Positions 1 through 64,000 of a stretch of DNA of 64,000 nucleotides are shown here, piece after piece. The notes below the pieces were generated by a model. That model searched no databases. It had not been told where the DNA came from and saw nothing but the letters and a program-made list of their open reading frames with translations. How positions within the stretch are numbered: the first letter of the stretch is position 1; every line of letters begins with the position of its first letter. The stretch is from NCBI GenBank assembly GCA_036382775.1, contig DASVHD010000041.1, positions 1 through 64,000 on the forward strand, read 5' to 3'. The DNA is from a bacterium (GTDB lineage Bacteria; Hydrothermota; Tepidihabitantia; SM23-42; JAOAFX01). Made by a program: the position numbers and the translations under genes.

Positions 1-31
1 TTTGTTATCGCTTCGCGATCATGAGATCAAT

Positions 32-121
32 GAAGCCCCTGACGGGACATCCAGCTATCCCCCCCACCCTAACCCTCCCCCTCGAGGGGGGAGGAATAAG
101 GAGAGGGTGAAATCAGGAAAT
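32..121 (+). repeat. GC-rich palindromic dispersed repeat, copy 1
   Basis: This 90-base unit differs at only one base from 6172-6261. Its centre is a near-perfect palindrome, CCTCCCCCTCGAGGGGGGAGG split around a CTCGAG site, flanked by outer inverted arms (CACCCT on the left, AGGGTG on the right). Bases 5-31 before it, with a TTATCGCT..CGCGATCA motif, recur near 6378-6404. The unit ends two bases before the sppA start codon, so the sppA leader and any ribosome binding site lie inside the repeat. Confidence 0.9.
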
Positions 122-123
122 TA

Positions 124-963
124 ATGAAGATAAAACCCATCTATGTCGTATTCATAGTTATCGGCGCGATCGCCATTATTGGCATCAGCTTGGTCATCGC
201 GCTCAGCATAAAAAGCTCGCCTTACAGCTATGGGAGCATCGGCGTTATCGAGATCAATGATGTCATCGTATCGTCAAAGACCGTGGTCAAGGATCTGAAG
301 AATTTTTGTGACGACCGGTCCATCGCCGCGATCCTGGTGCGGGTCGATTCACCGGGCGGCGGTGTCGCTGCGTCCCAGGAGATCTACGAGCAGTTGAAGA
401 AAACACGCGAGCAAAAAAAGATCGTGGTTTCCATGGGCGCACTGGCGGCTTCGGGCGGATACTATGTCTCGCTCCCGGCCGATGTGATCGTCGCCAACCC
501 CGGCACGATCACCGGTTCAATCGGCGTCATTATGGAGTTCATGGTGATCAGTGATCTGCTGAAAAAGATCGGCGTCGATTTCGAAGTGGTAAAATCGCGC
601 GAGTTCAAGGATACTGGTTCGCCCTACCGCAAAATGAGCGATAGGGAAAAAGGACTGCTCAAGGATATGGTTCTTGACGTTTATGACCAGTTTGTGACCG
701 CAACCTGCGAAAGCCGCGAACTGGACCGGGATACCGTCCTCAAGTATGCCGATGGCAGGGTCATGACCGGTCGTCAAGCGAAAACGATAGGGTTCGTGGA
801 TACCCTGGGCACCTTTGAGGACGCGGTCAAGATCTGCGGCGACCTGATCGGCATTGAAAAACCGGTGCTTGTATACCCTCCCCGCCGCCTGAGCATCATC
901 GAATATTTTACCGAACCTATCGAGGAAATGTTCAAACCGAAACTGCAGTATCTTTGGAAATAA
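124..963 (+). CDS. sppA: Signal peptide peptidase SppA, serine protease family S49
   Basis: A membrane-anchored protease that degrades leftover signal peptides. The 279-residue length fits the short, single-domain SppA of Bacillus rather than the 600-residue E. coli form. Residues 7-29 form one membrane segment. Ser110 in the AASGGYY motif is the expected nucleophile and Lys162 in REFKDTGSP the expected general base; the 52-residue spacing equals that of Bacillus SppA as I recall it. The SPGGG motif (residues 76-80) is the usual oxyanion region. The ATG directly follows a dispersed repeat, and the only purine-rich stretch upstream is AGGAAATTA within or beside that repeat. A small gene and a GH84-type gene follow on the same strand. 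Confidence 0.93.
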   Translation: MKIKPIYVVFIVIGAIAIIGISLVIALSIKSSPYSYGSIGVIEINDVIVSSKTVVKDLKNFCDDRSIAAILVRVDSPGGGVAASQEIYEQLKKTREQKKIVVSMGALAASGGYYVSLPADVIVANPGTITGSIGVIMEFMVISDLLKKIGVDFEVVKSREFKDTGSPYRKMSDREKGLLKDMVLDVYDQFVTATCESRELDRDTVLKYADGRVMTGRQAKTIGFVDTLGTFEDAVKICGDLIGIEKPVLVYPPRRLSIIEYFTEPIEEMFKPKLQYLWK

Positions 964-1023
964 AAGGCGGAATTTAGAAATTAGTATGTAGCATGTAACA
1001 TGATGATCTTAGTGGCGCTAATA

Positions 1024-1335
1024 ATGAAAAATCGACCCAAATTACTCATTTTATTCCTTTCTGTCCTCGCCTTAACGATCTGCAGCCAAAATTATAACCC
1101 TAAACTGCCCGCTTATTTGAAGGCGGAAAAAGAATTAAGGTCGAGGGTCACGCCGGAACAGGGTCTCAAGGACTCCATTGATATGCTTGCGGCTAAATTT
1201 AATATCAACCCGGAGCGAGAGGTCGTCCGCTTTAAAAGCAGTCCGCAGTCGTGGGTGCGGCTTCTCAACGATATTCAAGGGCGCAAGACAAACAACAAGA
1301 CTGATACGACGAAGACAAAAAATGAAAAAAAATAA
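1024..1335 (+). CDS. Small exported protein, possible lipoprotein, unknown function
   Basis: About 103 residues. I chose the ATG at 1024 rather than an upstream ATG at 1000 because it gives a clean export signal: MKNRPK followed by a hydrophobic stretch ending LALTICSQ. The Cys could be a lipid attachment site, but Ile before it is unusual for a lipobox, so secretion is more certain than lipidation. The rest is hydrophilic and Lys-rich, with no domain I recognise. The 3' end overlaps the start of the next gene by 14 bases, suggesting translation coupling with the glycosidase. Confidence 0.55.
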   Translation: MKNRPKLLILFLSVLALTICSQNYNPKLPAYLKAEKELRSRVTPEQGLKDSIDMLAAKFNINPEREVVRFKSSPQSWVRLLNDIQGRKTNNKTDTTKTKNEKK

Positions 1336-2179
1336 GCATTTCGGTGTGATCGAAGGTTTTTACCGTAAACCTTACTCTTTCACCCAACGGCGTGACCTTC
1401 TCAAGTTCCTGGCAGATATTGGTCTGAACACTTATGTATATGCGCCAAAGGCTGATATTTTTCACCGTCGGCATTATGAACGGTCATATCCGGCGATAAT
1501 GCTTAAAGAATTCGGTGAATTATGCGAAATTGCGGGAAAAAACGGCATTATGTTCAATTATGCTTTATCACCGGGCAAAAGTCCCAATATCAAGATCATA
1601 GCAAAAAAAATGATGTCTCTTTATGATTCCGGCATCCATCATTTTAGTATATTATTCGATGATATCAATGTTCCAATGGATGAACGAACCGCCAGAAAAC
1701 AAGCCGATACGGCAAACCGTTTGTTTGAAACATTGAAGAATAAAGATCCTAAAACTGCTCTTTTTTTCTGCCCAACACAATACCGGGGTTTTAAGCAAAC
1801 CGGTTATATAAGCACGATCGGCGCCAGTCTGAACAAAAACATCAAAATTTTCTGGACTGGTCCCCGGATCATATCGCTGCGCATAACCGTCAAACAAATC
1901 GAAAAGATCACCAAAATTCTTAAGAGGCCGCCTTTGATCTGGGACAATCTGTTTGCCAACGATTATATTCCTCCCGGGACGATATTGCGGTTTCCCTACA
2001 AAGGGAGGAATCCGGGTATCGTTGACGGGGTTGCGGGGATAATGCTTAACCCAATGAATGAATACAAGGAATCAAAGCCGCTTATCTATACCGCGTCAAG
2101 GTTTTTCAAAGATCCGTGGCATTACAAACCGCGCGCGGCGTGGAAAGAAGCAAGCCGGATCTACAGTTTACACACATAA
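1322..2179 (+). CDS. GH84-type beta-N-acetylglucosaminidase domain protein, no signal peptide
   Basis: The N-terminus matches the O-GlcNAcase/hyaluronidase catalytic domain family (GH84): GVIEGFYRKPYS at residues 8-19, GLNTYVYAPK at 34-43, and an Asp-Asp pair at 113-114 in ILFDDI, the position of the catalytic acids. Later WTGP and WDN motifs also fit the family. The protein has 285 residues, so it is essentially a bare catalytic domain without the carbohydrate-binding or coiled-coil parts of longer members. The start at 1322 is chosen because homology begins at once and the open frame upstream reads through the preceding gene. No export signal is visible, so it should act on GlcNAc compounds in the cytoplasm, perhaps peptidoglycan turnover products. 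The substrate is inferred. Confidence 0.8.
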   Translation: MKKNKHFGVIEGFYRKPYSFTQRRDLLKFLADIGLNTYVYAPKADIFHRRHYERSYPAIMLKEFGELCEIAGKNGIMFNYALSPGKSPNIKIIAKKMMSLYDSGIHHFSILFDDINVPMDERTARKQADTANRLFETLKNKDPKTALFFCPTQYRGFKQTGYISTIGASLNKNIKIFWTGPRIISLRITVKQIEKITKILKRPPLIWDNLFANDYIPPGTILRFPYKGRNPGIVDGVAGIMLNPMNEYKESKPLIYTASRFFKDPWHYKPRAAWKEASRIYSLHT

Positions 2180-2210
2180 CGCCAGAAGCGTTCGTTTAAA
2201 TCCGAAATTC

Positions 2211-2358
2211 GAAGCACTAAATTCCGCTTCGTGTCGAATACTCAGCATGAGACATAAACAATATCAAAGCACTAATTTTCTAAATCCAAAACTGTTTAGA
2301 ACATTTGAATTTGGGATTTTGGATTTATCTAGGATTTCGATATTGGGATTTCGTGCTT
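2211..2358 (+). repeat. AT-rich dispersed repeat with 38-base core, copy 1
   Basis: The invariant core lies at 2224-2261 (CCGCTTCGTGTCGAATACTC then AGCATGAGACATAAACAA). It is followed by degenerate AAATCC/GGATTT words that form an imperfect hairpin. GAAGCACTAA on the left and TTTCGTGCTT on the right act as inverted termini. The same core occurs at 5915-5952, 8919-8956 (opposite orientation, one change) and 15429-15466. This unit fills most of the gap between the GH84 gene and the converging secreted-protein gene. Confidence 0.85.
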
Positions 2359-2407
2359 GATCAATGTTTTTTGCTGCCTACAAACCACGGAATACGGTCC
2401 ACCGTCT

Positions 2408-5080
2408 TTATTCGGCCGTAATAATCACGGTTTTTTTCGTAACCGTTGTACCGCCCGCCTTTAGTTCGACAAAGTAAATTCCTGATGATAAATGTCTCTC
2501 CGAGCGGTCCGTTAATGGCCAGGTAAACTTACGGGGGCCGGTCTGAACCGTGCTCGGTACGTGAAAATATTTCACCAGTCTGCCAGTTACATCAAAGACC
2601 GAAAGCCCGCCCGTAGTGCTTTTGTCCAAATCAACAATGATATTTAACTTATGCTTTACGGGATTTGGATAGACCGCGAGATACGGATTAGCTGGAAGTT
2701 CTTGTTTCATCACCGGGTTCTCATCGATGCCGGTCATGCCGAACCAGCGCAGTATCTCGTCGAGAACATCTTTGCGCGATAGATAACCGGCCCAGGGAGC
2801 TTTATTTATCGATTCGAAACCAAACGCGAAATAAACCACCTTGTACAGGTACGCCCCGTTGTTGTACCAGATGCCGGCACAACTGGTCAACACGGAATCA
2901 TAATAAACGAATTCACGCGCGAAACTGTCGGCGGCAATGACATCGCGCGAGTACTGGTTGTTTGCTCCGTTGGAACCCACGGATTGGAACTTACCCAGTC
3001 GCGCGCCCAGTGAATCTGAAGGGTTGGGGAAGATCTTGTACGCGAGGATAGAATCGCTGATCAGCCGGGCGTGCAAGTAATCCTGGTAGAACGGCGACGA
3101 CCCGATCTCTTCGCCGATATTCTGCCCGGTAATGAGCAGTTTGCCGCTGCCGTCGAGAAACAGCATGAGGCTCTCCTGTTCCGCCGGGTTAACGGTACCG
3201 CTTTCCGTGCGACCGGTAAACCAGATGATAATATCGTTGGTGAATTCGGGCATGCGGCTAACCGGGAATAGGCCCTGCTGAGAAGGCACCCAGATCTTAT
3301 ATGAAACGCCCAGCGAATCCAGGATGAAAGAGTAGTACGCATTGTAACGCGCCAGATCGTCGCGGTTTATGATCGCCAGATCTGCGGCTGATGTCAAGAA
3401 CGAAAGGTCAGTAACGGAATCAGGCGTTACGTAAATGCACGGCTCGGCAAGGTCAGGGTACGGGATCCTGGTCTTGACTTCGACCCGGTACAGTGAATCG
3501 ATAAGGTCGGCAGTGAACGCACCGGTCAATGAATCGACAAGCGCGGTGTCAAAATAACAATGAGTGGTGTCGTCAATGAATTCAAAGTAAACGCGTGCCG
3601 CAATACCGCTTCCCTGGACCGAATCGGATACGCTGCCCTGAACTACTCGCACCGGCCTGACAAATAGCGTATTGTCTATGGTATCATTGAACGGCCGCTC
3701 ATCGCCGGCATAATGGCAGAATGAAACGAAGCCGTAATATCCGGTATCAACCGGGATCCAGGGAAACGCGAACTTAACCGTATCTTCCTGTCCCATTTGC
3801 AGGCTGATCACGGTATCGGCCGAAAAGACGCCCGATATGCTGACACCCACCGTATTCAGCGGCATCCATCCGCAATTGACAGCGGTCGTCCACATATAGA
3901 TCGAATCCCCGGTCAGCAAGAAGTCACGGGGACCGCGACCGCCCGTACCGGTCACACCGGCATCGTAGATCCTGATCGAATCCATTAAACCCTCAAAACC
4001 CATGAACACCATGTAGTTTGAGACCCAGGTATGGTCCTGGTTCTGGTTCCATCCCCTGGTCGGCGGCACGCCGCCATCATCGTCATAATCCTGGACGAGC
4101 ATGCTGTCGGTCAAGGAATGATGGTAAGCAAGGTAGTTCTGGTTATTGCAGATACGACCGGAAAAATTATAGGCATTGGCGTACCAGATATTCCAGGAAT
4201 TGTTCCAATTCCCGGCGGGCTGAAAATACTTCATTAAAGGAAGATAGGTATTGAGCCATGCGATGCCGGCGCTGGTATCGGCGTCAAAGATGGAACGGCA
4301 CAAACCCCAGACCGCCGTGCCTCCGGACATCGCCCAGATCTCGTCATTGATATTGACGGCCGGGTCTTGTTCGATCCACAGCCGCACGCGTTCGCCGTAC
4401 AGAAGAGCCGTGTCCTTGAAGGCCTGATTGTTCAAGTCTTTTCCATATAGGTAGAGCATCCCGGCAGCCAGCGACGTGGTCTTCGGATGAAGCCGCCGGT
4501 AGTACTGATCGCCCACGACAAATGAAAGTGGGTGCGCCATCATATAGCTGATGCAGGTATCCGCGTACCATATATAACTCGAGTCGCCGAACACCCACCG
4601 GAATTTGCTTTCGGCAAACAGAGCGAGGCCGCAGTTCCACACGCGGTAATACTCGCTTCCCGAATTTTCTTCATTGTAGGCAGGATGATTCATGACGTAG
4701 AACCAGGCACGCCGCAGGTTCACGGCATAGGCGGTATCGCCGGTGATTTCGCAATACCGGGACCAGACCCAGATCGCCTGCTGGGTATTGTCGGTCTCTA
4801 CGACACTCAGTTGGTCTTCGCCTTCGATTATGCCGCCGAATTCAGGATCGATAGAATCGCTCACCTGCATGCGGGCGACGAAAGCCGCCGTCTGGAATAG
4901 CTCATGGATATAGCTCCAGCGCTGCCATTCGCCACGGGCAAGCGTGAACTCATGCTGCATGACCGGCGCCGGTCGGGACATTCTTTCCGCTCTTTGAAAA
5001 TCGTCGTGCTCCCAGAATGGTGTGCCCGACGCAAAAACCACTAATAAGACGAATACGGCAACGATCAATTTAATCTTCAT
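2408..5080 (-). CDS. Large secreted protein with type IX-like C-terminal sorting domain
   Basis: 890 residues. Residues 1-19 are a signal peptide (hydrophobic LIVAVFVLLVVFASG). Residues about 40-370 are rich in Trp and Tyr, with repeated helical segments, and resemble an alpha/alpha-toroid of the glycoside hydrolase or lyase kind; I cannot name an activity. The middle (about 380-560) looks like beta-sandwich modules. Residues about 570-780 may be a separate alpha/beta domain. The C-terminal 80 residues match the type IX secretion type A sorting domain: VYPNP, then LSVFDVTGRLV, then SSGIYFVEL and a terminal KKTVII strand. The gene is monocistronic with its own near-leaderless promoter. It is likely exported, then sorted across the outer membrane and cell-surface attached or released. 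Confidence 0.82.
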   Translation of the reverse strand: MKIKLIVAVFVLLVVFASGTPFWEHDDFQRAERMSRPAPVMQHEFTLARGEWQRWSYIHELFQTAAFVARMQVSDSIDPEFGGIIEGEDQLSVVETDNTQQAIWVWSRYCEITGDTAYAVNLRRAWFYVMNHPAYNEENSGSEYYRVWNCGLALFAESKFRWVFGDSSYIWYADTCISYMMAHPLSFVVGDQYYRRLHPKTTSLAAGMLYLYGKDLNNQAFKDTALLYGERVRLWIEQDPAVNINDEIWAMSGGTAVWGLCRSIFDADTSAGIAWLNTYLPLMKYFQPAGNWNNSWNIWYANAYNFSGRICNNQNYLAYHHSLTDSMLVQDYDDDGGVPPTRGWNQNQDHTWVSNYMVFMGFEGLMDSIRIYDAGVTGTGGRGPRDFLLTGDSIYMWTTAVNCGWMPLNTVGVSISGVFSADTVISLQMGQEDTVKFAFPWIPVDTGYYGFVSFCHYAGDERPFNDTIDNTLFVRPVRVVQGSVSDSVQGSGIAARVYFEFIDDTTHCYFDTALVDSLTGAFTADLIDSLYRVEVKTRIPYPDLAEPCIYVTPDSVTDLSFLTSAADLAIINRDDLARYNAYYSFILDSLGVSYKIWVPSQQGLFPVSRMPEFTNDIIIWFTGRTESGTVNPAEQESLMLFLDGSGKLLITGQNIGEEIGSSPFYQDYLHARLISDSILAYKIFPNPSDSLGARLGKFQSVGSNGANNQYSRDVIAADSFAREFVYYDSVLTSCAGIWYNNGAYLYKVVYFAFGFESINKAPWAGYLSRKDVLDEILRWFGMTGIDENPVMKQELPANPYLAVYPNPVKHKLNIIVDLDKSTTGGLSVFDVTGRLVKYFHVPSTVQTGPRKFTWPLTDRSERHLSSGIYFVELKAGGTTVTKKTVIITAE

Positions 5081-5091
5081 GATTATGAAAC

Positions 5092-5119
5092 GTTATACAC
5101 GGATAGAGAAGAATGTCAA
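5092..5119 (-). promoter_or_regulatory. Sigma70-type promoter of the 890-residue secreted protein gene
   Basis: On the minus strand the -35 box TTGACA (5114-5119) is followed by 16 bases and the -10 box TATAAC (5092-5097). Only 11 bases separate the -10 box from the ATG at 5080, so the leader would be about 4-5 bases and no Shine-Dalgarno sequence fits. Confidence 0.8.
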
Positions 5120-5260
5120 GTATGAAATAGTTCGTTTTTTTGGCATCGCTGCCCGTATCGTCCATCGTTGATCGTCTGTCGTCACAAGCATTCCATTGCC
5201 GAATAGCCACGCCGTATAACGAATGACGTTTGAGCTGAACATGTAATATATCGGCCGCGC

Positions 5261-5288
5261 TTGACATCAGAAGCGCGGTAAATACAAT
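5261..5288 (+). promoter_or_regulatory. Sigma70-type promoter of the 186-residue hypothetical gene
   Basis: TTGACA at 5261-5266, a 16-base spacer, and TACAAT at 5283-5288. The predicted transcript starts near 5295, just before a strong AAGGAGG ribosome binding site at 5298-5304, leaving a leader of about 15 bases. Confidence 0.8.
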
Positions 5289-5309
5289 GTATTCAATAAG
5301 GAGGACGGC

Positions 5310-5870
5310 ATGATCTTTGACGATATGGAAGATACCAATAAAGGACCTTTTTGCAAACCATTTGGCCAGTTATATTATGACAACCTTGAAATGATGCCTT
5401 CATTCCAGGTTATTCAGGCTTACCTTTCGTGCCTGCTCGATGCGCAGGACAAGATACAAAAGGCGATCGCGATCCTCGAGGGCGCTTTGAAAAAAGGTTC
5501 AGACCGGCTCAAGGAAGTCAACGCGCCGGCCGATGTCCAGTTCTTTTTCGGCAAGATCATCGGCCTGCGGGGTCTGATCGAAGAAGAGATCGAAAGGCTG
5601 ACAAAAAGCCGCCGGCTCATTGACGAACTGATCGCCGGTTATTCGGAAAAAGGCGTGTTCTGCGTAAGTTTGAAAGAATTCATGACCGCTTTCGACGCCG
5701 AGTTCAACGTCAAGGTGGAAAAAAAGAATGCCGATACCGATGAACTCTACTACGCGGATATCAAAGCCACTGACCTTGCCGGCAGCACGGGTTTTGATCA
5801 CCTGAACAAGATCATGACGGGATACCTGCTGAAAAAGCTGATAAATAAAGGAGAAGACACTAAACACTAA
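5310..5870 (+). CDS. Hypothetical helical protein of 186 residues
   Basis: I do not recognise a family. The protein is soluble, without signal peptide or membrane segment. Residues about 30-115 are predicted helical with coiled-coil character (IQKAIAILEGALKK, then LIEEEIERLTKSRRLIDELI). Residues about 120-170 may form a small separate domain (TAFDAEFNVKVEKKNADTDE, then YYADIKATDLAG). Two Cys occur near the N-terminus (CKPF and SCLLD). The start is secure: a perfect AAGGAGG site six bases upstream and a consensus promoter. It is a single-gene unit between the secreted-protein gene and a repeat-filled gap, so context gives no function. The strong promoter and ribosome site suggest abundant expression. 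Confidence 0.72.
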   Translation: MIFDDMEDTNKGPFCKPFGQLYYDNLEMMPSFQVIQAYLSCLLDAQDKIQKAIAILEGALKKGSDRLKEVNAPADVQFFFGKIIGLRGLIEEEIERLTKSRRLIDELIAGYSEKGVFCVSLKEFMTAFDAEFNVKVEKKNADTDELYYADIKATDLAGSTGFDHLNKIMTGYLLKKLINKGEDTKH

Positions 5871-5887
5871 ACGGTTAAAACATATAT

Positions 5888-6018
5888 CAAGCACGAAATC
5901 CTAATATCGAAATCCCGCTTCGTGTCGAATACTCAGCATGAGACATAAACAAATCCTAAATCCTAAATCCTAAATTCAAATATTCTAAACGTTTTGGATT
6001 TGGAGAATTCGTGCTTTG
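5888..6018 (+). repeat. AT-rich dispersed repeat with 38-base core, copy 2
   Basis: Core at 5915-5952, identical to copy 1. The unit is bounded by inverted termini, CAAGCACGAA (5888-5897) and TTCGTGCTTTG (6008-6018). The inner part contains three tandem TAAATCC words and a complementary TTTGGATTTGG segment. More AAATCC/GGATTT words continue to about 6058. Confidence 0.85.
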
Positions 6019-6080
6019 CTATTGTTTAGTATTTAGGATTTCGGATTTAGAATTTTATATGTTATCGCTGCGCGATCTCG

Positions 6081-6373
6081 AAATCAATCCCCTCGATGCA
6101 CCTGTCGGTGCAAAATCCTCGGGACGCTGAATTTTTCAGCTGAATCAAATAAGATTCAGGGAAAATTCGCGGAAGCCCCTGACGGGACAACCAGCTATCC
6201 CCCCCACCCTAACCCTCCCCCTCGAGGGGGGAGGAATAAGGAGAGGGTGAAATCAGGAAATCAATCCCCTCGATGCACCTGTCGGTGCAAAATCCTCGGG
6301 ACGCTGAATTTTTCAGCTGAATCAAATAAGATTCAGGGAAAATTCGCGGAAGCCCCTGAAGGGACAACCAGCT
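6081..6373 (+). repeat. Direct duplication of a 116-base hairpin module bracketing a GC-rich palindrome
   Basis: Bases 6081-6196 and 6258-6373 are direct repeats matching at 115 of 116 positions, offset 177. Each holds a TGCAC/GTGCA hairpin within CCCTCGATGCAC..GGTGCAAAATCC, then a CTGAA/TTCAG hairpin, and ends in GAAGCCCCTGA[C/A]GGGACAACCAGCT. The second copy of the GC-rich palindromic unit (6172-6261) overlaps the first module and joins it to the second. This and the preceding AT-rich repeat account for most of the 557-base gap 5871-6427; I see no gene in it. A related module in opposite orientation lies at 15579-15640. Confidence 0.85.
6172..6261 (+). repeat. GC-rich palindromic dispersed repeat, copy 2
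   Basis: 89 of 90 bases match copy 1 at 32-121; the only change is ACATCC to ACAACC. The central palindrome around CTCGAG is unchanged. Such near-identity over 6 kb implies recent copying or gene conversion. Confidence 0.9.
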
Positions 6374-6427
6374 TTTATTATCGCTGCGCGATCAGGAGAT
6401 TAATGAAGCCCCTGAAGAGTTACCTGA

Positions 6428-6943
6428 TTATTTCTGTCGTTCAATATCAAAATCGATGAAATCACAATGGTGGATCAGGATCGCTTCGGCGGAACGCGTG
6501 ACCTTCTCCCCTTCATCCGAATGAGCCGCAGCGATATGCGCAACTGCTAGCGGTAAACCAGCTTCCAGTGCCAGTCCATAACCTGATACCGGATGGCGCA
6601 CGAGCCTCCCGTACTCGCTTTTACGGTAAGCACGGTTTGAATATTCGTACTCCAGAAGCTTACCGACATCGTGGATCAGGCCGCCCGCGATCACAATGTC
6701 AAAATCGAGGTCTTTTCGGACCCCCGCTACCGCCATTGCCATTTTAGTCACTGACCGGGTGTGCTGGATCAATGTTTTTTTCGTGTTAGTAAGCAGCGTG
6801 AACGGGACCTTCCTTATATTATTGGCGTTCCACTTACCTTTCTTTGCGGCCAGGATCCAGGCTTCGATGACCCCGGCACGAAGCTTTTTACTTTTTATCA
6901 ACACGATTTCCGGAAAAATCTTATTGAAAAATTTTTTATTCAT
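6428..6943 (-). CDS. HD-domain phosphohydrolase
   Basis: A 171-residue protein with an HD metal-dependent phosphohydrolase core: His61 (QHTRSV), the His-Asp pair 91-92 in GLIHDVGK, a HIAAAH motif and a C-terminal CDFIDFD with the last ligand. The members closest in architecture are the short HDIG proteins found as free-standing genes; the substrate cannot be told from sequence (nucleotide, phospho-ester or RNA ends are all known). The ATG is preceded by GAGGAGG. It lies 13 bases after leuD in a leuC-leuD-HD run, probably one transcript. The frame ends just before a dispersed repeat region. Confidence 0.85.
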   Translation of the reverse strand: MNKKFFNKIFPEIVLIKSKKLRAGVIEAWILAAKKGKWNANNIRKVPFTLLTNTKKTLIQHTRSVTKMAMAVAGVRKDLDFDIVIAGGLIHDVGKLLEYEYSNRAYRKSEYGRLVRHPVSGYGLALEAGLPLAVAHIAAAHSDEGEKVTRSAEAILIHHCDFIDFDIERQK

Positions 6944-6956
6944 GGATTGGTCCTCC

Positions 6957-7535
6957 TCATTTCCTAACCCCTTGATCCCCTGATCCCCTAATCCCCATAT
7001 CCCCTTTACTTTTCAGGTATTTCAGCAGACCACCGACACTGATTATTTCCCTTTCCAATTCTGGCATTGGCTCGGTCTTGAGGACCATACCCTGGGTTTC
7101 ATTTTTTATCTCTCCGCGCGCAATATCGATCTCCAGCATGTCGCCGTCATGGATTTTCCGCGCACCCGCAGATTCCAGCGCAGGCAGCGCAGTGTTAACA
7201 CAATTGCGGTGAAAGATGCGCGCCAGGGAAACGGCGATCACCACGCTGATACCAGCGCCATGAATCGCGATCGCCGCGTGTTCGCGTGATGAACCGCAGC
7301 CAAAATTCCGGCCCGCGACAAGGATATCGCCTGGCTTGACGCTTTTAAGGAACTCAGCCCCGCGCTCCGTGCCTTCCATGGCATGACGCGCCATTTCGCT
7401 TTTATCGGTTAACGGAAGGTATTTACCGGGATAGATCTGGTCGGTATCAATATCATCGCCGAACAGCCAGGCCCGACCGCGGATCAACGCGGGCGGCGAC
7501 GCGGACTGACGCGCACGTTTCATCGGCGGCGTCAT
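6957..7535 (-). CDS. leuD: 3-isopropylmalate dehydratase/aconitase family small subunit
   Basis: 192 residues, the swivelling small subunit that completes the active site with the large subunit. Motifs: [16 protein letters not shown] at 26-41 and [14 protein letters not shown] at 75-88, both family hallmarks. The specificity loop after KYL reads YLPL. As I recall, methanogen isopropylmalate isomerase has YLVY and homoaconitase YLRT, so the substrate is not settled by this loop. The ATG overlaps the stop of the large subunit gene (ATGA), giving translational coupling. The C-terminal tail after KYLKSKG is Gly-rich and looks non-homologous. With no leuA in view, citrate/isocitrate remains possible. 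Confidence 0.85.
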
Positions 7536-8788
7536 TCGATCTCCCTGGGATCGGTGATCTTGCCGGTCAGGGCGGTTGCTGCCGCCACGGTCGGAGAAGC
7601 GAGATAGACTTCCGCGCCTTTGCCGAGCTTGCCGATAAAATTCCGGTTTGAGGTCGAGACCATGGTCTCACCGGGCGCAAGGATGCCCGGATGTCCGGTC
7701 GTGCACAGTGCACAACTGGGGTTCGTAACGACCGCGCCGCTTTCGAGAAAAATGTCGTACAGACCGGCTTTGAGCGCTTCCCGGGCAACTTCCATGGTTG
7801 CGGGCACGATGATCAAACGCATACTCTTTTCCACGCGCTTACCTTCGAGGATCCGCGCAGCCAGCTGAAGATCTTCAAGCCGGCCATTGGTGCATGAACC
7901 GATGAAGACCTGGTCGACAGCGGTCCCGGCGACCTCGCCGACGGGTTTGACGTTATCCGGTGAATGTGGGCACGCGACCAGCGGTCCGAGTCCGTCGACG
8001 TCGAACTCGACTGTTTTCTCAAATTTTTCGCCTGAGTCCGAGCTGATCGATCCAATCTTGCCAGGCACCCTGTCTTGGATAAATTTAAGGACTGCGGCAG
8101 AGGGTTCGATAAAACCTATATCACCCGACATTTCGGTCACCATGCTGCAAAGCGTGATCCGCTGAGCCAGCGACAGTGAATCGACCAGAGGACCGGTGAA
8201 TTCGAGGGCGCGGTTAAGCGCACCATCGGTGCCCATTTTTTTTATTATTAAAAGTATTACATCCTTAGCGGTGACATATTCACCAAGTTTACCCTTGATC
8301 ACGATCCTTACCGTTGACGGCACCTTGAACCACAGCCGGCCGCAGTACATGCCGGCGGCAATGTCGGTCGTGCCCATGCCAAAACCTGCCGCGCCAAGCG
8401 CGCCGAGCAAGTTCATATGGCTGTCCGTGCCTACTATGATATCGCCGGGTTTGACCAGACCGTTTTCGAATAGGATGTGCTGACCCACGCCGGTATTAAT
8501 ATCAAAGAGCCGGATGCCCTGGGTACTCGCGAAATCACGCAGCCGCCGTTGGTTCTGGGCGACTTTTTCATCGCGTGCCGGGATATGGAGATCGAAGGTG
8601 ATCGCAACGCGGTCCGGATCGAACACGGGAGAGGAGCCAAAGCTGTTCTGGTATTCTCCAACGACATTGGGTCCGCCAAAATCGCGCATCGCTACGAGAT
8701 CAAGATCGACCCAGATCAGATCGCCCGGCTTCACGGGTCTACCCGAGGCACGGGAGAATATTTTCTCAATGATGGTCATTTGATGCAT
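7532..8788 (-). CDS. leuC: 3-isopropylmalate dehydratase/aconitase family large subunit
   Basis: 418 residues, the iron-sulfur subunit of the two-subunit hydro-lyase, of the shorter archaeal/anaerobe type. The 4Fe-4S ligands are the Cys in IGSCTNGR and the two in NPSCALC (about residues 359 and 362). GTDSHMNLLGALG and the terminal YLASPTVAAATALTG are family signatures. It interconverts hydroxy-acid isomers in leucine, lysine or TCA-type chemistry. An alternative start at 8779 (MTIIEKIF) matches the usual family N-terminus. The upstream gap 8789-8973 is filled with nested repeats. Confidence 0.88.
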   Translation of the reverse strand: MHQMTIIEKIFSRASGRPVKPGDLIWVDLDLVAMRDFGGPNVVGEYQNSFGSSPVFDPDRVAITFDLHIPARDEKVAQNQRRLRDFASTQGIRLFDINTGVGQHILFENGLVKPGDIIVGTDSHMNLLGALGAAGFGMGTTDIAAGMYCGRLWFKVPSTVRIVIKGKLGEYVTAKDVILLIIKKMGTDGALNRALEFTGPLVDSLSLAQRITLCSMVTEMSGDIGFIEPSAAVLKFIQDRVPGKIGSISSDSGEKFEKTVEFDVDGLGPLVACPHSPDNVKPVGEVAGTAVDQVFIGSCTNGRLEDLQLAARILEGKRVEKSMRLIIVPATMEVAREALKAGLYDIFLESGAVVTNPSCALCTTGHPGILAPGETMVSTSNRNFIGKLGKGAEVYLASPTVAAATALTGKITDPREIE

Positions 8789-8821
8789 AAATCCTAAACA
8801 CTAAGCTCTAAAACCTAAATA

Positions 8822-8990
8822 ATATCAAAGCACTAATTTTTCCCCCCCCGCCCTTGCCCTCCCCCTCGAGGGGGGAGGATTTAGGTGGGGGTGAACACTT
8901 GAATTTTGAATTTTGAATTTGTTTATGTCTCATGCTGAGGATTCGACACGAAGCGGGATTTAGCATTTCGGATTTAGAATTTATCTGTTA
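8822..8990 (-). repeat. Nested repeats: AT-rich core element interrupted by a GC-rich palindrome
   Basis: The 38-base core occurs here on the minus strand (8919-8956) with one change from the other copies. The phrase AATATCAAAGCACTAATTTT at 8822-8841, which follows the core directly in copy 1 (2260-2279), is here followed by a diverged GC-rich palindromic unit (8842-8896, centred on CTCGAG). The layout suggests that the palindrome inserted into, or recombined with, an AT-rich element. There is no gene in this 185-base gap. Confidence 0.75.
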
Positions 8991-10065
8991 TCGCTTTCGC
9001 CATTTCCAGGGTCGTTGCCTTGCCGCCCATGTCGTAAGTCCGGACATTGCCTTCTTTAATAACCCGCACGATACCGTTCTCAAGGCGGCGCGCCCGCTCA
9101 TCGTCTCCTAGCCACTCGAGCATCATCCGCGCCGCGAGGATCGTGGCGATCGGATTGACCTTGTACTGACCGGCATATTTGGGTGCGGAACCGTGGGTCG
9201 GTTCGAATACCGCATAATCCACGCCGATATTCCCGCTGGCACCGAACCCCAGTCCGCCCACCATCTGCGCACAGAGGTCGGAAATTATATCACCGTAGAG
9301 ATTGGGTGCCACCAGGGTGTCATAATTAAATGGGTTCTTGAGCAGCCACATCGTAAGCGCGTCGATGTTGGCGTCATCCACATTTATCCCCTTGAATTCT
9401 TTCGCAATGTCATAGAATGTTTCCAGAAAAAGACCGTCGGTCATGCGGACCACGTTCGCTTTATGGACGCAGGTGATCTTTTTGCGCTTGTGCCCGGACG
9501 CGTATTCGAACGCGGCGCGGATTATCCGCTCGCATCCTTTGCGGGTATTGATCTTCATGGAAATGGCGGCGTCGCGCGGCACCTTTTCCATGCCCTTTAT
9601 CCGGAACATTTCGTCGGGTACCGGGAAGAATTCCACGCCCGAATACAGGTCCTCGGTGTTTTCCCGGAAAACCATGAGATCGATGCCTTCCCGGTAATTG
9701 AGCGGATTCCCGGCATATGCTTTGCACGGCCTTTTGCATATGTAAAGATCGAACACCTGGCGCATCCGCACGATCGGGCTGCGGTACACGAACCCTTTGT
9801 TCTGCACCGCCGGCGCCAGCTCCTTGTCCGCCACGCCTCTTGGTTTGGACGTGATCGCTCCGAACATGGCGGAATCGGTCGTTTTCATCATATCGATCGT
9901 CCGCTGGGGCAGCGGGTCGCCTTCGCGGCGCCAGAACTCCCAGCCGATATCGCCGGGTATGTATTCAGCGTCGAACTTGAGCGCGTCCAGCACGATCCTG
10001 GTCGCTTCCAGCACGTCATTGCCTATGCCGTCGCCCGGCAGCCACGCGATCTTGTATTTTGCCAT
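8974..10065 (-). CDS. Isocitrate/isopropylmalate dehydrogenase family protein, isocitrate-like
   Basis: 363 residues of the NAD(P)-dependent decarboxylating dehydrogenase family. PGDGIGNDV opens the protein; FRENTEDLYSGVEF is closer to isocitrate dehydrogenases (RENTED-YAG) than to isopropylmalate dehydrogenases. The substrate loop RSPIVRMRQVFDLY has the Arg pair for the carboxylates. LYGDIISDL and the EPTHGSAP adenine-binding motif are intact. A GGAGG site lies ahead of the ATG. It precedes the LeuC/LeuD-type isomerase genes on the same strand, so the pair may carry out citrate to 2-oxoglutarate or the analogous leucine or homocitrate steps. The isocitrate reading is favoured but not proven. 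Confidence 0.82.
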   Translation of the reverse strand: MAKYKIAWLPGDGIGNDVLEATRIVLDALKFDAEYIPGDIGWEFWRREGDPLPQRTIDMMKTTDSAMFGAITSKPRGVADKELAPAVQNKGFVYRSPIVRMRQVFDLYICKRPCKAYAGNPLNYREGIDLMVFRENTEDLYSGVEFFPVPDEMFRIKGMEKVPRDAAISMKINTRKGCERIIRAAFEYASGHKRKKITCVHKANVVRMTDGLFLETFYDIAKEFKGINVDDANIDALTMWLLKNPFNYDTLVAPNLYGDIISDLCAQMVGGLGFGASGNIGVDYAVFEPTHGSAPKYAGQYKVNPIATILAARMMLEWLGDDERARRLENGIVRVIKEGNVRTYDMGGKATTLEMAKAITDKF

Positions 10066-10132
10066 TATCGGCCTCCGTTGGTTATCAGCAGTCGGTTATT
10101 GGTGATTGTCGATCGCCGTCGGCCATAAGCCA
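10066..10132. repeat. Low-complexity word-like spacer
   Basis: The 67-base gap is made of variants of GGTTAT, GTCGGTTATTGGTGATTGTC, GATCGCCGTCGGCC and ATAAGCCATTAGCC, a quasi-periodic pattern without exact tandem units. The same kind of composition is seen in many other gaps here. Confidence 0.5.
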
Positions 10133-11257
10133 TTAGCCGCTGACGACTTTGCAGCCGTAAATGCGGTATTTTTTATAGATCTTTCCACCCACCTTAAGGA
10201 TCGTATTGTTTATCAGGTAATTATCTTCCAGGGTCCAGGATAGTTCGCCACCGGTGATGCCCATGCGCTGACAGTTCCGGATCGTATCCAGCATCATGCA
10301 CGCTTCGATCCCGAGCTTCTGGTACTGCCGGCGCACGCCCATGATCATCAGGCGAGCCTCCTTTATTTTTTTGCGGTAATAAAGGAATTTCAGCATTTCG
10401 ACCGGACCGAGCCGGCCATTGAGTTTTTTCAAAATGAAATTGTAATCCGGCACCGTCAGTGAAACCGCGGCCGGCTCGCCGTTTATCTCGGCCAGAATAA
10501 CGAGCTCGGGCACAATAAGGTCCTTGAGGTTTTTTGCCAAAAGGTTGAACTCAGCGTCAGTCATCGGCACGAAACCCCAGTTGCGGCTCCACGCGTCATT
10601 GTATATTACCTTGATCCTTTTCACTTCATTGGAAAAATCCGCCATGCTGACCGGCCGGACCTTCAGGTCCTGCACGCGTTTGCGTACGATCGAACACATC
10701 CGTTCCAGGTACTCAAGAGGCCGCCCCTGGGCTTCGATATAAAAAGCGTAGTAGTCCTTTGCCTTTGTCAGGCCGGCGGCCTGGGCAAGCTTATGGTAGT
10801 ACTCAGGCGTATAGGTCATCATGATCATCGGCGGTGAAAAATATCCGTCCAGCAAGAACCCTATCTCCTCGTTGGTCGAGGGGTTCAAGGGGCCGATGAA
10901 TCTATCCATGCCCTTTTCATAATGGTAACGCTTTGTTTCCTCGAAAAGGGCGCGGGCTGCGTCCTCATCATTGTCACATTCGAAAAAGCCGAAATACCCG
11001 GTCTTTTCCTTCCAGAAATCAATAAAGTTGTGATCGATAATCGCGCATATCCTGCCGGCGAGGTTCTTGCCGCGGTATGCCAGGAACATCTCGCGCTCCG
11101 AGTGTTCCCAGAAAGGATTGTGTTTTTTGTCCAGCAGATTCTTGACTTCGCGTTTGAGCGGCGGCACCCAATAACGGTTATTTTTGTATAATGAATAAGG
11201 AAGATCTATGAAATCGTTCAGTTGTTGGTCGGTAGTTACCGGTACGACCTTTATCAT
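10133..11257 (-). CDS. GNAT-fold acyltransferase, candidate bacterial ceramide synthase
   Basis: 374 residues. The N-terminal region (VTTDQQLNDFIDLPYSLYKN, NPFWEHSEREMFLAYRG) and a C-terminal GNAT-like core (MIMGVRRQYQKLGIEACMML, then LSWTLEDNYLINN) match a conserved family of uncharacterised GNAT proteins. As I recall, the Caulobacter ceramide synthase bCerS is a GNAT-fold protein encoded near serine palmitoyltransferase. Here the gene starts only 6 bases after a serine palmitoyltransferase-like gene. If the assignment is right, it would acylate the long-chain amine made by its neighbour. No membrane segment is obvious. The family call is solid; the ceramide role rests on context. Confidence 0.7.
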   Translation of the reverse strand: MIKVVPVTTDQQLNDFIDLPYSLYKNNRYWVPPLKREVKNLLDKKHNPFWEHSEREMFLAYRGKNLAGRICAIIDHNFIDFWKEKTGYFGFFECDNDEDAARALFEETKRYHYEKGMDRFIGPLNPSTNEEIGFLLDGYFSPPMIMMTYTPEYYHKLAQAAGLTKAKDYYAFYIEAQGRPLEYLERMCSIVRKRVQDLKVRPVSMADFSNEVKRIKVIYNDAWSRNWGFVPMTDAEFNLLAKNLKDLIVPELVILAEINGEPAAVSLTVPDYNFILKKLNGRLGPVEMLKFLYYRKKIKEARLMIMGVRRQYQKLGIEACMMLDTIRNCQRMGITGGELSWTLEDNYLINNTILKVGGKIYKKYRIYGCKVVSG

Positions 11258-11263
11258 GTTCTG

Positions 11264-12451
11264 TCAGGATATCATACCGAACGAACGGCCGCAATCTTTG
11301 AATCTTTCAAGTACGATCTTGATATCCTCGTCCGTGTGCGTCGTCATGTAACTCGTCCGGATCAAAGCACGGCCGGGCGGCGTCGCCGGAGACCTCACGG
11401 GGTTAACAAAGATCCCGTTCTCAAAAAGTGCCTTCCAGAACGCAAAGCACTTGTCATCATCACCGATGATCACCGGGATCACGGGCGTTGCACTGTTACC
11501 CGTGTCAAATCCCATTTTTTTAAAACCTTCTCGCACGCGCTCCGTGATCTCCCAGAGCCGCTTGCGTCTTTCCGGTTCGTTCTTTATAATGTTCAGCGCG
11601 GTCTGCGCGCAGATAACCGACGCGGGCGTCATGCTGGCCGAGAAAATGTTCGACCGAGCGGTGTGACGAATATGGGTTATCGCGTCTTTTTCCGCGGCTA
11701 CAAAACCGCCCAGGGACGCAAAGGATTTGCTGAACGTACCCATGATCAGATCGACGTCATCCAGGACCCCGAAATACTCGCTGGCGCCTCTCCCGTGTTT
11801 GCCCATCACGCCTATGCCGTGCGCCTCGTCGACCATGAGACGGCAATGGTATTTCTTTTTGAGCCGCACGATGTCTGACAGCGGCGCCAGATCGCCCTCC
11901 ATGCTGAAGACGCCGTCCACGACAATGAATTTTCCCTTGTTCGCGGGGAGCCCCTTGAGCAGCCTTTCCAGGTCATCGACATCATTGTGGCGGTACTTTT
12001 TCACCTCGGCGAACGACAAACGGCAGCCGTCGATGATGGAAGCATGGTCCTGGCGGTCAATGATAATGATGTCATCCTTGCCCGCGATCGCGGAAATGAT
12101 CCCCAAATTTGTCTGGAAACCGGTGGAAAAGGTTATGGCGCCGTCCTTGTCGAAGAAACGGGCCAGGCTATCCTCGAGACGCACGTGGATGTCGAGCGTG
12201 CCGTTCAAAAAGCGCGATCCCGAACAAGTCACGCCGTATTTTTTTATGGCGTGGATGGCGGCATCCTTCAAACGCGGATCGTTCGCCAATCCCAGGTAAC
12301 CGTTGGAACCGATCATGATGAATTCCCGGTTACCGATCTTAACATGGTGATCCTGGGCCGATTCGATAGGCGTGAAATACGGGTAGATCTGAAGCTCGTG
12401 TGCGCGGTTGACCGCGTCAACCGTCGCTTTGCATTTTTTATAAAGGTCCAT
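11264..12451 (-). CDS. spt: Serine palmitoyltransferase-like alpha-oxoamine synthase
   Basis: 395 residues, a PLP enzyme that condenses an amino acid with an acyl-CoA or acyl-ACP. Lys242 in GTFSKSFASLGG binds PLP, His136 in DRQDHASI stacks on it, and Asp208 in MVDEAH holds its nitrogen. Serine palmitoyltransferase is favoured over glycine C-acetyltransferase by GSRFLNGT, FSTGFQTNLGIIS, YRHNDVDDLE, MEGDLAPL and the NPVRSPATPPG stretch, all of which follow the Sphingomonas enzyme. It would make 3-ketosphinganine, the first sphingolipid intermediate. Its own promoter places the transcript start at or next to the ATG, so translation is predicted leaderless. Confidence 0.85.
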   Translation of the reverse strand: MDLYKKCKATVDAVNRAHELQIYPYFTPIESAQDHHVKIGNREFIMIGSNGYLGLANDPRLKDAAIHAIKKYGVTCSGSRFLNGTLDIHVRLEDSLARFFDKDGAITFSTGFQTNLGIISAIAGKDDIIIIDRQDHASIIDGCRLSFAEVKKYRHNDVDDLERLLKGLPANKGKFIVVDGVFSMEGDLAPLSDIVRLKKKYHCRLMVDEAHGIGVMGKHGRGASEYFGVLDDVDLIMGTFSKSFASLGGFVAAEKDAITHIRHTARSNIFSASMTPASVICAQTALNIIKNEPERRKRLWEITERVREGFKKMGFDTGNSATPVIPVIIGDDDKCFAFWKALFENGIFVNPVRSPATPPGRALIRTSYMTTHTDEDIKIVLERFKDCGRSFGMIS

Positions 12452-12456
12452 AACTC

Positions 12457-12484
12457 AGTATAGCGAATTTTTCGTTTTAGTCAA
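12457..12484 (-). promoter_or_regulatory. Promoter of the sphingolipid gene pair, leaderless
   Basis: On the minus strand TTGACT (12479-12484), 16 bases, then TATACT (12457-12462). Only five bases separate the -10 box from the ATG at 12451, so transcription should begin at or next to the start codon. Confidence 0.8.
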
Positions 12485-12539
12485 TCCTTTAAAAGCATTT
12501 ATCATGGCGCGGTAAGGCCGTTAGCTTGGTTTGGGGATA

Positions 12540-12610
12540 ATTGGCAATTGGTGAATGGTTAAATATTCAACCATATGACCTTTTAACATTTTAACCATTT
12601 AACCAATATT
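12540..12610. repeat. Imperfect inverted repeat built of TTAAATGGTTAAAT words
   Basis: ATTGGTGAATGGTTAAATAT on the left pairs imperfectly with TTTAACCATTTAACCAAT on the right. A very similar arrangement lies at 31849-31909. It sits between purB (3' end) and the spt promoter and could act as a transcript end for neither gene in particular. Confidence 0.6.
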
Positions 12611-12617
12611 TATGCTT

Positions 12618-13883
12618 TCACGTGATATTCCGCAAAAACCAGTTCAAATCGAAAACGCGTTTCAGGTCGGCGGGTTTCAGCAAAACCCCGACCCTGCGGT
12701 CAGCGGCCGCAACCTCGGCCAGGCTTTTTTGTGCTTCGATCGCTTTAAATGACAAGGCCTGAACGAGATCGTATGAATCCCTGCGGCTCATCCCCTTTTC
12801 GATAAGACGGTTCATTAGCTGCTGCGAGGCGTATACACTGCGGCTGTTAGCTATGTTAGTTGCCATGGCTTCAGGGAATACGTTCAAATTTTTAAGCACC
12901 CAGCATGCCTTGATCGTGATATAGTGGACAAGATAAAAGGTATCGCCGATGACGATCCGCTCGACCGAGGAATTCGTGAGATCACGCTCATGCCACATGT
13001 TAATGTTCTCATAAACGGGAACCAGATAACCCCGGATAACTTTAACCAGACCGCAGATACGTTCGCAGGTGATGGGATTCTGCTTGTGAGGCATTGCCGA
13101 ACTGCCTTTTTGACCTTTGGCGAAAGGCTCGGATACCTCGCCGATCTCGGAACGCGACAGATTCCTGATCTCGGTCGCGATCCTTTCGATGCCGCACGCA
13201 TACAAAGCCAGGACCGAGATGAAATAAGCAAGGCGGTCACGGGGGATCACCTGCGTGGATACGGGTTCGGCTTTGAGACCGAGTTCGGTCATGACCAGTT
13301 TTTCCACGCGAGGCGAAAGGATCGTGTAACTGCCGACCGCGCCCGACAGTTTGCCGTATGCGATTTCCCCGCGCGCGCGCACGATGCGCGAACGGGCACG
13401 GAGCATTTCCTGCCGCCAGGAAGCAACCTTGTAACCGAAGGTTATTGGCTGGGCGAATATGCCATGGGTCCTGCCCATCTGGGGCGTGCGCCGGTATTTT
13501 TTTTCAAGCACGCCGAGAATATCCAGCAGCGGTTCCATTTCCCCGACGATCACGTCGGTCGCTTCCAGGATCAGGAGTGCGAGCGCGGTATCGACCAGGT
13601 CGTAGGAGGTCATGCCGAAGTGAAGCCATTTTGCCTCTTTGCCCAGTTTTTCACGCGCCGCCTCCAGGAACGCGATCACGTCGTGGTTGGTCACGCGTTC
13701 GATCTCGTTGATCCTTTTTTCAGTGACCGTCACGGCAGCCAGCCGGCGGCCAAGACCGCGCGGAATCAGTCCCATCCTTTCCTGAACCCCTGCGACCGTC
13801 GCTTCTACCTTCAGCCAGGTCTTGAATTTATGATCTTCGCTGAAAACCTTAGCCATTTCTTTGGTCTTGTACCTTGCGATCAT
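12618..13883 (-). CDS. purB: Adenylosuccinate lyase
   Basis: 421 residues of the fumarase/aspartase superfamily. It cleaves SAICAR and adenylosuccinate in purine synthesis. The signature loop SSAMPHKQNP is present, and the catalytic His region is GRTHGIFAQPITFG, with HDVIAFLEA upstream. The N-terminus MIARYKTKEMAKVFSEDHKF is the normal PurB start, and a GGGAGGTG site precedes the ATG. It is 29 bases downstream of htrA on the same strand, so the two are probably co-transcribed. Confidence 0.95.
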   Translation of the reverse strand: MIARYKTKEMAKVFSEDHKFKTWLKVEATVAGVQERMGLIPRGLGRRLAAVTVTEKRINEIERVTNHDVIAFLEAAREKLGKEAKWLHFGMTSYDLVDTALALLILEATDVIVGEMEPLLDILGVLEKKYRRTPQMGRTHGIFAQPITFGYKVASWRQEMLRARSRIVRARGEIAYGKLSGAVGSYTILSPRVEKLVMTELGLKAEPVSTQVIPRDRLAYFISVLALYACGIERIATEIRNLSRSEIGEVSEPFAKGQKGSSAMPHKQNPITCERICGLVKVIRGYLVPVYENINMWHERDLTNSSVERIVIGDTFYLVHYITIKACWVLKNLNVFPEAMATNIANSRSVYASQQLMNRLIEKGMSRRDSYDLVQALSFKAIEAQKSLAEVAAADRRVGVLLKPADLKRVFDLNWFLRNIT

Positions 13884-13912
13884 TCGTCACCTCCCGTTGC
13901 CATGGACCGTTT

Positions 13913-15352
13913 TCATGCGCCCACGTAAACCTGAACAATAAGACCGCCGCGATCGACGATGAAATAAGTCGCCGGCATGGTTTTCATCGCTTCCTTGAAA
14001 TCTTCACGCTTATTTATCCGCCTGCCGCCGACTTTAAGGATCACGTCGCCGGGCATTAGCCCGAGTTTCTCACCCAGTGTTCCCTTGTCGACCCGCACAA
14101 CCACAATCCCGCTGGGGTAACCGAGTCCAAAACGGCGCGCGAGATCGGCCGTTATATTTTCCACGTGGATACCCTGATAGGCACTTCCTGCTTCTTCGTC
14201 CCGATACTCCTTGACCTGGATCGCAACGTCAAGGGAATCATCGGTTCTCAGGATCGCGATATCAAGAGTATCGCCGACGAAAACATCGGCGATCATCCGC
14301 TGCCAGTCGTGCATCGTGCTTACGCCTGTGCGATTGACGGCGATTATCCGGTCGCCCTCGTGAATGCCGGCCTGGTCTGCCGGGCTGTTCGCTTCGACCG
14401 TGCTGATCAGCAAACCCCGGTTATCCTTGATCGGCATGGCGGTCGCGAGGTTATCATCAATATTCTGGACGTAGAGGCCGATCCACGGGGTCCGCACCAT
14501 GCCGTATTTCTTGGCTTCTTCGATGAATTTCTTAACGACCGCTACCGGCCGCGCGAAACCGATACCCTCGGAACCGCCGCCCGAAGTGAAAATGAATGTA
14601 TTGATACCCACGATGCGGCCTACGATATTGATCAATGGACCGCCCGAGTTACCGGGATTGATGGCGGCATCGGTCTGGATCATATTTTTATAAACCCGCT
14701 CCTCGTATGTTGATTTTATGGAACGACCCAGGGCAGAAACGACGCCAACGGTCACGGACGGTCTCGTGTCCTCCAGCATGAAACCGAAAGGATTGCCCAG
14801 GGCGATCACCCATTCACCGATCATCAGATCGTCACTCTCCCCTAATTCCGCATACGGCAGGTCTCCGGCTTCGATCTTGAGCAGTGACAGGTCGTTGGTC
14901 CGGTCGCCGGCGATGATACGAGCATCGTACTGCTGACCCGAAGGCATGGTCACGCGGATCTTGGTCGCATTGGCGACCACGTGTTCATTGGTCAGAACAT
15001 AACCGTCTGATGAAATCAATACGCCCGATCCCAGACTTTTGACTTCCTGTTGATATTTTTGTTCCGGGAAGAAATCACGGAAAAAATCCCTGAAAAATTC
15101 ATCATTAAAAGGAGAAATCGAAACGACCCTGGTCTGGGTGACCGTGATCGACACCACGGCGGGGCCGACGCGGTTGGCAGCAAGAACGATGGCATTAAGG
15201 CGCTGCTTGGAAATTTCATCGTTGAGTTCCACGAGTTTGAGATTATCGGGAAAGAAGCCGGCCGTCCGGTTACGGATGGCATTGATGGCGAAAAAAACAA
15301 CGACGCATAACAGCACACCAATGCACGCCATGATCAGATCGCGCAACTTCAT
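13913..15352 (-). CDS. degQ: HtrA/Deg-type periplasmic serine protease with two PDZ domains
   Basis: 479 residues. Residues 7-25 are a membrane anchor or uncleaved signal. The trypsin-like domain has His124 (TNEHVV), Asp154 (TNDLSLLK) and Ser236 (NPGNSGGPL), a full catalytic triad. PDZ1 covers about residues 290-370 (GLLISTVEANSPADQAGIHE), and PDZ2 about 385-475 (GIVVVRVDKGTLGEKLGLMP). This is the Do/DegQ layout, acting as chaperone-protease on misfolded envelope proteins. An insertion FFRDFFRDFFPEQ at 87-99 corresponds to the LA loop. A GGGAG site precedes the ATG, and a dispersed repeat lies just upstream. Confidence 0.93.
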   Translation of the reverse strand: MKLRDLIMACIGVLLCVVVFFAINAIRNRTAGFFPDNLKLVELNDEISKQRLNAIVLAANRVGPAVVSITVTQTRVVSISPFNDEFFRDFFRDFFPEQKYQQEVKSLGSGVLISSDGYVLTNEHVVANATKIRVTMPSGQQYDARIIAGDRTNDLSLLKIEAGDLPYAELGESDDLMIGEWVIALGNPFGFMLEDTRPSVTVGVVSALGRSIKSTYEERVYKNMIQTDAAINPGNSGGPLINIVGRIVGINTFIFTSGGGSEGIGFARPVAVVKKFIEEAKKYGMVRTPWIGLYVQNIDDNLATAMPIKDNRGLLISTVEANSPADQAGIHEGDRIIAVNRTGVSTMHDWQRMIADVFVGDTLDIAILRTDDSLDVAIQVKEYRDEEAGSAYQGIHVENITADLARRFGLGYPSGIVVVRVDKGTLGEKLGLMPGDVILKVGGRRINKREDFKEAMKTMPATYFIVDRGGLIVQVYVGA

Positions 15353-15399
15353 TGAACTCCCGATCGCAAAGCGATATTAAATGCTGGTTGTCCCGTTCC

Positions 15400-15565
15400 T
15401 TGAAATCCTAAATACGAAATACTAAATTCCGCTTCGTGTCGAATACTCAGCATGAGACATAAACAATATCTAAGCACGAATTTTCTAAATTCAAGACTGT
15501 TTAGAACATTTGGATTTGGAATTTTGGATTTATTTGGGATTTCGATATTAGGATTTAGTGCTTTC
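15400..15565 (+). repeat. AT-rich dispersed repeat with 38-base core, copy 4
   Basis: Core at 15429-15466, identical to copies 1 and 2. The downstream arm (CTGTTTAGAACATTTGGATT, then TTTCGATATTAGGATTTAGTG) also matches copy 1 closely. It fills most of the gap between htrA and the aldolase gene. Confidence 0.85.
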
Positions 15566-15578
15566 GGTATGCTGTTCT

Positions 15579-15640
15579 GCGTCCCGAGGCTTATGCACTG
15601 ATACGTGCATCGAGGGGATCGGTCTCCTGATCGCGACGGT
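15579..15640 (-). repeat. Hairpin module related to 6081-6373
   Basis: On the minus strand the order ATCAGGAGA, CCGATCCCCTCGATGCAC, GTGCAT, CCTCGGGACGC mirrors the module at 6081. The stem here is a perfect ATGCAC/GTGCAT (15593-15610) with a loop different from the other copies: the stem is kept while the loop changes. Confidence 0.7.
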
Positions 15641-15647
15641 GTTGCTC

Positions 15648-16286
15648 TCATCGGCTCTGCCAATCCTTCAAAAAGCGCTCGATACCGGTATCAGTCAGAG
15701 CATGGCGCACCAGTTGGTTGAATACCTTGTACGGGATGGTGGCGATGTGACAGCCGCAGAGTGCCGCCTGCCGGACATGCTCGGGATGACGGACCGAAGC
15801 GAAGATGACCCGGGATGCTAACCCGTAGGTCTCGAGTATCGACAAGATATCCTGCACCACGTCGATTCCTGGATTACCAATGTCGTCAAGCCTGCCGACG
15901 AACGGACTGATGTATGAAGCGCCGGCTTTTGCGGCCAAAAGCGCCTGGTTGGCGGAAAAAACAAGGGTCATGTTGACGTGGATGCCCTCGGCTTCCAGCG
16001 CCCTGGTGGTTTTCAACCCCTCCACGGTGCAGGGGACCTTGACCACAATGTACTCGCTAAGACCCGCGATATCCTTTGCCTCCCGGATCATGGCTTCGCT
16101 CTTCAGACTGAGCACCTCGCCGCTGACCGGCCCTTTTACGATATCACAAATGGTCTTGAGGATAGACCGGTAATCGCCCTTTTCTTTTGCCATGAGCGAC
16201 GGATTGGTCGTAACCCCGTCAAGAATGCCCCATCCCGCGATCTCCCGCACCTCTTCCACATTGGCGGTATCAAGAAATAATTTCAT
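15648..16286 (-). CDS. fsa: Transaldolase-like fructose-6-phosphate aldolase
   Basis: 212 residues, the short transaldolase subfamily. The Schiff-base Lys83 lies in IVVKVPCT (compare Lys85 of E. coli FsaA), and the N-terminus MKLFLDTANVEEVREI and GVTTNPSL (residues 24-31) are family hallmarks. Members either transfer dihydroxyacetone in the pentose phosphate pathway or cleave fructose-6-phosphate; sequence does not separate these safely. A GGGAGG site precedes the ATG. It lies 102 bases after truA and may be the last gene of the pilus transcript. Confidence 0.9.
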   Translation of the reverse strand: MKLFLDTANVEEVREIAGWGILDGVTTNPSLMAKEKGDYRSILKTICDIVKGPVSGEVLSLKSEAMIREAKDIAGLSEYIVVKVPCTVEGLKTTRALEAEGIHVNMTLVFSANQALLAAKAGASYISPFVGRLDDIGNPGIDVVQDILSILETYGLASRVIFASVRHPEHVRQAALCGCHIATIPYKVFNQLVRHALTDTGIERFLKDWQSR

Positions 16287-16388
16287 AAACCTCCCTTATA
16301 AAAATCGTTGAACGTTAGTAGGCATCGCCGCCCGTAAAGACCATGACTTATTACCATACCAGCAGCCATGCCGTACAACGACAAACCA

Positions 16389-17132
16389 TCAGTATATTAC
16401 TTCCATCAAGCACAATCCGTGGGGCGGCGCGAAATAAAGGTCGGTTATCTGCCCTTGAAAAACCTTTTCCGTATCCGCGACCGAGTAATGACCCCGGCTT
16501 ACATCGACCGCAAAACCGATGATGCCGCGGATCATTTTCCGCAGAAAACGGTCGGCTTTGATTTTTATTATAATCCCGGAATCATGTTCTGTCAAGTTCA
16601 GTTCGTTCAGCACGCATACCGTGCCGGTATCATCACCGTTATGCACTGAAAGATGCACAAAATCATGCTTTCCCTGCAATCTTTTGAAAACCCGGTCCAT
16701 GGCCGGCAGTTCCAGCGAATACGTGACATGCCATGCATACCTTGCCAGGAATGGGGACGGCTTAAAAATAATATGGTATTGATAGACCTTACCGACCGCT
16801 GAAAAGCGGCTATGAAAATCCGGGCTGACCTCGGCGATATCGGCGATAACGATGCTTTTGCCGACGAGCGCGTTTAGGGCACGGCAAAGATCTGACACGG
16901 GCATACTGCTGTTGGTCTTGAAGTTTGCGATCTGGCCCTGGGCATGGACCCCCTGGTCAGTGCGGCCGGCGCCGTGCAATTTTGCCGGCTCGCCGGTCAC
17001 ACGCAGCAGAGCGGCTTCGACCTCGCCCTGAATGGTCCGCGCGTTCGGCTGGTACTGCCATCCATGAAAATCCGTCCCGTCGTAGGTGATCACAAGCTTA
17101 AGGTTTCTCATCATCCCATCGCAGCTGATCAT
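16389..17132 (-). CDS. truA: tRNA pseudouridine synthase A
   Basis: 247 residues from the ATG that overlaps the upstream stop as ATGA; a second in-frame ATG seven codons later would give the more typical N-terminus MRNLKLVITYDGTDFHG. The catalytic Asp59 is in GAGRTDQGVHA. TruA isomerises uridines 38-40 of the tRNA anticodon arm. C-terminal RFLRKMIRGIIG is conserved. Its coupling to a pilus-type sensor kinase gene is unusual and probably reflects simple operon packing. Confidence 0.93.
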   Translation of the reverse strand: MISCDGMMRNLKLVITYDGTDFHGWQYQPNARTIQGEVEAALLRVTGEPAKLHGAGRTDQGVHAQGQIANFKTNSSMPVSDLCRALNALVGKSIVIADIAEVSPDFHSRFSAVGKVYQYHIIFKPSPFLARYAWHVTYSLELPAMDRVFKRLQGKHDFVHLSVHNGDDTGTVCVLNELNLTEHDSGIIIKIKADRFLRKMIRGIIGFAVDVSRGHYSVADTEKVFQGQITDLYFAPPHGLCLMEVIY

Positions 17133-18592
17133 GCAAGCGGCAGCATCACCCTGAATGTCGTGCCCTCCCCGATCACACTGGTTACTTCGATCTTTCCGTC
17201 ATGCGCTTCGATAATGCGCTGCGATATTGAAAGCCCCAGACCCGTGCCGCCTTTTTTTGTGGTGAAAAACGGCATGAATATCTTCGGCAGATCTTTTTTG
17301 GCGATACCGTGTCCCTCGTCACCAATCGCGATAACACCCCATTTTTCCTCGCTCGATGTCTTTATCGTAACGACCGATCCAACGCCGCTGGCTTCGTATG
17401 CGTTGCTCAGGATATTGACGAGGGCGGCTTTCATGCGGTCGGGGTCGGTCATTATGCTAAAATCCCGGTCTTCCCTGACCACGCTGATATTTTTGCCGGC
17501 GAAACGCGACGCTGCTTCAAGCACCGCCTCGCTGATTATGTCGCCAATGACGACGCGGTTGAGACGATTGGGCGCGAATTGCGCGAAATTCAAGAAATCG
17601 GTCACGATAACATTCAGACGGGTCGATTCCTTCAAAGCCATGGCGACGAAAGGCCGGATCGTCCGGTTGGCGGATTTTGATATCACCTCGAGTGAACCTT
17701 TGATCGAAGCCAGGGGGTTTCGTATCTCATGAGCCAGCGATCCGCCCAGTTCAGCCAGCATCTTCGTCTGTTTGGAGATACGCGATGATTCTTCGAGCCG
17801 CTTTATGTCGGTAAGGTCCTGCAGCACGCCGAGCGCGCCTTGAGCATCGGGGATCCGGGCGCAGGACAGAAAATAATACCGTTCCTTGATGACCAGTTCC
17901 CGGGCGACGACGGTTTCCGGGTCTTTGAGAAATTTTGCGATCTGGAGATGCGCGTGCGAACGTACGGTTTCATCCTTTATGTTCGTAAAGACGATATCCC
18001 CTCCCTGATCGATCGTGATGATCCCGGACGGCAGGTGGCGGATGATTTCTTCGGTGGTAAGCTTAAGCTTCACCACTTCTTCGGTCCGAATGCGGTAACG
18101 TTCGGACAGGCTGCCGCTCAGGATGGCGGTGAACAGGAAGAGGAGTGAGAACATGTAGAATCGCTGCATGACCAGCCCGGTTGGGACTTCGGTCCTGAAG
18201 ATATCGACGATGATAAGTCCCAGGAAGAAAATCACGGTGGCCATGCTGATGATATAAGCCCCGGTGCGGTACAGCTGGCTCGCGGTCGCGATGATCAATA
18301 TGATATAGAGCAACGGGAACATGCTTTCGATGCCCCGGCTGAAATACACGACCGCTCCGATAAGGGGCACATCTGAAAGAAAGATAATATATTGAAGGAC
18401 CTTTTCCCCGATCCGTATTTGCAGGAGCAAAAAGATCATGGCCAGAATAAAGGACGAAAGAATAATGAACCAGAATTGGGTCGGTATCTGATAATGAATG
18501 GGATACGAGGTCGTCAACAGCACGAACGTTATGGTTAACGGATGGAGGAGAATAATGCCGGTGACCGGATTTATTCTGTCAGTATACGCCAC
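17129..18592 (-). CDS. pilS: PilS-like membrane sensor histidine kinase
   Basis: 487 residues. About six membrane segments span residues 10-162, as in PilS, followed by a short PAS domain (about 180-265, IRHLPSGIITIDQGGDIVFT), the phospho-acceptor His288 in LAHEIRNPLASIKG, and an HATPase domain with the N box NILSNAYEAS and G boxes GDEGHGIAKK and GGTGLGLSIS. This layout and the position directly after pilC suggest a regulator of the pilus genes. No NtrC-type PilR regulator lies next to it in this window. The start is a GTG with a weak ribosome site, so the N-terminus is uncertain by a few residues. Confidence 0.85.
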   Translation of the reverse strand: MAYTDRINPVTGIILLHPLTITFVLLTTSYPIHYQIPTQFWFIILSSFILAMIFLLLQIRIGEKVLQYIIFLSDVPLIGAVVYFSRGIESMFPLLYIILIIATASQLYRTGAYIISMATVIFFLGLIIVDIFRTEVPTGLVMQRFYMFSLLFLFTAILSGSLSERYRIRTEEVVKLKLTTEEIIRHLPSGIITIDQGGDIVFTNIKDETVRSHAHLQIAKFLKDPETVVARELVIKERYYFLSCARIPDAQGALGVLQDLTDIKRLEESSRISKQTKMLAELGGSLAHEIRNPLASIKGSLEVISKSANRTIRPFVAMALKESTRLNVIVTDFLNFAQFAPNRLNRVVIGDIISEAVLEAASRFAGKNISVVREDRDFSIMTDPDRMKAALVNILSNAYEASGVGSVVTIKTSSEEKWGVIAIGDEGHGIAKKDLPKIFMPFFTTKKGGTGLGLSISQRIIEAHDGKIEVTSVIGEGTTFRVMLPLA

Positions 18593-18648
18593 TGGAGAGT
18601 ACCGGTGATCCAGTCCGCGAACCGGTGCGTATTAAACTTTAATGACCC

Positions 18649-19854
18649 CTATTCACTGATCGTTCCTGCCAGCTGGAATATCGGCAGGTACATCGAGATG
18701 ACCAGGAAGCCGACGATCCCGCCCAGGAAGACCATGATGATGGGTTCGAGAGCGTTGGTCAGGTTTTCCACGGCCTGATCGACTTCCGCATCGTAGAAGT
18801 CGGCGACTTTAGCGAGCATATCGTCGAGACCGCCGGATGCTTCGCCGATCGCGATCATCTGGGTCACCATCGGCGGGAAGATATTGGTCTTGGCCAGCGG
18901 ATCCGCGATATTCTCACCGCCCTTGATCGAAACCCGCGCTTTCAGGATCGCATCCTCAATGACCCAATTACCGGCGCTCTTGGCCGTGATCTCAAGGGCA
19001 TCGATGATCGGCACGCCGCTTCCCAGCAGGGTCGACAGCGTCCTTGAGAAACGGGCGATCGATTGTTTCTTGTTCAGGTCGCCGAAGACCGGCACTCTCA
19101 GGAACAATGGGTCCATTGCCTTGGCTCCTGATTCGGTCTTATGCCAGCGGCGCAGGATCGTGAACAGCGCGATCCCGCCGATAATGACCGGCAGAATACC
19201 GACCTTGGCAAAATTAGACAGCGCCATGACTAAACGCGTCATTGCCGGCAGCTCGGCGCCCATGCCCGAGAACATGCGCGCGAAGATCGGGATCACGAAC
19301 AGCAACATGACCGAGATCGCGCCGACCGCGACGAGACTGATGATGGCAGGGTAGATCATGGCGCCTTTGATCTTACGCGCCAGGGCTGCCGATTTCTCGA
19401 GGTATGTCGCAAGGCGGGCGAGAATGACGTCGAGTGCACCGCCGGTTTCGCCCGATTCGACCATGTTGACGTACAGGTTATCGAACACCTTCGTCTGGCG
19501 CCTTAAAGCATCGGCGAGCGATAGACCGCCTTCAACATCGCCGCGGACCTCGTTCAGGACACGCTTCAGGCTCTGGCTGTCGGTCTGTTTAGCCAGAATC
19601 TCAAGACAGGTCAAAAGCGGCAGACCGGCATTGAGCATGGTCGAGAACTGCCTGGTGAAAACGGCGAGAGCGCGTCTCGAGACGCGTCCGCCGAAAAGCG
19701 AGAACCCTTTTTTCTCTTCTTTGATCTTAATCGATGTCGGGATTATTTTTTTCTGGCGCAATGCAGCGACAATATCGGTCTGCGACGCAGCGGTCAATTC
19801 ACCGCTGGCGGCGGCTCCGGTCGCGCTTCTTCCCTTCCAGACAAATACCGGCAT
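18649..19854 (-). CDS. pilC: Type IV pilus inner-membrane platform protein PilC
   Basis: 401 residues with the two repeated T2SSF domains (about residues 70-195 and 270-395), each followed by strongly hydrophobic segments (AMIYPAIISLVAVGAISVML, IMVFLGGIVGFLVISM). The N-terminus MPVFVWKGRSATG is typical of PilC/GspF. It anchors the assembly and retraction ATPases in the inner membrane. GGGAGG precedes the ATG. It lies 123 bases after pilT; the spacer is low-complexity with GAAGGTGTGAAGATTTGAAG words. Confidence 0.95.
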   Translation of the reverse strand: MPVFVWKGRSATGAAASGELTAASQTDIVAALRQKKIIPTSIKIKEEKKGFSLFGGRVSRRALAVFTRQFSTMLNAGLPLLTCLEILAKQTDSQSLKRVLNEVRGDVEGGLSLADALRRQTKVFDNLYVNMVESGETGGALDVILARLATYLEKSAALARKIKGAMIYPAIISLVAVGAISVMLLFVIPIFARMFSGMGAELPAMTRLVMALSNFAKVGILPVIIGGIALFTILRRWHKTESGAKAMDPLFLRVPVFGDLNKKQSIARFSRTLSTLLGSGVPIIDALEITAKSAGNWVIEDAILKARVSIKGGENIADPLAKTNIFPPMVTQMIAIGEASGGLDDMLAKVADFYDAEVDQAVENLTNALEPIIMVFLGGIVGFLVISMYLPIFQLAGTISE

Positions 19855-19977
19855 ATTACCTCCCTTTCCTTACTGAAAAAAGCGAAGTTTTGAAGGTGTG
19901 AAGATTTGAAGTTATGATTCTTTTTCTGTCTGTTTTCATCATATCTTCCTAGCTTCCCAACCTCTTATCTTCAATCC

Positions 19978-21054
19978 TTACTGCAGCACCGGTGATTTCT
20001 GTTCCACCATGTGCTCAAATTCCTCAATATTCGGCGAATAGTCGAACGCGGTTTCAAGCGTTATCAGCCGTTTGGCATACAGATTGTACAAAGCCTGGTT
20101 CATCGTTTGCATGCCATATTTCTGACCGGCCTGGATATGCGAATATATCTGGTGTTCTTTTTCATCGCGGATCAACGCCCGCACCGCGGGCGTGGCGATC
20201 AGAACCTCGGCGGCCAGCACACGTCCACCACCGATCTTTGGCAACAGTTGCTGCGTGATCACACCTTCGACCACGAACGCCAGCTGCGACCGCACCTGTC
20301 CCTGCTGGTGCGACGGGAAAATATCGATGATCCGGTGGATCGATTCCGCCGCCGAGTTCGTGTGCAGCGTGGCCAGGGTCAAGTGACCCGTCTCCGCGAT
20401 CGTCAAGGTCATGCCGATCGTTTCCAGATCTCTCATCTCGCCGACCATAACCACATCGGGGTCTTCCCGCAACACGTACTTCAACGCGTTGGCAAACGAC
20501 TTCGTATCGCTGCCAACCTGCCGCTGGTTAACGATCGCCTTTTTATGACGGAACAGGTATTCAATGGGGTCTTCGACAGTCATGATATGGCAGTGACGGT
20601 CGCTGTTGACCTTGTCAATGACCGCCGCCAGGGTCGTGGACTTGCCGCAGCCAGTCGGACCGGTCAAAAGGATAAGACCCTTGGGCCGCGAGGCCAGTTC
20701 CTGTACCACCTGCGGGATCCCCAGTTCCTTGAAACCGCGGATCTCGAACGGAATCGTGCGGATGGCGGCCGCGATACTGCCGCGCTGCTGAAAACAGTTA
20801 CCGCGGAAACGGCTCAGGCCGGCAATGCCGAATGAAAAATCGAGTTCCCATTCCATCTCGAATTTCTTCTTCTGCTGGTCGTTGAGCACGCTGTAGGCTA
20901 GCTGCTGGATCAACTCCGGGGTCAGGATCTCATAGTTCGTCGGCACGAGCTCGCCGTCAATGCGCAGCATCGGCGGAGCGCCGGTGGTGAGATGAAGATC
21001 GGTCGAGTTCCTCTGTACCATTTCTTCCAAGAGCTGCTTCATTGTAACCGCCAT
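19978..21054 (-). CDS. pilT: Pilus retraction ATPase PilT
   Basis: 358 residues, a hexameric ATPase that depolymerises the pilus for twitching and DNA uptake. Walker A GPTGCGKS at 132-139; Walker B region LREDPDVVMVGEMRD; His-box LATLHTNS. The C-terminus has the AIRTLIRDEKEHQIYSHIQ-like region of PilT (here AVRALIRDEKEHQIYSHIQA). AGGAGG lies six bases before the ATG. PilT beside PilB and PilC argues for a retractile type IV pilus rather than a type II secretion system. Confidence 0.96.
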   Translation of the reverse strand: MAVTMKQLLEEMVQRNSTDLHLTTGAPPMLRIDGELVPTNYEILTPELIQQLAYSVLNDQQKKKFEMEWELDFSFGIAGLSRFRGNCFQQRGSIAAAIRTIPFEIRGFKELGIPQVVQELASRPKGLILLTGPTGCGKSTTLAAVIDKVNSDRHCHIMTVEDPIEYLFRHKKAIVNQRQVGSDTKSFANALKYVLREDPDVVMVGEMRDLETIGMTLTIAETGHLTLATLHTNSAAESIHRIIDIFPSHQQGQVRSQLAFVVEGVITQQLLPKIGGGRVLAAEVLIATPAVRALIRDEKEHQIYSHIQAGQKYGMQTMNQALYNLYAKRLITLETAFDYSPNIEEFEHMVEQKSPVLQ

Positions 21055-21139
21055 TAAACCTCCTTAGGTGTGGCTAATAGCTGATCGCTAATAGCTGATC
21101 GTAAACATAATAAAATTTTATTTTCGTAATTCATGCTCG

Positions 21140-22852
21140 TCAAAACGACGCCGTTTCCCTCATGAGCTCCTCGACGGTCGTGACGCCCTTGATGATCTTG
21201 TCAATGCCGTCGTCCCGGAGGGTTTTCATGCCTTCAAGCCTCGACTGCTTCGCCACTTCATCCGATGATGCGCCCTTAAGGATCATGTTTCTCATATCCG
21301 GTGATATCGGCATCACCTCGTAGAGCCCGACCCGGCCTCTATATCCAGATTGCCCGCAGTTGGAGCAGCCGGCGCCCTTGAAAACGAGATTATCCGGGAA
21401 TGTACCTTCCGGAATGCCTGCTTCCTCGAGCAGCTTGGGACTTACTTTTATCTGTTCTTTGCACTTGGGGCATATGCGCCGCACGAGCCGCTGAGCCTGG
21501 ATAAGGAGCAGCGCGCTTGCTACCAGGTACGCCGGTATGCCCATGTCCACCAGACGGTTGATCGTTGTTGGCGCGTCATTGGTATGGATCGTGGAGAAAA
21601 CAAGATGACCGGTAAGCGCCGCCCTGATCCCGATCTCGGCCGTTTCCGTGTCGCGCATCTCGCCGACAAGGATAATGTTGGGCGCCTGGCGCAGGAAGGC
21701 ACGCAGCGCCGCGGAAAACGTCAGGCCGATCTCTTCGTGGACCTGAATCTGGTTGATGCCATGGATGTTGTACTCGACCGGGTCCTCAATGGTCATGATC
21801 TGCCGGTCGGGTTTGTTCAGACGCGAAAGGGTTGAGTACAGCGTCGTGGTCTTGCCGCTGCCCGTGGGACCGGTGACCAGAACGATGCCATAGGGGCTCT
21901 CGATCACTTTCAGGAATTTTTTCAACGCTTCCTCGGAAAATCCCAGCTTGGTCAGGTCAAGCATGAGCGAGCCACGGTCCAGGATCCTCATGACCACCTT
22001 CTCGCCAAAAAGCGTCGGAATAACGGATACCCGCAGGTCGATCGTCTTCTCCCCGACCACGATGTTGATGCGGCCGTCCTGACACAGACGATGCTCCGCG
22101 ATGTCCATTTTGGACATCAATTTTAAACGGGTTACGATACCGGCTTTCAAATTAAGCGGCGGGGACTGCTGCTCTTTCAGTACGCCGTCGATCCTAAAAC
22201 GCACCCTTGTATTCCTTTCAAAATGTTCGACGTGAATATCCGACGCGCCTTTGGTAACGGCGTCGGCAATGTAGAAATTGACAAGCCTGATGACCGGTCC
22301 GCCCTCGGCATCGGCGCGCAGTTTCGACTCTTCAACCTCTTCATCGATCCCGGTCTCTAAAAGCTCCATATCCTCGACCCCTAGTTCCTTGGGCCCGGAC
22401 TCGACTTTGACTTCGGCCATGCCCTTGGTCATTTCATAGTAAGTATCGAGTGCCTGCCGGATGCTCGACTCGGAAGCCAGCACCGGCGTTATCTCCATGC
22501 CGGTGATGAACCTTAGATCCTCGATCGCGCTGATATCGGTCGGGTCGATCATGGCAACGGTGATGTACCGGCCTTTGCGGTCAATGGGTAGAACTTCATA
22601 GTGATATGCCTTTTCAGCCGGTATCAGCTTCAGTACGGTCTCTTCGGGTATGATATAGTCGAGGTCAACGACTTCCATTTGATAGAGATTGCTCAATTGC
22701 GCGAGCAGTTTCTGTTCATCGACGAATTCCAGCCTGGTCAGCACGCTTACCAGCCGCTGTCCGGTCTCCTTTTTCTCCTGGATCGCCGTCCTGAGCTGGT
22801 CTTCGTTGATGAGCCCGTTCTTTACGAGATATGTTCCCAGTCTTTCTTCCAT
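21140..22852 (-). CDS. pilB: PilB/GspE-type pilus assembly ATPase, copy 1
   Basis: 570 residues. N-terminal MshEN/GspEII-type domain (residues 1-150, GTYLVKNGLINEDQLRTAI), a linker rich in Glu (about 160-190), then the ATPase with GPTGSGKTTT, LRQAPNIILVGEMRD, and FSTIHTNDAPT. A C4 zinc-binding element is formed by CPKC and CSNC near residues 470-505. It powers pilin polymerisation. It is 22 bases downstream of a second, similar ATPase gene with about the same domain plan, so it is a tandem duplicate that has diverged. Confidence 0.93.
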   Translation of the reverse strand: MEERLGTYLVKNGLINEDQLRTAIQEKKETGQRLVSVLTRLEFVDEQKLLAQLSNLYQMEVVDLDYIIPEETVLKLIPAEKAYHYEVLPIDRKGRYITVAMIDPTDISAIEDLRFITGMEITPVLASESSIRQALDTYYEMTKGMAEVKVESGPKELGVEDMELLETGIDEEVEESKLRADAEGGPVIRLVNFYIADAVTKGASDIHVEHFERNTRVRFRIDGVLKEQQSPPLNLKAGIVTRLKLMSKMDIAEHRLCQDGRINIVVGEKTIDLRVSVIPTLFGEKVVMRILDRGSLMLDLTKLGFSEEALKKFLKVIESPYGIVLVTGPTGSGKTTTLYSTLSRLNKPDRQIMTIEDPVEYNIHGINQIQVHEEIGLTFSAALRAFLRQAPNIILVGEMRDTETAEIGIRAALTGHLVFSTIHTNDAPTTINRLVDMGIPAYLVASALLLIQAQRLVRRICPKCKEQIKVSPKLLEEAGIPEGTFPDNLVFKGAGCSNCGQSGYRGRVGLYEVMPISPDMRNMILKGASSDEVAKQSRLEGMKTLRDDGIDKIIKGVTTVEELMRETASF

Positions 22853-22874
22853 TTAACGCTCCAAGCGGGCCTGC

Positions 22875-24596
22875 CTATTGCTCCACCATTGTTTCGCGGA
22901 TCACTTCTTCGACGGTCGTCACTCCCTGGCGCAGCTTTGCCAGGGCCGATTGCCGTAGGGTCATCATGCCTTCCTGGACCGCTGCCCGTTCGATTTCGGC
23001 CGTCGGTACGCGCTGCAGGATCATATCACGGATCTTAGCGGTCACGACCATGTTCTCAAAAACGCCGATCCGGCCCTTGTAACCCGTGCCCCGGCACTCC
23101 TGACAACCTTCGCCCTTGAAAAGGGGATGATCTATCTTTTTCGGATCGATACCCGCGTCGATCATGACCTCAGGGGCGTATTTCGTTTCTATGCGACATT
23201 TCGTACACAATTTTCTAAGCAGACGCTGCGATATCACGGCCAGGATCGTGGAGGCAATAAGGAACGGTTCGATTTCCATGTTGACTAACCTGGTGATCGT
23301 CGCCGCGGCAGAGTTAGTATGAACGGTCGACAGCACCAAATGGCCGGTCAAAGACGCACGGATCGCGATCTCCGCGGTCTCGAGGTCACGGATCTCACCC
23401 ACCATGATGATATTAGGGTCCTGACGCAGGTAGGAACGAAGCGCCGAAGCGAAGGTCAGACCGATCTTCTCATTGACCTGCAGCTGATTGATGCCGGTCA
23501 GCGAGTACTCGATCGGATCTTCGGCAGTCGTGATATTGGTGCTGATGTCGTTGAGTTCGACAAGCCCCGAATACAGCGTCGTGGTCTTACCGGAACCGGT
23601 TGGGCCGGTGATCAGCACGATGCCATATGGCGTCTTGATCGCCCGGCGCAGCGTTTTCAGCGTCGATTCTTCAACTCCCAGCAGGTCGAGGTTCAGCTGG
23701 ATCGCCGAGCGGTCGAGGATACGCAGCGCGATCTTCTCGCCGAACAGTGTGGGCACCGTGGAAACGCGGATGTCAATGATCTTATTGTGCACGCGCGCCT
23801 TGATGCGGCCGTCCTGCGGCAAACGTTTTTCTTCGACCTTCAGTTTTGACATAACCTTGATCACCGTAGCCAGGGCGCGGTTGAGCTTCCGCGGCGGCTT
23901 CATGACCTCATGCAGGATGCCGTCGATGCGATAACGGATCCTCATGTCATTCTCGTACGGCTCAATGTGAATGTCGGAAACGTTCAGGTCGACCGCGTCG
24001 GTGATGATCTTAGATGCGAGCTTCAGCGCCGGACCGCTGTCGCTGTCGTCAGCGACGTTGGAAAGGTCTTCCTGTTCCTTGGCTTCCGTAACATTCACGT
24101 TGTCGATTGATTTAGCCGAAGCATCACCACCGGTTTCGGCGGTCTCGATCTCGTACATGACATCAGAAAGCATTTGTTGAACGTGGTAATGCTCGTTAAT
24201 GATCTTTATTATGATATCCTCGGATGAAACGACGGGTTCGATATCAAATCCAGTCGCGAATTTAATGTCCTCGATCGCGGCGACATCGCCCGGGTTCACC
24301 ATGGCAATGGTCAGAGCCCGGCCAAACCGCCGCACGGGCACGACCAGGTATTTAGCTGCAAGATCGGCAGGAATGAGCTTGAGCACCGAATCATCCAGTT
24401 TTGCCGCCCTTAGATCCATCGATTTAACACCGAAATGCTTGGATAGCGCGACCAGCAAATCCTCTTCTTTAAGCAAACCCAGTTTGATCAGGGTCGCGCC
24501 CAGCCGTGTTCCGTCTTTCTTTTGCTCGTCTAAGGCCCTGGTGAGCATGTCCTCGGAAATCGTTCCCTGGCGGACAAGTATCTCCCCTAGTTTCAT
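22875..24596 (-). CDS. pilB: PilB/GspE-type pilus assembly ATPase, copy 2
   Basis: 573 residues, first gene of the pilus operon. Same plan as its downstream neighbour: N-terminal MshEN domain (GEILVRQGTISEDMLTRAL), acidic linker (about 165-195), ATPase with GPTGSGKTTT, LRQDPNIIMVGEIRD and LSTVHTNSAA, and a C4 zinc element (CTKC, CQEC). It uses RIRYRIDGILHEV where copy 1 has RVRFRIDGVLKEQ. One copy may drive the main pilus and the other a pseudopilus or an alternative pilin. Its promoter sits 10 bases from the ATG, so the operon should begin with an almost leaderless message. Confidence 0.93.
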   Translation of the reverse strand: MKLGEILVRQGTISEDMLTRALDEQKKDGTRLGATLIKLGLLKEEDLLVALSKHFGVKSMDLRAAKLDDSVLKLIPADLAAKYLVVPVRRFGRALTIAMVNPGDVAAIEDIKFATGFDIEPVVSSEDIIIKIINEHYHVQQMLSDVMYEIETAETGGDASAKSIDNVNVTEAKEQEDLSNVADDSDSGPALKLASKIITDAVDLNVSDIHIEPYENDMRIRYRIDGILHEVMKPPRKLNRALATVIKVMSKLKVEEKRLPQDGRIKARVHNKIIDIRVSTVPTLFGEKIALRILDRSAIQLNLDLLGVEESTLKTLRRAIKTPYGIVLITGPTGSGKTTTLYSGLVELNDISTNITTAEDPIEYSLTGINQLQVNEKIGLTFASALRSYLRQDPNIIMVGEIRDLETAEIAIRASLTGHLVLSTVHTNSAAATITRLVNMEIEPFLIASTILAVISQRLLRKLCTKCRIETKYAPEVMIDAGIDPKKIDHPLFKGEGCQECRGTGYKGRIGVFENMVVTAKIRDMILQRVPTAEIERAAVQEGMMTLRQSALAKLRQGVTTVEEVIRETMVEQ

Positions 24597-24606
24597 ATTG
24601 TATTAT

Positions 24607-24634
24607 AATATAATTAAAATTCACGACTTGTCAA
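24607..24634 (-). promoter_or_regulatory. Promoter of the type IV pilus operon
   Basis: On the minus strand TTGACA (24629-24634), a 16-base AT-rich spacer, and TATATT (24607-24612). Ten bases separate the -10 box from the ATG; no Shine-Dalgarno sequence is present. A TATAAT a few bases further down overlaps it and could serve as an alternative -10 with a long spacer. Confidence 0.75.
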
Positions 24635-24675
24635 GAGCATGTTATAGTTTATCAGGTTATCCCACAGGGACACCA

Positions 24676-24733
24676 TTCATTAGCAGGGCAAGGTCATGAT
24701 CCCGCACCGCGGGGCTTCAGCCTTGCTAATGAA
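24676..24733. other. Compound hairpin between divergent pilus and recycling operons
   Basis: TTCATTAGCA (24676-24685) pairs with TGCTAATGAA (24724-24733), and an inner CCCGC/GCGGG stem (24701-24705, 24709-24713) sits in the loop region. There is no T-run, so it is not an obvious terminator. It lies between the two divergent promoters and could be a protein-binding or repeat element. Confidence 0.55.
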
Positions 24734-24848
24734 GTCAGGATATCAGAGGGAAAGAAACCAGAGTATCAGGCTGTCAGGCTTTTGCTTTCCTGATTTCCTG
24801 ATGACCTGATATCCACTCCCTGATCTCCTGATGGCCTGATAACCTGAA
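24734..24848. repeat. CCTGAT-word quasi-periodic spacer with inverted half
   Basis: Words of the form CCTGAT plus 2-4 bases recur about every 8-11 bases (TTCCTGATGACCTGATATCC, ATCTCCTGATGGCCTGATAA), while the left half carries the complement (GTCAGGATATCAG, GTATCAGGCTGTCAGG). The whole can fold back on itself. I see no gene in it. Confidence 0.6.
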
Positions 24849-24851
24849 CTA

Positions 24852-24879
24852 TTGACTTAATTTCCATATGCCATATATT
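24852..24879 (+). promoter_or_regulatory. Promoter of the namZ-murU-amgK cluster, leaderless
   Basis: TTGACT at 24852-24857, a 16-base spacer, TATATT at 24874-24879, then five bases to the GTG start codon at 24885. The geometry equals that of the spt promoter and supports the GTG as the true start. Confidence 0.78.
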
Positions 24880-24884
24880 TATCG

Positions 24885-26054
24885 GTGCGCTTGGGCATTG
24901 ATATCCTGCAGAAAAACGGCTTTAAAGAACTGAAAGGCATGAAAATCGGATTATGCACAAACTACCAAACAACTGATAGATTTTTGCGGCCAACGATCGA
25001 ATTGTTCAATGATCACCTAAAATCCCGCCTCAAGGTCATTTTTACTCCAGAGCACGGACTATACAGTGCCCTACAAGATCAAATCAGCGATCATGATACC
25101 CGCTTTGGCAAAGTTCCGGTCATCAGTTTGTACGGCAGAAAATTATCGCCGTCAGAGTGTGACATGGCAAGCATTGATGCGATGGTCATCGACCTCATTG
25201 ATATCGGCACCAGGTACTACACTTTTACTCAAACCGCGATTTTGTGCATGAAAGCATCTGCCCGGTCGCGTAAACCAGTTTTCGTGCTGGACCGCCCAAA
25301 TCCCCTTGACGGAATAAAGGTTGAAGGACCAGTGCTGGAATCAAGTTTCAGTTCCTTTGTCGGCCTGTACCCCTTGCCGGTACGGCACGGCATGACGATC
25401 GCCGAGATCTGCAGTCTTGTGAATGCCGAATATCATATCGGGTGCGATCTTCGCATTATCCGGATCAAGGGGTGGAAACGCGCATGGTCCCATATTGACA
25501 CGGGATTGTCCTGGACCATGCCGTCACCTAATATGCCATCACCGGAAACGGCTCTTGTCTATCCGGGCATGTGCCTGCTTGAAGGCACTAATGTTTCAGA
25601 AGGGCGGGGTACGACCAGGCCATTCGAGATCTTCGGCGCGCCCTGGGTCAATCCCTCCGGCTTGGTTTTGGAACTCAACAAAGTTGTAAAACAGGAAAGG
25701 CTTGCTGGCGTCCGGTTCCGTCCTGCTTTTTTCAGTCCCACGTTCAGCAAATTCGCGAACAAGGTCTGCGGTGGCGCTCAAATCAGTGTCACGGACCCGC
25801 ATCGGTTCAGGTCGTTCCTGACCGGGCTCGCGGTCATCAAGACCCTGTTCAAACGGCATTCAAGCTGGTTTGCCTGGCGTTTGCCGCCTTATGAATATGA
25901 AAAAAAGAAACTGCCCTTTGATATCCTGACCGGCAACTCCTGGATCAGGAAATCTATTGAGCACGGCGAACCACTCAGAGTGATCGAACGGAAATGGCAG
26001 AAGGGCATCATTAATTTCCTTGCATTAAGGCAAGGATACCTGCTATATAAATAA
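24885..26054 (+). CDS. namZ: NamZ-type exo-beta-N-acetylmuramidase (DUF1343 family)
   Basis: 389 residues matching the DUF1343 family, whose Bacillus member NamZ releases MurNAc from peptidoglycan fragments. Motifs: GLCTNYQTTD, FTPEHGLYS, VISLYGRKLSPS, DLIDIGTRYYTF, VFVLDRPNPL, LEGTNVSEGRGTTRPFEIFG. No signal peptide is visible from this GTG start, so the enzyme would act in the cytoplasm on imported muropeptide sugars, unlike secreted Bacillus NamZ. The start is set by the promoter five bases upstream. Seven bases downstream begins a MurU-like gene, followed by an AmgK-like gene; the order free MurNAc, kinase, uridylyltransferase matches a known recycling route. Confidence 0.85.
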   Translation: MRLGIDILQKNGFKELKGMKIGLCTNYQTTDRFLRPTIELFNDHLKSRLKVIFTPEHGLYSALQDQISDHDTRFGKVPVISLYGRKLSPSECDMASIDAMVIDLIDIGTRYYTFTQTAILCMKASARSRKPVFVLDRPNPLDGIKVEGPVLESSFSSFVGLYPLPVRHGMTIAEICSLVNAEYHIGCDLRIIRIKGWKRAWSHIDTGLSWTMPSPNMPSPETALVYPGMCLLEGTNVSEGRGTTRPFEIFGAPWVNPSGLVLELNKVVKQERLAGVRFRPAFFSPTFSKFANKVCGGAQISVTDPHRFRSFLTGLAVIKTLFKRHSSWFAWRLPPYEYEKKKLPFDILTGNSWIRKSIEHGEPLRVIERKWQKGIINFLALRQGYLLYK

Positions 26055-26061
26055 TAAAGAC

Positions 26062-26982
26062 ATGAACGCGATAATACTTGCTGCCGGCCTTGGAGCGCGG
26101 CTCAACCCTTTAACAGATACAACACCAAAACCATTATTGCCCTTGATGAATAAACCGATAATCGGCACGATCATTGATAAGCTGGTCCATACGGGTTGCG
26201 CAAAAATCGGAGTTAATGTATATTATCAACATAACATTATTGCCGATTTTTTATTGAGATATTCCTCATTGATTAAGATTTCCCTTGAAGATGAACTTGC
26301 AGGCACCGGAGGAGCTTTTCTAGGCTTTAAAGACCTGCTGGATGACATGATTTTGGTCCATAACTGTGATGTCGTGTCGGAGATCGATATCAATGAATTG
26401 TTCACTATCCACCGGTCTAAAAACCCGCTGGCTACCATTGCCCTTACAAGGAATGCCACAACAGACCTTGTCGCTGTCGATGGCGACCGCGTAAAACAGT
26501 TCAACAAAACCGCCGGTGCTAATAATTACACGTACACGGGCATCGCGGTCCTTTCCCCCAGGATCACGGATTATTTCCCATCCGGCCAGCAGCGTTTCAG
26601 CCTGGTCGATCATGTGTTCAAGAATGCTTTAGCCAATAATGAATATATCCTGGGGCACGCGGTCAAGGGAAAATGGATCGACATCGGCACTCCCGGATCG
26701 TACTGGAGAACCCACAAACTCCTGGCTGAAAAAACAATGACGGTTCCGGAGATTCACTGCCCCGATCCAGTCTGCATCCATGAAACGAGTTCAGTGAAAA
26801 CAAAGGATGTCAGGGGCTTTTTGATCGTCGGACCAAATTCGTCGATCGGCAGAAATGTCGTGATAGAAAATACGGTGGTCTTCGCGGGCAGCCGAATAAT
26901 GGAGGGAACTTACAGGAATTGCCTGTTGTCAGGAAGTTTCTGCATACGGGACCTTGATAATGAAGGGAACGATAGCCGATAA
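26062..26982 (+). CDS. murU: Sugar-1-phosphate nucleotidyltransferase, MurU-like
   Basis: 306 residues. The nucleotide-binding signature GLGARLNPLTDTTPKPLLPL opens the protein. DDMILVHNCDVVSEID carries the metal Asp, and GKWIDIGTPGSYWRTH closes the catalytic domain. MurU of Pseudomonas makes UDP-MurNAc from MurNAc-1-phosphate and is about 220 residues long; this protein has about 75 extra residues at the C-terminus (FLIVGPNSSIGRNVVIENTV) that look like left-handed beta-helix turns, as in many GDP-mannose or glucose-1-phosphate enzymes. The MurU role is drawn from the namZ and amgK-like neighbours. The 3' end overlaps the next gene. Confidence 0.78.
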   Translation: MNAIILAAGLGARLNPLTDTTPKPLLPLMNKPIIGTIIDKLVHTGCAKIGVNVYYQHNIIADFLLRYSSLIKISLEDELAGTGGAFLGFKDLLDDMILVHNCDVVSEIDINELFTIHRSKNPLATIALTRNATTDLVAVDGDRVKQFNKTAGANNYTYTGIAVLSPRITDYFPSGQQRFSLVDHVFKNALANNEYILGHAVKGKWIDIGTPGSYWRTHKLLAEKTMTVPEIHCPDPVCIHETSSVKTKDVRGFLIVGPNSSIGRNVVIENTVVFAGSRIMEGTYRNCLLSGSFCIRDLDNEGNDSR

Positions 26983-27907
26983 GATTACCCGCCTTGGCTA
27001 TTCGATAACTGAAATGATCGATACCGGCGGCTCGCCGCGCTTGTTTTTCCGGTGCCGGGAAGGATCAAAAAGCTACATCGCGGTCTTTGATCGCCAGCAC
27101 GGCCGCGAATATCTAAAACTGCAGAAACATCTTTTAAAAGCTGAAGTCGCGGTACCGAAGATCTATCGCGTGCATAGCGATCTGCTGATCACCGAAGACC
27201 TGGGCCGGCGATCATTATTGCGGCTAGCCGCCGAAAGTCCCAGGCGTGCAGTACCGTACTATAAAAAGGCGATTGGGGAACTGATAAAATTTCAGATCAA
27301 AGCTCGGCCCGGTGCGCCCGTCAAGGTTTACTACGACACGAGGCACATTGGATGGGAGCAAAGTTACTTTAAAAAATTTTTTTTGCGCCAGTACATGAAG
27401 CTCCCGCAACAATCGATCAAAGAACTGGACCCGGTTTTCTTAAAACTCAAACTGGATGTAAATAATGCCATAAAACCGGTCACCGGATTCCTGATGCACC
27501 GGGACTTTCAGTCATCGAACATCATGATCAAGGATTCCAAGGTCCGGATCATTGATTTTCAATCCGCCCGCATCGGACCGCTGACCTACGACCTGGCCGC
27601 GTTGCTGCGAGACCCGTACGTGAACATCCCGGCGAGAACCGAACACGTGCTCGTTGATTACTACTTGCGGGCGGTCCGGGTGGCGGCCAGCTGGCTGGAC
27701 ATCGATGAAAACCGGTTCCTGCAGGCTTACCGGCTTTGCGCGGTTCAGCGCCTGCTCCAGGCTCTGGGCGCTTTCGCGAACCTTTCGCTGAATCGGGGCA
27801 AACCGCATTTTGGAAAACATATCAGCCGGGGTATTGAATTTCTAACGCGGTCTTTACGCGGCACTGATTACGAAAAGATCCTGACCGTCATGGAAAGTCA
27901 TGGCTAA
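26960..27907 (+). CDS. amgK: Aminoglycoside-phosphotransferase-fold sugar kinase, AmgK-like
   Basis: About 315 residues. I chose ATG at 26960 over a TTG two codons earlier. Kinase motifs: MHRDFQSSNIMI (catalytic loop, Asp of HRD) and IIDFQSARIGPLTYDLAALL (metal-binding DFQ), the form typical of AmgK, the anomeric MurNAc/GlcNAc 1-kinase of Pseudomonas. It would phosphorylate free MurNAc at C1 for MurU. It overlaps the upstream nucleotidyltransferase gene by 23 bases and the downstream hydrolase gene by 8, so the three are translationally coupled. A choline or aminoglycoside kinase is the alternative, but the context argues against it. Confidence 0.82.
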   Translation: MKGTIADKITRLGYSITEMIDTGGSPRLFFRCREGSKSYIAVFDRQHGREYLKLQKHLLKAEVAVPKIYRVHSDLLITEDLGRRSLLRLAAESPRRAVPYYKKAIGELIKFQIKARPGAPVKVYYDTRHIGWEQSYFKKFFLRQYMKLPQQSIKELDPVFLKLKLDVNNAIKPVTGFLMHRDFQSSNIMIKDSKVRIIDFQSARIGPLTYDLAALLRDPYVNIPARTEHVLVDYYLRAVRVAASWLDIDENRFLQAYRLCAVQRLLQALGAFANLSLNRGKPHFGKHISRGIEFLTRSLRGTDYEKILTVMESHG

Positions 27908-28979
27908 AGACACCAGCGACCTCGACGCAGTGATGAAAGAGAACGTGAATTGCAGGTGTTTTCCATCCGGCGCAGTGATCTGGATCGGCCTGAAGGGGAA
28001 AACGTTTTTTCAGGGAAGTTATGGCTTCTTGCAGGTCGTACCCAGGCGGGAGAAAATGCACTTCCATACGATCTTTGATCTTGCCTCGCTCACCAAACCG
28101 CTGGCTACCGCCATGGCGGTCATGGTGTTACACCAGGAAAAAGTTCTGAAACTGGGTGATCCGGTAAGCAGGTATCTACCTGAATTCCGCGGCCAGCCAA
28201 ACGGCGCAGCATCGCTTGAGGAATTACTAACGCATACCGCCGGGTTGCCGTCCTGGTATCCGCTGTATCTGCTGGGCGGTAATTGCCGGACCGGATATCT
28301 GAGCCGCGCCCATATCCGGGATAAAGCGGTCAATTACTCCTGCCTTGGTTATGTTATTTTAGGCGAAATAATCGCTGAGGTAACCGACATGCGGCTTGAC
28401 CGGTTCTGCCATTCAAGGATATTTAAAAAAGCGCGCCTGAACAATACCTTGTTCTGCCCCGGGGCAAAACCCAGCATCGCTGCCACCGAATTCGGCAACG
28501 AACATGAAAAACAAAAGGTCCGCCGGTACCAGAATAACAAAAACTCTGCCCGGCGGGTTCAGTGGAGAAACTATGTGCTGCGCGGCGAAGTGCACGACGG
28601 CAACTGCTATTATGCATACCGCGGCGTTTCGGGTAATGCCGGTCTTTTCTCCAATGCGACCGACCTTGCGAAATTCTTAAACGCCTACATCAACGGCGAT
28701 GTCGTTAGTATGCAGTCGGTGGCGAACATGACGCGAAACCACACGGGCCGCATGGGTTCCGAGCGCTTCGGTCTGGGCTGGAAAGTCGATATGTACCCCG
28801 GTGCTTTGTCCACGCGGTCATTCGGTCATACCGGGTTCACCGGCACCATGATCTGCGTTGACCCGGCGCGCGAACTCGTGGTCGTGTTCCTTGCCAATAG
28901 CGTCCATCCCCGCGTGCGGCTGGGCATCATGCCCTTGATCAGGAAAAAAATAATCGAATCAGTGGTTAAGGCGATCTGA
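27900..28979 (+). CDS. Serine hydrolase of the class C beta-lactamase/penicillin-binding fold
   Basis: 359 residues. Ser63-Leu-Thr-Lys66 in LASLTKPLAT is the nucleophile motif. The second motif, normally Tyr-x-Asn, reads Tyr146-Ser-Cys148 in NYSCLGYVILGEI; the third is HTG in FGHTGFTG. LLTHTAGLPSW is conserved in the family. Members include peptidoglycan endo- or carboxypeptidases, esterases and AmpC. No signal peptide is seen at this ATG, consistent with a cytoplasmic partner for NamZ, perhaps trimming stem peptides or lactyl-peptide bonds; that role is inferred. The start codon overlaps the kinase gene. A terminator follows. Confidence 0.82.
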   Translation: MAKDTSDLDAVMKENVNCRCFPSGAVIWIGLKGKTFFQGSYGFLQVVPRREKMHFHTIFDLASLTKPLATAMAVMVLHQEKVLKLGDPVSRYLPEFRGQPNGAASLEELLTHTAGLPSWYPLYLLGGNCRTGYLSRAHIRDKAVNYSCLGYVILGEIIAEVTDMRLDRFCHSRIFKKARLNNTLFCPGAKPSIAATEFGNEHEKQKVRRYQNNKNSARRVQWRNYVLRGEVHDGNCYYAYRGVSGNAGLFSNATDLAKFLNAYINGDVVSMQSVANMTRNHTGRMGSERFGLGWKVDMYPGALSTRSFGHTGFTGTMICVDPARELVVVFLANSVHPRVRLGIMPLIRKKIIESVVKAI

Positions 28980-29008
28980 GTTGACCTGGAATAATTGGCC
29001 AAAAAAAA

Positions 29009-29034
29009 CGCAGGGACACAGCCCTGCGGTTTTA
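29009..29034. terminator. Bidirectional intrinsic terminator
   Basis: CGCAGGG (29009-29015) pairs with CCCTGCG (29022-29028) around a six-base loop. A run of eight A precedes it and GTTTT follows, so it can stop both the plus-strand recycling cluster and the converging minus-strand glycan locus. A second stem ACTGATC/GATCAGT (29037-29059) covers the stop codon of the minus-strand gene. Confidence 0.8.
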
Positions 29035-29054
29035 CAACTGATCACCTTCTGCGA

Positions 29055-29441
29055 TCAGTATTGGTGCATAAAGATGAAATACCCCGCGGCGATGCCGGCC
29101 GCGTCCCAGAAAAGGTCTTTTACGGAAAAATGTCTGCCTTTGATCAGATCATAAGTCTCCTTGCCCAATCCGATCAACCCGGTGACTGACACCGAATATA
29201 TCGTACCTTCTCCAACATCACGGTCAAAATGGTATTTAAAAAGGTAAAACGAACTGCCGCAAATACCGGCCGATGCGTAAAAGTGCATGAGCTTATCCTG
29301 ACCAAACCACGGATCTGACAACGCGTTCTCGCGACCGATGGCAGCCGGTTCGACGGCGCCGGTATCAAAAATGGAATCGGCTTGCGTGTCGCCGGGTTCG
29401 TTAAGAAAAGCGCATATCAGAAACGTGGCGAGCAAACTCAT
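29055..29441 (-). CDS. YfiM/DUF2279-like small envelope protein
   Basis: 128 residues with a short N-terminal hydrophobic export segment (MSLLATFLICAFL). The motif DPWFGQDKLMHFYASAGI and later GLGKETYDLIKGRHFSVKDL and DAAGIAAGYFIF match the YfiM/DUF2279 family of small lipoproteins or membrane proteins of unknown role. A Cys at residue 10 could be a lipid site. The ATG overlaps the stop of the UbiA-family gene (ATGA). Last gene of the minus-strand run; it ends inside a hairpin. Confidence 0.75.
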   Translation of the reverse strand: MSLLATFLICAFLNEPGDTQADSIFDTGAVEPAAIGRENALSDPWFGQDKLMHFYASAGICGSSFYLFKYHFDRDVGEGTIYSVSVTGLIGLGKETYDLIKGRHFSVKDLFWDAAGIAAGYFIFMHQY

Positions 29442-30382
29442 GATCGATAGTCTTTCGTGCTGACATCGGGATAACTGATATTGAACCTTTTACGGTAATA
29501 GAGCCGCAGAAATAATAACACGAGTAAACAAACGATGAAAAAATAAGGGAACAGCACACCGGTCATCAAGATCAACAATGGACCACCGATGCGGATCGAA
29601 CGAGCGACCGAATCGAGATCGCGTTTGACCGCGGCAATGATGAATAAAGGCAGCGCTAACACCGACGGGATCAGGCATATCAGGTCCCGGGTGACTGCCG
29701 ATGAAACGATACAACAGGATATGAGGGACGTACTTAGTATCAGCGCCTTATTCTTGCCCAAAAAGATCCCGGTCGTGCAATAACCGCTTTTGATATCGCC
29801 GTCGATGTCCTGAATGGTGGTATTGATGAAAATAGCACCAACCGCGAATACGTAAGGCAGCGAAAAGATAAAGGTATCGATGGAGAACGGCCGGTGCGTC
29901 AACCATCCCAGCGAAAAATTGAAAAATCCGTAACCGATCGCGTTGACCGTAAAATCGACGATCGGACGCGCTTTTAATTTTACCGGGGGAAGCGAATAAA
30001 GCGTTCCGCATAGCAGGGAGAATAAAAAGAACATGATCATAAGCATGGGCAGCCGCAGCATCATGACCAATGCGACGGCGAGCATGACGAAAGCGCAAAG
30101 ATAAGCTCCCTTTTTCGGCAAGAGTCCTTCCGCAATAACGAGGTGCTTTCTATTGATCGCGTCTGATTGTACATCAAAGATCTGATTCAAGATATAAAGC
30201 GCGGCAAGCAACAGGGAATAACACGCCAACGTGTAAACAAAGTAGCCGCTGACAAAGAACCGGGGTCCGCCGGAGCGATAATAGCCAAGCAATAAAAAAC
30301 CCCAGACCGGCACCAGCAGGATCGGCCGGGTTACGAAAACATAATCCCAGATATTTGTTTTATTTCGCAGGGTACCGGTCAA
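29438..30382 (-). CDS. UbiA-family prenyltransferase
   Basis: 314 residues with about eight to nine membrane helices. The first Asp-rich motif is LNQIFDVQSDAINRKH (N-x3-D-x3-D) and the second TTIQDIDGDIKSG, both required to bind prenyl diphosphate and magnesium. The acceptor is unknown: related enzymes make quinones, ether lipids, heme O or decaprenyl-phosphoribose. The start is doubtful (TTG at 30382 is the first usable codon and no clear ribosome site is present). It follows the Wzi-like gene by 35 bases, which ties it loosely to the surface-glycan locus. Confidence 0.82.
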   Translation of the reverse strand: MTGTLRNKTNIWDYVFVTRPILLVPVWGFLLLGYYRSGGPRFFVSGYFVYTLACYSLLLAALYILNQIFDVQSDAINRKHLVIAEGLLPKKGAYLCAFVMLAVALVMMLRLPMLMIMFFLFSLLCGTLYSLPPVKLKARPIVDFTVNAIGYGFFNFSLGWLTHRPFSIDTFIFSLPYVFAVGAIFINTTIQDIDGDIKSGYCTTGIFLGKNKALILSTSLISCCIVSSAVTRDLICLIPSVLALPLFIIAAVKRDLDSVARSIRIGGPLLILMTGVLFPYFFIVCLLVLLFLRLYYRKRFNISYPDVSTKDYRS

Positions 30383-30417
30383 AGTGGGTTATCTTAAAAA
30401 AGGTCTAACTGGTTTTC

Positions 30418-31836
30418 TTATTGAGAAAGATTGATAATATCGATCTGCACTTTAGCATACGGCGCGGTTTTCCGCTCGCCCTGGATATTATGATAGTTCG
30501 AATGCCATGTCGCACCCGCCGAACAGTCGACCGCCAGCTGGCGGCGGAAGTTGTACCGAAGGCCAAACCCCACGCTGATTGACCGCTGGACAATACCTGA
30601 TAAAAAGTTCCGTGCCGGAAATCTTGTGCCCGGAACCCTGGGAATTTCAGGGATGGGCCATAAGCTATCGATCGTCACCGAACCTTTACGCAGGAGCTCG
30701 CCGGTCCCGTAGAAATCGAGATCAGCGGTCATGTGGTACAACGGCTGTACGAAGACGTTATCACAATCGGGACCATAAGGATAACCAATGGGGATATTAT
30801 AGAATTGATAGCGTTGGTAGGGATAAAAATGGCAATAGGCATAGCGGGAAATAATGGTATACTCGCACAACACGAACGTCTTCGCTACAAATAGATCCGT
30901 GAATTCAACGCCGGTATTGAAGCCAAAATGGTTTGGCTCATCGTTGGGATCCGCGTCCAGCTGGAAATCATCGACCAGCAGCGCACTATAGAAAGCGATG
31001 TTCTTCAACACGACCTTCGCGTCGAGATGGAAAAAAATATTCGCATCATTCCCGTAATTGTACTGGTTTGTGTGGATCAGTTCCAGCGGTGATAGATAGT
31101 AGAACGAAAGGTCCAGATCCTCGCCGCCCACCAGCGCCGCTTCGGAAAAACTAAAATTCAGCCGATCGCACGGCGTGAAATCAAGTCGGCGGATCGTGAT
31201 GAACCGTTTCGCGGTAATAGTTTGGGTAATGGTATCACCGACGTACTCGATCGGTTTGCAGGTCATGTTGTCCAACCGGCTTAAGAAGATCGATAACCGA
31301 ACCTTGCTTGTTTGGAAATAATAGCTCAGCCAATCAGCCGGGACAGAAGAAGAAGATAACAGCAGGTTATATCTTGGGGAAGGACCGATCGAGAAACGTT
31401 CGCGTCCCACGAAAGCCCCAAAATTCCGGTTATCATACCGCACCAAGGCGCGTTCATTGTCGCCAGCGAACAAATCCGCGAACTTGTTGAAAGGCGGGAT
31501 ACTGTCATTGCCGAATTTAACCACCGGCCGGATCATCAGTGAAAAATCGGACCAGTCGAAATACAATGCTGGACGAAGACGGACGGTTTTCACTGTATCA
31601 TAGGACATGGCCATCGAAATACCGGGCATCCATAACTGACGCTGCAATTGCCGGGTGAAATCTTCCACAACCTGGGGAAGCGTGTCAAACCGCGGCCGTT
31701 CTCCATGAGGAAGATTATACGGCCGCAGGCCGGGGACGCCGGTCATATGAACTCCCCGAACCTGGATCTCGTCAATCAGCATATTTTGCCAGGAATCCAC
31801 GGGATAGAAGATTGATAACAGGAACAATATTGTCAT
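30418..31836 (-). CDS. Wzi-like outer-membrane beta-barrel protein
   Basis: 472 residues. N-terminal hydrophobic signal (MTILFLLSIFYPVDS) and no other membrane helix; the rest is rich in alternating aromatic strands. Features shared with the capsule-assembly Wzi family include the RRLDFTPCDRLNFSFSEAAL segment, a FYYLSPLELIHTNQYNYGN stretch and LLVDDFQLD. Wzi anchors capsule on the cell surface in Klebsiella; Bacteroidetes carry many paralogs. It lies at the downstream end of the polysaccharide locus, 76 bases after the priming sugar-phosphate transferase gene, consistent with a role in surface attachment of the glycan. Family membership is by eye and moderately sure. Confidence 0.65.
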   Translation of the reverse strand: MTILFLLSIFYPVDSWQNMLIDEIQVRGVHMTGVPGLRPYNLPHGERPRFDTLPQVVEDFTRQLQRQLWMPGISMAMSYDTVKTVRLRPALYFDWSDFSLMIRPVVKFGNDSIPPFNKFADLFAGDNERALVRYDNRNFGAFVGRERFSIGPSPRYNLLLSSSSVPADWLSYYFQTSKVRLSIFLSRLDNMTCKPIEYVGDTITQTITAKRFITIRRLDFTPCDRLNFSFSEAALVGGEDLDLSFYYLSPLELIHTNQYNYGNDANIFFHLDAKVVLKNIAFYSALLVDDFQLDADPNDEPNHFGFNTGVEFTDLFVAKTFVLCEYTIISRYAYCHFYPYQRYQFYNIPIGYPYGPDCDNVFVQPLYHMTADLDFYGTGELLRKGSVTIDSLWPIPEIPRVPGTRFPARNFLSGIVQRSISVGFGLRYNFRRQLAVDCSAGATWHSNYHNIQGERKTAPYAKVQIDIINLSQ

Positions 31837-31848
31837 ATTAGATCTAAA

Positions 31849-31909
31849 ATAATTGGTTAAATCGTTAAATGGTTAAATATTTAACCATTCACCAATCACC
31901 ATTTAACAT
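31849..31909. repeat. Inverted repeat built of TTAAATGGTTAAAT words
   Basis: TTGGTTAAATCGTTAAATGG on the left pairs with TAACCATTCACCAA on the right around TTAAATATTTAA. It shares its words with the spacer at 12540-12610, 19 kb away. Confidence 0.6.
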
Positions 31910-31912
31910 CCG

Positions 31913-33241
31913 CTAGTAGGCTCCCTTGCCCAGCAGCACGGCCGGTATCGTCTTCAGCATCAGTTTGATGTCAAGCGAAAGCGACCGGTTGATCACGTAA
32001 ATAAGGTCCAAAAAGATCGATGAATCGCAGGGCATATTGCCCCGGCCGTATATCTGCCATAAACCGCTGATCCCCGGTTTGATCAACAGCCGGTCTTTAT
32101 GCCATTTTTTGTAATGCTTGACCTCGTATGGTATCGGCGGGCGGGGACCGATCAGACTCATATCGCCTTTCAGGACATTGATGAACTGGGGCAGTTCATC
32201 GCATGACGTTTTGCGCAGGATCCTGCCGACACGAGTGATATCGTGCCGGTTAATGACCTTGCCTTTGGGCAGCTGGTGTTCGATATAATGCTTGAACTCC
32301 TCTTCCCTTTTTTCATCCTTACGGTCCCGCTCGAACATGGATCGGAATTTATAAAAGGTAAATTCTTTTCCATCCCGACCGCACCTCTTTTGTTTGTAAA
32401 TGACCGGTCCGGGCGAATCCATCTTTATGGCGCAGGCGATAACTGCGAAAAGCGGCAGCAGGAGCCCTAAGACGGCAAGCGAGACAACGATATCCAAACA
32501 ACGGCGCACGATGTCACGCAGCCTTTGATTTGCCATTCGGTCGAACGTATATATCGGAGCGTTGTCAAAATAACCCCATTCCCAGTTAAGCTTCAGATCG
32601 CCGAATAACGGAGAAACGATATGCAGCGGCGAGGAGGAATCGGTATTGGACGTGATCTCACAGTATAGCGTATCAAAATCCCGCGCTTCGCTGAAGACAA
32701 AAGTATCGTGCCCGTTGAGCGGCTGCTTACCATGCTTTTCCGCCAGGAAAGTGCACAGTCCGGAGACCGCATTCTCACTAAGGAAGCCGTTTATCACCTT
32801 GAAATGGTTTAGGGGACCGATATATTTGCAGAATCGCCGGTTACGTTCATTCAAATAATATTGCGCAAGGATCTGGGGAACAATAACGACACGGACAACG
32901 AAGAAAAACAAGAACAGTATGCTGTGGAGGAAAAAAATAAACGCCCGGCTTTCGATCAAGAAATAGAATTTAGTGACAAAGCCAACGATGACGTACAACA
33001 GCAGCACCGCCATCACGATCTTCACGATCGTAAAGAACAACCGGACGCGTTGGACAAACAGCAGGCGGTTATAGGCACCGTAGAAATACAATAACATGGG
33101 GAAAACCACGAGGAGAAAAACGTAGGTCCCCCATTGGTTCCATACCACATTTTGTATGCCCTGAAACCTTAAAAGAAGAGAGATCACATAAGCTCCACTG
33201 ATGACTAACAAGTCGCTGATCAAAAGCATTGACTTAAGCAT
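31913..33241 (-). CDS. Undecaprenyl-phosphate sugar-1-phosphate transferase (polyprenyl glycosylphosphotransferase)
   Basis: 442 residues. Four or five N-terminal membrane segments (residues 5-115), a CoA-binding-like middle and a C-terminal bacterial sugar transferase domain beginning with a further helix (CLDIVVSLAVLGLLLPLFAV). Catalytic motifs KFRSMF, DELPQFINVLKGDMSLIGPRP and KPGISGLWQIYGR are intact. It transfers a sugar-1-phosphate to undecaprenyl phosphate, the first membrane step of repeat-unit assembly. The donor sugar cannot be read from sequence. It sits after the Wbp-type nucleotide-sugar genes, whose product it may use. Confidence 0.92.
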   Translation of the reverse strand: MLKSMLLISDLLVISGAYVISLLLRFQGIQNVVWNQWGTYVFLLVVFPMLLYFYGAYNRLLFVQRVRLFFTIVKIVMAVLLLYVIVGFVTKFYFLIESRAFIFFLHSILFLFFFVVRVVIVPQILAQYYLNERNRRFCKYIGPLNHFKVINGFLSENAVSGLCTFLAEKHGKQPLNGHDTFVFSEARDFDTLYCEITSNTDSSSPLHIVSPLFGDLKLNWEWGYFDNAPIYTFDRMANQRLRDIVRRCLDIVVSLAVLGLLLPLFAVIACAIKMDSPGPVIYKQKRCGRDGKEFTFYKFRSMFERDRKDEKREEEFKHYIEHQLPKGKVINRHDITRVGRILRKTSCDELPQFINVLKGDMSLIGPRPPIPYEVKHYKKWHKDRLLIKPGISGLWQIYGRGNMPCDSSIFLDLIYVINRSLSLDIKLMLKTIPAVLLGKGAY

Positions 33242-33304
33242 CGTTTTTATCCTCTTCTCTTCTTGCCTTTCTGCCTTATTGCTTTCTTACCATCTTTTTT
33301 CCAA

Positions 33305-34486
33305 TCAGCTTCCCGTCGTCTGGCCGCTCTGATTGGACCACTCTTTGATCATGCCGCATACATATTCGATCTCCTGCTTGGTCAATTCGGGAAACATCGG
33401 CAACGAAACGATCTGGTCTGCCAGTTTTTCGGAACAGGGGAATGTCCCGGCCTTGTAGTTCAACGGTTTGTACGCTTCCTGCAAGTGCAGCGGTATCGGA
33501 TAGTGGATCGCGGTACCGATCCCGGCATTATGAAGGAACGACTGAAAATGTTCGCGGTCGGCGACCCGCACGACATACAGGTGATACATGTGCTTACGGT
33601 CCGCCTTCTCCACGGGCGTTTGAATTCCCGGCACTTCTTTGAGCAGCATATTGTAGTAGGCAGCGTTCTGCCGGCGGTCTTCGTTCCAGTCGTTCAAGTA
33701 TTCAAGTTTCGCGTTAAGGATCGAAGCCTGTAATCCATCCATTTTGAAATTCCATCCCTCGAAAACGTGGTGGTAACGTTCTTTCTGGCCGTGGTCAATG
33801 AGCATCCTCACTTTTTCCGCTATTGCATCGTCGTTGGTCGTTACCATGCCGCCCTGACCATAAGCGCCGAGGTTTTTGCTGGGATAGAAACTAAAGGCGC
33901 CGCAATGGCCGATCGAACCCGACATTTTACCCTTGTAAGTCGCACCGTGCGCCTGGGCAGAGTCCTCGATCACCGCTAAGCCATATTTCTGGGCGATCTT
34001 GTTTATTTCATCCATGTCCGCAATCTGACCATACAGATGCACGGGCAGGATCGCTTTGATCCGCACTTTGCGTTCCTTGTCAACCAGACTTTTCTTTTTT
34101 TCACTCCATTCACATTCCTTCTTAAAATACTCTTCTATTCGAGCGGGCAGGATCGTATACGATGCTTCATCGATATCCACGAAGATCGGTTTGGCGCCGC
34201 TCAGTGAAACCGCTTCCACCGTGGCAATGAACGTATAGGGCACGGTGACGACCGCATCATGCCGCCCGATATCCAGGGCTTTGAGGGCTACGTAAATGGC
34301 GCTGGTGCCGCTGGAAATGCCGACGGCGTGTTTCACCCCGCAAAAAGCGGCAAAATTCTGTTCAAATTCCTTTACCCGCTCCCCGGCGACGAAAGCGCAG
34401 GAATCGAGCGTTTTTTTTATCGCTATGTCGATATCATCCTTGATCAATTCGTATTGTCGCTTGAGATCCATGAACGGTACTTCCAT
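33305..34486 (-). CDS. wbpE: DegT/DnrJ/EryC1 sugar aminotransferase, WbpE-like (set 1)
   Basis: 393 residues, PLP-dependent. Lys in SFYPSKNLGAYGQGG is the cofactor site; GTSAIYVALKAL and EDSAQAHGATYKGK are family motifs. MDLKRQYELIKDDIDIAIKK resembles the N-terminus of WbpE, which aminates C3 of UDP-3-keto-GlcNAc uronic acid. AAAGGAG precedes the ATG. It follows the WbpD-like and WbpB-like genes, which would supply and use its product. Between it and the WbpD-like gene is a 105-base low-complexity spacer with CGAATT words (34487-34591). Confidence 0.85.
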   Translation of the reverse strand: MEVPFMDLKRQYELIKDDIDIAIKKTLDSCAFVAGERVKEFEQNFAAFCGVKHAVGISSGTSAIYVALKALDIGRHDAVVTVPYTFIATVEAVSLSGAKPIFVDIDEASYTILPARIEEYFKKECEWSEKKKSLVDKERKVRIKAILPVHLYGQIADMDEINKIAQKYGLAVIEDSAQAHGATYKGKMSGSIGHCGAFSFYPSKNLGAYGQGGMVTTNDDAIAEKVRMLIDHGQKERYHHVFEGWNFKMDGLQASILNAKLEYLNDWNEDRRQNAAYYNMLLKEVPGIQTPVEKADRKHMYHLYVVRVADREHFQSFLHNAGIGTAIHYPIPLHLQEAYKPLNYKAGTFPCSEKLADQIVSLPMFPELTKQEIEYVCGMIKEWSNQSGQTTGS

Positions 34487-34591
34487 TATTTATTCTCCTT
34501 TCCGGTAAAGATCACGAATTTATGCAAATAACGCATCGAATTTTACGAATTATGGCAAATCACAAATAAAATTCGCTGACGGCAGGTTTGG

Positions 34592-35068
34592 TCAACGTTT
34601 TTTAATGACCCGGGCAGGGACACCCGCCACGACCGCACTGGCGGGCACATCTTTTGTGACCACACTGCCGGCGCCCACTATTGCATTTTCACCGATCGTC
34701 ACGCCACACATTATGGTCGCGCTCGACCCGATGGACGCACCCTTCTTGACCAGCGTCGGGATCACTTTCCAATCAGACTCCGTCTGTAGGACACCGTCTC
34801 GGGCCGTCGCCTGCGGATATTTGTCGTTGATGAAAGTGACGTTATGCCCAATAAAAACATTGTCTTCGACCGTGACCCCTTCGCAAATGAAAGTATGGGT
34901 CGAGATCTTGCAGTTATTGCCGATATACGCGTTTTTCTGTATCTCCACGAAATTTCCGATCTTCGTGTTATCCCCGATCGCGCAGCCGTACAGGTTGACA
35001 AATCCTAATATCTTTACGCCCTTGCCGAGCTTCACGTCTTTCAGGATCTGGTGCGGGTCGCTGGCCAC
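34592..35068 (-). CDS. wbpD: Hexapeptide-repeat N-acetyltransferase, WbpD-like (set 1)
   Basis: 158 residues made almost wholly of left-handed beta-helix turns ([20 protein letters not shown], then [13 protein letters not shown] and [20 protein letters not shown]), ending VPARVIKKR. The FINDKYP loop takes the place of the FTN loop of WbpD-type 3-N-acetyltransferases. It would acetylate the 3-amino group made by the WbpE-like enzyme. It is shorter than the second copy at 60625-61194, lacking the Cys-containing tail. The start follows the WbpB-like gene stop by 3 bases. Confidence 0.82.
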
Positions 35069-35071
35069 GGC

Positions 35072-36094
35072 TCAGATCCCGTTCAGGTCTACGATGCACC
35101 CATTGTTCTTGAGCGATTTCTCGGCCGCTTCCAGGAGTTTTATCATCCTTATCCCTTCGGCGCCATCGGTCAACGGATCGCTTCGTTTCCGGATCGATCC
35201 TGTGAACTCGCTTGCGACCGATTCCAGGGACTCGGTCGTGTCGAACTTGGGAGCATACATGTCGCCGGTCCGATACTGAATCAGGGTCTGATAGATCCCT
35301 TCCTGAGTCTTAGCGGAAACACCCTTGTCGTATACCCTGATCTTTTCCACCGGTTCAACGTCGTCAAAAACGATCATCTTTTTGTCGCCGCCGATCAGGA
35401 TCCGGCGGATCTTCACCGGCGCCAGCCAGTTCACGTTGATATGTCCGATACAGTTATTTTTAAAGAACAAGGTCAGGTACGAGATGTTTTCGATCCGGTT
35501 ATCGTAGTGTCCGATGCCGACGGCCGAGACCGCGACCGGCTTTTCGGGCAATAAGAAGTCCATGATCGACAGATCATGGATCGCGAGGTCCCAGATCACG
35601 TTCACATCGTGCTGGAACAGACCGAGATTGATGCGCACGGCATCATAGTACATGATATTGCCGATCTCGCCGGTTTTTATCAGCTCCTTGATCTTGCGGA
35701 TCGCTCCATTGTATACGAAAATATGGTCCACCATGAGGACCAGGCTCTTTTCCTTGGCAAGTTCATAAAGTGTCTTGGCGTCCCGGCTGTTTGAGGTCAT
35801 CGGTTTTTCGATCAGAACATGCTTTCCATGCTCAAGCGCCGATTTCGCCATTGGATAGTGAGTGCTTACCGGGGTCGAAATGACCACCGCATCAACGTCA
35901 GCGTTATCCAGCACCCGTTCGAATGACGTTTCGGTCTCGACGTTGGGGTGTTGTTTCAGGATAAAATCCAGCCGGTTGCGGTCCGTATCGATACAAACAA
36001 CACCGCTGACATGATCATTTTTAAGGAAATTTCTAACCAGGTTTGGACCCCAGTACCCGATACCGACGACAGCAATTTTCAATTTTTCACTCAT
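35072..36094 (-). CDS. wbpB: Gfo/Idh/MocA sugar dehydrogenase, WbpB/WlbA-like
   Basis: 340 residues. Rossmann motif VVGIGYWGPNLVRNF at 10-24, VLIEKPMT (the catalytic Lys loop), and HDLSIMDFLL carry the hallmarks of this family, and the overall form is that of UDP-GlcNAcA 3-dehydrogenase. It oxidises C3 of UDP-N-acetylglucosaminuronic acid to the ketone used by the aminotransferase. First gene after a perfect consensus promoter, so the block 36094 to 29055 may be separately expressed from the rest of the locus. The uronic-acid-forming WbpA-type dehydrogenase is not in this window. Confidence 0.87.
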   Translation of the reverse strand: MSEKLKIAVVGIGYWGPNLVRNFLKNDHVSGVVCIDTDRNRLDFILKQHPNVETETSFERVLDNADVDAVVISTPVSTHYPMAKSALEHGKHVLIEKPMTSNSRDAKTLYELAKEKSLVLMVDHIFVYNGAIRKIKELIKTGEIGNIMYYDAVRINLGLFQHDVNVIWDLAIHDLSIMDFLLPEKPVAVSAVGIGHYDNRIENISYLTLFFKNNCIGHINVNWLAPVKIRRILIGGDKKMIVFDDVEPVEKIRVYDKGVSAKTQEGIYQTLIQYRTGDMYAPKFDTTESLESVASEFTGSIRKRSDPLTDGAEGIRMIKLLEAAEKSLKNNGCIVDLNGI

Positions 36095-36127
36095 ATAGTT
36101 ATACCGATAAACCTTTCAATATATTAA

Positions 36128-36155
36128 ATTATATTTAAATAGTTCTAAATGTCAA
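36128..36155 (-). promoter_or_regulatory. Consensus promoter of the wbpB-wbpD-wbpE block
   Basis: On the minus strand TTGACA (36150-36155), 16 bases, TATAAT (36128-36133). The -35 box overlaps the stop codon of the upstream deacetylase gene. A 33-base stretch separates the -10 box from the ATG at 36094, the longest leader among the six promoters seen here. Confidence 0.85.
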
Positions 36156-37270
36156 TGAACCAGTGCTCGGAACCAGTTTTCTCCGATCCGGGACCAGGCT
36201 CCGATTGACGCGCGGACCGACGCTGGACCATCAACTACGAGACTCCCTCCCCTGTTCACGAGACTGCTCCGGTCACGTTCTTTCCACCATCGGCAGATCT
36301 CACGAGGTGTTACTGACCATAATCGTTCTTGGGAGCGAAGGTATTCCAAAAATTGCCGGTAGACGCGCAGCCGGCCATGTTCAAATACATAATCGGGGTG
36401 AACGATCAGGTTCACCAAACCGCCCAGTCGGAAAATGTAAGCGAACTTTTCTTTCCAGATCGCATCATCCTTTTCTTCAAGGACCTCAAACAGGGTATGG
36501 TCCTGCATCATGGTCACGGGAAGCTCGATCGTTTGCGGCGATAAAAAAAAGGGGAACACGGTACGGCATCCGCCGGGCTGCGGTCCGAAAGGATCCCAGT
36601 CGGGGATCGATGAATCCCACGCAAAAGGCAACGACCGCAGGCTAATGATATCACGGAGAAGCGATGGTGATCTAAACCCGACGGCCTGCCATTCATGAGC
36701 ATAATGTGCCATGATCCCCAGGCGCTTTTTAAAGACCTTTTCTGACGAAAAGAGTTTTCCGTCATGTCTGACGCCATGGAGGCCGATCTCAAAACCGCGG
36801 CTCTTCAGTTCTTTGATAACACCACCATCAACCGGATATTTTTCGCAAACAAAATTGAACGCCGATCTGAAACCATGACGCTCATCGATCTCGGCCAGCC
36901 TGAGGACCTGCTGAAAACCGTGCGTAGATTCTACATCATGCGTGATAACGCAAGCCAGGTTATGCGACCCAGGCCAGAACCATATGAAGGAAAAATCAAG
37001 TCCGGAAGAACGAACATATTCAATGACCGGTTTGCACAGCAGGGTCTCGATACCGGGTTTGATGGAACGGTCGATCCCTTGAGCTTTTTTCTTTCGAAAG
37101 TATATCTGCAGGCGGCGCGGTATGAGCGGCTTTACTGCATAGAACAAACGTTTAGTTGCGGATGGCTGGCCCCATACTCGGCGTTCAAAGATTATGTTTT
37201 GGACCTGCTGGTCATGGTCGGTATCCAGCTGGAAGGTCCCTTCCCTGCCTTTCCAATATTCCTTGATCAT
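36152..37270 (-). CDS. Polysaccharide deacetylase family protein (set 1)
   Basis: 372 residues of the NodB fold. The metal-binding Asp pair appears as CVITHDVEST, the His box as EIGLHGVRHDGKLF, and VGFRSPSL and the later VNLIVHPDYV complete the active site. Members remove N- or O-acetyl groups from sugars. The N-terminal 90 residues are family-unspecific and no signal peptide is seen, so a cytoplasmic nucleotide- or lipid-linked sugar is a likely substrate. The ATG overlaps the stop of the FemAB-like gene (ATGA). In the Porphyromonas linking-sugar pathway a deacetylation of the 2-acetamido group precedes aminoacylation; this gene could fill that role. Confidence 0.82.
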   Translation of the reverse strand: MIKEYWKGREGTFQLDTDHDQQVQNIIFERRVWGQPSATKRLFYAVKPLIPRRLQIYFRKKKAQGIDRSIKPGIETLLCKPVIEYVRSSGLDFSFIWFWPGSHNLACVITHDVESTHGFQQVLRLAEIDERHGFRSAFNFVCEKYPVDGGVIKELKSRGFEIGLHGVRHDGKLFSSEKVFKKRLGIMAHYAHEWQAVGFRSPSLLRDIISLRSLPFAWDSSIPDWDPFGPQPGGCRTVFPFFLSPQTIELPVTMMQDHTLFEVLEEKDDAIWKEKFAYIFRLGGLVNLIVHPDYVFEHGRLRVYRQFLEYLRSQERLWSVTPREICRWWKERDRSSLVNRGGSLVVDGPASVRASIGAWSRIGENWFRALVH

Positions 37271-38313
37271 GCGAGGTAACGGTACACCCTGCCGCCGACG
37301 AATGTCGTGGCGGACATTGGCAGACGCCGGATGATCCAGGTGGCGATCCGGTATTTGGCGCTCTCTTCATTGACACTGCTCGTGCCCTGCCTTCCGGGGA
37401 TATAGCAGTATGGTATTCCGATAGCCTTCGCGCCCCAATTCGTTTTGAAACGGATGAGACCGTGGTTGGTATTCACGGTCCGGCCAAAATCATAGAAGCG
37501 CATGCCGCGGTCCAGGGCATATTTCATTATCATCCAGACCAGAAAATGGTTCCCGCGCAGGTGATCGAAACGGAGATCGGTCCCGGTATATTTATGGTAG
37601 ACAGTATTTCGATGCATAAAATACAAACCGCTGGCAACTGCACGCCCGCGGTAACGGGCGGTGGCAACAAAACCAAGACCGGCAGCCATCACATGCCGGT
37701 GGATCGCCCGAAAAAAATGGAAGGATTGGGGGAAAACACCCAGTTTGTGCCTGGTAAGCAGGTTCAATCGATAGAACGCGTGCATATCATCTTCAGATGA
37801 ACCGATAGTGATACTTAGGTTCGGTTCACAGACGTTTCGAAGGTAACGTTTGAAGCGACGGCTTATCCGATCTTCGAATCCGCCGTCCAGCGGGATCACG
37901 AAGTCAACATAATCATTGGTCACGGCGCAGTTCTCCGGTACACCCGGCAATTGACCCCGAATCTCGATGCCGTTTATCCCATGATCGCGCGCGTACTTAA
38001 TGATGGTACTGACCAGCATCGCCCAATGCCCGGGAAGGCTGCACAAGGGCGGGCAGAAATCGGAAAATGGCAAGGAAACCAGGCGCCGTTTTAACGGGAA
38101 GTTGTCGACAACGAAGAAGGAACAACCAGCGGTGATCCGGTCGTGATCATCGATTACGACACAGTAGGCGGGCTGATATCCGTAGGCCGTCTTGATAACG
38201 CTGGCCCATGCGCCCGAGTGGAAAAAATTAGAATCCGGGTGTTCGTCGACGAAAGCATCCCACTTCCCGTCCTGTGCGGGATCAATGAAGTTTATGCGCA
38301 TTGCTCTAATCAT
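37267..38313 (-). CDS. FemAB-like acyl/aminoacyl transferase (set 1)
   Basis: 348 residues in the FemAB/peptidoglycan-bridge GNAT-like family: an N-terminal HSGAWASVIKTAYGYQPAYC segment, then RRLVSLPFSDFCPPL, and C-terminal RGRAVASGLYFMHRNTVYHK, HLRGNHFLVWMIMKYALDRG and FDFGRT-like (YDFGRTVNTN) motifs. FemAB proteins move amino acids from tRNA onto amino groups; relatives occur in many exopolysaccharide loci with unknown acceptors. It is coupled on both sides by ATGA overlaps to a DUF354 gene and a deacetylase gene, the best sign that the three act on one substrate. Confidence 0.82.
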   Translation of the reverse strand: MIRAMRINFIDPAQDGKWDAFVDEHPDSNFFHSGAWASVIKTAYGYQPAYCVVIDDHDRITAGCSFFVVDNFPLKRRLVSLPFSDFCPPLCSLPGHWAMLVSTIIKYARDHGINGIEIRGQLPGVPENCAVTNDYVDFVIPLDGGFEDRISRRFKRYLRNVCEPNLSITIGSSEDDMHAFYRLNLLTRHKLGVFPQSFHFFRAIHRHVMAAGLGFVATARYRGRAVASGLYFMHRNTVYHKYTGTDLRFDHLRGNHFLVWMIMKYALDRGMRFYDFGRTVNTNHGLIRFKTNWGAKAIGIPYCYIPGRQGTSSVNEESAKYRIATWIIRRLPMSATTFVGGRVYRYLA

Positions 38314-39344
38314 TCGAGATAATCCTCAATATATTTTATTATGAAATCCCTGCCCCCTGAATTTGGCACCGGTATCGTTCCCTTCCTTTTTACGAAATTT
38401 ATCTTTCGCAGATCTTCTTCGCCGGTTATTTTCGTCAACCGGCCGCTGGCTACCAGATGATCATCGACGCTTCCCCATTGCCCGGCAAAAAAACTGAATG
38501 CCGGGATGTTAAGGCAAGCGGCTTCCCTGAGCATAGTGCCGCCGCCGCCAATCACAAGATCCGCCGCGCTGACGATCTCAAAACCATACCTTTCAGGATC
38601 AGGGACTATGCAGCCCACATTAATTCTCTCCAATATGGCGCAGATTTCTTTTTCTTGCTTTTTATTCCGGGGCAACAGCACGACCTCGATCATCCGGTTA
38701 TAGCTGCCCAAATAATTGAGAAAGGAGTGCAGCAATCGACTGGATTTACGGTCGTAATAATGGCTGGAGACGGTCTCCGGTCGCAGCAATACAACAACCT
38801 TGTCTTCATCCACACCCAGACGGGATCGGATCTTGCGATCAAAATCAAATCCGTCCATGTAGATATTCTCTTTCAGACCCGGGTAATGAACGATCCGATC
38901 CTGGAACCTTCCCCAGTTCGACTTACTGATGATCGCCGGCACCAGCGTCCGGGCAGTAAACCGCACCAGGAACTGGTCGGACTTTTCATAGTCATCCATG
39001 GAAATGACCGGGATTCCGAGAAGACGGGATGCGATTATCTGGCTCCTGGAACCATGTCCAATGGCGATGTCTATTTTTCGGTTACGATACAACCAAACGA
39101 GCCGCGCCGCGCGTACCAGCAGGTTGATGATCTTGGCCGCCTTATTACTGGTTTCACGCGCCGGTTGGATCTCGGCCTCGATCCCGGCCGATCTCAGGAG
39201 CCGTATTGTATATGAAAAATCACGAGCTGAACAATAACATGAATACCCGTTGCCCGTAAAATAGGTGAGCAGTGGTTTTAAGACCCAGACATGCGGCGCA
39301 TTCTCAAAATCAAACCACATGCGCGCCCTGATTTCATTATGCAT
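38310..39344 (-). CDS. DUF354 glycosyltransferase-like protein
   Basis: About 344 residues with the DUF354 N-terminus: MWFDFENAPHVWVLKPLLTY followed by YCSARDFSYTIRLL, and a GT-B-like C-terminal half (VLLRPE, VIGGGGTMLREAACLNIPAFS). The family resembles UDP-GlcNAc 2-epimerases and MurG-type transferases, and is common in surface-glycan loci; no activity has been shown that I know of. I placed the start at ATG 39344; a GTG two codons upstream is possible. It ends in an ATGA overlap with the FemAB-like gene and follows the amidotransferase gene by about 20 bases. Confidence 0.8.
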   Translation of the reverse strand: MHNEIRARMWFDFENAPHVWVLKPLLTYFTGNGYSCYCSARDFSYTIRLLRSAGIEAEIQPARETSNKAAKIINLLVRAARLVWLYRNRKIDIAIGHGSRSQIIASRLLGIPVISMDDYEKSDQFLVRFTARTLVPAIISKSNWGRFQDRIVHYPGLKENIYMDGFDFDRKIRSRLGVDEDKVVVLLRPETVSSHYYDRKSSRLLHSFLNYLGSYNRMIEVVLLPRNKKQEKEICAILERINVGCIVPDPERYGFEIVSAADLVIGGGGTMLREAACLNIPAFSFFAGQWGSVDDHLVASGRLTKITGEEDLRKINFVKRKGTIPVPNSGGRDFIIKYIEDYLE

Positions 39345-39365
39345 GACCACGCTCGTTTAAAAATT

Positions 39366-41234
39366 TCAATTAAAAAAAGTCCTGTACCATTGTTCCATGG
39401 ATAACAGCAGGAACAGGTTGCGCTTGTAATCCTTTTTGCCACGCTTGTGCAGGTCGTATATATTTTTCACGTACTCGATATTGAAATATTGCCGTGTGAA
39501 AGAATCGCGGCCGCTGATCAAATTCAGAAAATACTTTTCCAGATCATGAGTCAGCCATTCGCTCATGGGATTTGTGAAACCGATCTTTTTTCTTTTCAAG
39601 ATATAACCGGGCAGCCAGCGACGGGCGATCTGTTTGTGAATATGCTTGAACTGGAAGCGCCTGAGTTTCAATTCTGACGGGATCTTTTCCGCCAATCTCA
39701 CGTATTCAATATCCAGGAACGGTACCCTGGCCTCGACACTTGCCGCCATCGCCATTTTGTCCTCGGCGAGCAGCAGATTATCGGGCAAGGAGAACCTGAG
39801 GTCAATGTAAAGCATTTTGTCCAATGATGAATGATTCGTGAACCGGCGGAAGAACGGTTCGATGCACGCTCTTCCCCGGTCAAGCGCAAACCGGCGGCAG
39901 AGGTCTTTGTTATAGAGTTTCATTTTCTCTTCCGGAAGAAAAACCGAGTAGATCAGGTAAAACCGGTCGATTTCATCATTTTCACTCAGCGTGTACAACG
40001 AGCGCTTTAACCTTTCGTTCCTGACCAGGCGGCTGGCCGGCTTAGTCAGGAACCGTGGTGCAATGTTCATTATCCGGCGGTACCGCTCGCCCAGATGCCG
40101 GTGGTAACCGCCGAACAGTTCATCAGCGCCCTGGCCGTTCAACAACACTTTTATGCCGTTGTCCCGGGCCAGTTTCGCGACAAAATAATAGGCCAACGCC
40201 GACTCGTTACCCAATGGTTCTTCCAGATCCCGCATATACTTATTGAACATATCCTGATAATCACGGGGGCTCAAGGTCATGGTCTTTAGGTCGCCGTTGA
40301 AATATTCAGCCGATGCCCGAGCCAGCGCGATCTCATCATACTGTTCATTGTCCGCAAAACCAATGGTAAAACAATTGACTTTCGTTTTTGAATGCCTGCT
40401 GAGGACCGCCAGCAATAGATTGGAATCCACGCCGCCGCTCAGTGACAGGCTGATCGGGACGTCGCTCATCATCTGGCGTTTCACGGCTTTTTCGACGGCG
40501 GCGTTCATTTCGTTCAGCCTATCCCCTTCGTTCTTGGCATGATCGATCGGCAGGGCATCAGCCCAGAAGTATTTGATCTTTCCGGCACCTTTAGAATTCA
40601 CCTTCAGAAAAGAGCCGGCCGGCATTTTATAAATGCCCTGGAATAAAGTCTGCGGTGCGGGCGTTTGCCGGAAGGTGATGTGCAGGTCCACGGCGTCCGT
40701 ATTCACACCTTTTGAGTATTCGGGATGCAGGAGCAGGGATTTGATCTCGGAACCAAACACCAGACTCTTCCCCGTGTCATGGTAATACAGCGGCTTAACC
40801 CCGAGGTGATCGCGCGCCATAAAAAGTTCCTTTTTCAAAGAATCCCAAATGGCAAAAGCGAAAATTCCGTTCAGCATATCCAGCATGCCGGTCCCGTATT
40901 CCCGGTACGCATGAACCAATGCCTCGGTATCCGAACCGGTCCTGAATCGATAACCCCTGGAGATCAAATCATTTTTAATCTCCCGGTAATTGTATATTTC
41001 GCCATTGTACGTTATCCACACCGCCTTGTTCTCATCGCTCATGGGCTGTTGACCGGTCACGAGGTCAATTATTGCCAGACGCCGGTGACCGAAACCGATT
41101 CCATTTCTATCATCATAATAGGAACCTTCGCCATCGGGTCCGCGGTGGCTGAGAATGTCGGTCATCCGCTTCAATAAAGCACGGTCCACCGGCTCTTTAT
41201 TCGCATAATTATAGATGCCGGCTATCCCGCACAC
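39366..41234 (-). CDS. asnB: Glutamine-dependent asparagine synthase-like amidotransferase
   Basis: 622 residues. Cys2 in MCGIAGIYN is the glutaminase nucleophile; RRLAIIDL, NGEIYNY and GSDTEAL line the glutamine pocket. The synthetase half has the ATP loop SLSGGVDSN. The start is a GTG inside the preceding gene (13-base overlap), fixed by the need for Cys at position 2. Although it could make asparagine, in glycan loci such proteins amidate uronic acids (WbpS type). Directly upstream of DUF354, FemAB and deacetylase genes, that role seems likelier here. Confidence 0.9.
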   Translation of the reverse strand: MCGIAGIYNYANKEPVDRALLKRMTDILSHRGPDGEGSYYDDRNGIGFGHRRLAIIDLVTGQQPMSDENKAVWITYNGEIYNYREIKNDLISRGYRFRTGSDTEALVHAYREYGTGMLDMLNGIFAFAIWDSLKKELFMARDHLGVKPLYYHDTGKSLVFGSEIKSLLLHPEYSKGVNTDAVDLHITFRQTPAPQTLFQGIYKMPAGSFLKVNSKGAGKIKYFWADALPIDHAKNEGDRLNEMNAAVEKAVKRQMMSDVPISLSLSGGVDSNLLLAVLSRHSKTKVNCFTIGFADNEQYDEIALARASAEYFNGDLKTMTLSPRDYQDMFNKYMRDLEEPLGNESALAYYFVAKLARDNGIKVLLNGQGADELFGGYHRHLGERYRRIMNIAPRFLTKPASRLVRNERLKRSLYTLSENDEIDRFYLIYSVFLPEEKMKLYNKDLCRRFALDRGRACIEPFFRRFTNHSSLDKMLYIDLRFSLPDNLLLAEDKMAMAASVEARVPFLDIEYVRLAEKIPSELKLRRFQFKHIHKQIARRWLPGYILKRKKIGFTNPMSEWLTHDLEKYFLNLISGRDSFTRQYFNIEYVKNIYDLHKRGKKDYKRNLFLLLSMEQWYRTFFN

Positions 41235-42271
41235 TGTTTCTCCAGCGAATCCATCACACCAGCCATTGTTTTGATCTTAAGTTTATTTTCTTTTCTTTTC
41301 TGTGCACAATAGTCCATGACGGGGAACAACACTTCGTCTATCCGTTCCTGACTGATCGAAGGGTGAAACCAGAAGTGACACAGTGCCTTTTTCTTGATCG
41401 CTTTATCCACGCATTTTTTCAGGCGCCATAAGATATATCTCGAATTCCATTCATCGTCGGGGACGATATTTGATGCCACGGGAAAAGCCCAGAGACCGTG
41501 ATTCGTCCTGAATGGCATGGATATTTCGGCGTCATCATCCGGGAAATACCGCATGCACTTGTATCCGTATTCGGTCAGCAAAGAAAAGTGGCCGGCTTCA
41601 TCGCCAGGGAACACCATAGTGACGGGCTTCAATCCCCATCCCGCCATAATATCGGCACACTGTTTTAATTCTGCGCGGGCAAGCTCGGCTGGACAATAAT
41701 TTTCTTTAAAACCGATATGCGAAAAGGAATGACACGCAATTTCATGCTTAACCCTGGTATTGATAATGCTTTTTATTAAGTCCGGAGCATACCATTCTGG
41801 ACCGTGCGCAGCGTCTGAACATGGATCGCCATCATACCAATCGCCGGACATAAAGCTCCATAAGTTATTCTTAAAAAAATTCGGTCTGGGCATCTCGCGA
41901 TGGGCTTTGTTATTTACCTTTTCACAATGATCCAGGAATAAGTGGCCTACTATTGCCCAGGTCATAGGAATCCTTAAGGTCTCCAGTTTTTCAAGGATCA
42001 AGGAAATATTCTCCCTTTCCGCACTGCAAAGGTCGATCATCTTGTGTTTTGGGTCACGGTCAAACCGCCACGCCCACGCCAATTCAAAATCAGCCGTAAA
42101 AATAACCGTTCCCAATTCCAGATCCCTGATGCCATTCTTGGCTGCGTTCACGTGATAAACCGGTCTTCGGCGCAGTCGATAAACGGCCCGAGACAGCAGC
42201 ATCCTCAATGAAGAAGGAAGGCGGGAGCGGACAGATCCGTAGATCGATCGATATCTGTTATGGTCGTCCAT
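41222..42271 (-). CDS. Polysaccharide deacetylase family protein
   Basis: 349 residues of the NodB fold: FTADFELAWAW provides the metal Asp and EIACHSFSHIGF the His pair; LKPVTMVFPGDEAGHF and CHFWFHPS continue the domain. RIPMTWAIVGHL is typical of the family. No signal peptide. The start codon shares one base with the stop of the upstream glycosyltransferase (TAATG), and its end overlaps the amidotransferase start. One of three deacetylase-family genes in the locus; the substrate is unknown. Confidence 0.82.
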   Translation of the reverse strand: MDDHNRYRSIYGSVRSRLPSSLRMLLSRAVYRLRRRPVYHVNAAKNGIRDLELGTVIFTADFELAWAWRFDRDPKHKMIDLCSAERENISLILEKLETLRIPMTWAIVGHLFLDHCEKVNNKAHREMPRPNFFKNNLWSFMSGDWYDGDPCSDAAHGPEWYAPDLIKSIINTRVKHEIACHSFSHIGFKENYCPAELARAELKQCADIMAGWGLKPVTMVFPGDEAGHFSLLTEYGYKCMRYFPDDDAEISMPFRTNHGLWAFPVASNIVPDDEWNSRYILWRLKKCVDKAIKKKALCHFWFHPSISQERIDEVLFPVMDYCAQKRKENKLKIKTMAGVMDSLEKQCAG

Positions 42272-43440
42272 TAACCAAGTAGTTGTTCATATATGCGTTC
42301 AAGATCTAAAATTCTTTTCCTCGCATCGAGCTCGCCGATCGCCTTTCCAGCTGCGGCTTTGCCCATCTTTTCGCGCAGATACCGGTTTTCGAGCAGTGCG
42401 GTCAGCGCATCGATAAGTCCTTGGTGATCTTTTTCTTGAACCAAGATCCCATGAACGCCGTTTTCGATTATTTCCGGAATGCCGGCATGATAGGAGGAAA
42501 TCACGGGCAGACCTGCGGCCATGGCTTCTACGATAGTGCCCGGTATTCCTTCTTTGTCGCCTTTAACGGTTATGCTGGGCAGGGCGAAAATATCGGCATT
42601 TCTGAATTCTTCGATCAGCACATCGCTGTCATAAGGAATATGACCGCAAAACCTCACCCTTTTCTGCCAGCCGTATCGCTCGACCATATTCACCAGGTTC
42701 GACCTCATCGGGCCGTCGCCGACAAAGGTGATCTGAAAACGCACTTTTGCTGCTTTTCGTTCTTCGATCTCATGCAGCGCAGCGAGGACCAGGTGCTGCG
42801 CCTTTTTTATTTCCAGCGTTCCGCACATAAGAATATTCAAAATATCTTTTTGCCGGTATTCCCGTTTTGGATTTGCGAAACGATCGCATTCCACGCCGTA
42901 ATAATGGACGATGATCTTGTCTTCAGGACAGCCCAGGGCGACCAGGTCTTTCTTCATATCATTGGACATCGCGATAAAGCGGTCGATCGATACGAAGATC
43001 GGCTTGAGATAATCCAATCCCAATCCAAAATAGAGACGGGGAAACAGGGAAACGTCATAACCGTAGAGTGAAACCAGCGATGGAAGTCTTATCCTTTTCT
43101 TAAGGCCGAGAAAATACCGGGCATCGACCGCATAGTGGAAATGCAGCAGTTTAGCTTTGACATCATTGATGACGTCTTCCATCAGACCGATCTCGACGGC
43201 AGGAAGATACCTCAGCAGCTGGTAGGCAAATCTTGCCCACGTTTTTGGAAATCCCGCCGTGTGAGCGACGGCGCTGAACACATTATAATCAGCCGGCGGC
43301 TCGACACCGTTTCGCAGTCTATGGCATATTACAAAAGGGCGATACGCTCCTAAAAACGCCATCTGGTAATGGATGAAAGTTTCCGTAGGCCCGAGATATT
43401 GACGCATGAGATGAGCGACGACCGGATTGCTGTTCCTCAT
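42271..43440 (-). CDS. Glycosyltransferase family 4
   Basis: About 389 residues. I moved the start to the ATG at 43440, which overlaps the previous stop as ATGA and gives MRNSNPVVAHLMRQYLGPTE; the longer open frame reads through the neighbour. GT-B fold with the C-terminal donor site ALPSITVKGDKEGIPGTIVE and AAGLPVISSYHAGIPEI. It adds a sugar from a nucleotide donor to the growing lipid-linked unit. Linkage and sugar unknown. Confidence 0.87.
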   Translation of the reverse strand: MRNSNPVVAHLMRQYLGPTETFIHYQMAFLGAYRPFVICHRLRNGVEPPADYNVFSAVAHTAGFPKTWARFAYQLLRYLPAVEIGLMEDVINDVKAKLLHFHYAVDARYFLGLKKRIRLPSLVSLYGYDVSLFPRLYFGLGLDYLKPIFVSIDRFIAMSNDMKKDLVALGCPEDKIIVHYYGVECDRFANPKREYRQKDILNILMCGTLEIKKAQHLVLAALHEIEERKAAKVRFQITFVGDGPMRSNLVNMVERYGWQKRVRFCGHIPYDSDVLIEEFRNADIFALPSITVKGDKEGIPGTIVEAMAAGLPVISSYHAGIPEIIENGVHGILVQEKDHQGLIDALTALLENRYLREKMGKAAAGKAIGELDARKRILDLERIYEQLLG

Positions 43441-44585
43441 GGGGCACGGTCCATAATCTCGCGGTAAATGGCAATGTGCCGGCGGGCGATATCGCGGCAC
43501 CGGTAGTTGTCCATTGCGTGCTGCCGCGCATTCCTGCGTATTCGATCAGCCAGTTCCTTATCCACGAGCAGTGTCTTTATGCATGCCGCCAGTTCATCGG
43601 CATCGCCGGCGCTGAACAGCAGACCGGTCCGGCCGTGCTCGATCATGTATGGAATGCCACCCACACGAGAGGCGACCACGGGTACGCCGGCTGCCATTGC
43701 CTCGGCGATCGTCATCGGGCTGTTTTCCTGGATCGATGGCAATATAAAAACTGCCGCCGTTGCCAGGAGATCTTTGATCCCGGATGACGGCAGATCATGG
43801 AAAAAACTGACGTGGGCATGAACGCTCGCGTGGATCGCGTTCATTAGATTCTGATAATATTCCATGTCATCTTTGCGGCCGCAGACATTCAACCGGATAT
43901 CATGAAATTCCCGTTTCAATTTGGCATAAGCATCAATCAAAACATGCACTTGTTTCAGGTGGATGATCGCACCGATGAACAGGATCTCGTTCGCAGCATG
44001 AACGGCTGCCGGATCGCCGGCAAAAAATTGTTCGGAAATGGGGTTAGGCAAAATGAAAACCCGCTTCCGACGGCTAAGCAAGTTTGCCACATAAGGCGAA
44101 GCGCCGATAAAATAGCGGTAATTTCTGTGCACGAACCACTCAATGACCCTGTCCAGCTGGTGGCTCCAGTACGTGTTCCCAATCCAGAGCTTGGCTTCGG
44201 TCCTGCGGATCCCGTGCACGGTGAATATTCTCGGATATCCGCCGATCACAGCGGCAAGCGCCAGCGCGACATTGTCTTGGCAGTGAACAAGGTCCGGCTT
44301 TATTTTTTTGAGCAATAGTACGCACCGGGCGATGTTGTACGGCGTATGAGGTTTCAACAATGGATTGGCCGACACCGCAAGAAAGTGAAATCGAAAACCG
44401 TTCTTGACAAGATGCTGATCGCTCTTGATCGTTCTTGATAGACTGACAATATGGAATTCGATTTCAGGATAGTGGCCATCCAGTCCCTCCAGGAGATAGG
44501 AGGTCACGGTTTCCACTCCGCCGCTGAAACCGGTAAAATCAGAAGGGTAGTTCGTGAGGACGGCGATCCTATGAACAGATTTCAT
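43437..44585 (-). CDS. Glycosyltransferase family 4
   Basis: 382 residues, GT-B fold. N-terminal GGVETVTSYLLEGL acceptor region; C-terminal ILPSIQENSPMTIAEAMAAG and VVASRVGGIPYMIEHGRTGL carry the conserved Glu and donor motif. The start overlaps the stop of the amidotransferase-like gene (ATGA) and its own stop overlaps the next glycosyltransferase, so three genes are translated in chain. Confidence 0.9.
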   Translation of the reverse strand: MKSVHRIAVLTNYPSDFTGFSGGVETVTSYLLEGLDGHYPEIEFHIVSLSRTIKSDQHLVKNGFRFHFLAVSANPLLKPHTPYNIARCVLLLKKIKPDLVHCQDNVALALAAVIGGYPRIFTVHGIRRTEAKLWIGNTYWSHQLDRVIEWFVHRNYRYFIGASPYVANLLSRRKRVFILPNPISEQFFAGDPAAVHAANEILFIGAIIHLKQVHVLIDAYAKLKREFHDIRLNVCGRKDDMEYYQNLMNAIHASVHAHVSFFHDLPSSGIKDLLATAAVFILPSIQENSPMTIAEAMAAGVPVVASRVGGIPYMIEHGRTGLLFSAGDADELAACIKTLLVDKELADRIRRNARQHAMDNYRCRDIARRHIAIYREIMDRAP

Positions 44586-46432
44586 AAGCTATTGAGGATC
44601 TTCAGATACAATGACAGAGAAACCGCCTGAGCGAATTTCATCCGGTCGCCTGACCACTTATTATCGGTATAATCGGCTTTCAACCGGTTCGAAAACATAG
44701 GTAGCACCAGGTCTGAGGGCGATATATGACCGCGATAAAAGTCAGCGCTCCACTCTTCGATCTTGAATTCCCGGTAGTTGGTAAATATCCGTCTTGCCTT
44801 TTTCAGGGCCAGACCCGGCATCATTTTGAACAAAGCCGCCCGGGAAAGCAAATACCGCGGCGGGTATCCGTGGTCGGTCGTGAATTTCAGCAACTGCGGT
44901 CTGTATCGCTTGATGAGCCGGGCATAGAAATGCTGTGACTCGAACCTTTGCCTGATCGAAGGCTTGAGCGGGTCGGTATATACGCCGGCAAAGGGTGACT
45001 TAAAAATGAACTCCACGAATTCATCATCCAGAAAAGGAAACCGGTTCTCGGCATATATCCGTTCCATATGCACCTCCGCCCCGAAGTACTTCCTCATGCC
45101 TTCTTTAAGCATGAACAGGTAGAAGCGTTCCTGATCGTCTTGCGTCGGATAATCAGCAAGGCATGTCTGGTGTATATGCTCGACGAGCTCGTCGCGGTTT
45201 TTGAAATTATCAGCATGGAAATATGAACCGGCACGGGCGCGGTCGATCACCGCGTTGATCGCTTCCTTTTTGTCGCGCGCAAAATTGATCAAGACGTAAT
45301 TATCGTTGACCATATAACCGAGCGCCACGTTCTGGAACGTCCGCAGCAACTCGCTTCCAAATATCCCGGATATAACGACACCTGAAAAAGGACGCAATTT
45401 CCTGAAGGCATAAGGATAGTTGGCCCGCTCAATGGACGACAGACAATCCGAGAAAAATACCGCCTGGCCGGCGCAATCGCCAAAGGCGCGTTCATAATCA
45501 TGCTCCAGGTACACCGGCAGAAATTGCAGGCCATTTTCAGCGCACATTTGACGCGGTATTTTTACATTAAGGCTTTGATCAATGCCAAACGAATAACACA
45601 GCAGATCCTGCGGGTCCTTGTCCAGTACCGCGAGGATCGTCCGGCTGTCAAAGCCGCCGGTCAGCGACAGGCATATTTTCCCCGGTTCTGCCGCGCAGGC
45701 GTTGACCGTATCCTTGAACAATTTGCCGCCGATCTCGCCCGCTTCGGCATGCGAATACAACGGCTGGTGCAGCATGCTGGCGCAGTTCCAGTAGATCCCG
45801 CTTGTGAATGAATCCTCCGAGACTTGTAGCCGCGCGGCCGGGGGCAAGCGCTTGATCTTTTTGAAAAAAGTCAGGTCGCCTAACGGATAGCCGAAGATCG
45901 CATACTCGGCTAGAGCCAGGGTATCGATATCCTGGTCATTACCGGTAAATTTCGCGATCATCGCCAGGTTGTTTGAAAATAAAAGCTTTTTATCCTGCCA
46001 TGAAAAATAGCACGGCGAGATCCCGAACCGGCTGTTCAAAATGATGAATTCCCTTCGCGGCTTGTTCAGGATGATCAACTGGAAATCGCCCTTTATATGA
46101 TCGCTGAAGTTCTTGCCGGTCGCACGGTACAAACTCAGCAAATCGGCCGGTTTCAATTTTACACGCCCGGCATTTGACTTTCCGCGTCCGGCAGCATTCA
46201 GATACACTTCACCGATAGCCAGGGCCATGAGATCATCATCATCCGCGCAATATTCCCGCGGATCGCTGCGTGACGTGAATGCAAGCTGCAGATCCGCGAA
46301 GACGAACTCGTGTTCCTCGCAACCGCTGTCGTCGCCGATCAGCTTGCGGCTCGCCAACAGCCATGATCGAATGGGCGAAAGAGATACCGGCCGCCTCATG
46401 GGATCAAAAATACCCAGGATATCAATGATCAT
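44582..46432 (-). CDS. Asparagine synthase-like protein lacking the glutaminase Cys
   Basis: 616 residues. The C-terminal synthetase half keeps the ATP loop (LSLTGGFDSRTILAVL) but the N-terminus reads MIIDILGIFDPM without the Cys at position 2 that would release ammonia from glutamine; the N-terminal fold is otherwise recognisable (DFQLIILNKPRREFIILNSR, FGISPCYF, LLFSNNLAMI). Such proteins, like beta-lactam synthetase, activate a carboxylate with ATP and join it to an amine other than free ammonia. Here it could form an amide on a uronic acid or amino-acid decoration. It is followed by two glycosyltransferases through an ATGA overlap. Confidence 0.82.
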   Translation of the reverse strand: MIIDILGIFDPMRRPVSLSPIRSWLLASRKLIGDDSGCEEHEFVFADLQLAFTSRSDPREYCADDDDLMALAIGEVYLNAAGRGKSNAGRVKLKPADLLSLYRATGKNFSDHIKGDFQLIILNKPRREFIILNSRFGISPCYFSWQDKKLLFSNNLAMIAKFTGNDQDIDTLALAEYAIFGYPLGDLTFFKKIKRLPPAARLQVSEDSFTSGIYWNCASMLHQPLYSHAEAGEIGGKLFKDTVNACAAEPGKICLSLTGGFDSRTILAVLDKDPQDLLCYSFGIDQSLNVKIPRQMCAENGLQFLPVYLEHDYERAFGDCAGQAVFFSDCLSSIERANYPYAFRKLRPFSGVVISGIFGSELLRTFQNVALGYMVNDNYVLINFARDKKEAINAVIDRARAGSYFHADNFKNRDELVEHIHQTCLADYPTQDDQERFYLFMLKEGMRKYFGAEVHMERIYAENRFPFLDDEFVEFIFKSPFAGVYTDPLKPSIRQRFESQHFYARLIKRYRPQLLKFTTDHGYPPRYLLSRAALFKMMPGLALKKARRIFTNYREFKIEEWSADFYRGHISPSDLVLPMFSNRLKADYTDNKWSGDRMKFAQAVSLSLYLKILNSL

Positions 46433-46444
46433 TTCGACGGATGA

Positions 46445-47482
46445 TCAGCGACCATTCCACTCGCCCTCGAGGACCCTGCCGGACATAAACTCTCTAATGT
46501 TCGAAACGAACCGGGTCATTATCGCCTTGCGAAAGGAAAAAATATTGCCGGCGACGTGCGGCGTGATGATAAGGTTCGGACAGTTCCACAAGGGGCTGAA
46601 AAAATGGAGGGGTTCGGCGGCAGTGACGTCGATCCCGGCGCCGGCGATCACTCCTTGACGCAGGACATTAACCAGAGCTTTTTCATCCATGACCTGTCCC
46701 CGGCCGATATTTATCAGGTAAGCGCTTTTTTTCATCCGCTTGAGCTCTTTCTCGTTTATCATCCGGCTGGTTGCGTCGTTCAAAGGTACGCATAGGATGA
46801 CAAAGTCGGACCGGGTCAGCAGTTCTTCCAAGCTGCCGCACCGCTCAGCGACATTGCATTTCACATCAAGCCGCGTGTCATAATAGACCACGGTCATCTG
46901 CATGCTGGATAACACAGAAGCAACGGCGCGGCCGATGTTGCCCATTCCGATGACACCTGCCGTCCGCCCGCCAAGACCGCGGATACCGGGCAGGATGCGG
47001 TCCTGCTTCCATTGCCTTCGATCCTGCTGCCTGACCGCCAGGTCTAACCTGCGGTCCAGGGCAAGCATCAGCAGTAATATGTGCTCAGCCACACCCCGCG
47101 CAGACAGACCCGCGGCGGTAGTGATCATGATCTTTTTGCCGGCGTTGAGTTCATCCAAAAACTCGGTACCGGTGGTAATCAACTGAACCAGTTTCAACTT
47201 CGGCGAACGTGCCAATAATTCGCCGGAGAACCAGGTGCCGATCAGAACATCAGCTCCTGGCAGATACTTGTCGCGAACCGCGAAGTTCTTGAAAAATCTC
47301 ACATCGCAGCGTTCCTGCCACGCCGGGTAGATACTACCCAGCGTAAGGTACCATTCTTTTTCCGAATACTCAGGAACGCATTCGATCAGGATGTGAAGCC
47401 GATCATTCAGCCATTCGATCCAATCATGAGATCTCATCAATACCGGCGCGACTATCCTCTTTAAGGCGTTCTTAAACTTCAT
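46445..47482 (-). CDS. D-2-hydroxyacid dehydrogenase family protein
   Basis: About 345 residues. The start at 47482 overlaps the previous stop (ATGA) and gives MKFKNALKRIVAP. NAD-binding motif GVIGMGNIGRAV; catalytic residues in NIGRGQVMDEKAL (Arg region), AAEPL (Glu) and ITPHVAGN (His). Related enzymes reduce 2-keto acids to D-hydroxy acids. In a glycan locus it may supply a hydroxy-acyl group, such as D-lactate or D-glycerate, for decoration together with the ATP-grasp ligase upstream; this is inference. Confidence 0.85.
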   Translation of the reverse strand: MKFKNALKRIVAPVLMRSHDWIEWLNDRLHILIECVPEYSEKEWYLTLGSIYPAWQERCDVRFFKNFAVRDKYLPGADVLIGTWFSGELLARSPKLKLVQLITTGTEFLDELNAGKKIMITTAAGLSARGVAEHILLLMLALDRRLDLAVRQQDRRQWKQDRILPGIRGLGGRTAGVIGMGNIGRAVASVLSSMQMTVVYYDTRLDVKCNVAERCGSLEELLTRSDFVILCVPLNDATSRMINEKELKRMKKSAYLINIGRGQVMDEKALVNVLRQGVIAGAGIDVTAAEPLHFFSPLWNCPNLIITPHVAGNIFSFRKAIMTRFVSNIREFMSGRVLEGEWNGR

Positions 47483-48714
47483 TCCAATCCTGCCTTCTTC
47501 ATGCTCTTTTTCATGATATATAGCGGCGCCTTGATGATCTTCCACCCGTATTCAATGCTCTTTAACATTGGTCCCGGATCGTTCAATGACCACGATGAAA
47601 ATGCCCTGGTGCCGCGGAGAGAGCTCAGCCACTTCCCGAACGACAACCGTCCGTTGCGGCGATGGTCCAGAAATGACTGGAAATCGGACATCGGGTCCAG
47701 CCATTTAACGCCGGTCCGGTAATGCAGTTGTGGGACCGGATCCTGCCCGGTCAGGTCCGCGTATTGGATCAATGGGAAATCGATCCCGCATGCCAACGCG
47801 TGGTCGTTCTGCTGCCAGTACCTTGGGTTCAGTTCGATCAATTTGAACTTGCCATCGCGTTCGTCCTTCTTGAACTCTATGGAACCGATCCCCCGGTATC
47901 CGATATCGTCAAAGAACTGCATGCCCAGCCTGATGAGTTCATCGGATCTGACGCTTTCGACGCAGGTGCCGACGCCGAATTCAACCGGATATTGCCGGAT
48001 CTTCTGCAGGACAAATAAAGCCAGCGTTTTCCCCTGTCCATTTATATAAGCGCACACCTTGTAATGATTGGTATTTGCACCAGGTATTATTGACTGGACT
48101 AAGACCTTAATTCGGAAAGGCAGGAGTTCCTTGATCTTCTTTTCCAGTTCGCGAGGATCGTGAACCTTGAACCCCTTGATCTGCGGAAACTTCGCCTGCC
48201 ATTGATATGAATAGCAGCCCTTAACGATCGCCGGATAATCGATTTTGTTCTTGAATAATTCAACATCGCTTGCCGACTCCGGGAAAAAGGCCCGAGGACA
48301 GGGCACGTCGCTTTTTTTTGCGAGTTCGTATTGCCTGCGCTTGTCAGCAATGGACTCGACAATATCACTGGCCGGGAGGTTGAATCGAAAATATTCTTTC
48401 AGGGCATCCCGATAACGCGACACAAATAAGACAAAGGCATCCGTCGTGGGCAAAAGGATGCCGTGGTCGGCGCGCTTCTTTCCTTCGTGCAAAAGGAAAT
48501 CAAGCGTCTCTTCGGGCTTATGGATAGGATTGGGGAAAAGCCTGGCAGTGCAGTAACGGGATCTAAAACCGGGCATTTTCGGATCATAATCTAAACCGGT
48601 GACCGGTATCCCGTATTTACCCAGGCTTCTGATAACGGCCAGCCCGGTATCGAAAAGTCCCAGCACAAATGCTTGATGAGTCAACCGAAGTTTAGAATTA
48701 TTTTTTCCCGACAT
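47479..48714 (-). CDS. ATP-grasp ligase
   Basis: 411 residues. N-terminal pre-ATP-grasp domain (AFVLGLFDTGLAVIRSLGKY, then GLDYDPKMPGFRSRYC), then the ATP-grasp core with YPAIVKGCY (ATP Lys), a GFKVHDPRELEKKI region, SIEFKKDERDGKFKLIELNP (metal Glu and Asn) and NPRYWQQNDHALACG. This subgroup joins a carboxylate to an amine or hydroxyl via an acyl-phosphate and is frequent in surface polysaccharide loci. Substrate unknown. It overlaps the methyltransferase gene upstream by 17 bases and the dehydrogenase downstream by 4. Confidence 0.85.
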   Translation of the reverse strand: MSGKNNSKLRLTHQAFVLGLFDTGLAVIRSLGKYGIPVTGLDYDPKMPGFRSRYCTARLFPNPIHKPEETLDFLLHEGKKRADHGILLPTTDAFVLFVSRYRDALKEYFRFNLPASDIVESIADKRRQYELAKKSDVPCPRAFFPESASDVELFKNKIDYPAIVKGCYSYQWQAKFPQIKGFKVHDPRELEKKIKELLPFRIKVLVQSIIPGANTNHYKVCAYINGQGKTLALFVLQKIRQYPVEFGVGTCVESVRSDELIRLGMQFFDDIGYRGIGSIEFKKDERDGKFKLIELNPRYWQQNDHALACGIDFPLIQYADLTGQDPVPQLHYRTGVKWLDPMSDFQSFLDHRRNGRLSFGKWLSSLRGTRAFSSWSLNDPGPMLKSIEYGWKIIKAPLYIMKKSMKKAGLE

Positions 48715-49342
48715 AATAGACCGCCGATAGAATATCCGGGTTTTGATCCAGCAGAAAAAGATCGAAAAATTTAAATGGAAACAGCATGAAAGAAAGCAGG
48801 ATATCGATGAGCTTGCGGATATAACGATTGCGAAACCAGCTCTGGAAATAAGCGATGATCATCGCATTCATCGCCGAAGCCGGTCCGATGAGCGCTCCGG
48901 ACCTGATCTCCCTGAACCCGTGTTGGCGGGCAAACAGCCTTAAGCCTTCCAGGGTCCATCGCCAGTAGTCCTGGGGGTCCTTATGGTAAGGCTGCAGGAA
49001 CGGGACTTCAATATGCACGATCCCATTGGGCTTCATGATCCGGCGAAATTCCTTTAATGCCGGGCCCGGATTCTCAATATGCTCAAGAACACCCGTACAA
49101 AAAACACAATCCTGACTGTCATTCCTTAACGGTAACGAACCGATATCGGCAACGATATCGGTATTAGGCAGACTTACCGCATCAATGCAGATCACGCGAT
49201 CGGCAATCTTACGACCGCCGGCGCCGACATCGATGATCGCGGCTCCTTTAGCCAGTGACATGAGTGTCTTTTTTACCTGTGGAATCGGCTGGGTTATGAC
49301 AGATGGAATGAACTTGTTGACGCCGGATCTCAACCATGGCAT
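48698..49342 (-). CDS. Class I SAM-dependent methyltransferase
   Basis: 214 residues. SAM motif I is AAIIDVGAGGRK; motif II region DIVADIGSLPL; post-motif VFCTGVLEHIENPGPALKEF places it with the Methyltransf_11 group. A C-terminal hydrophobic stretch (LIDILLSFMLFPFKFFDLFL) may dock to the membrane. It probably methylates the lipid-linked glycan or a precursor. Overlaps the acetyltransferase gene upstream by 13 bases. Confidence 0.85.
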   Translation of the reverse strand: MPWLRSGVNKFIPSVITQPIPQVKKTLMSLAKGAAIIDVGAGGRKIADRVICIDAVSLPNTDIVADIGSLPLRNDSQDCVFCTGVLEHIENPGPALKEFRRIMKPNGIVHIEVPFLQPYHKDPQDYWRWTLEGLRLFARQHGFREIRSGALIGPASAMNAMIIAYFQSWFRNRYIRKLIDILLSFMLFPFKFFDLFLLDQNPDILSAVYYVGKK

Positions 49343-50079
49343 AGATCACCCGGAACAGTTCGATACTTGGTTCCGCAATCCTTGAGAATTGCGTCTGTAT
49401 CCAGATCCAGACTATTGATCTGGCGCTTCCGGAACCCCCATAACTGGCGGAACTCTATTCTGCAGAATATGTGCCTCATGCCGAGTTTTTTATGGGTCCT
49501 GAAGGAAACATAATTATCAGGCATGATCCACATCCAAGCCGACGTGTAACCTTCATCGACGCATGTATTCACGGCTGCCTGAAAAACAGCGGCGTACAAG
49601 CGTTTACCGCGATACGCGTTCAATGTGTAAACATCGTAAAAGCCAACTGTCTTGTCAGGGATGTTCAACGTATAGTCGACGGGACTCAAATAGCATGGTC
49701 CCCGGCTTACAAAGACCACGGAAGCAGGTTTACGGTTATATTCGACGCAGAAACACCAATCCCCGTCTTCGAACCGCCGTTTTATTTCGTCCGCATAAGC
49801 ACCCTGCGACCAATCCCGGTCTTCCCGTTCACGATCACGGATAAAAGACAGCAGCGATTCCGGCGCGGTAATGCGACGCACCCGCACATCGCGGTCTGCA
49901 GGATGACTAACCAGCCGCATATCTAGAATATAGATCATATTTTTGGCGACTCGCCACCTTTGACCTAACTCGCGTGCCAGGAATCGACCATACGCACTGA
50001 AAAGCCAGGGATGGGTAAAATAGTGAAGCAAACCCTTTTGCTTTACCCTTGCCCCTACGCGGTGGAATTCCGTTACCAT
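49330..50079 (-). CDS. GNAT-family acetyltransferase
   Basis: 249 residues. The GNAT core lies at about 85-220: RRFEDGDWCFCVEYNRKPAS, YDVYTLNAYRGKRLYAAVFQ (acetyl-CoA binding Arg-Gly-Lys-Arg motif) and WIMPDNYVSFRTHKKLGM. The N-terminal 60 residues are basic and unassigned. Likely acylates an amino sugar of the glycan. It sits between a glycosyltransferase (16 bases away) and a methyltransferase gene that it overlaps. Confidence 0.78.
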   Translation of the reverse strand: MVTEFHRVGARVKQKGLLHYFTHPWLFSAYGRFLARELGQRWRVAKNMIYILDMRLVSHPADRDVRVRRITAPESLLSFIRDREREDRDWSQGAYADEIKRRFEDGDWCFCVEYNRKPASVVFVSRGPCYLSPVDYTLNIPDKTVGFYDVYTLNAYRGKRLYAAVFQAAVNTCVDEGYTSAWMWIMPDNYVSFRTHKKLGMRHIFCRIEFRQLWGFRKRQINSLDLDTDAILKDCGTKYRTVPGDLCHG

Positions 50080-50095
50080 TATCGGCTTGTCTTAC

Positions 50096-51298
50096 CTATC
50101 CCGTTTTGATATCATGGCGTGATCTCTGATTGAGCCATGCCTTTTGATAGACATCAACAACCTGCCCGGCGATCTGCCGCCATGAAAACTCCTTTTCTAC
50201 CCTTGATCTTATATTGTTCCTCATTTTTTTCCGGAGATCATAATCCTTTAATACAGTGGTTATCGCCTGCGCCAGTGAAAACTCGTTCCGGGGTGGAACA
50301 ATAAAGCCGGTCTCACCGTGTTCAACAACCTCGGGCAATCCACCCACGTCAGTGACAACGACCGGCTTACCAAAGGCATAAGCTGTCATTATTACTCCGC
50401 TCTGCGTGGCATCGATATAAGGAAGCACCACGCAGCTTGCCCTTTGAAAGAACTTAGCTGCGAGATCATTGGTGATATAATGATTATAGATCTCATAACG
50501 GCTGCGGTTACGTATCATATTTTCATAAATCAAAAAATCACCGTCTCCCGCGATAATCACCTTAAGGTTTTTCACTTTCTCAGAAATAAGTGGCTCCGCT
50601 TTTATAAGGTACTCCAGACCTTTATAAGGGGAAATGCGACCGAAAAAAAGAACCGTGGATTCCTCCTCACCGACGTCACGGGCAACCCATTTCGCGTAGG
50701 TATTCAACGCACCGAAGGGAATCGCAGCCAATCGGTTTAAAGGAATATGATAATAGCGGGCGAATTGCCGGCTTTGATAGGCGCAACCGGTGATTAGCGG
50801 ATACCTCAATTTGGCAATAAGGCGATTAAAAAAAGTGCATTGCCAGGCTTCTTCCCCGCTATGGGGAATATAATCATGAACGGTAAATATTTTTTTGTAT
50901 TTTCCCAAAAACGGCAGGAGGAATAAGAAATGCAGATTAACGCCATGAACATGAATGACATCGGGATCTAGACTGTTAATCATACGGATTATCTTAGGGA
51001 TTAACTGAAGATTTTGCGGATTTTTTATCCGGATCGACGGGTAATTGATTATATATACCTGGACCTTTGCGTCGAGCAGCGATCGGATTCTTTCCCCAGC
51101 GATCAGTTTAAACTGCGCGTCAGTTCTGGAAAAAACGCCCGGTTGTTGCAGAATATTCAGCTCCAGCACGCTTTCGGTCTTGCCGCACACCCATTTCTCG
51201 GTCTGGATTACCAGGGTGATGTCATTGCCTGACGCAAGATGATTTATCAGTTCAAATGTCACATCAAAATGGCCCCTGGTCCAGGCGAGTATTTTCAT
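50096..51298 (-). CDS. Glycosyltransferase family 4
   Basis: About 400 residues. I used the ATG at 51298 (MKILAWTRGHFDVTFELINH), since the longer frame extends into the epimerase gene. GT-B fold; donor site FQRASCVVLPYIDATQSGVI and GKPVVVTDVGGLPEVVEHG. ILFFGRISPYKG-like segment (VLFFGRISPYKGLEYL) is characteristic. The linkage is unknown. Confidence 0.88.
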   Translation of the reverse strand: MKILAWTRGHFDVTFELINHLASGNDITLVIQTEKWVCGKTESVLELNILQQPGVFSRTDAQFKLIAGERIRSLLDAKVQVYIINYPSIRIKNPQNLQLIPKIIRMINSLDPDVIHVHGVNLHFLFLLPFLGKYKKIFTVHDYIPHSGEEAWQCTFFNRLIAKLRYPLITGCAYQSRQFARYYHIPLNRLAAIPFGALNTYAKWVARDVGEEESTVLFFGRISPYKGLEYLIKAEPLISEKVKNLKVIIAGDGDFLIYENMIRNRSRYEIYNHYITNDLAAKFFQRASCVVLPYIDATQSGVIMTAYAFGKPVVVTDVGGLPEVVEHGETGFIVPPRNEFSLAQAITTVLKDYDLRKKMRNNIRSRVEKEFSWRQIAGQVVDVYQKAWLNQRSRHDIKTG

Positions 51299-51308
51299 GG
51301 TAATGCTT

Positions 51309-52244
51309 TTACGACATTGACATATAAAAATCCACCATACTGCCCAGGGAATTGGCGAGTGAAATTTCGGGCCGCCAGCTAGTCGCGGTCGTGATTTTAC
51401 GGTTATCACCGACGCTCATAGGAACAGCCGTTTTACCCGTACCGCCTTGATCCAGCTTGACATCAACTTTCATATTGACCATATTGCGAAAAGCATCAAC
51501 TATATCCCGGATCGGAGTTCCTTTGCTGCAGCAAACATTATAGATCTCTCCCACGGTCCCGGTGCTCACGATCGCCCAGTATGCTTTAACGACATCCCTT
51601 ATGTCGACAAAGTCCCGGATACTATCCTGATTTTTAATACGGATCACGGGATCTTGTTCTTTTTTATTTATCGCAGCTACCTGGCGGGCGAGCGAAGAAC
51701 ACACAAGACGAGCTGGTGCGCCAGGGCCGATTATGTTGAAGGATCGCGCAATATAAACCTGACAATCATGAATAAAATGATATCTGCGGCAAATTAATGT
51801 CTGGCACACCTTGCTTATGCCGTAGAACGACACGGGGCGCAGCGTCATTTCTTCGTTAACCGGCTGCTTTTCAACGGCAACAACGCCATACTCAGCAGCC
51901 GAGCCGGGGCTCAGGACCCTGGTCGTCAACCCCTGAACTGCGTCCAGGATGTTCTTTGTTCCCTGAACATTGACATCAAGCAATTCCTCAAAATTATCGC
52001 TTCCGATCAGACCAGCCAGATGAAACAGATAGTCCGGCCTTACTGTTCGAATGATTTCTTGGATGAACTTTTTATCCCTTACATCGCCAGAGTAAAACAG
52101 ATCCAAATTTTCCACTCGGCCGTGATCAACAGTTTTTGGCAGCACCGTGTCCAAACCATGAATTTCCAATCCCATCGTTTTAAGATATCGGGCAAGATGA
52201 ACCCCGGTAAAACCGCTCACACCACTGATCAACACCCGTGTCAT
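51309..52244 (-). CDS. NAD(P)-dependent sugar epimerase/reductase, Rmd-like
   Basis: 311 residues of the extended SDR family: GVSGFTGVHLARYL near the N-terminus, LSPGSAAEYG (Ser) and the catalytic pair in YGISK. ARSFNIIGPGAP and IRDFVDIRDVVKAY resemble GDP-4-keto-6-deoxymannose reductase. With the nucleotidyltransferase and 4,6-dehydratase just upstream it would complete a nucleotide 6-deoxysugar route. The sugar identity is open. Confidence 0.8.
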   Translation of the reverse strand: MTRVLISGVSGFTGVHLARYLKTMGLEIHGLDTVLPKTVDHGRVENLDLFYSGDVRDKKFIQEIIRTVRPDYLFHLAGLIGSDNFEELLDVNVQGTKNILDAVQGLTTRVLSPGSAAEYGVVAVEKQPVNEEMTLRPVSFYGISKVCQTLICRRYHFIHDCQVYIARSFNIIGPGAPARLVCSSLARQVAAINKKEQDPVIRIKNQDSIRDFVDIRDVVKAYWAIVSTGTVGEIYNVCCSKGTPIRDIVDAFRNMVNMKVDVKLDQGGTGKTAVPMSVGDNRKITTATSWRPEISLANSLGSMVDFYMSMS

Positions 52245-52262
52245 AATTTTTAACGGTTCATT

Positions 52263-52967
52263 TTAGAGCAAAAACTTGGATGGATCTCTATTGAAAAGCT
52301 CGGTGGCGGCATTGAAATCCTCGATTCGTCCGATATCATGCCAGTAGCCGGTATGCCGATAGCCCAGCACCCTGTGATTGCCCCGGACCAGCAGCTTGAT
52401 CAAGTCAGGCATATCAAGTCTTAGCCCCTTCTTCAGGTACTTCAGTACCTCAATTTCAAACATATATATCCCCATGCTTACTTCATATGTCATCGACGGC
52501 TTTTCGATGTAATTGCTGACCCGGCCTTCTTCATCCGCTTCAATGATGCCCAGGTCAACCTCTTGTTTCTTCTGACACAGACCGATCGTCGCCGTGGCCT
52601 TGTTTTGCTTGTGAAATTCAATGAAAGCGCTGTAGTCCAGATCGGTTAAGATATCGCCGTTCATGACCAGAAACGTATCCGGCAGGTTCTCGATCAATAG
52701 TAAAGGCGCGGCGGTTCCTAATGGCGCCAGTTCTTCCGAATATTCGATCGCGACACCCAGGCTCTTTCCATCCTGGAACAGAGTTCTTATCAGTTCTCCT
52801 TGGTATCCGATCGCTAAAGTGATTTTCCTGAAACCATAGTGCTTGAGCTGCCTGATCACGATCTCCAGTATGGATTTTTCACCCACGGGCATCAGGGGTT
52901 TGGGTAAAATAGTCGTATAGGGCGCTAGACGGCTCCCCTTTCCACCAGCCAGGATAACTGCTCTCAT
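52263..52967 (-). CDS. Sugar-1-phosphate nucleotidyltransferase
   Basis: 234 residues. LAGGKGSRLAPYTTILPKPLMPVG is the NTP-binding signature (positions 6-29), FLVMNGDILTDLDY the metal site, and GYRHTGYWHDIGRIEDF closes the catalytic domain. Such short enzymes activate mannose, GlcNAc or GlcN. It is 5 bases after the 4,6-dehydratase gene and 18 before the reductase gene, so the three make a compact cassette; a PtmE-like role with a LegB-like dehydratase is one reading. Confidence 0.85.
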   Translation of the reverse strand: MRAVILAGGKGSRLAPYTTILPKPLMPVGEKSILEIVIRQLKHYGFRKITLAIGYQGELIRTLFQDGKSLGVAIEYSEELAPLGTAAPLLLIENLPDTFLVMNGDILTDLDYSAFIEFHKQNKATATIGLCQKKQEVDLGIIEADEEGRVSNYIEKPSMTYEVSMGIYMFEIEVLKYLKKGLRLDMPDLIKLLVRGNHRVLGYRHTGYWHDIGRIEDFNAATELFNRDPSKFLL

Positions 52968-52972
52968 GGTCG

Positions 52973-53944
52973 TCAGATATTATAGATGCCGAGACGATAC
53001 CGATCAAGATGAGAGCCAATCCAGTCGATAGTCGTGCGCAGGCCGTCAGCGAATGATACTCCGGGATTCCAGCTGATGAGTTTTTTTGCCTGGCTGATGT
53101 CCGCGCACAACCTTTCCACCTCACTTTCCTGGGGCCGTACGCGCCCGGGATCTACCACCACTTCCAGGTCTTTATCCATTAAAGTAAGGATCTTCTTTGT
53201 CAGCTCTCCGATTGAGATCTCAAACCCGCTTCCCAGATTGGTCACGACACCGTCGCAAGCCCGAGAATGCGCGATCTTGAAGAACCCATCGATTACGTCA
53301 GTAACATAAGTGAAATCCCGCGTCGGTGGCAAAGCACCTAAATATATCCGATCGCTGGTGAGCGCCTGGGTAATGATCACCGGGATTATCGCCCGCGCTG
53401 ACTGACGCGGTCCATAGACATTGAACGGTTTTGCGATCTTCACTCCGACACCAAAACTTTTGTAGTAAGTCAGCGCCAGCTGTTCAGCCGCACTTTTGGT
53501 CGCAGCATAAGGGGATTGAGGGACGACAGGATGTTTTTCATCCATTGGTATATATTGCGCCGTCCCATAGGTTTCACTCGTCGAAACGATTACAACATCA
53601 TTCGTACGCAGGCTCCGTGCGCATTCCAGAACATTGTATGTCCCTTCGATATTGGTACGGATGTATGCCAGCGGGGAAACATAAGAATATGGGATGCCAA
53701 TCAACGCCGCAAGGTGGAAGACCATATTGCAATCGTGCATTGCTTTGTACACGGAATCAAAATCCCTGACATCGCCCGCATAAAATTCGACATCATTCTG
53801 TAATGGGGAATCGGTCAGATTGCCCAGGCTATTACGGGAATTATAATGAATGAATGCTTTGACCTTATGACCTTTTGATACCAGTTCCTCGGTCAGATGA
53901 GAACCGACAAATCCACTGGCACCGGTTACCAGGATTTTACCCAT
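52973..53944 (-). CDS. Nucleotide-sugar 4,6-dehydratase, LegB-like
   Basis: About 323 residues. Start at 53944 (MGKILVTGASGFVGSHL) with an AAGGAAG site; an earlier codon at 53968 is less likely. SDR motifs: STSETYG, the catalytic pair YAATK in QSPYAATKSAAEQ, and PFNVYGPRQSARAIIPVIIT. The latter run is typical of GDP-GlcNAc 4,6-dehydratase LegB of the legionaminic acid pathway and close relatives. No LegC, NeuB or NeuA gene lies nearby, so a nonulosonic acid is not supported; the product more likely goes to the reductase 51309-52244. Confidence 0.83.
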   Translation of the reverse strand: MGKILVTGASGFVGSHLTEELVSKGHKVKAFIHYNSRNSLGNLTDSPLQNDVEFYAGDVRDFDSVYKAMHDCNMVFHLAALIGIPYSYVSPLAYIRTNIEGTYNVLECARSLRTNDVVIVSTSETYGTAQYIPMDEKHPVVPQSPYAATKSAAEQLALTYYKSFGVGVKIAKPFNVYGPRQSARAIIPVIITQALTSDRIYLGALPPTRDFTYVTDVIDGFFKIAHSRACDGVVTNLGSGFEISIGELTKKILTLMDKDLEVVVDPGRVRPQESEVERLCADISQAKKLISWNPGVSFADGLRTTIDWIGSHLDRYRLGIYNI

Positions 53945-54080
53945 GATCACTTCCTTTCGCTTGGCCACTGGACCATAACACTTTTTGTTCGGGCATTGAT
54001 CACCGCTGCTTTAATTCTGTCTTTCAACAACAACTACCGATCGCTGCGATTTCCATGCGTGATCCAGCGGTTTTTTCGCA
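53945..54080. other. 136-base gap inside the glycan locus
   Basis: This is the largest gap between 37000 and 64000. I see no gene, repeat or TTGACA-type promoter in it apart from the ribosome site near 53952. If the locus has an internal promoter it may be of another class. Confidence 0.4.
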
Positions 54081-55448
54081 TTATCTTACGACAACGACCT
54101 TTTCATTAATGATCTCGGCATCGACCTCTAGCTTGAGAAAATAGAGACCCTGGCTGAACCTGGACAGGTCAAGATCGAATGAATATTGCCCCGCCTCGAC
54201 CGCGCCATCAACGATTAAAGCTGCTTCCCTCCCGGCAACATCATAGAGCGCGAGCTTGATATGTCGATGTTCCGGGACCGTATATCGCAGTTTCGTAGTG
54301 CCGGTGGTTATACTTGGCAGTACTTCAAGGTTGAAAAATCTGCGACGACCGATCGCCTTGTATTCTTCGGGTCCTGGCCAGATCTTCTGATAAGCCTTTT
54401 TGCACAACAGATATTCGATGTAACCTGCATAACCACCACTGCCTCTTATCACGAGGCTGTCGGTCTTGCACAATCCCTTCAAAATAATGAATTCATCGTC
54501 GTCTCCCTGCAGCGTGAGCAGACATCCATATTCGGCGGTTATCCCCGGAACATAGTAAGCAACACGAAACGCGCTGGGCCGGTCTATGTAGACCATATCC
54601 GCGAACCGGTCACCTTGAGCTACGATATATTTGACGTACAGACTTTCCGTCTGGATCGCCTTGAGCCGGATCTCGGTGCCGTTGTGGATCGTGTATGCAC
54701 CGGTGCGGTCAATATCAAATTTAACCGTATCCAGAACCTGTCCCCTGACGAATTTACCGTATCCGCTTCCCGGCGCTCCGTAAGCACCAAAAAGAGTGTC
54801 GAACTGTATATTAAGGATAATAACTGAGTCGCAATAATAACCCATGTTGGCATAGTTTGGATTTAATTCCAAAAATTTGGTCAGTCCGTATCCGTAGCCA
54901 CACCGGTCGCCGTGCAGTCGGAAAGGAAATCTTTCGAACATACTGGGCAGGCCGCAGTTGAACTGTTCTCTGAATTGAACCATATAATCACCGCTTTGGT
55001 CGCCGGGCATCTTCAATCCCAGGTTAATGGCCCGCCGGGAATAAAAATTTATGTCCTTATTGTAAGCGGACGTACCCTCCATGGAAATCTGAAATTCATC
55101 CGGGGCTATCCCCAGGGACACGTACGCCGTGCTGTCCGCACCGCCTTCCCAGCATTTTGGGAAATGCCAGTACATGGTCGACGATCTAGTCTCGATCTTT
55201 ATCCCTCCCGAATCGTCATAAGCGTCAATGCTCTTGCGCGGGAAAACGACGCTCGAATCGCCATCGTATATCCCCATTATCTGCCGCGTTCCCAGGAACA
55301 TCGTATCGCAGACATCGCTTCTAAAGAATTTATCACCGGATTGATAACCGCCGGAATTCCATAGATATCTTGCGGAATCCGATTGTCCGAAGACAACCGA
55401 TGCCAGGCCGAAGAAAAACAGGAATGATCTTCGTGAAATAAAAGTCAT
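54081..55448 (-). CDS. Secreted protein with type IX-like sorting domain and Tat-like signal
   Basis: 455 residues. The N-terminus ISRRSFLFFFGLASVVFGQ has a Ser-Arg-Arg-x-Phe-Leu pattern ahead of a hydrophobic stretch, which fits a twin-arginine signal, though an ordinary Sec signal is possible. The body is beta-rich (Tyr, Gly, Asp) with no domain I know. The last 80 residues (TTKLRYTVPEHRHIKLALYD, then VAGREAALIVDG, FSQGLYFLKLEV and a terminal EKVVVVR) match the type IX type A sorting domain, with a VPEHRHIKLALYD start rather than YPNP. It lies within the glycan locus, 16 bases downstream of a methyltransferase gene, so cargo and glycan genes share a transcript. Confidence 0.75.
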   Translation of the reverse strand: MTFISRRSFLFFFGLASVVFGQSDSARYLWNSGGYQSGDKFFRSDVCDTMFLGTRQIMGIYDGDSSVVFPRKSIDAYDDSGGIKIETRSSTMYWHFPKCWEGGADSTAYVSLGIAPDEFQISMEGTSAYNKDINFYSRRAINLGLKMPGDQSGDYMVQFREQFNCGLPSMFERFPFRLHGDRCGYGYGLTKFLELNPNYANMGYYCDSVIILNIQFDTLFGAYGAPGSGYGKFVRGQVLDTVKFDIDRTGAYTIHNGTEIRLKAIQTESLYVKYIVAQGDRFADMVYIDRPSAFRVAYYVPGITAEYGCLLTLQGDDDEFIILKGLCKTDSLVIRGSGGYAGYIEYLLCKKAYQKIWPGPEEYKAIGRRRFFNLEVLPSITTGTTKLRYTVPEHRHIKLALYDVAGREAALIVDGAVEAGQYSFDLDLSRFSQGLYFLKLEVDAEIINEKVVVVR

Positions 55449-55464
55449 TTCAGCCTCCTTTATC

Positions 55465-56229
55465 CTAATGCTTGGCGATCGATGCCGTAATGATCAGTGA
55501 ATGAGAGAACCTGAGGACCGGATTATTCGTATCGAACATCAGATCTCCGAAAACGGCATTGAAAACCTTTGATTTAAGGGTCAGCTGTGGAACATTTCCT
55601 TTGATGACCATTATATGAAAACCGACAACTTTGAAAAATTCTTTCAGAAAAGGCAGATACAGAATATTCTGCCGATCGAGTAGAGCAGCATCATAGCCGG
55701 CCAGCAACCCGGATCTCAGGAAATTAAACCGGCTGACCAGACTATGGATATATGGTATGGAAAGGATCAATCGCCCGCCGTTCTTCAATACCCTCGCGGT
55801 TTCTTTAATGAAGTGTTCGGAACCCTCAAGACATTCCAACCCTTCGCTGTTTATTACGACGTCGAATGAATCGTCTTCGTAAGGAAATTCATGGTTTAGA
55901 TCGACCCGCTTGAAATCTATCCGTTTATCCGCGGAAAAACAATCCAGGATATCGCATGCCGATACTTTATGCCCTTTGAATAACAGAATCTGAGAAATGA
56001 TCCCTCTTCCGCATGCCGCGTCAAGTACCCGCGCCGGTTCTACGCCAACGCTTTTTATCGCTTCGGACCACGAGTAAAATAGTGCGTACTTCACGGGTCT
56101 TTTCATAAAGGGGATCCCGACAAGTCTTGCGATATCAGCCAGGGGAGGTTCGGGAGGAATATCGGGACCGGACACATATCTGGTATTCCACGGGATCTGC
56201 TTTAATTGCTTCAGCGTGAGGCTGTCCAT
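55465..56229 (-). CDS. Class I SAM-dependent methyltransferase
   Basis: 254 residues. SAM motif I RVLDAACGRGIISQIL, with CDILD acid after strand 2 and EFPYEDDSFDVVINSEGLEC as motif IV. ETARVLKNGGRLILSIPYIH is a typical post-motif. Probably modifies the glycan or a sugar intermediate. Two bases after the deacetylase gene. Confidence 0.85.
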   Translation of the reverse strand: MDSLTLKQLKQIPWNTRYVSGPDIPPEPPLADIARLVGIPFMKRPVKYALFYSWSEAIKSVGVEPARVLDAACGRGIISQILLFKGHKVSACDILDCFSADKRIDFKRVDLNHEFPYEDDSFDVVINSEGLECLEGSEHFIKETARVLKNGGRLILSIPYIHSLVSRFNFLRSGLLAGYDAALLDRQNILYLPFLKEFFKVVGFHIMVIKGNVPQLTLKSKVFNAVFGDLMFDTNNPVLRFSHSLIITASIAKH

Positions 56230-56231
56230 GC

Positions 56232-57530
56232 CTACCTCCTCAATTGACCGGTTAATTTAAAGGGAACATCGGGATGCAGTCTTTTGATCGAAATCCTTCC
56301 TTCTTTTTGTTCGAGGTTATCGTGTTCAGACACTAACAACACGTCCGGCGGGTAAATATCAAGACCCAGATCAACAATGACCGATGCCGTCTTATTGACA
56401 ACCACCACATCATAATCTTTCCCATTGCGCACGGTGACGTTCAGATCACATGCTTTTACCTTCTTGAAATGATCCCAGATCTGCGAGATCGTCGCCAGCC
56501 AGATCTCACCCCCATTGCTTCGATTAATCAAAGACTGAATGAGCGCTTCAAAATTGCCGATATTATTTTTTGCCAAGATATCAGATGGATGCAACCAGAT
56601 ATTGACTGCCGACTTATTCTCTACGATCTTTTTCAACGTCCCGCTTAGCGAACCAAGCACATCAAAACAATCATAAAAATTTATGTCCGACATGTAGTAT
56701 AATTCCGAATCGTTATATTTGGAAAAATTCTTGATCTTACCGATTTTACTGCCGCATCTTGTGATCAGATCGAACCCATTGCTCATCATGATATTAATAA
56801 TATCATTCGGCAAATAGACCAGATCGTATTTCTGGCCGGCGATTTCTTTACCGAGCGCGGTGAGTAAGTTCAAATCATAATAATTTCGGTAAGCATCGCC
56901 GCAAAACGGAAGCGACAATATATTCGCCCTTTTAAAACCGTTCTTTACCGCTGCGTTTTGCCAATCTTCAAGATCAATTGCTACGTTTTTATGTTCTTCC
57001 AAAACTATATATGGATGGGAAAATGTGTGGCATTGAATATCCTCGCCCATTTCTTTCAAAATTTCCGCTTGATCTCCAAAATACCAGTAAGGGAATTTTT
57101 TATAATCGCTGTTTGGTGCATAAAAAAACGTGGGACGGTTTTTTCGCCAGGTGACGATATCAGTAAAACCCGCCTCATAAATGGCATACGGCAGGATTTG
57201 ATTGATACGATAAGCTTTCCCATCATTATTATCTTTTAATAACGCGTGCCCATTGGCAAACCACGTAGCATGGATTCCGTATTTATTAAATATCTTGATT
57301 ATTTTCTCCGTACCTTTTCGCATTGCATAGCCCATGCCGTAATAAAATGAAAGGTCTCTTTGACGATGGAACACTTTATTCGTGATAGCGTATATTCTGC
57401 CGCGAACCCGGCTGCTGAAATTGGCGATGTTCCCGTAGGGAGCCGAAGTCTCGTAATCGAATGATAGAGCAACGGCTGAGCGGCAAAACCTTTTGAACGT
57501 AGATAAGGTGATACGGGCCTTCGAGCTCAT
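56232..57530 (-). CDS. Polysaccharide deacetylase-like protein (set 2)
   Basis: 432 residues. The NodB-like features are ALSFDYET (metal Asp), GIHATWFANGHALL, and DIQCHTFSHPYIV (His box), with NIWLHPSDIL later. The family is more divergent than the other two in the locus and has a C-terminal beta-sandwich-like extension (about 350-432, VVNKTASVIVDLGLDIYPPD). No signal peptide. It is 31 bases after a FemAB-like gene, repeating the deacetylase-FemAB pairing seen at 36152-38313. Confidence 0.75.
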   Translation of the reverse strand: MSSKARITLSTFKRFCRSAVALSFDYETSAPYGNIANFSSRVRGRIYAITNKVFHRQRDLSFYYGMGYAMRKGTEKIIKIFNKYGIHATWFANGHALLKDNNDGKAYRINQILPYAIYEAGFTDIVTWRKNRPTFFYAPNSDYKKFPYWYFGDQAEILKEMGEDIQCHTFSHPYIVLEEHKNVAIDLEDWQNAAVKNGFKRANILSLPFCGDAYRNYYDLNLLTALGKEIAGQKYDLVYLPNDIINIMMSNGFDLITRCGSKIGKIKNFSKYNDSELYYMSDINFYDCFDVLGSLSGTLKKIVENKSAVNIWLHPSDILAKNNIGNFEALIQSLINRSNGGEIWLATISQIWDHFKKVKACDLNVTVRNGKDYDVVVVNKTASVIVDLGLDIYPPDVLLVSEHDNLEQKEGRISIKRLHPDVPFKLTGQLRR

Positions 57531-57561
57531 TTGTATTCTCCAGTCAGCGATATATCGCTCA

Positions 57562-58539
57562 TCATCGATCCCCGGCGAGCCGGTTCAGCAGGCGGTATCC
57601 TGCGCCTTTTTTGGATATACAGTAGAAAGGAACCACCCGGTCAGAAAAACCGGATTTGAAGCGGGCAATATTGGGAAGCCGCTCCGGCTCCAGCACGCAT
57701 AGATCGTAGAAACGTGAACGGTTTTCTTTCGCCCATTTTATCGCTGCCCATTGCAGAAGCTCACCCTGGCCCAGATTATCAACGTTTTTTCTGCTTGCCC
57801 CAAGCCAGTAATGACAGGCGAATTTATTCCTCAAGGCGACCAATCCAGAGACGAAATTGGCTCCGACCTTGGCCAGGAACACGGATGCCTTATTCGCCCC
57901 GATATAGGTCTTCAGTACATTGACATAATATTCAATGGGTTTGAGCATCAACTCGGCCGCGCCGTAGGTTTCGATCATCATGTTATAATATTCCCCGAAC
58001 CGTGCATGGTCTATCATCTCTACCGTAACCTTGTTTTTCTCTGCTTTCCTGATCATATTCCTTCTCTTTGAATTGATGGAATTATTCCAGATATCATCTT
58101 CGCTTTGATCGAGATCGATGACCGCGGTCTGGAACCTGTTCTTTTTCTCCATTTCCGAATAATCATCATGTTCGATTTGGGGCATAGACCAATATACTAT
58201 CCCTTCGTTTGCAGCCGGTTGCATGGCAGACATGAGTTCTTTGATTCTCGTCTCCTCCCGGTCATACACCCATCCACCATAAGGTATTTCAAACTTCGTT
58301 GGATTGGACTGCGTGAAAATAGTGAAGCCGTTTTTTTTTGAATGGCACGGGCACAAGGCTACCAGCTTGCCGTTATCATTATATGCACAAAGGTAATAAC
58401 ATCGAGTCCTGAAATTCTTTTCGACAATTTGGTTGAATTCAGGTTCATGAAAGATCGTGCTGAAATTCGCGTTCAAAAACGACTTTATTTCGCCGATTTC
58501 GGACGACCGGTCGACGATATTTCTTTTTATGATCTTCAC
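57562..58539 (-). CDS. FemAB-like acyl/aminoacyl transferase (set 2)
   Basis: 325 residues. The C-terminal GNAT-like domain has NSINSKRRNMIRKAEKNKVT, then VFLAKVGANFVSGLVALRNK, HYWLGASRKN and GQGELLQWAAIKWAKENRSR followed by FYDLC, the typical order of FemAB-type exopolysaccharide proteins. The N-terminal half (FLNANFSTIFHEPEFNQIVE) is the paired domain. Its substrate is unknown; see set 1 for the parallel gene. Confidence 0.8.
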   Translation of the reverse strand: MKIIKRNIVDRSSEIGEIKSFLNANFSTIFHEPEFNQIVEKNFRTRCYYLCAYNDNGKLVALCPCHSKKNGFTIFTQSNPTKFEIPYGGWVYDREETRIKELMSAMQPAANEGIVYWSMPQIEHDDYSEMEKKNRFQTAVIDLDQSEDDIWNNSINSKRRNMIRKAEKNKVTVEMIDHARFGEYYNMMIETYGAAELMLKPIEYYVNVLKTYIGANKASVFLAKVGANFVSGLVALRNKFACHYWLGASRKNVDNLGQGELLQWAAIKWAKENRSRFYDLCVLEPERLPNIARFKSGFSDRVVPFYCISKKGAGYRLLNRLAGDR

Positions 58540-58560
58540 GCTTTTCGATCCGGAATTATT

Positions 58561-59520
58561 TCACGACCTCGGCCCATTATCGCGTTCGATGATCTCATCG
58601 ATGATGAACTGGGGACGATTGCGGGAAGCATCCAGGGTCCGCCAGATATATTCGCCGATCACCCCCAAAATGACCAGTTGAACCCCGCCCAGAAGCAGGA
58701 CGATGGTCATCAACGACGCCCATCCGACGATCGCATAACCATAGAGCATCTTTCTTATGACGACAAAGCAGATGCCAGCGAGCCCGAATAACGCTATTAT
58801 CAACCCGAGCGCGGAACAGAAACGGATCGGGAAATAGGAAAAAGCGACAAAAGAATCGATGAAATACTTCATCTTTTTTGTAAACGTCCAGCGCGATCTA
58901 TCGGCCGGTCTTTTCTGACGGTCATAATGGATCACGCTCCGGTTGAAACCGGTCCAGAGGATCAACCCCATCAACGATGTGTTCTTCTCGTCCATCTTTT
59001 TTATGACCTCAATCACCGCGCGGTCCAACAACACAAAGTCAAATCCGCCGATGGGCATGTCGGCAATAGCGAAAGCCCTTATTAAGGTATAATACAGTCG
59101 GGCCGGAAGCTTTATGAACCATGGCTCTTCGCGTTTTCTTCTTATTGCGAGGACTACCTTGCTGCCGGTCAGCCATTTTTCCACCAATTCGGGGATCAAT
59201 TCCGGCGGATCCTGAAGATCGGCGGAAATCGTAACTGCACACTCCCCGCGCGCGCAGCATAACCCCGCCAGGATCGCGGAGAACGAACCGAAATTCCTCG
59301 ATAGTTTCACGATCCTGACACGTTTGTCCTTCTCCGCCATCTCGGACAGAACTTTATACGAGTCGTCACCCGAACCGTCCTCAACGAAAATGAATTCGAA
59401 TATGGCTTTGGGAAATCCGTCTGCAACCTTATCCAAACGCGACAGCAGCGTCCGCAAAGTGCCCGCATTGTAAAACACGGGGACGATCACGGATATAAAA
59501 GGCCTATTGTCTTTTTTCAA
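58561..59520 (-). CDS. Membrane glycosyltransferase family 2 (DPM1/GtrB-like)
   Basis: 319 residues. GT-A domain with SVIVPVFYNAGTLRTLLSRL, EFIFVEDGSGDDSY and ITISADLQDPPELIPE (the DxD-equivalent), then two C-terminal membrane helices (ALGLIIALFGLAGICFVVIR, GWASLMTIVLLLGGVQLVIL). Such enzymes load a sugar onto polyprenyl phosphate for use on the outer face of the membrane. The likely acceptor partner is the GT-C-like gene 62203-64000. It overlaps the aminotransferase gene by 17 bases. Confidence 0.9.
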   Translation of the reverse strand: MKKDNRPFISVIVPVFYNAGTLRTLLSRLDKVADGFPKAIFEFIFVEDGSGDDSYKVLSEMAEKDKRVRIVKLSRNFGSFSAILAGLCCARGECAVTISADLQDPPELIPELVEKWLTGSKVVLAIRRKREEPWFIKLPARLYYTLIRAFAIADMPIGGFDFVLLDRAVIEVIKKMDEKNTSLMGLILWTGFNRSVIHYDRQKRPADRSRWTFTKKMKYFIDSFVAFSYFPIRFCSALGLIIALFGLAGICFVVIRKMLYGYAIVGWASLMTIVLLLGGVQLVILGVIGEYIWRTLDASRNRPQFIIDEIIERDNGPRS

Positions 59521-60628
59521 ATCTGGTCCTTTGCAGTGAATTTATATTCTCCGCGATGTACTCGATCTCCCGAGCCGTCAGCTCGGGAGACATGGGCAGT
59601 GAAAGGATCTCTTGTGCGCATCTTTCAGTTACCGGAAAATCCTGACGCTTATAACCCAGCCATTGATATGCTTTTTGCAGGTGCACCGGGATCGGATAAT
59701 GGATCAACGTATCAACGCCGTGCTGGCGCAATGCGACCTGCAGCCATTCCCTCTTTTTCACGCGAACTACATATAGATGATACCCATGTCTGCCATCGGG
59801 GCTTTCAAAAGGTTTGATGCAGCGGTCATCGGAGAGCATACGGTCGTAAACGTCGGCGTTCTTTCTCCGCCTCTCGTTCCAGGCATCAAGGCGTTTGAGC
59901 TTCACGCGCAGGACGGCCGCCTGCAGCTCATCGAGCCGGCTGTTAATGCCTTGAATCTCATGCCGGTACCGATCGCGCTGCCCGTAGTTCCTCAGCATCA
60001 TCAGTCTCTTATACAATCCGCGGTCATTGGTAGTTATCATGCCGCCATCGCCGTAACATCCCAAGTTTTTTGTTGGATAGAAGCTAAAACAGCCCATATC
60101 ACCCCAGGCACCAGCCTTTCTACCCAGGAATTCGCTGCCATGCGCTTGACAGGCGTCTTCGATCACAAAAAGACCGCGCGCGCGGGCAATTCTGTTGATC
60201 ACATCCATCCGGGTCGTCTGACCATATAAATGCACCGGAATAATGGCCCTGGTTCTCGAAGTTGCCGCTTTTGCTATCTTATCCGCATCCATCAGGTACG
60301 TTCTCTCATCGATGTCGACAAAAACGGGCCTTGCATCGACCATGGAGATCGCAGAAACCGTAGGCATGGCGGTATTAGGCACCGTAATGACCTCATCTCC
60401 CCGACCGACGCCGCATGCCATGAGCGCGAGAGCCAAAGCTTCTGTTCCGGATGCGACACCAACGGCGTATTCGGTCCCGATATACCGGGCGAATCCTTTT
60501 TCAAAACCAGCAACCTCTTTACCTAAAATGAACCGGCCGCTGGTCAGCACCTTCGCAACGGCTCGGTCGATCTCCGGTTTTATCGCCCGGTACTGCTTCT
60601 GCAGATCATTAAACAAGATTTTTTTCAT
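59504..60628 (-). CDS. wbpE: DegT/DnrJ/EryC1 sugar aminotransferase, WbpE-like (set 2)
   Basis: 374 residues from the ATG at 60628, which overlaps the acetyltransferase stop (ATGA); the longer frame runs into that gene. MKKILFNDLQKQYRAIKPEI start, PLP Lys in SFYPTKNLGCYGDGG, EDACQAHGSEFLGRKAG. Second WbpE-like gene in the locus. Paired with a WbpD-type gene, it would aminate C3 of a keto-sugar nucleotide. Confidence 0.85.
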   Translation of the reverse strand: MKKILFNDLQKQYRAIKPEIDRAVAKVLTSGRFILGKEVAGFEKGFARYIGTEYAVGVASGTEALALALMACGVGRGDEVITVPNTAMPTVSAISMVDARPVFVDIDERTYLMDADKIAKAATSRTRAIIPVHLYGQTTRMDVINRIARARGLFVIEDACQAHGSEFLGRKAGAWGDMGCFSFYPTKNLGCYGDGGMITTNDRGLYKRLMMLRNYGQRDRYRHEIQGINSRLDELQAAVLRVKLKRLDAWNERRRKNADVYDRMLSDDRCIKPFESPDGRHGYHLYVVRVKKREWLQVALRQHGVDTLIHYPIPVHLQKAYQWLGYKRQDFPVTERCAQEILSLPMSPELTAREIEYIAENINSLQRTRFEKRQ

Positions 60629-61194
60629 GAGACGCCCTGGACAATGCCGTTCTTCTTGATATACACCATTCCGCACACGCATTTTGCCATCGGTTTTTCG
60701 AAGGTGATCTTTTTCGAGCACATACAGACATAACCATGCACCTTTGCCGGATTACCGTAAGCCAGGGCATAGTCGGGGATATCGCGGGTGATGACCGCGC
60801 CGGCGCCGATCAACGCGTACTTGCCGATCGTTATCCCGCATAAGACCGTGCAGTTGGCGCCGATGCTGGCGCCCTGTTTGATCAGCGTGGGAACGAATTT
60901 TTCGGGATAGGCTTTGCTCCGGGGACGAAGATCGTTCGTGAATGCGACGCACGGTCCGACAAAAACGTTGTCTTCGATCCTGACGCCGTTCCAGAGATAC
61001 ACGCCGCTTTTAATGGTAGCATTATTGCCGATGATCACGTCGGACTCGATGAAAGTATGATCGCATACATTGCAGTTGCTGCCGATGACCGCGCCTTTAA
61101 GAATGTGAGCGAACGCCCAGATCCTCGTGCCCTCGCCGATCGACTCGTTCTCCACAAGGGCTTTTTTATGAATCATAACGGTTGGATGGATCAT
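60625..61194 (-). CDS. wbpD: Hexapeptide-repeat N-acetyltransferase, WbpD-like (set 2)
   Basis: 189 residues, the full WbpD length. Left-handed beta-helix turns run from residue 15 to about 150, with IWAFAHILKGAVIG, CVAFTNDLRPRSKAYPEK (the FTN loop) and GASIGANCTVLCGITIGKYA. A C-terminal Cys-rich tail (CMCSKK then KCVCGMVY) looks like a small metal-binding knuckle. Transfers acetyl from acetyl-CoA to the 3-amino group of a UDP-sugar acid. Its 3' end overlaps wbpE-like set 2. Confidence 0.87.
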   Translation of the reverse strand: MIHPTVMIHKKALVENESIGEGTRIWAFAHILKGAVIGSNCNVCDHTFIESDVIIGNNATIKSGVYLWNGVRIEDNVFVGPCVAFTNDLRPRSKAYPEKFVPTLIKQGASIGANCTVLCGITIGKYALIGAGAVITRDIPDYALAYGNPAKVHGYVCMCSKKITFEKPMAKCVCGMVYIKKNGIVQGVS

Positions 61195-61197
61195 GGT

Positions 61198-62187
61198 TTA
61201 CCAGTAGAATTCTTTATACTGCCGATAATACGCGAGCGTTCTTGTTATTCCATCCCTTAGCGATGTGCTGGGTTTCCAGCCCGCGATCTTCCTTATTTTT
61301 TCAATGTCCGAATAAAAATCTCCCGGTTCCTGCGCTTTTCTTTCCGGCGAATAGGGAGCGAATTCCCAGCTGCCTTTGCCGGCGATCTCAACGATAGTTT
61401 TGATCAACTCCAGAAAACTTGTCGGCTTGTCAATGCCGACATTCAGCACTTCGCCAAATCCCTTCTCGCTTGCAGCGCACGCCAGGATCGCATCCACGCA
61501 ATCGTCCACGTACAGGAAATCTCTCACGATCTTGCCGTCGCCAAAAACCTTCAGTGCCTCGCCATCGATCGCCTGGCGGATGAACCAGTTGACAACGCCG
61601 TAATGTGAATGTTTCATCTGCGCCCTCGGTCCGTATATGTTGGTCAACCGCAAAAGCACTGACTTGATGCCGTGAATATCATTGTACACTTTCACAATCT
61701 TTTCCGCGGTCAGATTGGCGATTTCATGGATGCCCTTGGGGTAGGTCGGCGCGTTCTCATCGACCGGCAACCGCACGGATGAACCATAAACCCCTCTTGT
61801 CCCGGTATAAACCACGGTTGCGTGCTGGTTATGTTTTTTCAGCGCTTCCATAAGGATAGCGGTGCCCTTGATGTTGATGTCAATATCGGGATAGGGATTG
61901 GACAGGCTTAATACGTGCGAAACCTGGCCCGCCAGGTGAAAGACCAGGTCCTTCCCCTGAACGAGGTAATTCATGACGCTCTCGCTCAAGATATCGCCAA
62001 AATTGATGTTCACCTTATCCTTTATCGGCTCGATGTTGAACAGATTGCCGCCGTGTTCCGGCAGCATGTTATCGATGATCGTGACCCGTGCGCCGAGTTC
62101 AACAAGCCTGATCGAAAGATTGCTGCCGATAAAACCAAGACCACCGGTTACTAGCACATCTTTGCCTGAAAATCCAGCTGTTTTCAT
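61198..62187 (-). CDS. Extended SDR nucleotide-sugar epimerase/dehydratase with altered catalytic pair
   Basis: 329 residues from ATG 62187, preceded by GAGGTG. VTGGLGFIGSNLSIRLV is the NAD motif and VYTGTRGVYG aligns with the Ser/Thr-x-x-x-Tyr-Gly strand of the family; LRLTNIYGPRAQMKHSHY and VRDFLYVDDCVDAIL are normal. The catalytic Tyr-x3-Lys is not present: the aligned residues are His and Asn in GIHEIANLTAEK. Either catalysis differs, or the protein belongs to a subfamily with a shifted active site. It lies 15 bases after the membrane protein gene and 3 before wbpD set 2. Confidence 0.78.
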   Translation of the reverse strand: MKTAGFSGKDVLVTGGLGFIGSNLSIRLVELGARVTIIDNMLPEHGGNLFNIEPIKDKVNINFGDILSESVMNYLVQGKDLVFHLAGQVSHVLSLSNPYPDIDINIKGTAILMEALKKHNQHATVVYTGTRGVYGSSVRLPVDENAPTYPKGIHEIANLTAEKIVKVYNDIHGIKSVLLRLTNIYGPRAQMKHSHYGVVNWFIRQAIDGEALKVFGDGKIVRDFLYVDDCVDAILACAASEKGFGEVLNVGIDKPTSFLELIKTIVEIAGKGSWEFAPYSPERKAQEPGDFYSDIEKIRKIAGWKPSTSLRDGITRTLAYYRQYKEFYW

Positions 62188-62202
62188 TGCCACCTCGATG
62201 GG

Positions 62203-64000
62203 TCATTCGACCGCGTAGATCATGACCTGCCCGTCATTGAACACATTCCTGAAAAAAGCGAGTTCGCTGATCTTCCGCTGGAATTTCCAAAAACCGAGAG
62301 CACTGTCGCCGCTACCTTCAATGGGGCCGTAGACCAGGTAATCCACGCGGTATTTTTTTAACATGGAACGCACGTCCTCGCATTGCAGTTCCCGGTACCG
62401 GGTCAGCACCGAGTCGATATCATCGTCCGTATAGCATTTAAGAAACCTATCGCGGTCCATCATAACCCTGTTCTTCTCACCGTACGGCCGCCAATAGAAC
62501 AAGATCGATTTTACCTCTTCGCTGTAGTCTGCCGAGTTTGCTTTCAGCGCCGACCGCAAGCGGTCAGGGCTCAATCCGATAAAACCGAAGAGCCGCAGTG
62601 CCCGGTCATGGAAGATCTCCGGTCGTGTAAACATTGCGTAGTCCGCAAAATACACGTTGTTATGCGTATAAACAACGGTAAAATCAGCGGTCAGGGGATT
62701 ACAGAGCACGACGCTTTCTCCTGCCGCATAACCGTTCAACCAGGCAAACGCCGGACCATAATCCTGCATGACCGTGGCAAATCCTTTTCTTGTACCCGCA
62801 TAGCTTGAGATCTGGGTCAGCAATCCTATAATCAATACCGCCGACAGGCCTAGAGAATAACGTAACTGCCTCCTTCGGCCTTTAGAAATCCCCAAACCGA
62901 GCACTGCTAAACCGATCACCCAGGTTATTAATTTTTTGTCGATCATCCATGCAAGACGACCGGCTTTGCCGAGAATGCCACCGGTTCCCGGCGCTGGAAA
63001 GCGCAGGACAAGGATTGCGCCGGCAGTCAAGGCGATCAGCACTATCGCGGCGAGATAGATATAATATCTCTTATTACCCGCCGACGACAAACGTTTGCAC
63101 CTTTCCTTCACATAGGCTTTGAAATCGTCGTTATTCAGACGGGAGAAAACGACCGCGATGATTATGGTGAAAATCACGGGGGCAACGAAAATCTCGAAAT
63201 GGTGCAACTCGAGGCTGATACCGGTGATCACTTGTTGATTCATGCAGATAATGTGGGCTGTTGCCAGTGCGGTCAGAACGGCGAATTCCGTTTTACCAAA
63301 CCACCCTTTCCGGTAAAACCAGAAACAGGCGAATATCACTATAACAACAAGAACCTGGAACAACGTGATCGCCGGAGCATGAGGCAAAGCCACCCCGAAA
63401 GTATGGCTCGTCCAGATGTTGGACTGGCCGGCTGTCTGGATCAACCGGACCCAAGCATATGCCGATAGCACCGCCGAACCGAGAAGCATGATCAGAGTAT
63501 GCCTTAACCAGACGCGATTTTTAAATACCACCGCGACCAAGGCAAAAACGGTCAGAGCAGCATAAAGATAAGTCCAGTAGAACAAATAACTGTATACGGT
63601 CGCGCTGAGACTAAATGCTCCCAGAATCGCGGCCCATGCTTTGTTGTTCTTGATTGAAATGACCCAAAAAACCAGGGAAAGCGCCCAGAAAAGCGCCGCC
63701 ACCTGTATCCCGGGCCGTAAGAAGACCAGATGGAAATCCCAATAAACGGACCAATTGAAGATCACAAAATCCCTGGTCCAGATCACCGGCATAAGAAGGG
63801 CGGCGAGGGCGCCGAGAACGGCTGTCGCACGATCCCTTACCAGATTTAATACCAGAATGTATATGAAAATAAAAAGCAGCGCCGGGAACAGAAATTTAAT
63901 GATTATAACCAGAATATCCATGGGTATTGACAGAATCTCAGCCGGTATGCCGACGAGCCAGTAGGGCAAGAACTGGGAACTCATGTAGGATGCAGGCTCA
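62203..64000 (-). CDS. GT-C-like integral membrane glycosyltransferase or glycan protein, 5' end cut by window edge
   Basis: At least 593 residues are visible from an internal ATG at 63984, and the frame stays open to the window edge, so the true start lies beyond it. About ten to twelve membrane helices cover most of the visible protein (residues 10-400), followed by a soluble C-terminal part (about 400-593) with FAWLNGYAAGESVVLCNPLT and VDYLVYGPIEGSG. This is the plan of dolichyl-phosphate-mannose-type or DUF-type GT-C proteins, whose C-terminal domain reads acceptor or substrate. It may take the polyprenyl sugar made by the GT2 downstream. Confidence 0.75.
   Translation of the reverse strand, partial: EPASYMSSQFLPYWLVGIPAEILSIPMDILVIIIKFLFPALLFIFIYILVLNLVRDRATAVLGALAALLMPVIWTRDFVIFNWSVYWDFHLVFLRPGIQVAALFWALSLVFWVISIKNNKAWAAILGAFSLSATVYSYLFYWTYLYAALTVFALVAVVFKNRVWLRHTLIMLLGSAVLSAYAWVRLIQTAGQSNIWTSHTFGVALPHAPAITLFQVLVVIVIFACFWFYRKGWFGKTEFAVLTALATAHIICMNQQVITGISLELHHFEIFVAPVIFTIIIAVVFSRLNNDDFKAYVKERCKRLSSAGNKRYYIYLAAIVLIALTAGAILVLRFPAPGTGGILGKAGRLAWMIDKKLITWVIGLAVLGLGISKGRRRQLRYSLGLSAVLIIGLLTQISSYAGTRKGFATVMQDYGPAFAWLNGYAAGESVVLCNPLTADFTVVYTHNNVYFADYAMFTRPEIFHDRALRLFGFIGLSPDRLRSALKANSADYSEEVKSILFYWRPYGEKNRVMMDRDRFLKCYTDDDIDSVLTRYRELQCEDVRSMLKKYRVDYLVYGPIEGSGDSALGFWKFQRKISELAFFRNVFNDGQVMIYAVE

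Follow-up and report, generated by a model that had tools for sequence, protein, structure and literature searches.

The window analysed here, meaning the whole stretch of 64,000 nucleotides, comes from a genome of 3.06 Mb that is 95.6% complete and whose named relatives belong to WOR-3/Candidatus Stahlbacteria. On the minus strand (Table 1), a gene for a serine palmitoyltransferase (SPT)-like enzyme and a gene for a 374-residue protein of the GNAT type lie in that order, with 6 bases between them. A sequence-only reading of this DNA had described the two genes and the gap between them, with no strand given, and had placed both under a single consensus promoter. Both open reading frames were confirmed, as was the promoter, which matches the consensus at 10 of 12 positions and is not a chance occurrence, because near-identical hexamers lie at the same position upstream of SPT in 12 relatives. 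Since the -10 hexamer is found just before the SPT start codon, the predicted transcript of the pair should be near leaderless. Promoters of this type, with consensus -35 and -10 hexamers and the -10 sited 5–8 nt before the start codon, were seen at 9 of 126 genes, compared with 1 in a shifted control.

The earlier description of a two-gene operon stands with regard to the pair and its promoter, but the transcription unit may extend further, as an Iso_dh gene on the same strand begins 67 bases beyond the GNAT gene, with aconitase-type genes behind it. The same Iso_dh/aconitase gene clusters are located 3' of the pair in WOR-3 relatives (L040–L042) and 5' of SPT in Elusimicrobia (L078), and the best score of the window Iso_dh-family dehydrogenase is to homoisocitrate dehydrogenase, under the cut-off. 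The gene upstream of the pair, as judged by reading its sequence only, resembles adenylosuccinate lyase.

Table 1. Location of the genes and promoter sites discussed in the text.
Feature	Location	Strand	Remarks
SPT-like alpha-oxoamine synthase gene	window 11264..12451	minus	395 aa, PLP lysine K242
Candidate bacterial ceramide synthase gene (YghO/CC_1154-type tandem-GNAT N-acyltransferase)	window 10133..11257	minus	374 aa
Sigma-70-type promoter, TTGACT-16 nt-TATACT	window 12457..12484	minus	TTGACT starts at 12484, TATACT ends at 12457; 5 nt upstream of SPT ATG; leaderless-type
Iso_dh-family dehydrogenase and aconitase-type genes	window 6957-10065	minus	downstream of the SPT-GNAT pair
Leaderless-type promoter sites	window 12457-12484, 24596, 24884; L009 5551; L010 5011, 8850; L135 9415; L136 10240; L153 6860
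Candidate CerR-like reductase gene (NAD-dependent epimerase family)	G000:C34:6018-6995	minus	325 aa
Second YghO/bCerS-family protein	L010:7732-8850 (contig C49 ~27732-28850)	minus	48% identical to operon copy
Third, highly divergent alpha-oxoamine-synthase-like protein	L009:7090-8214	minus	contig C50; 25% to SPT
Divergent LpxC-like protein	L153:5060-5863	plus	contig C35; EH and HxxxD motifs by eye; adjoins LpxD-like gene
PAP2-family membrane protein	L149:7305-8174		genome G011, after SPT-CerS-CerR run

The sequence-only reading had noted SPT-specific motifs. The SPT-like enzyme has the alpha-oxoamine synthase fold with its PLP lysine and stacking histidine, and when it is aligned to solved SPTs the motifs fall into register: K242 lies in GTFSKS, H136 in HASI and D208/H211 in VDEAH, and towards the C-terminus there is VRSPATP. 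Among solved structures it scores 407 bits with Sphingobacterium SPT (3a2b), 320 with 2x8u, and 303 with Sphingomonas SPT, whereas no Kbl/AON synthase chain exceeds 280 bits. The NCBIfam ranking also places an SPT model first. None of the curated NCBIfam SPT cut-offs was reached, however, with 531 bits against 640 for the CFB model, 416 against 500 for the beta model, and 357 against 670 for the alpha model. These equivalog cut-offs are conservative naming thresholds; the window enzyme passes no other equivalog either, and the reference SPTs of Sphingomonas and Parabacteroides exceed their own. In a 57-row tree, built with a quick method, excluding ALAS and CqsA, and limited by long outgroup branches, the enzyme lies within a 50-row clade (SH-aLRT 95) with SPTs of the Sphingomonas and Bacteroidetes types, and this clade leaves out Kbl, BioF and two other alpha-oxoamine synthases of the same genome, in accord with the SPT identity first proposed from sequence. 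One of these two is a true Kbl. A third, highly divergent alpha-oxoamine-synthase-like protein of the genome is encoded on contig C50.

For the 374-residue protein, neither Pfam nor NCBIfam returned a significant family match, and no PDB match was obtained by sequence; Pfam FemAB_like (PF04339) was tried and discarded, as its 14 bits fall short of the cut-off of 27. Its AlphaFold2 model, built from 21 homologues, has a pLDDT of 88, and a Foldseek search of the PDB with this model returned tandem-GNAT proteins, with E-values down to 3.9e-14 and an overall TM of ~0.6 that speaks for fold class only, which agrees with the previous GNAT-type call. When plasmids were searched by tblastn, E. coli YghO aligned to the protein at 31.8% identity and 98% coverage (E 7e-55), and additional homologues were found in Sphingomonas, Roseomonas, Diaphorobacter, Klebsiella, Rubrobacter and Streptomyces. 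Across 108 homologues, 21 residues are conserved at 97% or more, and all 21 are common to the window protein and YghO. The yghO gene (ECD_02850) has been given as the counterpart of Caulobacter CC_1154 (PMC9386255), the bacterial ceramide synthase (bCerS) that is required for dihydroceramide formation in that organism (PMC11324152; PMC11087976). In Caulobacter, lptG2/lptF2 are CC_1155 and CC_1156, numerically next to CC_1154, and the homologue in Sphingomonas and Roseomonas likewise adjoins LptF/LptG and is near spt. It comes directly after LptF/LptG in Roseomonas, with a desaturase gene between in Sphingomonas, and with one other gene between in Diaphorobacter, and an AasR-CerR-ACP-SPT run adjoins it on the E. 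coli and Klebsiella plasmids. Through YghO homology and gene order, on which the assignment to the CC_1154 family is based, the 374-residue protein is placed by sequence in the same family as bCerS, and the relation to this enzyme that the sequence-only reading had suggested is thus upheld. Membership of the family is nonetheless insufficient in itself for ceramide synthase activity, and YghO-type homology need not mean ceramide synthase, because the family has a large SPT-free branch.

With regard to a ceramide reductase, the sequence-only reading was right that none is encoded near the pair, but looking elsewhere in the genome, as it had advised, did yield a candidate for the third gene, on contig C34. 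A profile of SPT-linked epimerases gave this CerR-like protein 290 bits and the next epimerase of the same genome 114, and the score of the candidate rose to 380 bits when its own sequence was part of the profile. In a tree, it groups with the SPT-linked epimerases and apart from those sugar epimerases of the genome whose branches are about as long; two very long branches defied placement. It is unlinked to the SPT-GNAT pair and only 30–35% identical to the linked CerRs of the phylum. HpnA and OleD were considered as identities for it and rejected, since it scores 96 bits with the former (cut-off 368) and 89 bits with the latter (cut-off 580).

We surveyed 147 genomes of the phylum, calling SPT at 420 bits or more, with a clear gap to other synthases at 357 or less, and CerR at 200 bits or more. 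SPT is present in 79 genomes, in 59 of which a GNAT gene lies within 1.5 kb of it (within 150 bases in 56), and only 2 of the 79 are devoid of any GNAT homologue. CerR was detected in 60 of the 79 SPT genomes as opposed to 12 of the 68 others, which gives a Fisher p of 8e-13 without correction for relatedness. Conversely, 13 of the 59 genomes with the SPT-GNAT pair, some of them incomplete, have no CerR at this threshold, and 12 genomes have CerR without SPT. Across 80 named homologue loci, SPT and the GNAT gene are found side by side in about half, in taxa that include WOR-3, Elusimicrobia, Endomicrobium, Nitrospirae, Geobacter, Acidobacteria, Planctomycetes, Gemmatimonadota, Caldiserica and Myxococcota, and an epimerase gene often adjoins SPT; Rubrobacter and Streptomyces plasmids carry SPT-GNAT-epimerase runs. 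An apparent GNAT-SPT fusion in Myxococcota was put down to long high-GC reading frames that overlap in different frames, and hence regarded as an artefact. Within the phylum, one genome, WOR-3 G011, has SPT, CerS and CerR contiguous, and a PAP2-family membrane protein, possibly a head-group enzyme, is encoded after this run.

Taken with the family assignments, this linkage and co-occurrence support the ceramide-type pathway proposed by the sequence-only reading, its product being a prediction from genes. It is very probable that the products of the pair, SPT and a bCerS-type protein, catalyse the first two steps of bacterial ceramide synthesis, with CerR unlinked in the same genome. We infer the substrates, step order, product and membrane location of this pathway as follows. 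SPT, a PLP enzyme, would form a 3-keto long-chain base by condensing a fatty acyl thioester with an amino acid, for which L-serine is the likeliest candidate. The YghO/bCerS-type tandem-GNAT protein would N-acylate this base with a second fatty acyl group; the CerR encoded on contig C34 would then reduce the 3-keto group, giving a dihydroceramide-type membrane lipid. Acylation is put ahead of reduction here because this order was argued for Caulobacter (PMC11087976), where other authors have proposed the reverse. Acyl groups could possibly be supplied by the one FabB/F-type beta-ketoacyl synthase and the three AMP-binding enzymes in the genome, and no gene for a specialised ACP or acyl-ACP synthetase (acpR/aasR) was found beside spt at the window locus.

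As the SPT is under every curated cut-off, serine is put forward only as the most likely substrate, ahead of alanine and glycine. Use of alanine or glycine by SPT leads to 1-deoxy products, and the same pathway could thus be making 1-deoxy-(dihydro)ceramides if the window enzyme preferred one of these amino acids. Alanine is a known alternative SPT substrate, and 1-deoxysphingolipids were reported to be abundant in euxinic water (PMC11334938). We nevertheless deem this option improbable, given that the closest of all solved structures is a serine-using SPT, that the active-site motifs are of the SPT type, and that no sequence feature among those tested favours alanine. Even less probable, in our opinion, is that the synthase is Kbl, BioF or a cysteate fatty acyltransferase, with the GNAT protein acylating some other amine, for instance in sulfonolipid or biotin metabolism. 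The fold and the PLP motifs are indeed common to all alpha-oxoamine synthases, and the HMMs for bioF and glycine C-acetyltransferase score well (390 and 376 bits), but the SPT model tops them at 531, a solved cysteate enzyme reaches 239 bits against the 407 of SPT, and the genes keep company with YghO/bCerS and CerR homologues. Furthermore, the genome encodes a true Kbl of its own (617 bits, Kbl cut-off 493), so the window synthase is not needed in that capacity. The identities as Kbl, BioF or cysteate transferase were rejected on these bit scores, the tree and the separate Kbl.

A different question is whether the ceramide N-acylation might be carried out by another protein, such as the second family member of this genome, encoded on contig C49, while the operon GNAT copy has drifted to a different role. 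The existence of this paralogue, and of an SPT-free branch in the family, would allow for it. However, in a tree of 108 GNAT homologues, where SPT-adjacent and non-adjacent proteins are strongly clustered (13 changes compared with 34 in shuffles), the operon copy sits in the SPT-linked part and the paralogue in a 26-row clade (SH-aLRT 97) with no SPT-adjacent member, and nearly all relatives at order level retain SPT beside the operon copy. We thus give a drifted operon copy very little credence and retain the operon protein as the candidate ceramide synthase.

The SPT-free clade, as sampled by its 26 members, spans WOR-3, Aminicenantes, Zixibacteria, Cloacimonadota, Geobacter, Planctomycetes and Clostridia. 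We tentatively raise the possibility, which we consider somewhat less probable than the contrary, that this subfamily is an unrecognised N-acyltransferase for another acylated amine lipid, in which case the organism would make ceramides and a second N-acyl lipid through sister enzymes. A missing SPT neighbour alone is no proof of another function, because some other SPT-free rows nest in SPT-linked clades. Among the 108 homologues, no residue separates SPT-linked from SPT-free proteins at 75% contrast. The C49 paralogue adjoins an FAD amine-oxidase-type protein.

The three enzyme families of the window genome are those of Caulobacter (Spt CC_1162, bCerS CC_1154 and the periplasmic CerR CC_1164) and of E. 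coli BL21, where ECD_02854, yghO and ECD_02852 are the counterparts and YghO is a full-length homologue of the window GNAT protein. Unlike in these two organisms, however, SPT and CerS are directly adjacent here, CerR is unlinked, and the specialised acpR/aasR genes are lacking beside spt. The Rhodobacterial SPT system also has acpR and aasR next to spt, while the window locus has instead the Iso_dh, aconitase and adenylosuccinate lyase-like genes. By its scores (531 versus 357 bits), the window SPT is nearer to the Bacteroidetes type than to the alphaproteobacterial one. The Bacteroidetes SPTs (Sphingobacterium 3a2b and the Parabacteroides and Prevotella homologues) provide the closest solved SPT and the closest curated model, and fall in the same broad clade. 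The window enzyme differs from them in lying below the SPT-CFB cut-off and in adjoining a YghO-type GNAT gene, of which none is annotated in the 3 kb surrounding the Parabacteroides SPT gene. A 'Spt-like' clade from uncultured Black Sea bacteria likewise comprises divergent SPT homologues whose hosts were inferred to make sphingolipids (PMC11334938).

Ceramide lipids had been put forward by the sequence-only reading as notable for an uncultivated lineage, but this is not very surprising, as SPT-like genes were already reported in 38 phyla by a 2024 survey (PMC11334938). What we describe is a known pathway in a WOR-3 lineage, predicted from genes, and more complete than previously described. 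Neither WOR-3 nor Stahlbacteria is named in the main text of that survey, and our search of the open-access literature turned up no paper that connects WOR-3 to serine palmitoyltransferase or Stahlbacteria to sphingolipids, so that a concrete ceramide gene set is now predicted for this group. The adjacency of SPT and bCerS also emerges as conserved across many uncultured phyla, namely Elusimicrobia and termite-gut Endomicrobium, Acidobacteria, Planctomycetes, Gemmatimonadota and Caldiserica. Because neither Pfam nor NCBIfam detects the bCerS proteins tested, annotation pipelines will miss such proteins.

Replacement of lipid A by sphingolipids was also considered and is not supported. The genome encodes a divergent LpxC-like protein next to an LpxD-like gene, as well as two LptF/LptG proteins, so sphingolipids need not replace lipid A, which the organism, judging by these genes, may make as well. 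Several genomes gave no LpxC match; in the window's class the matches stay at or below 221 bits, mostly under 190, and elsewhere in the phylum they reach up to 342.
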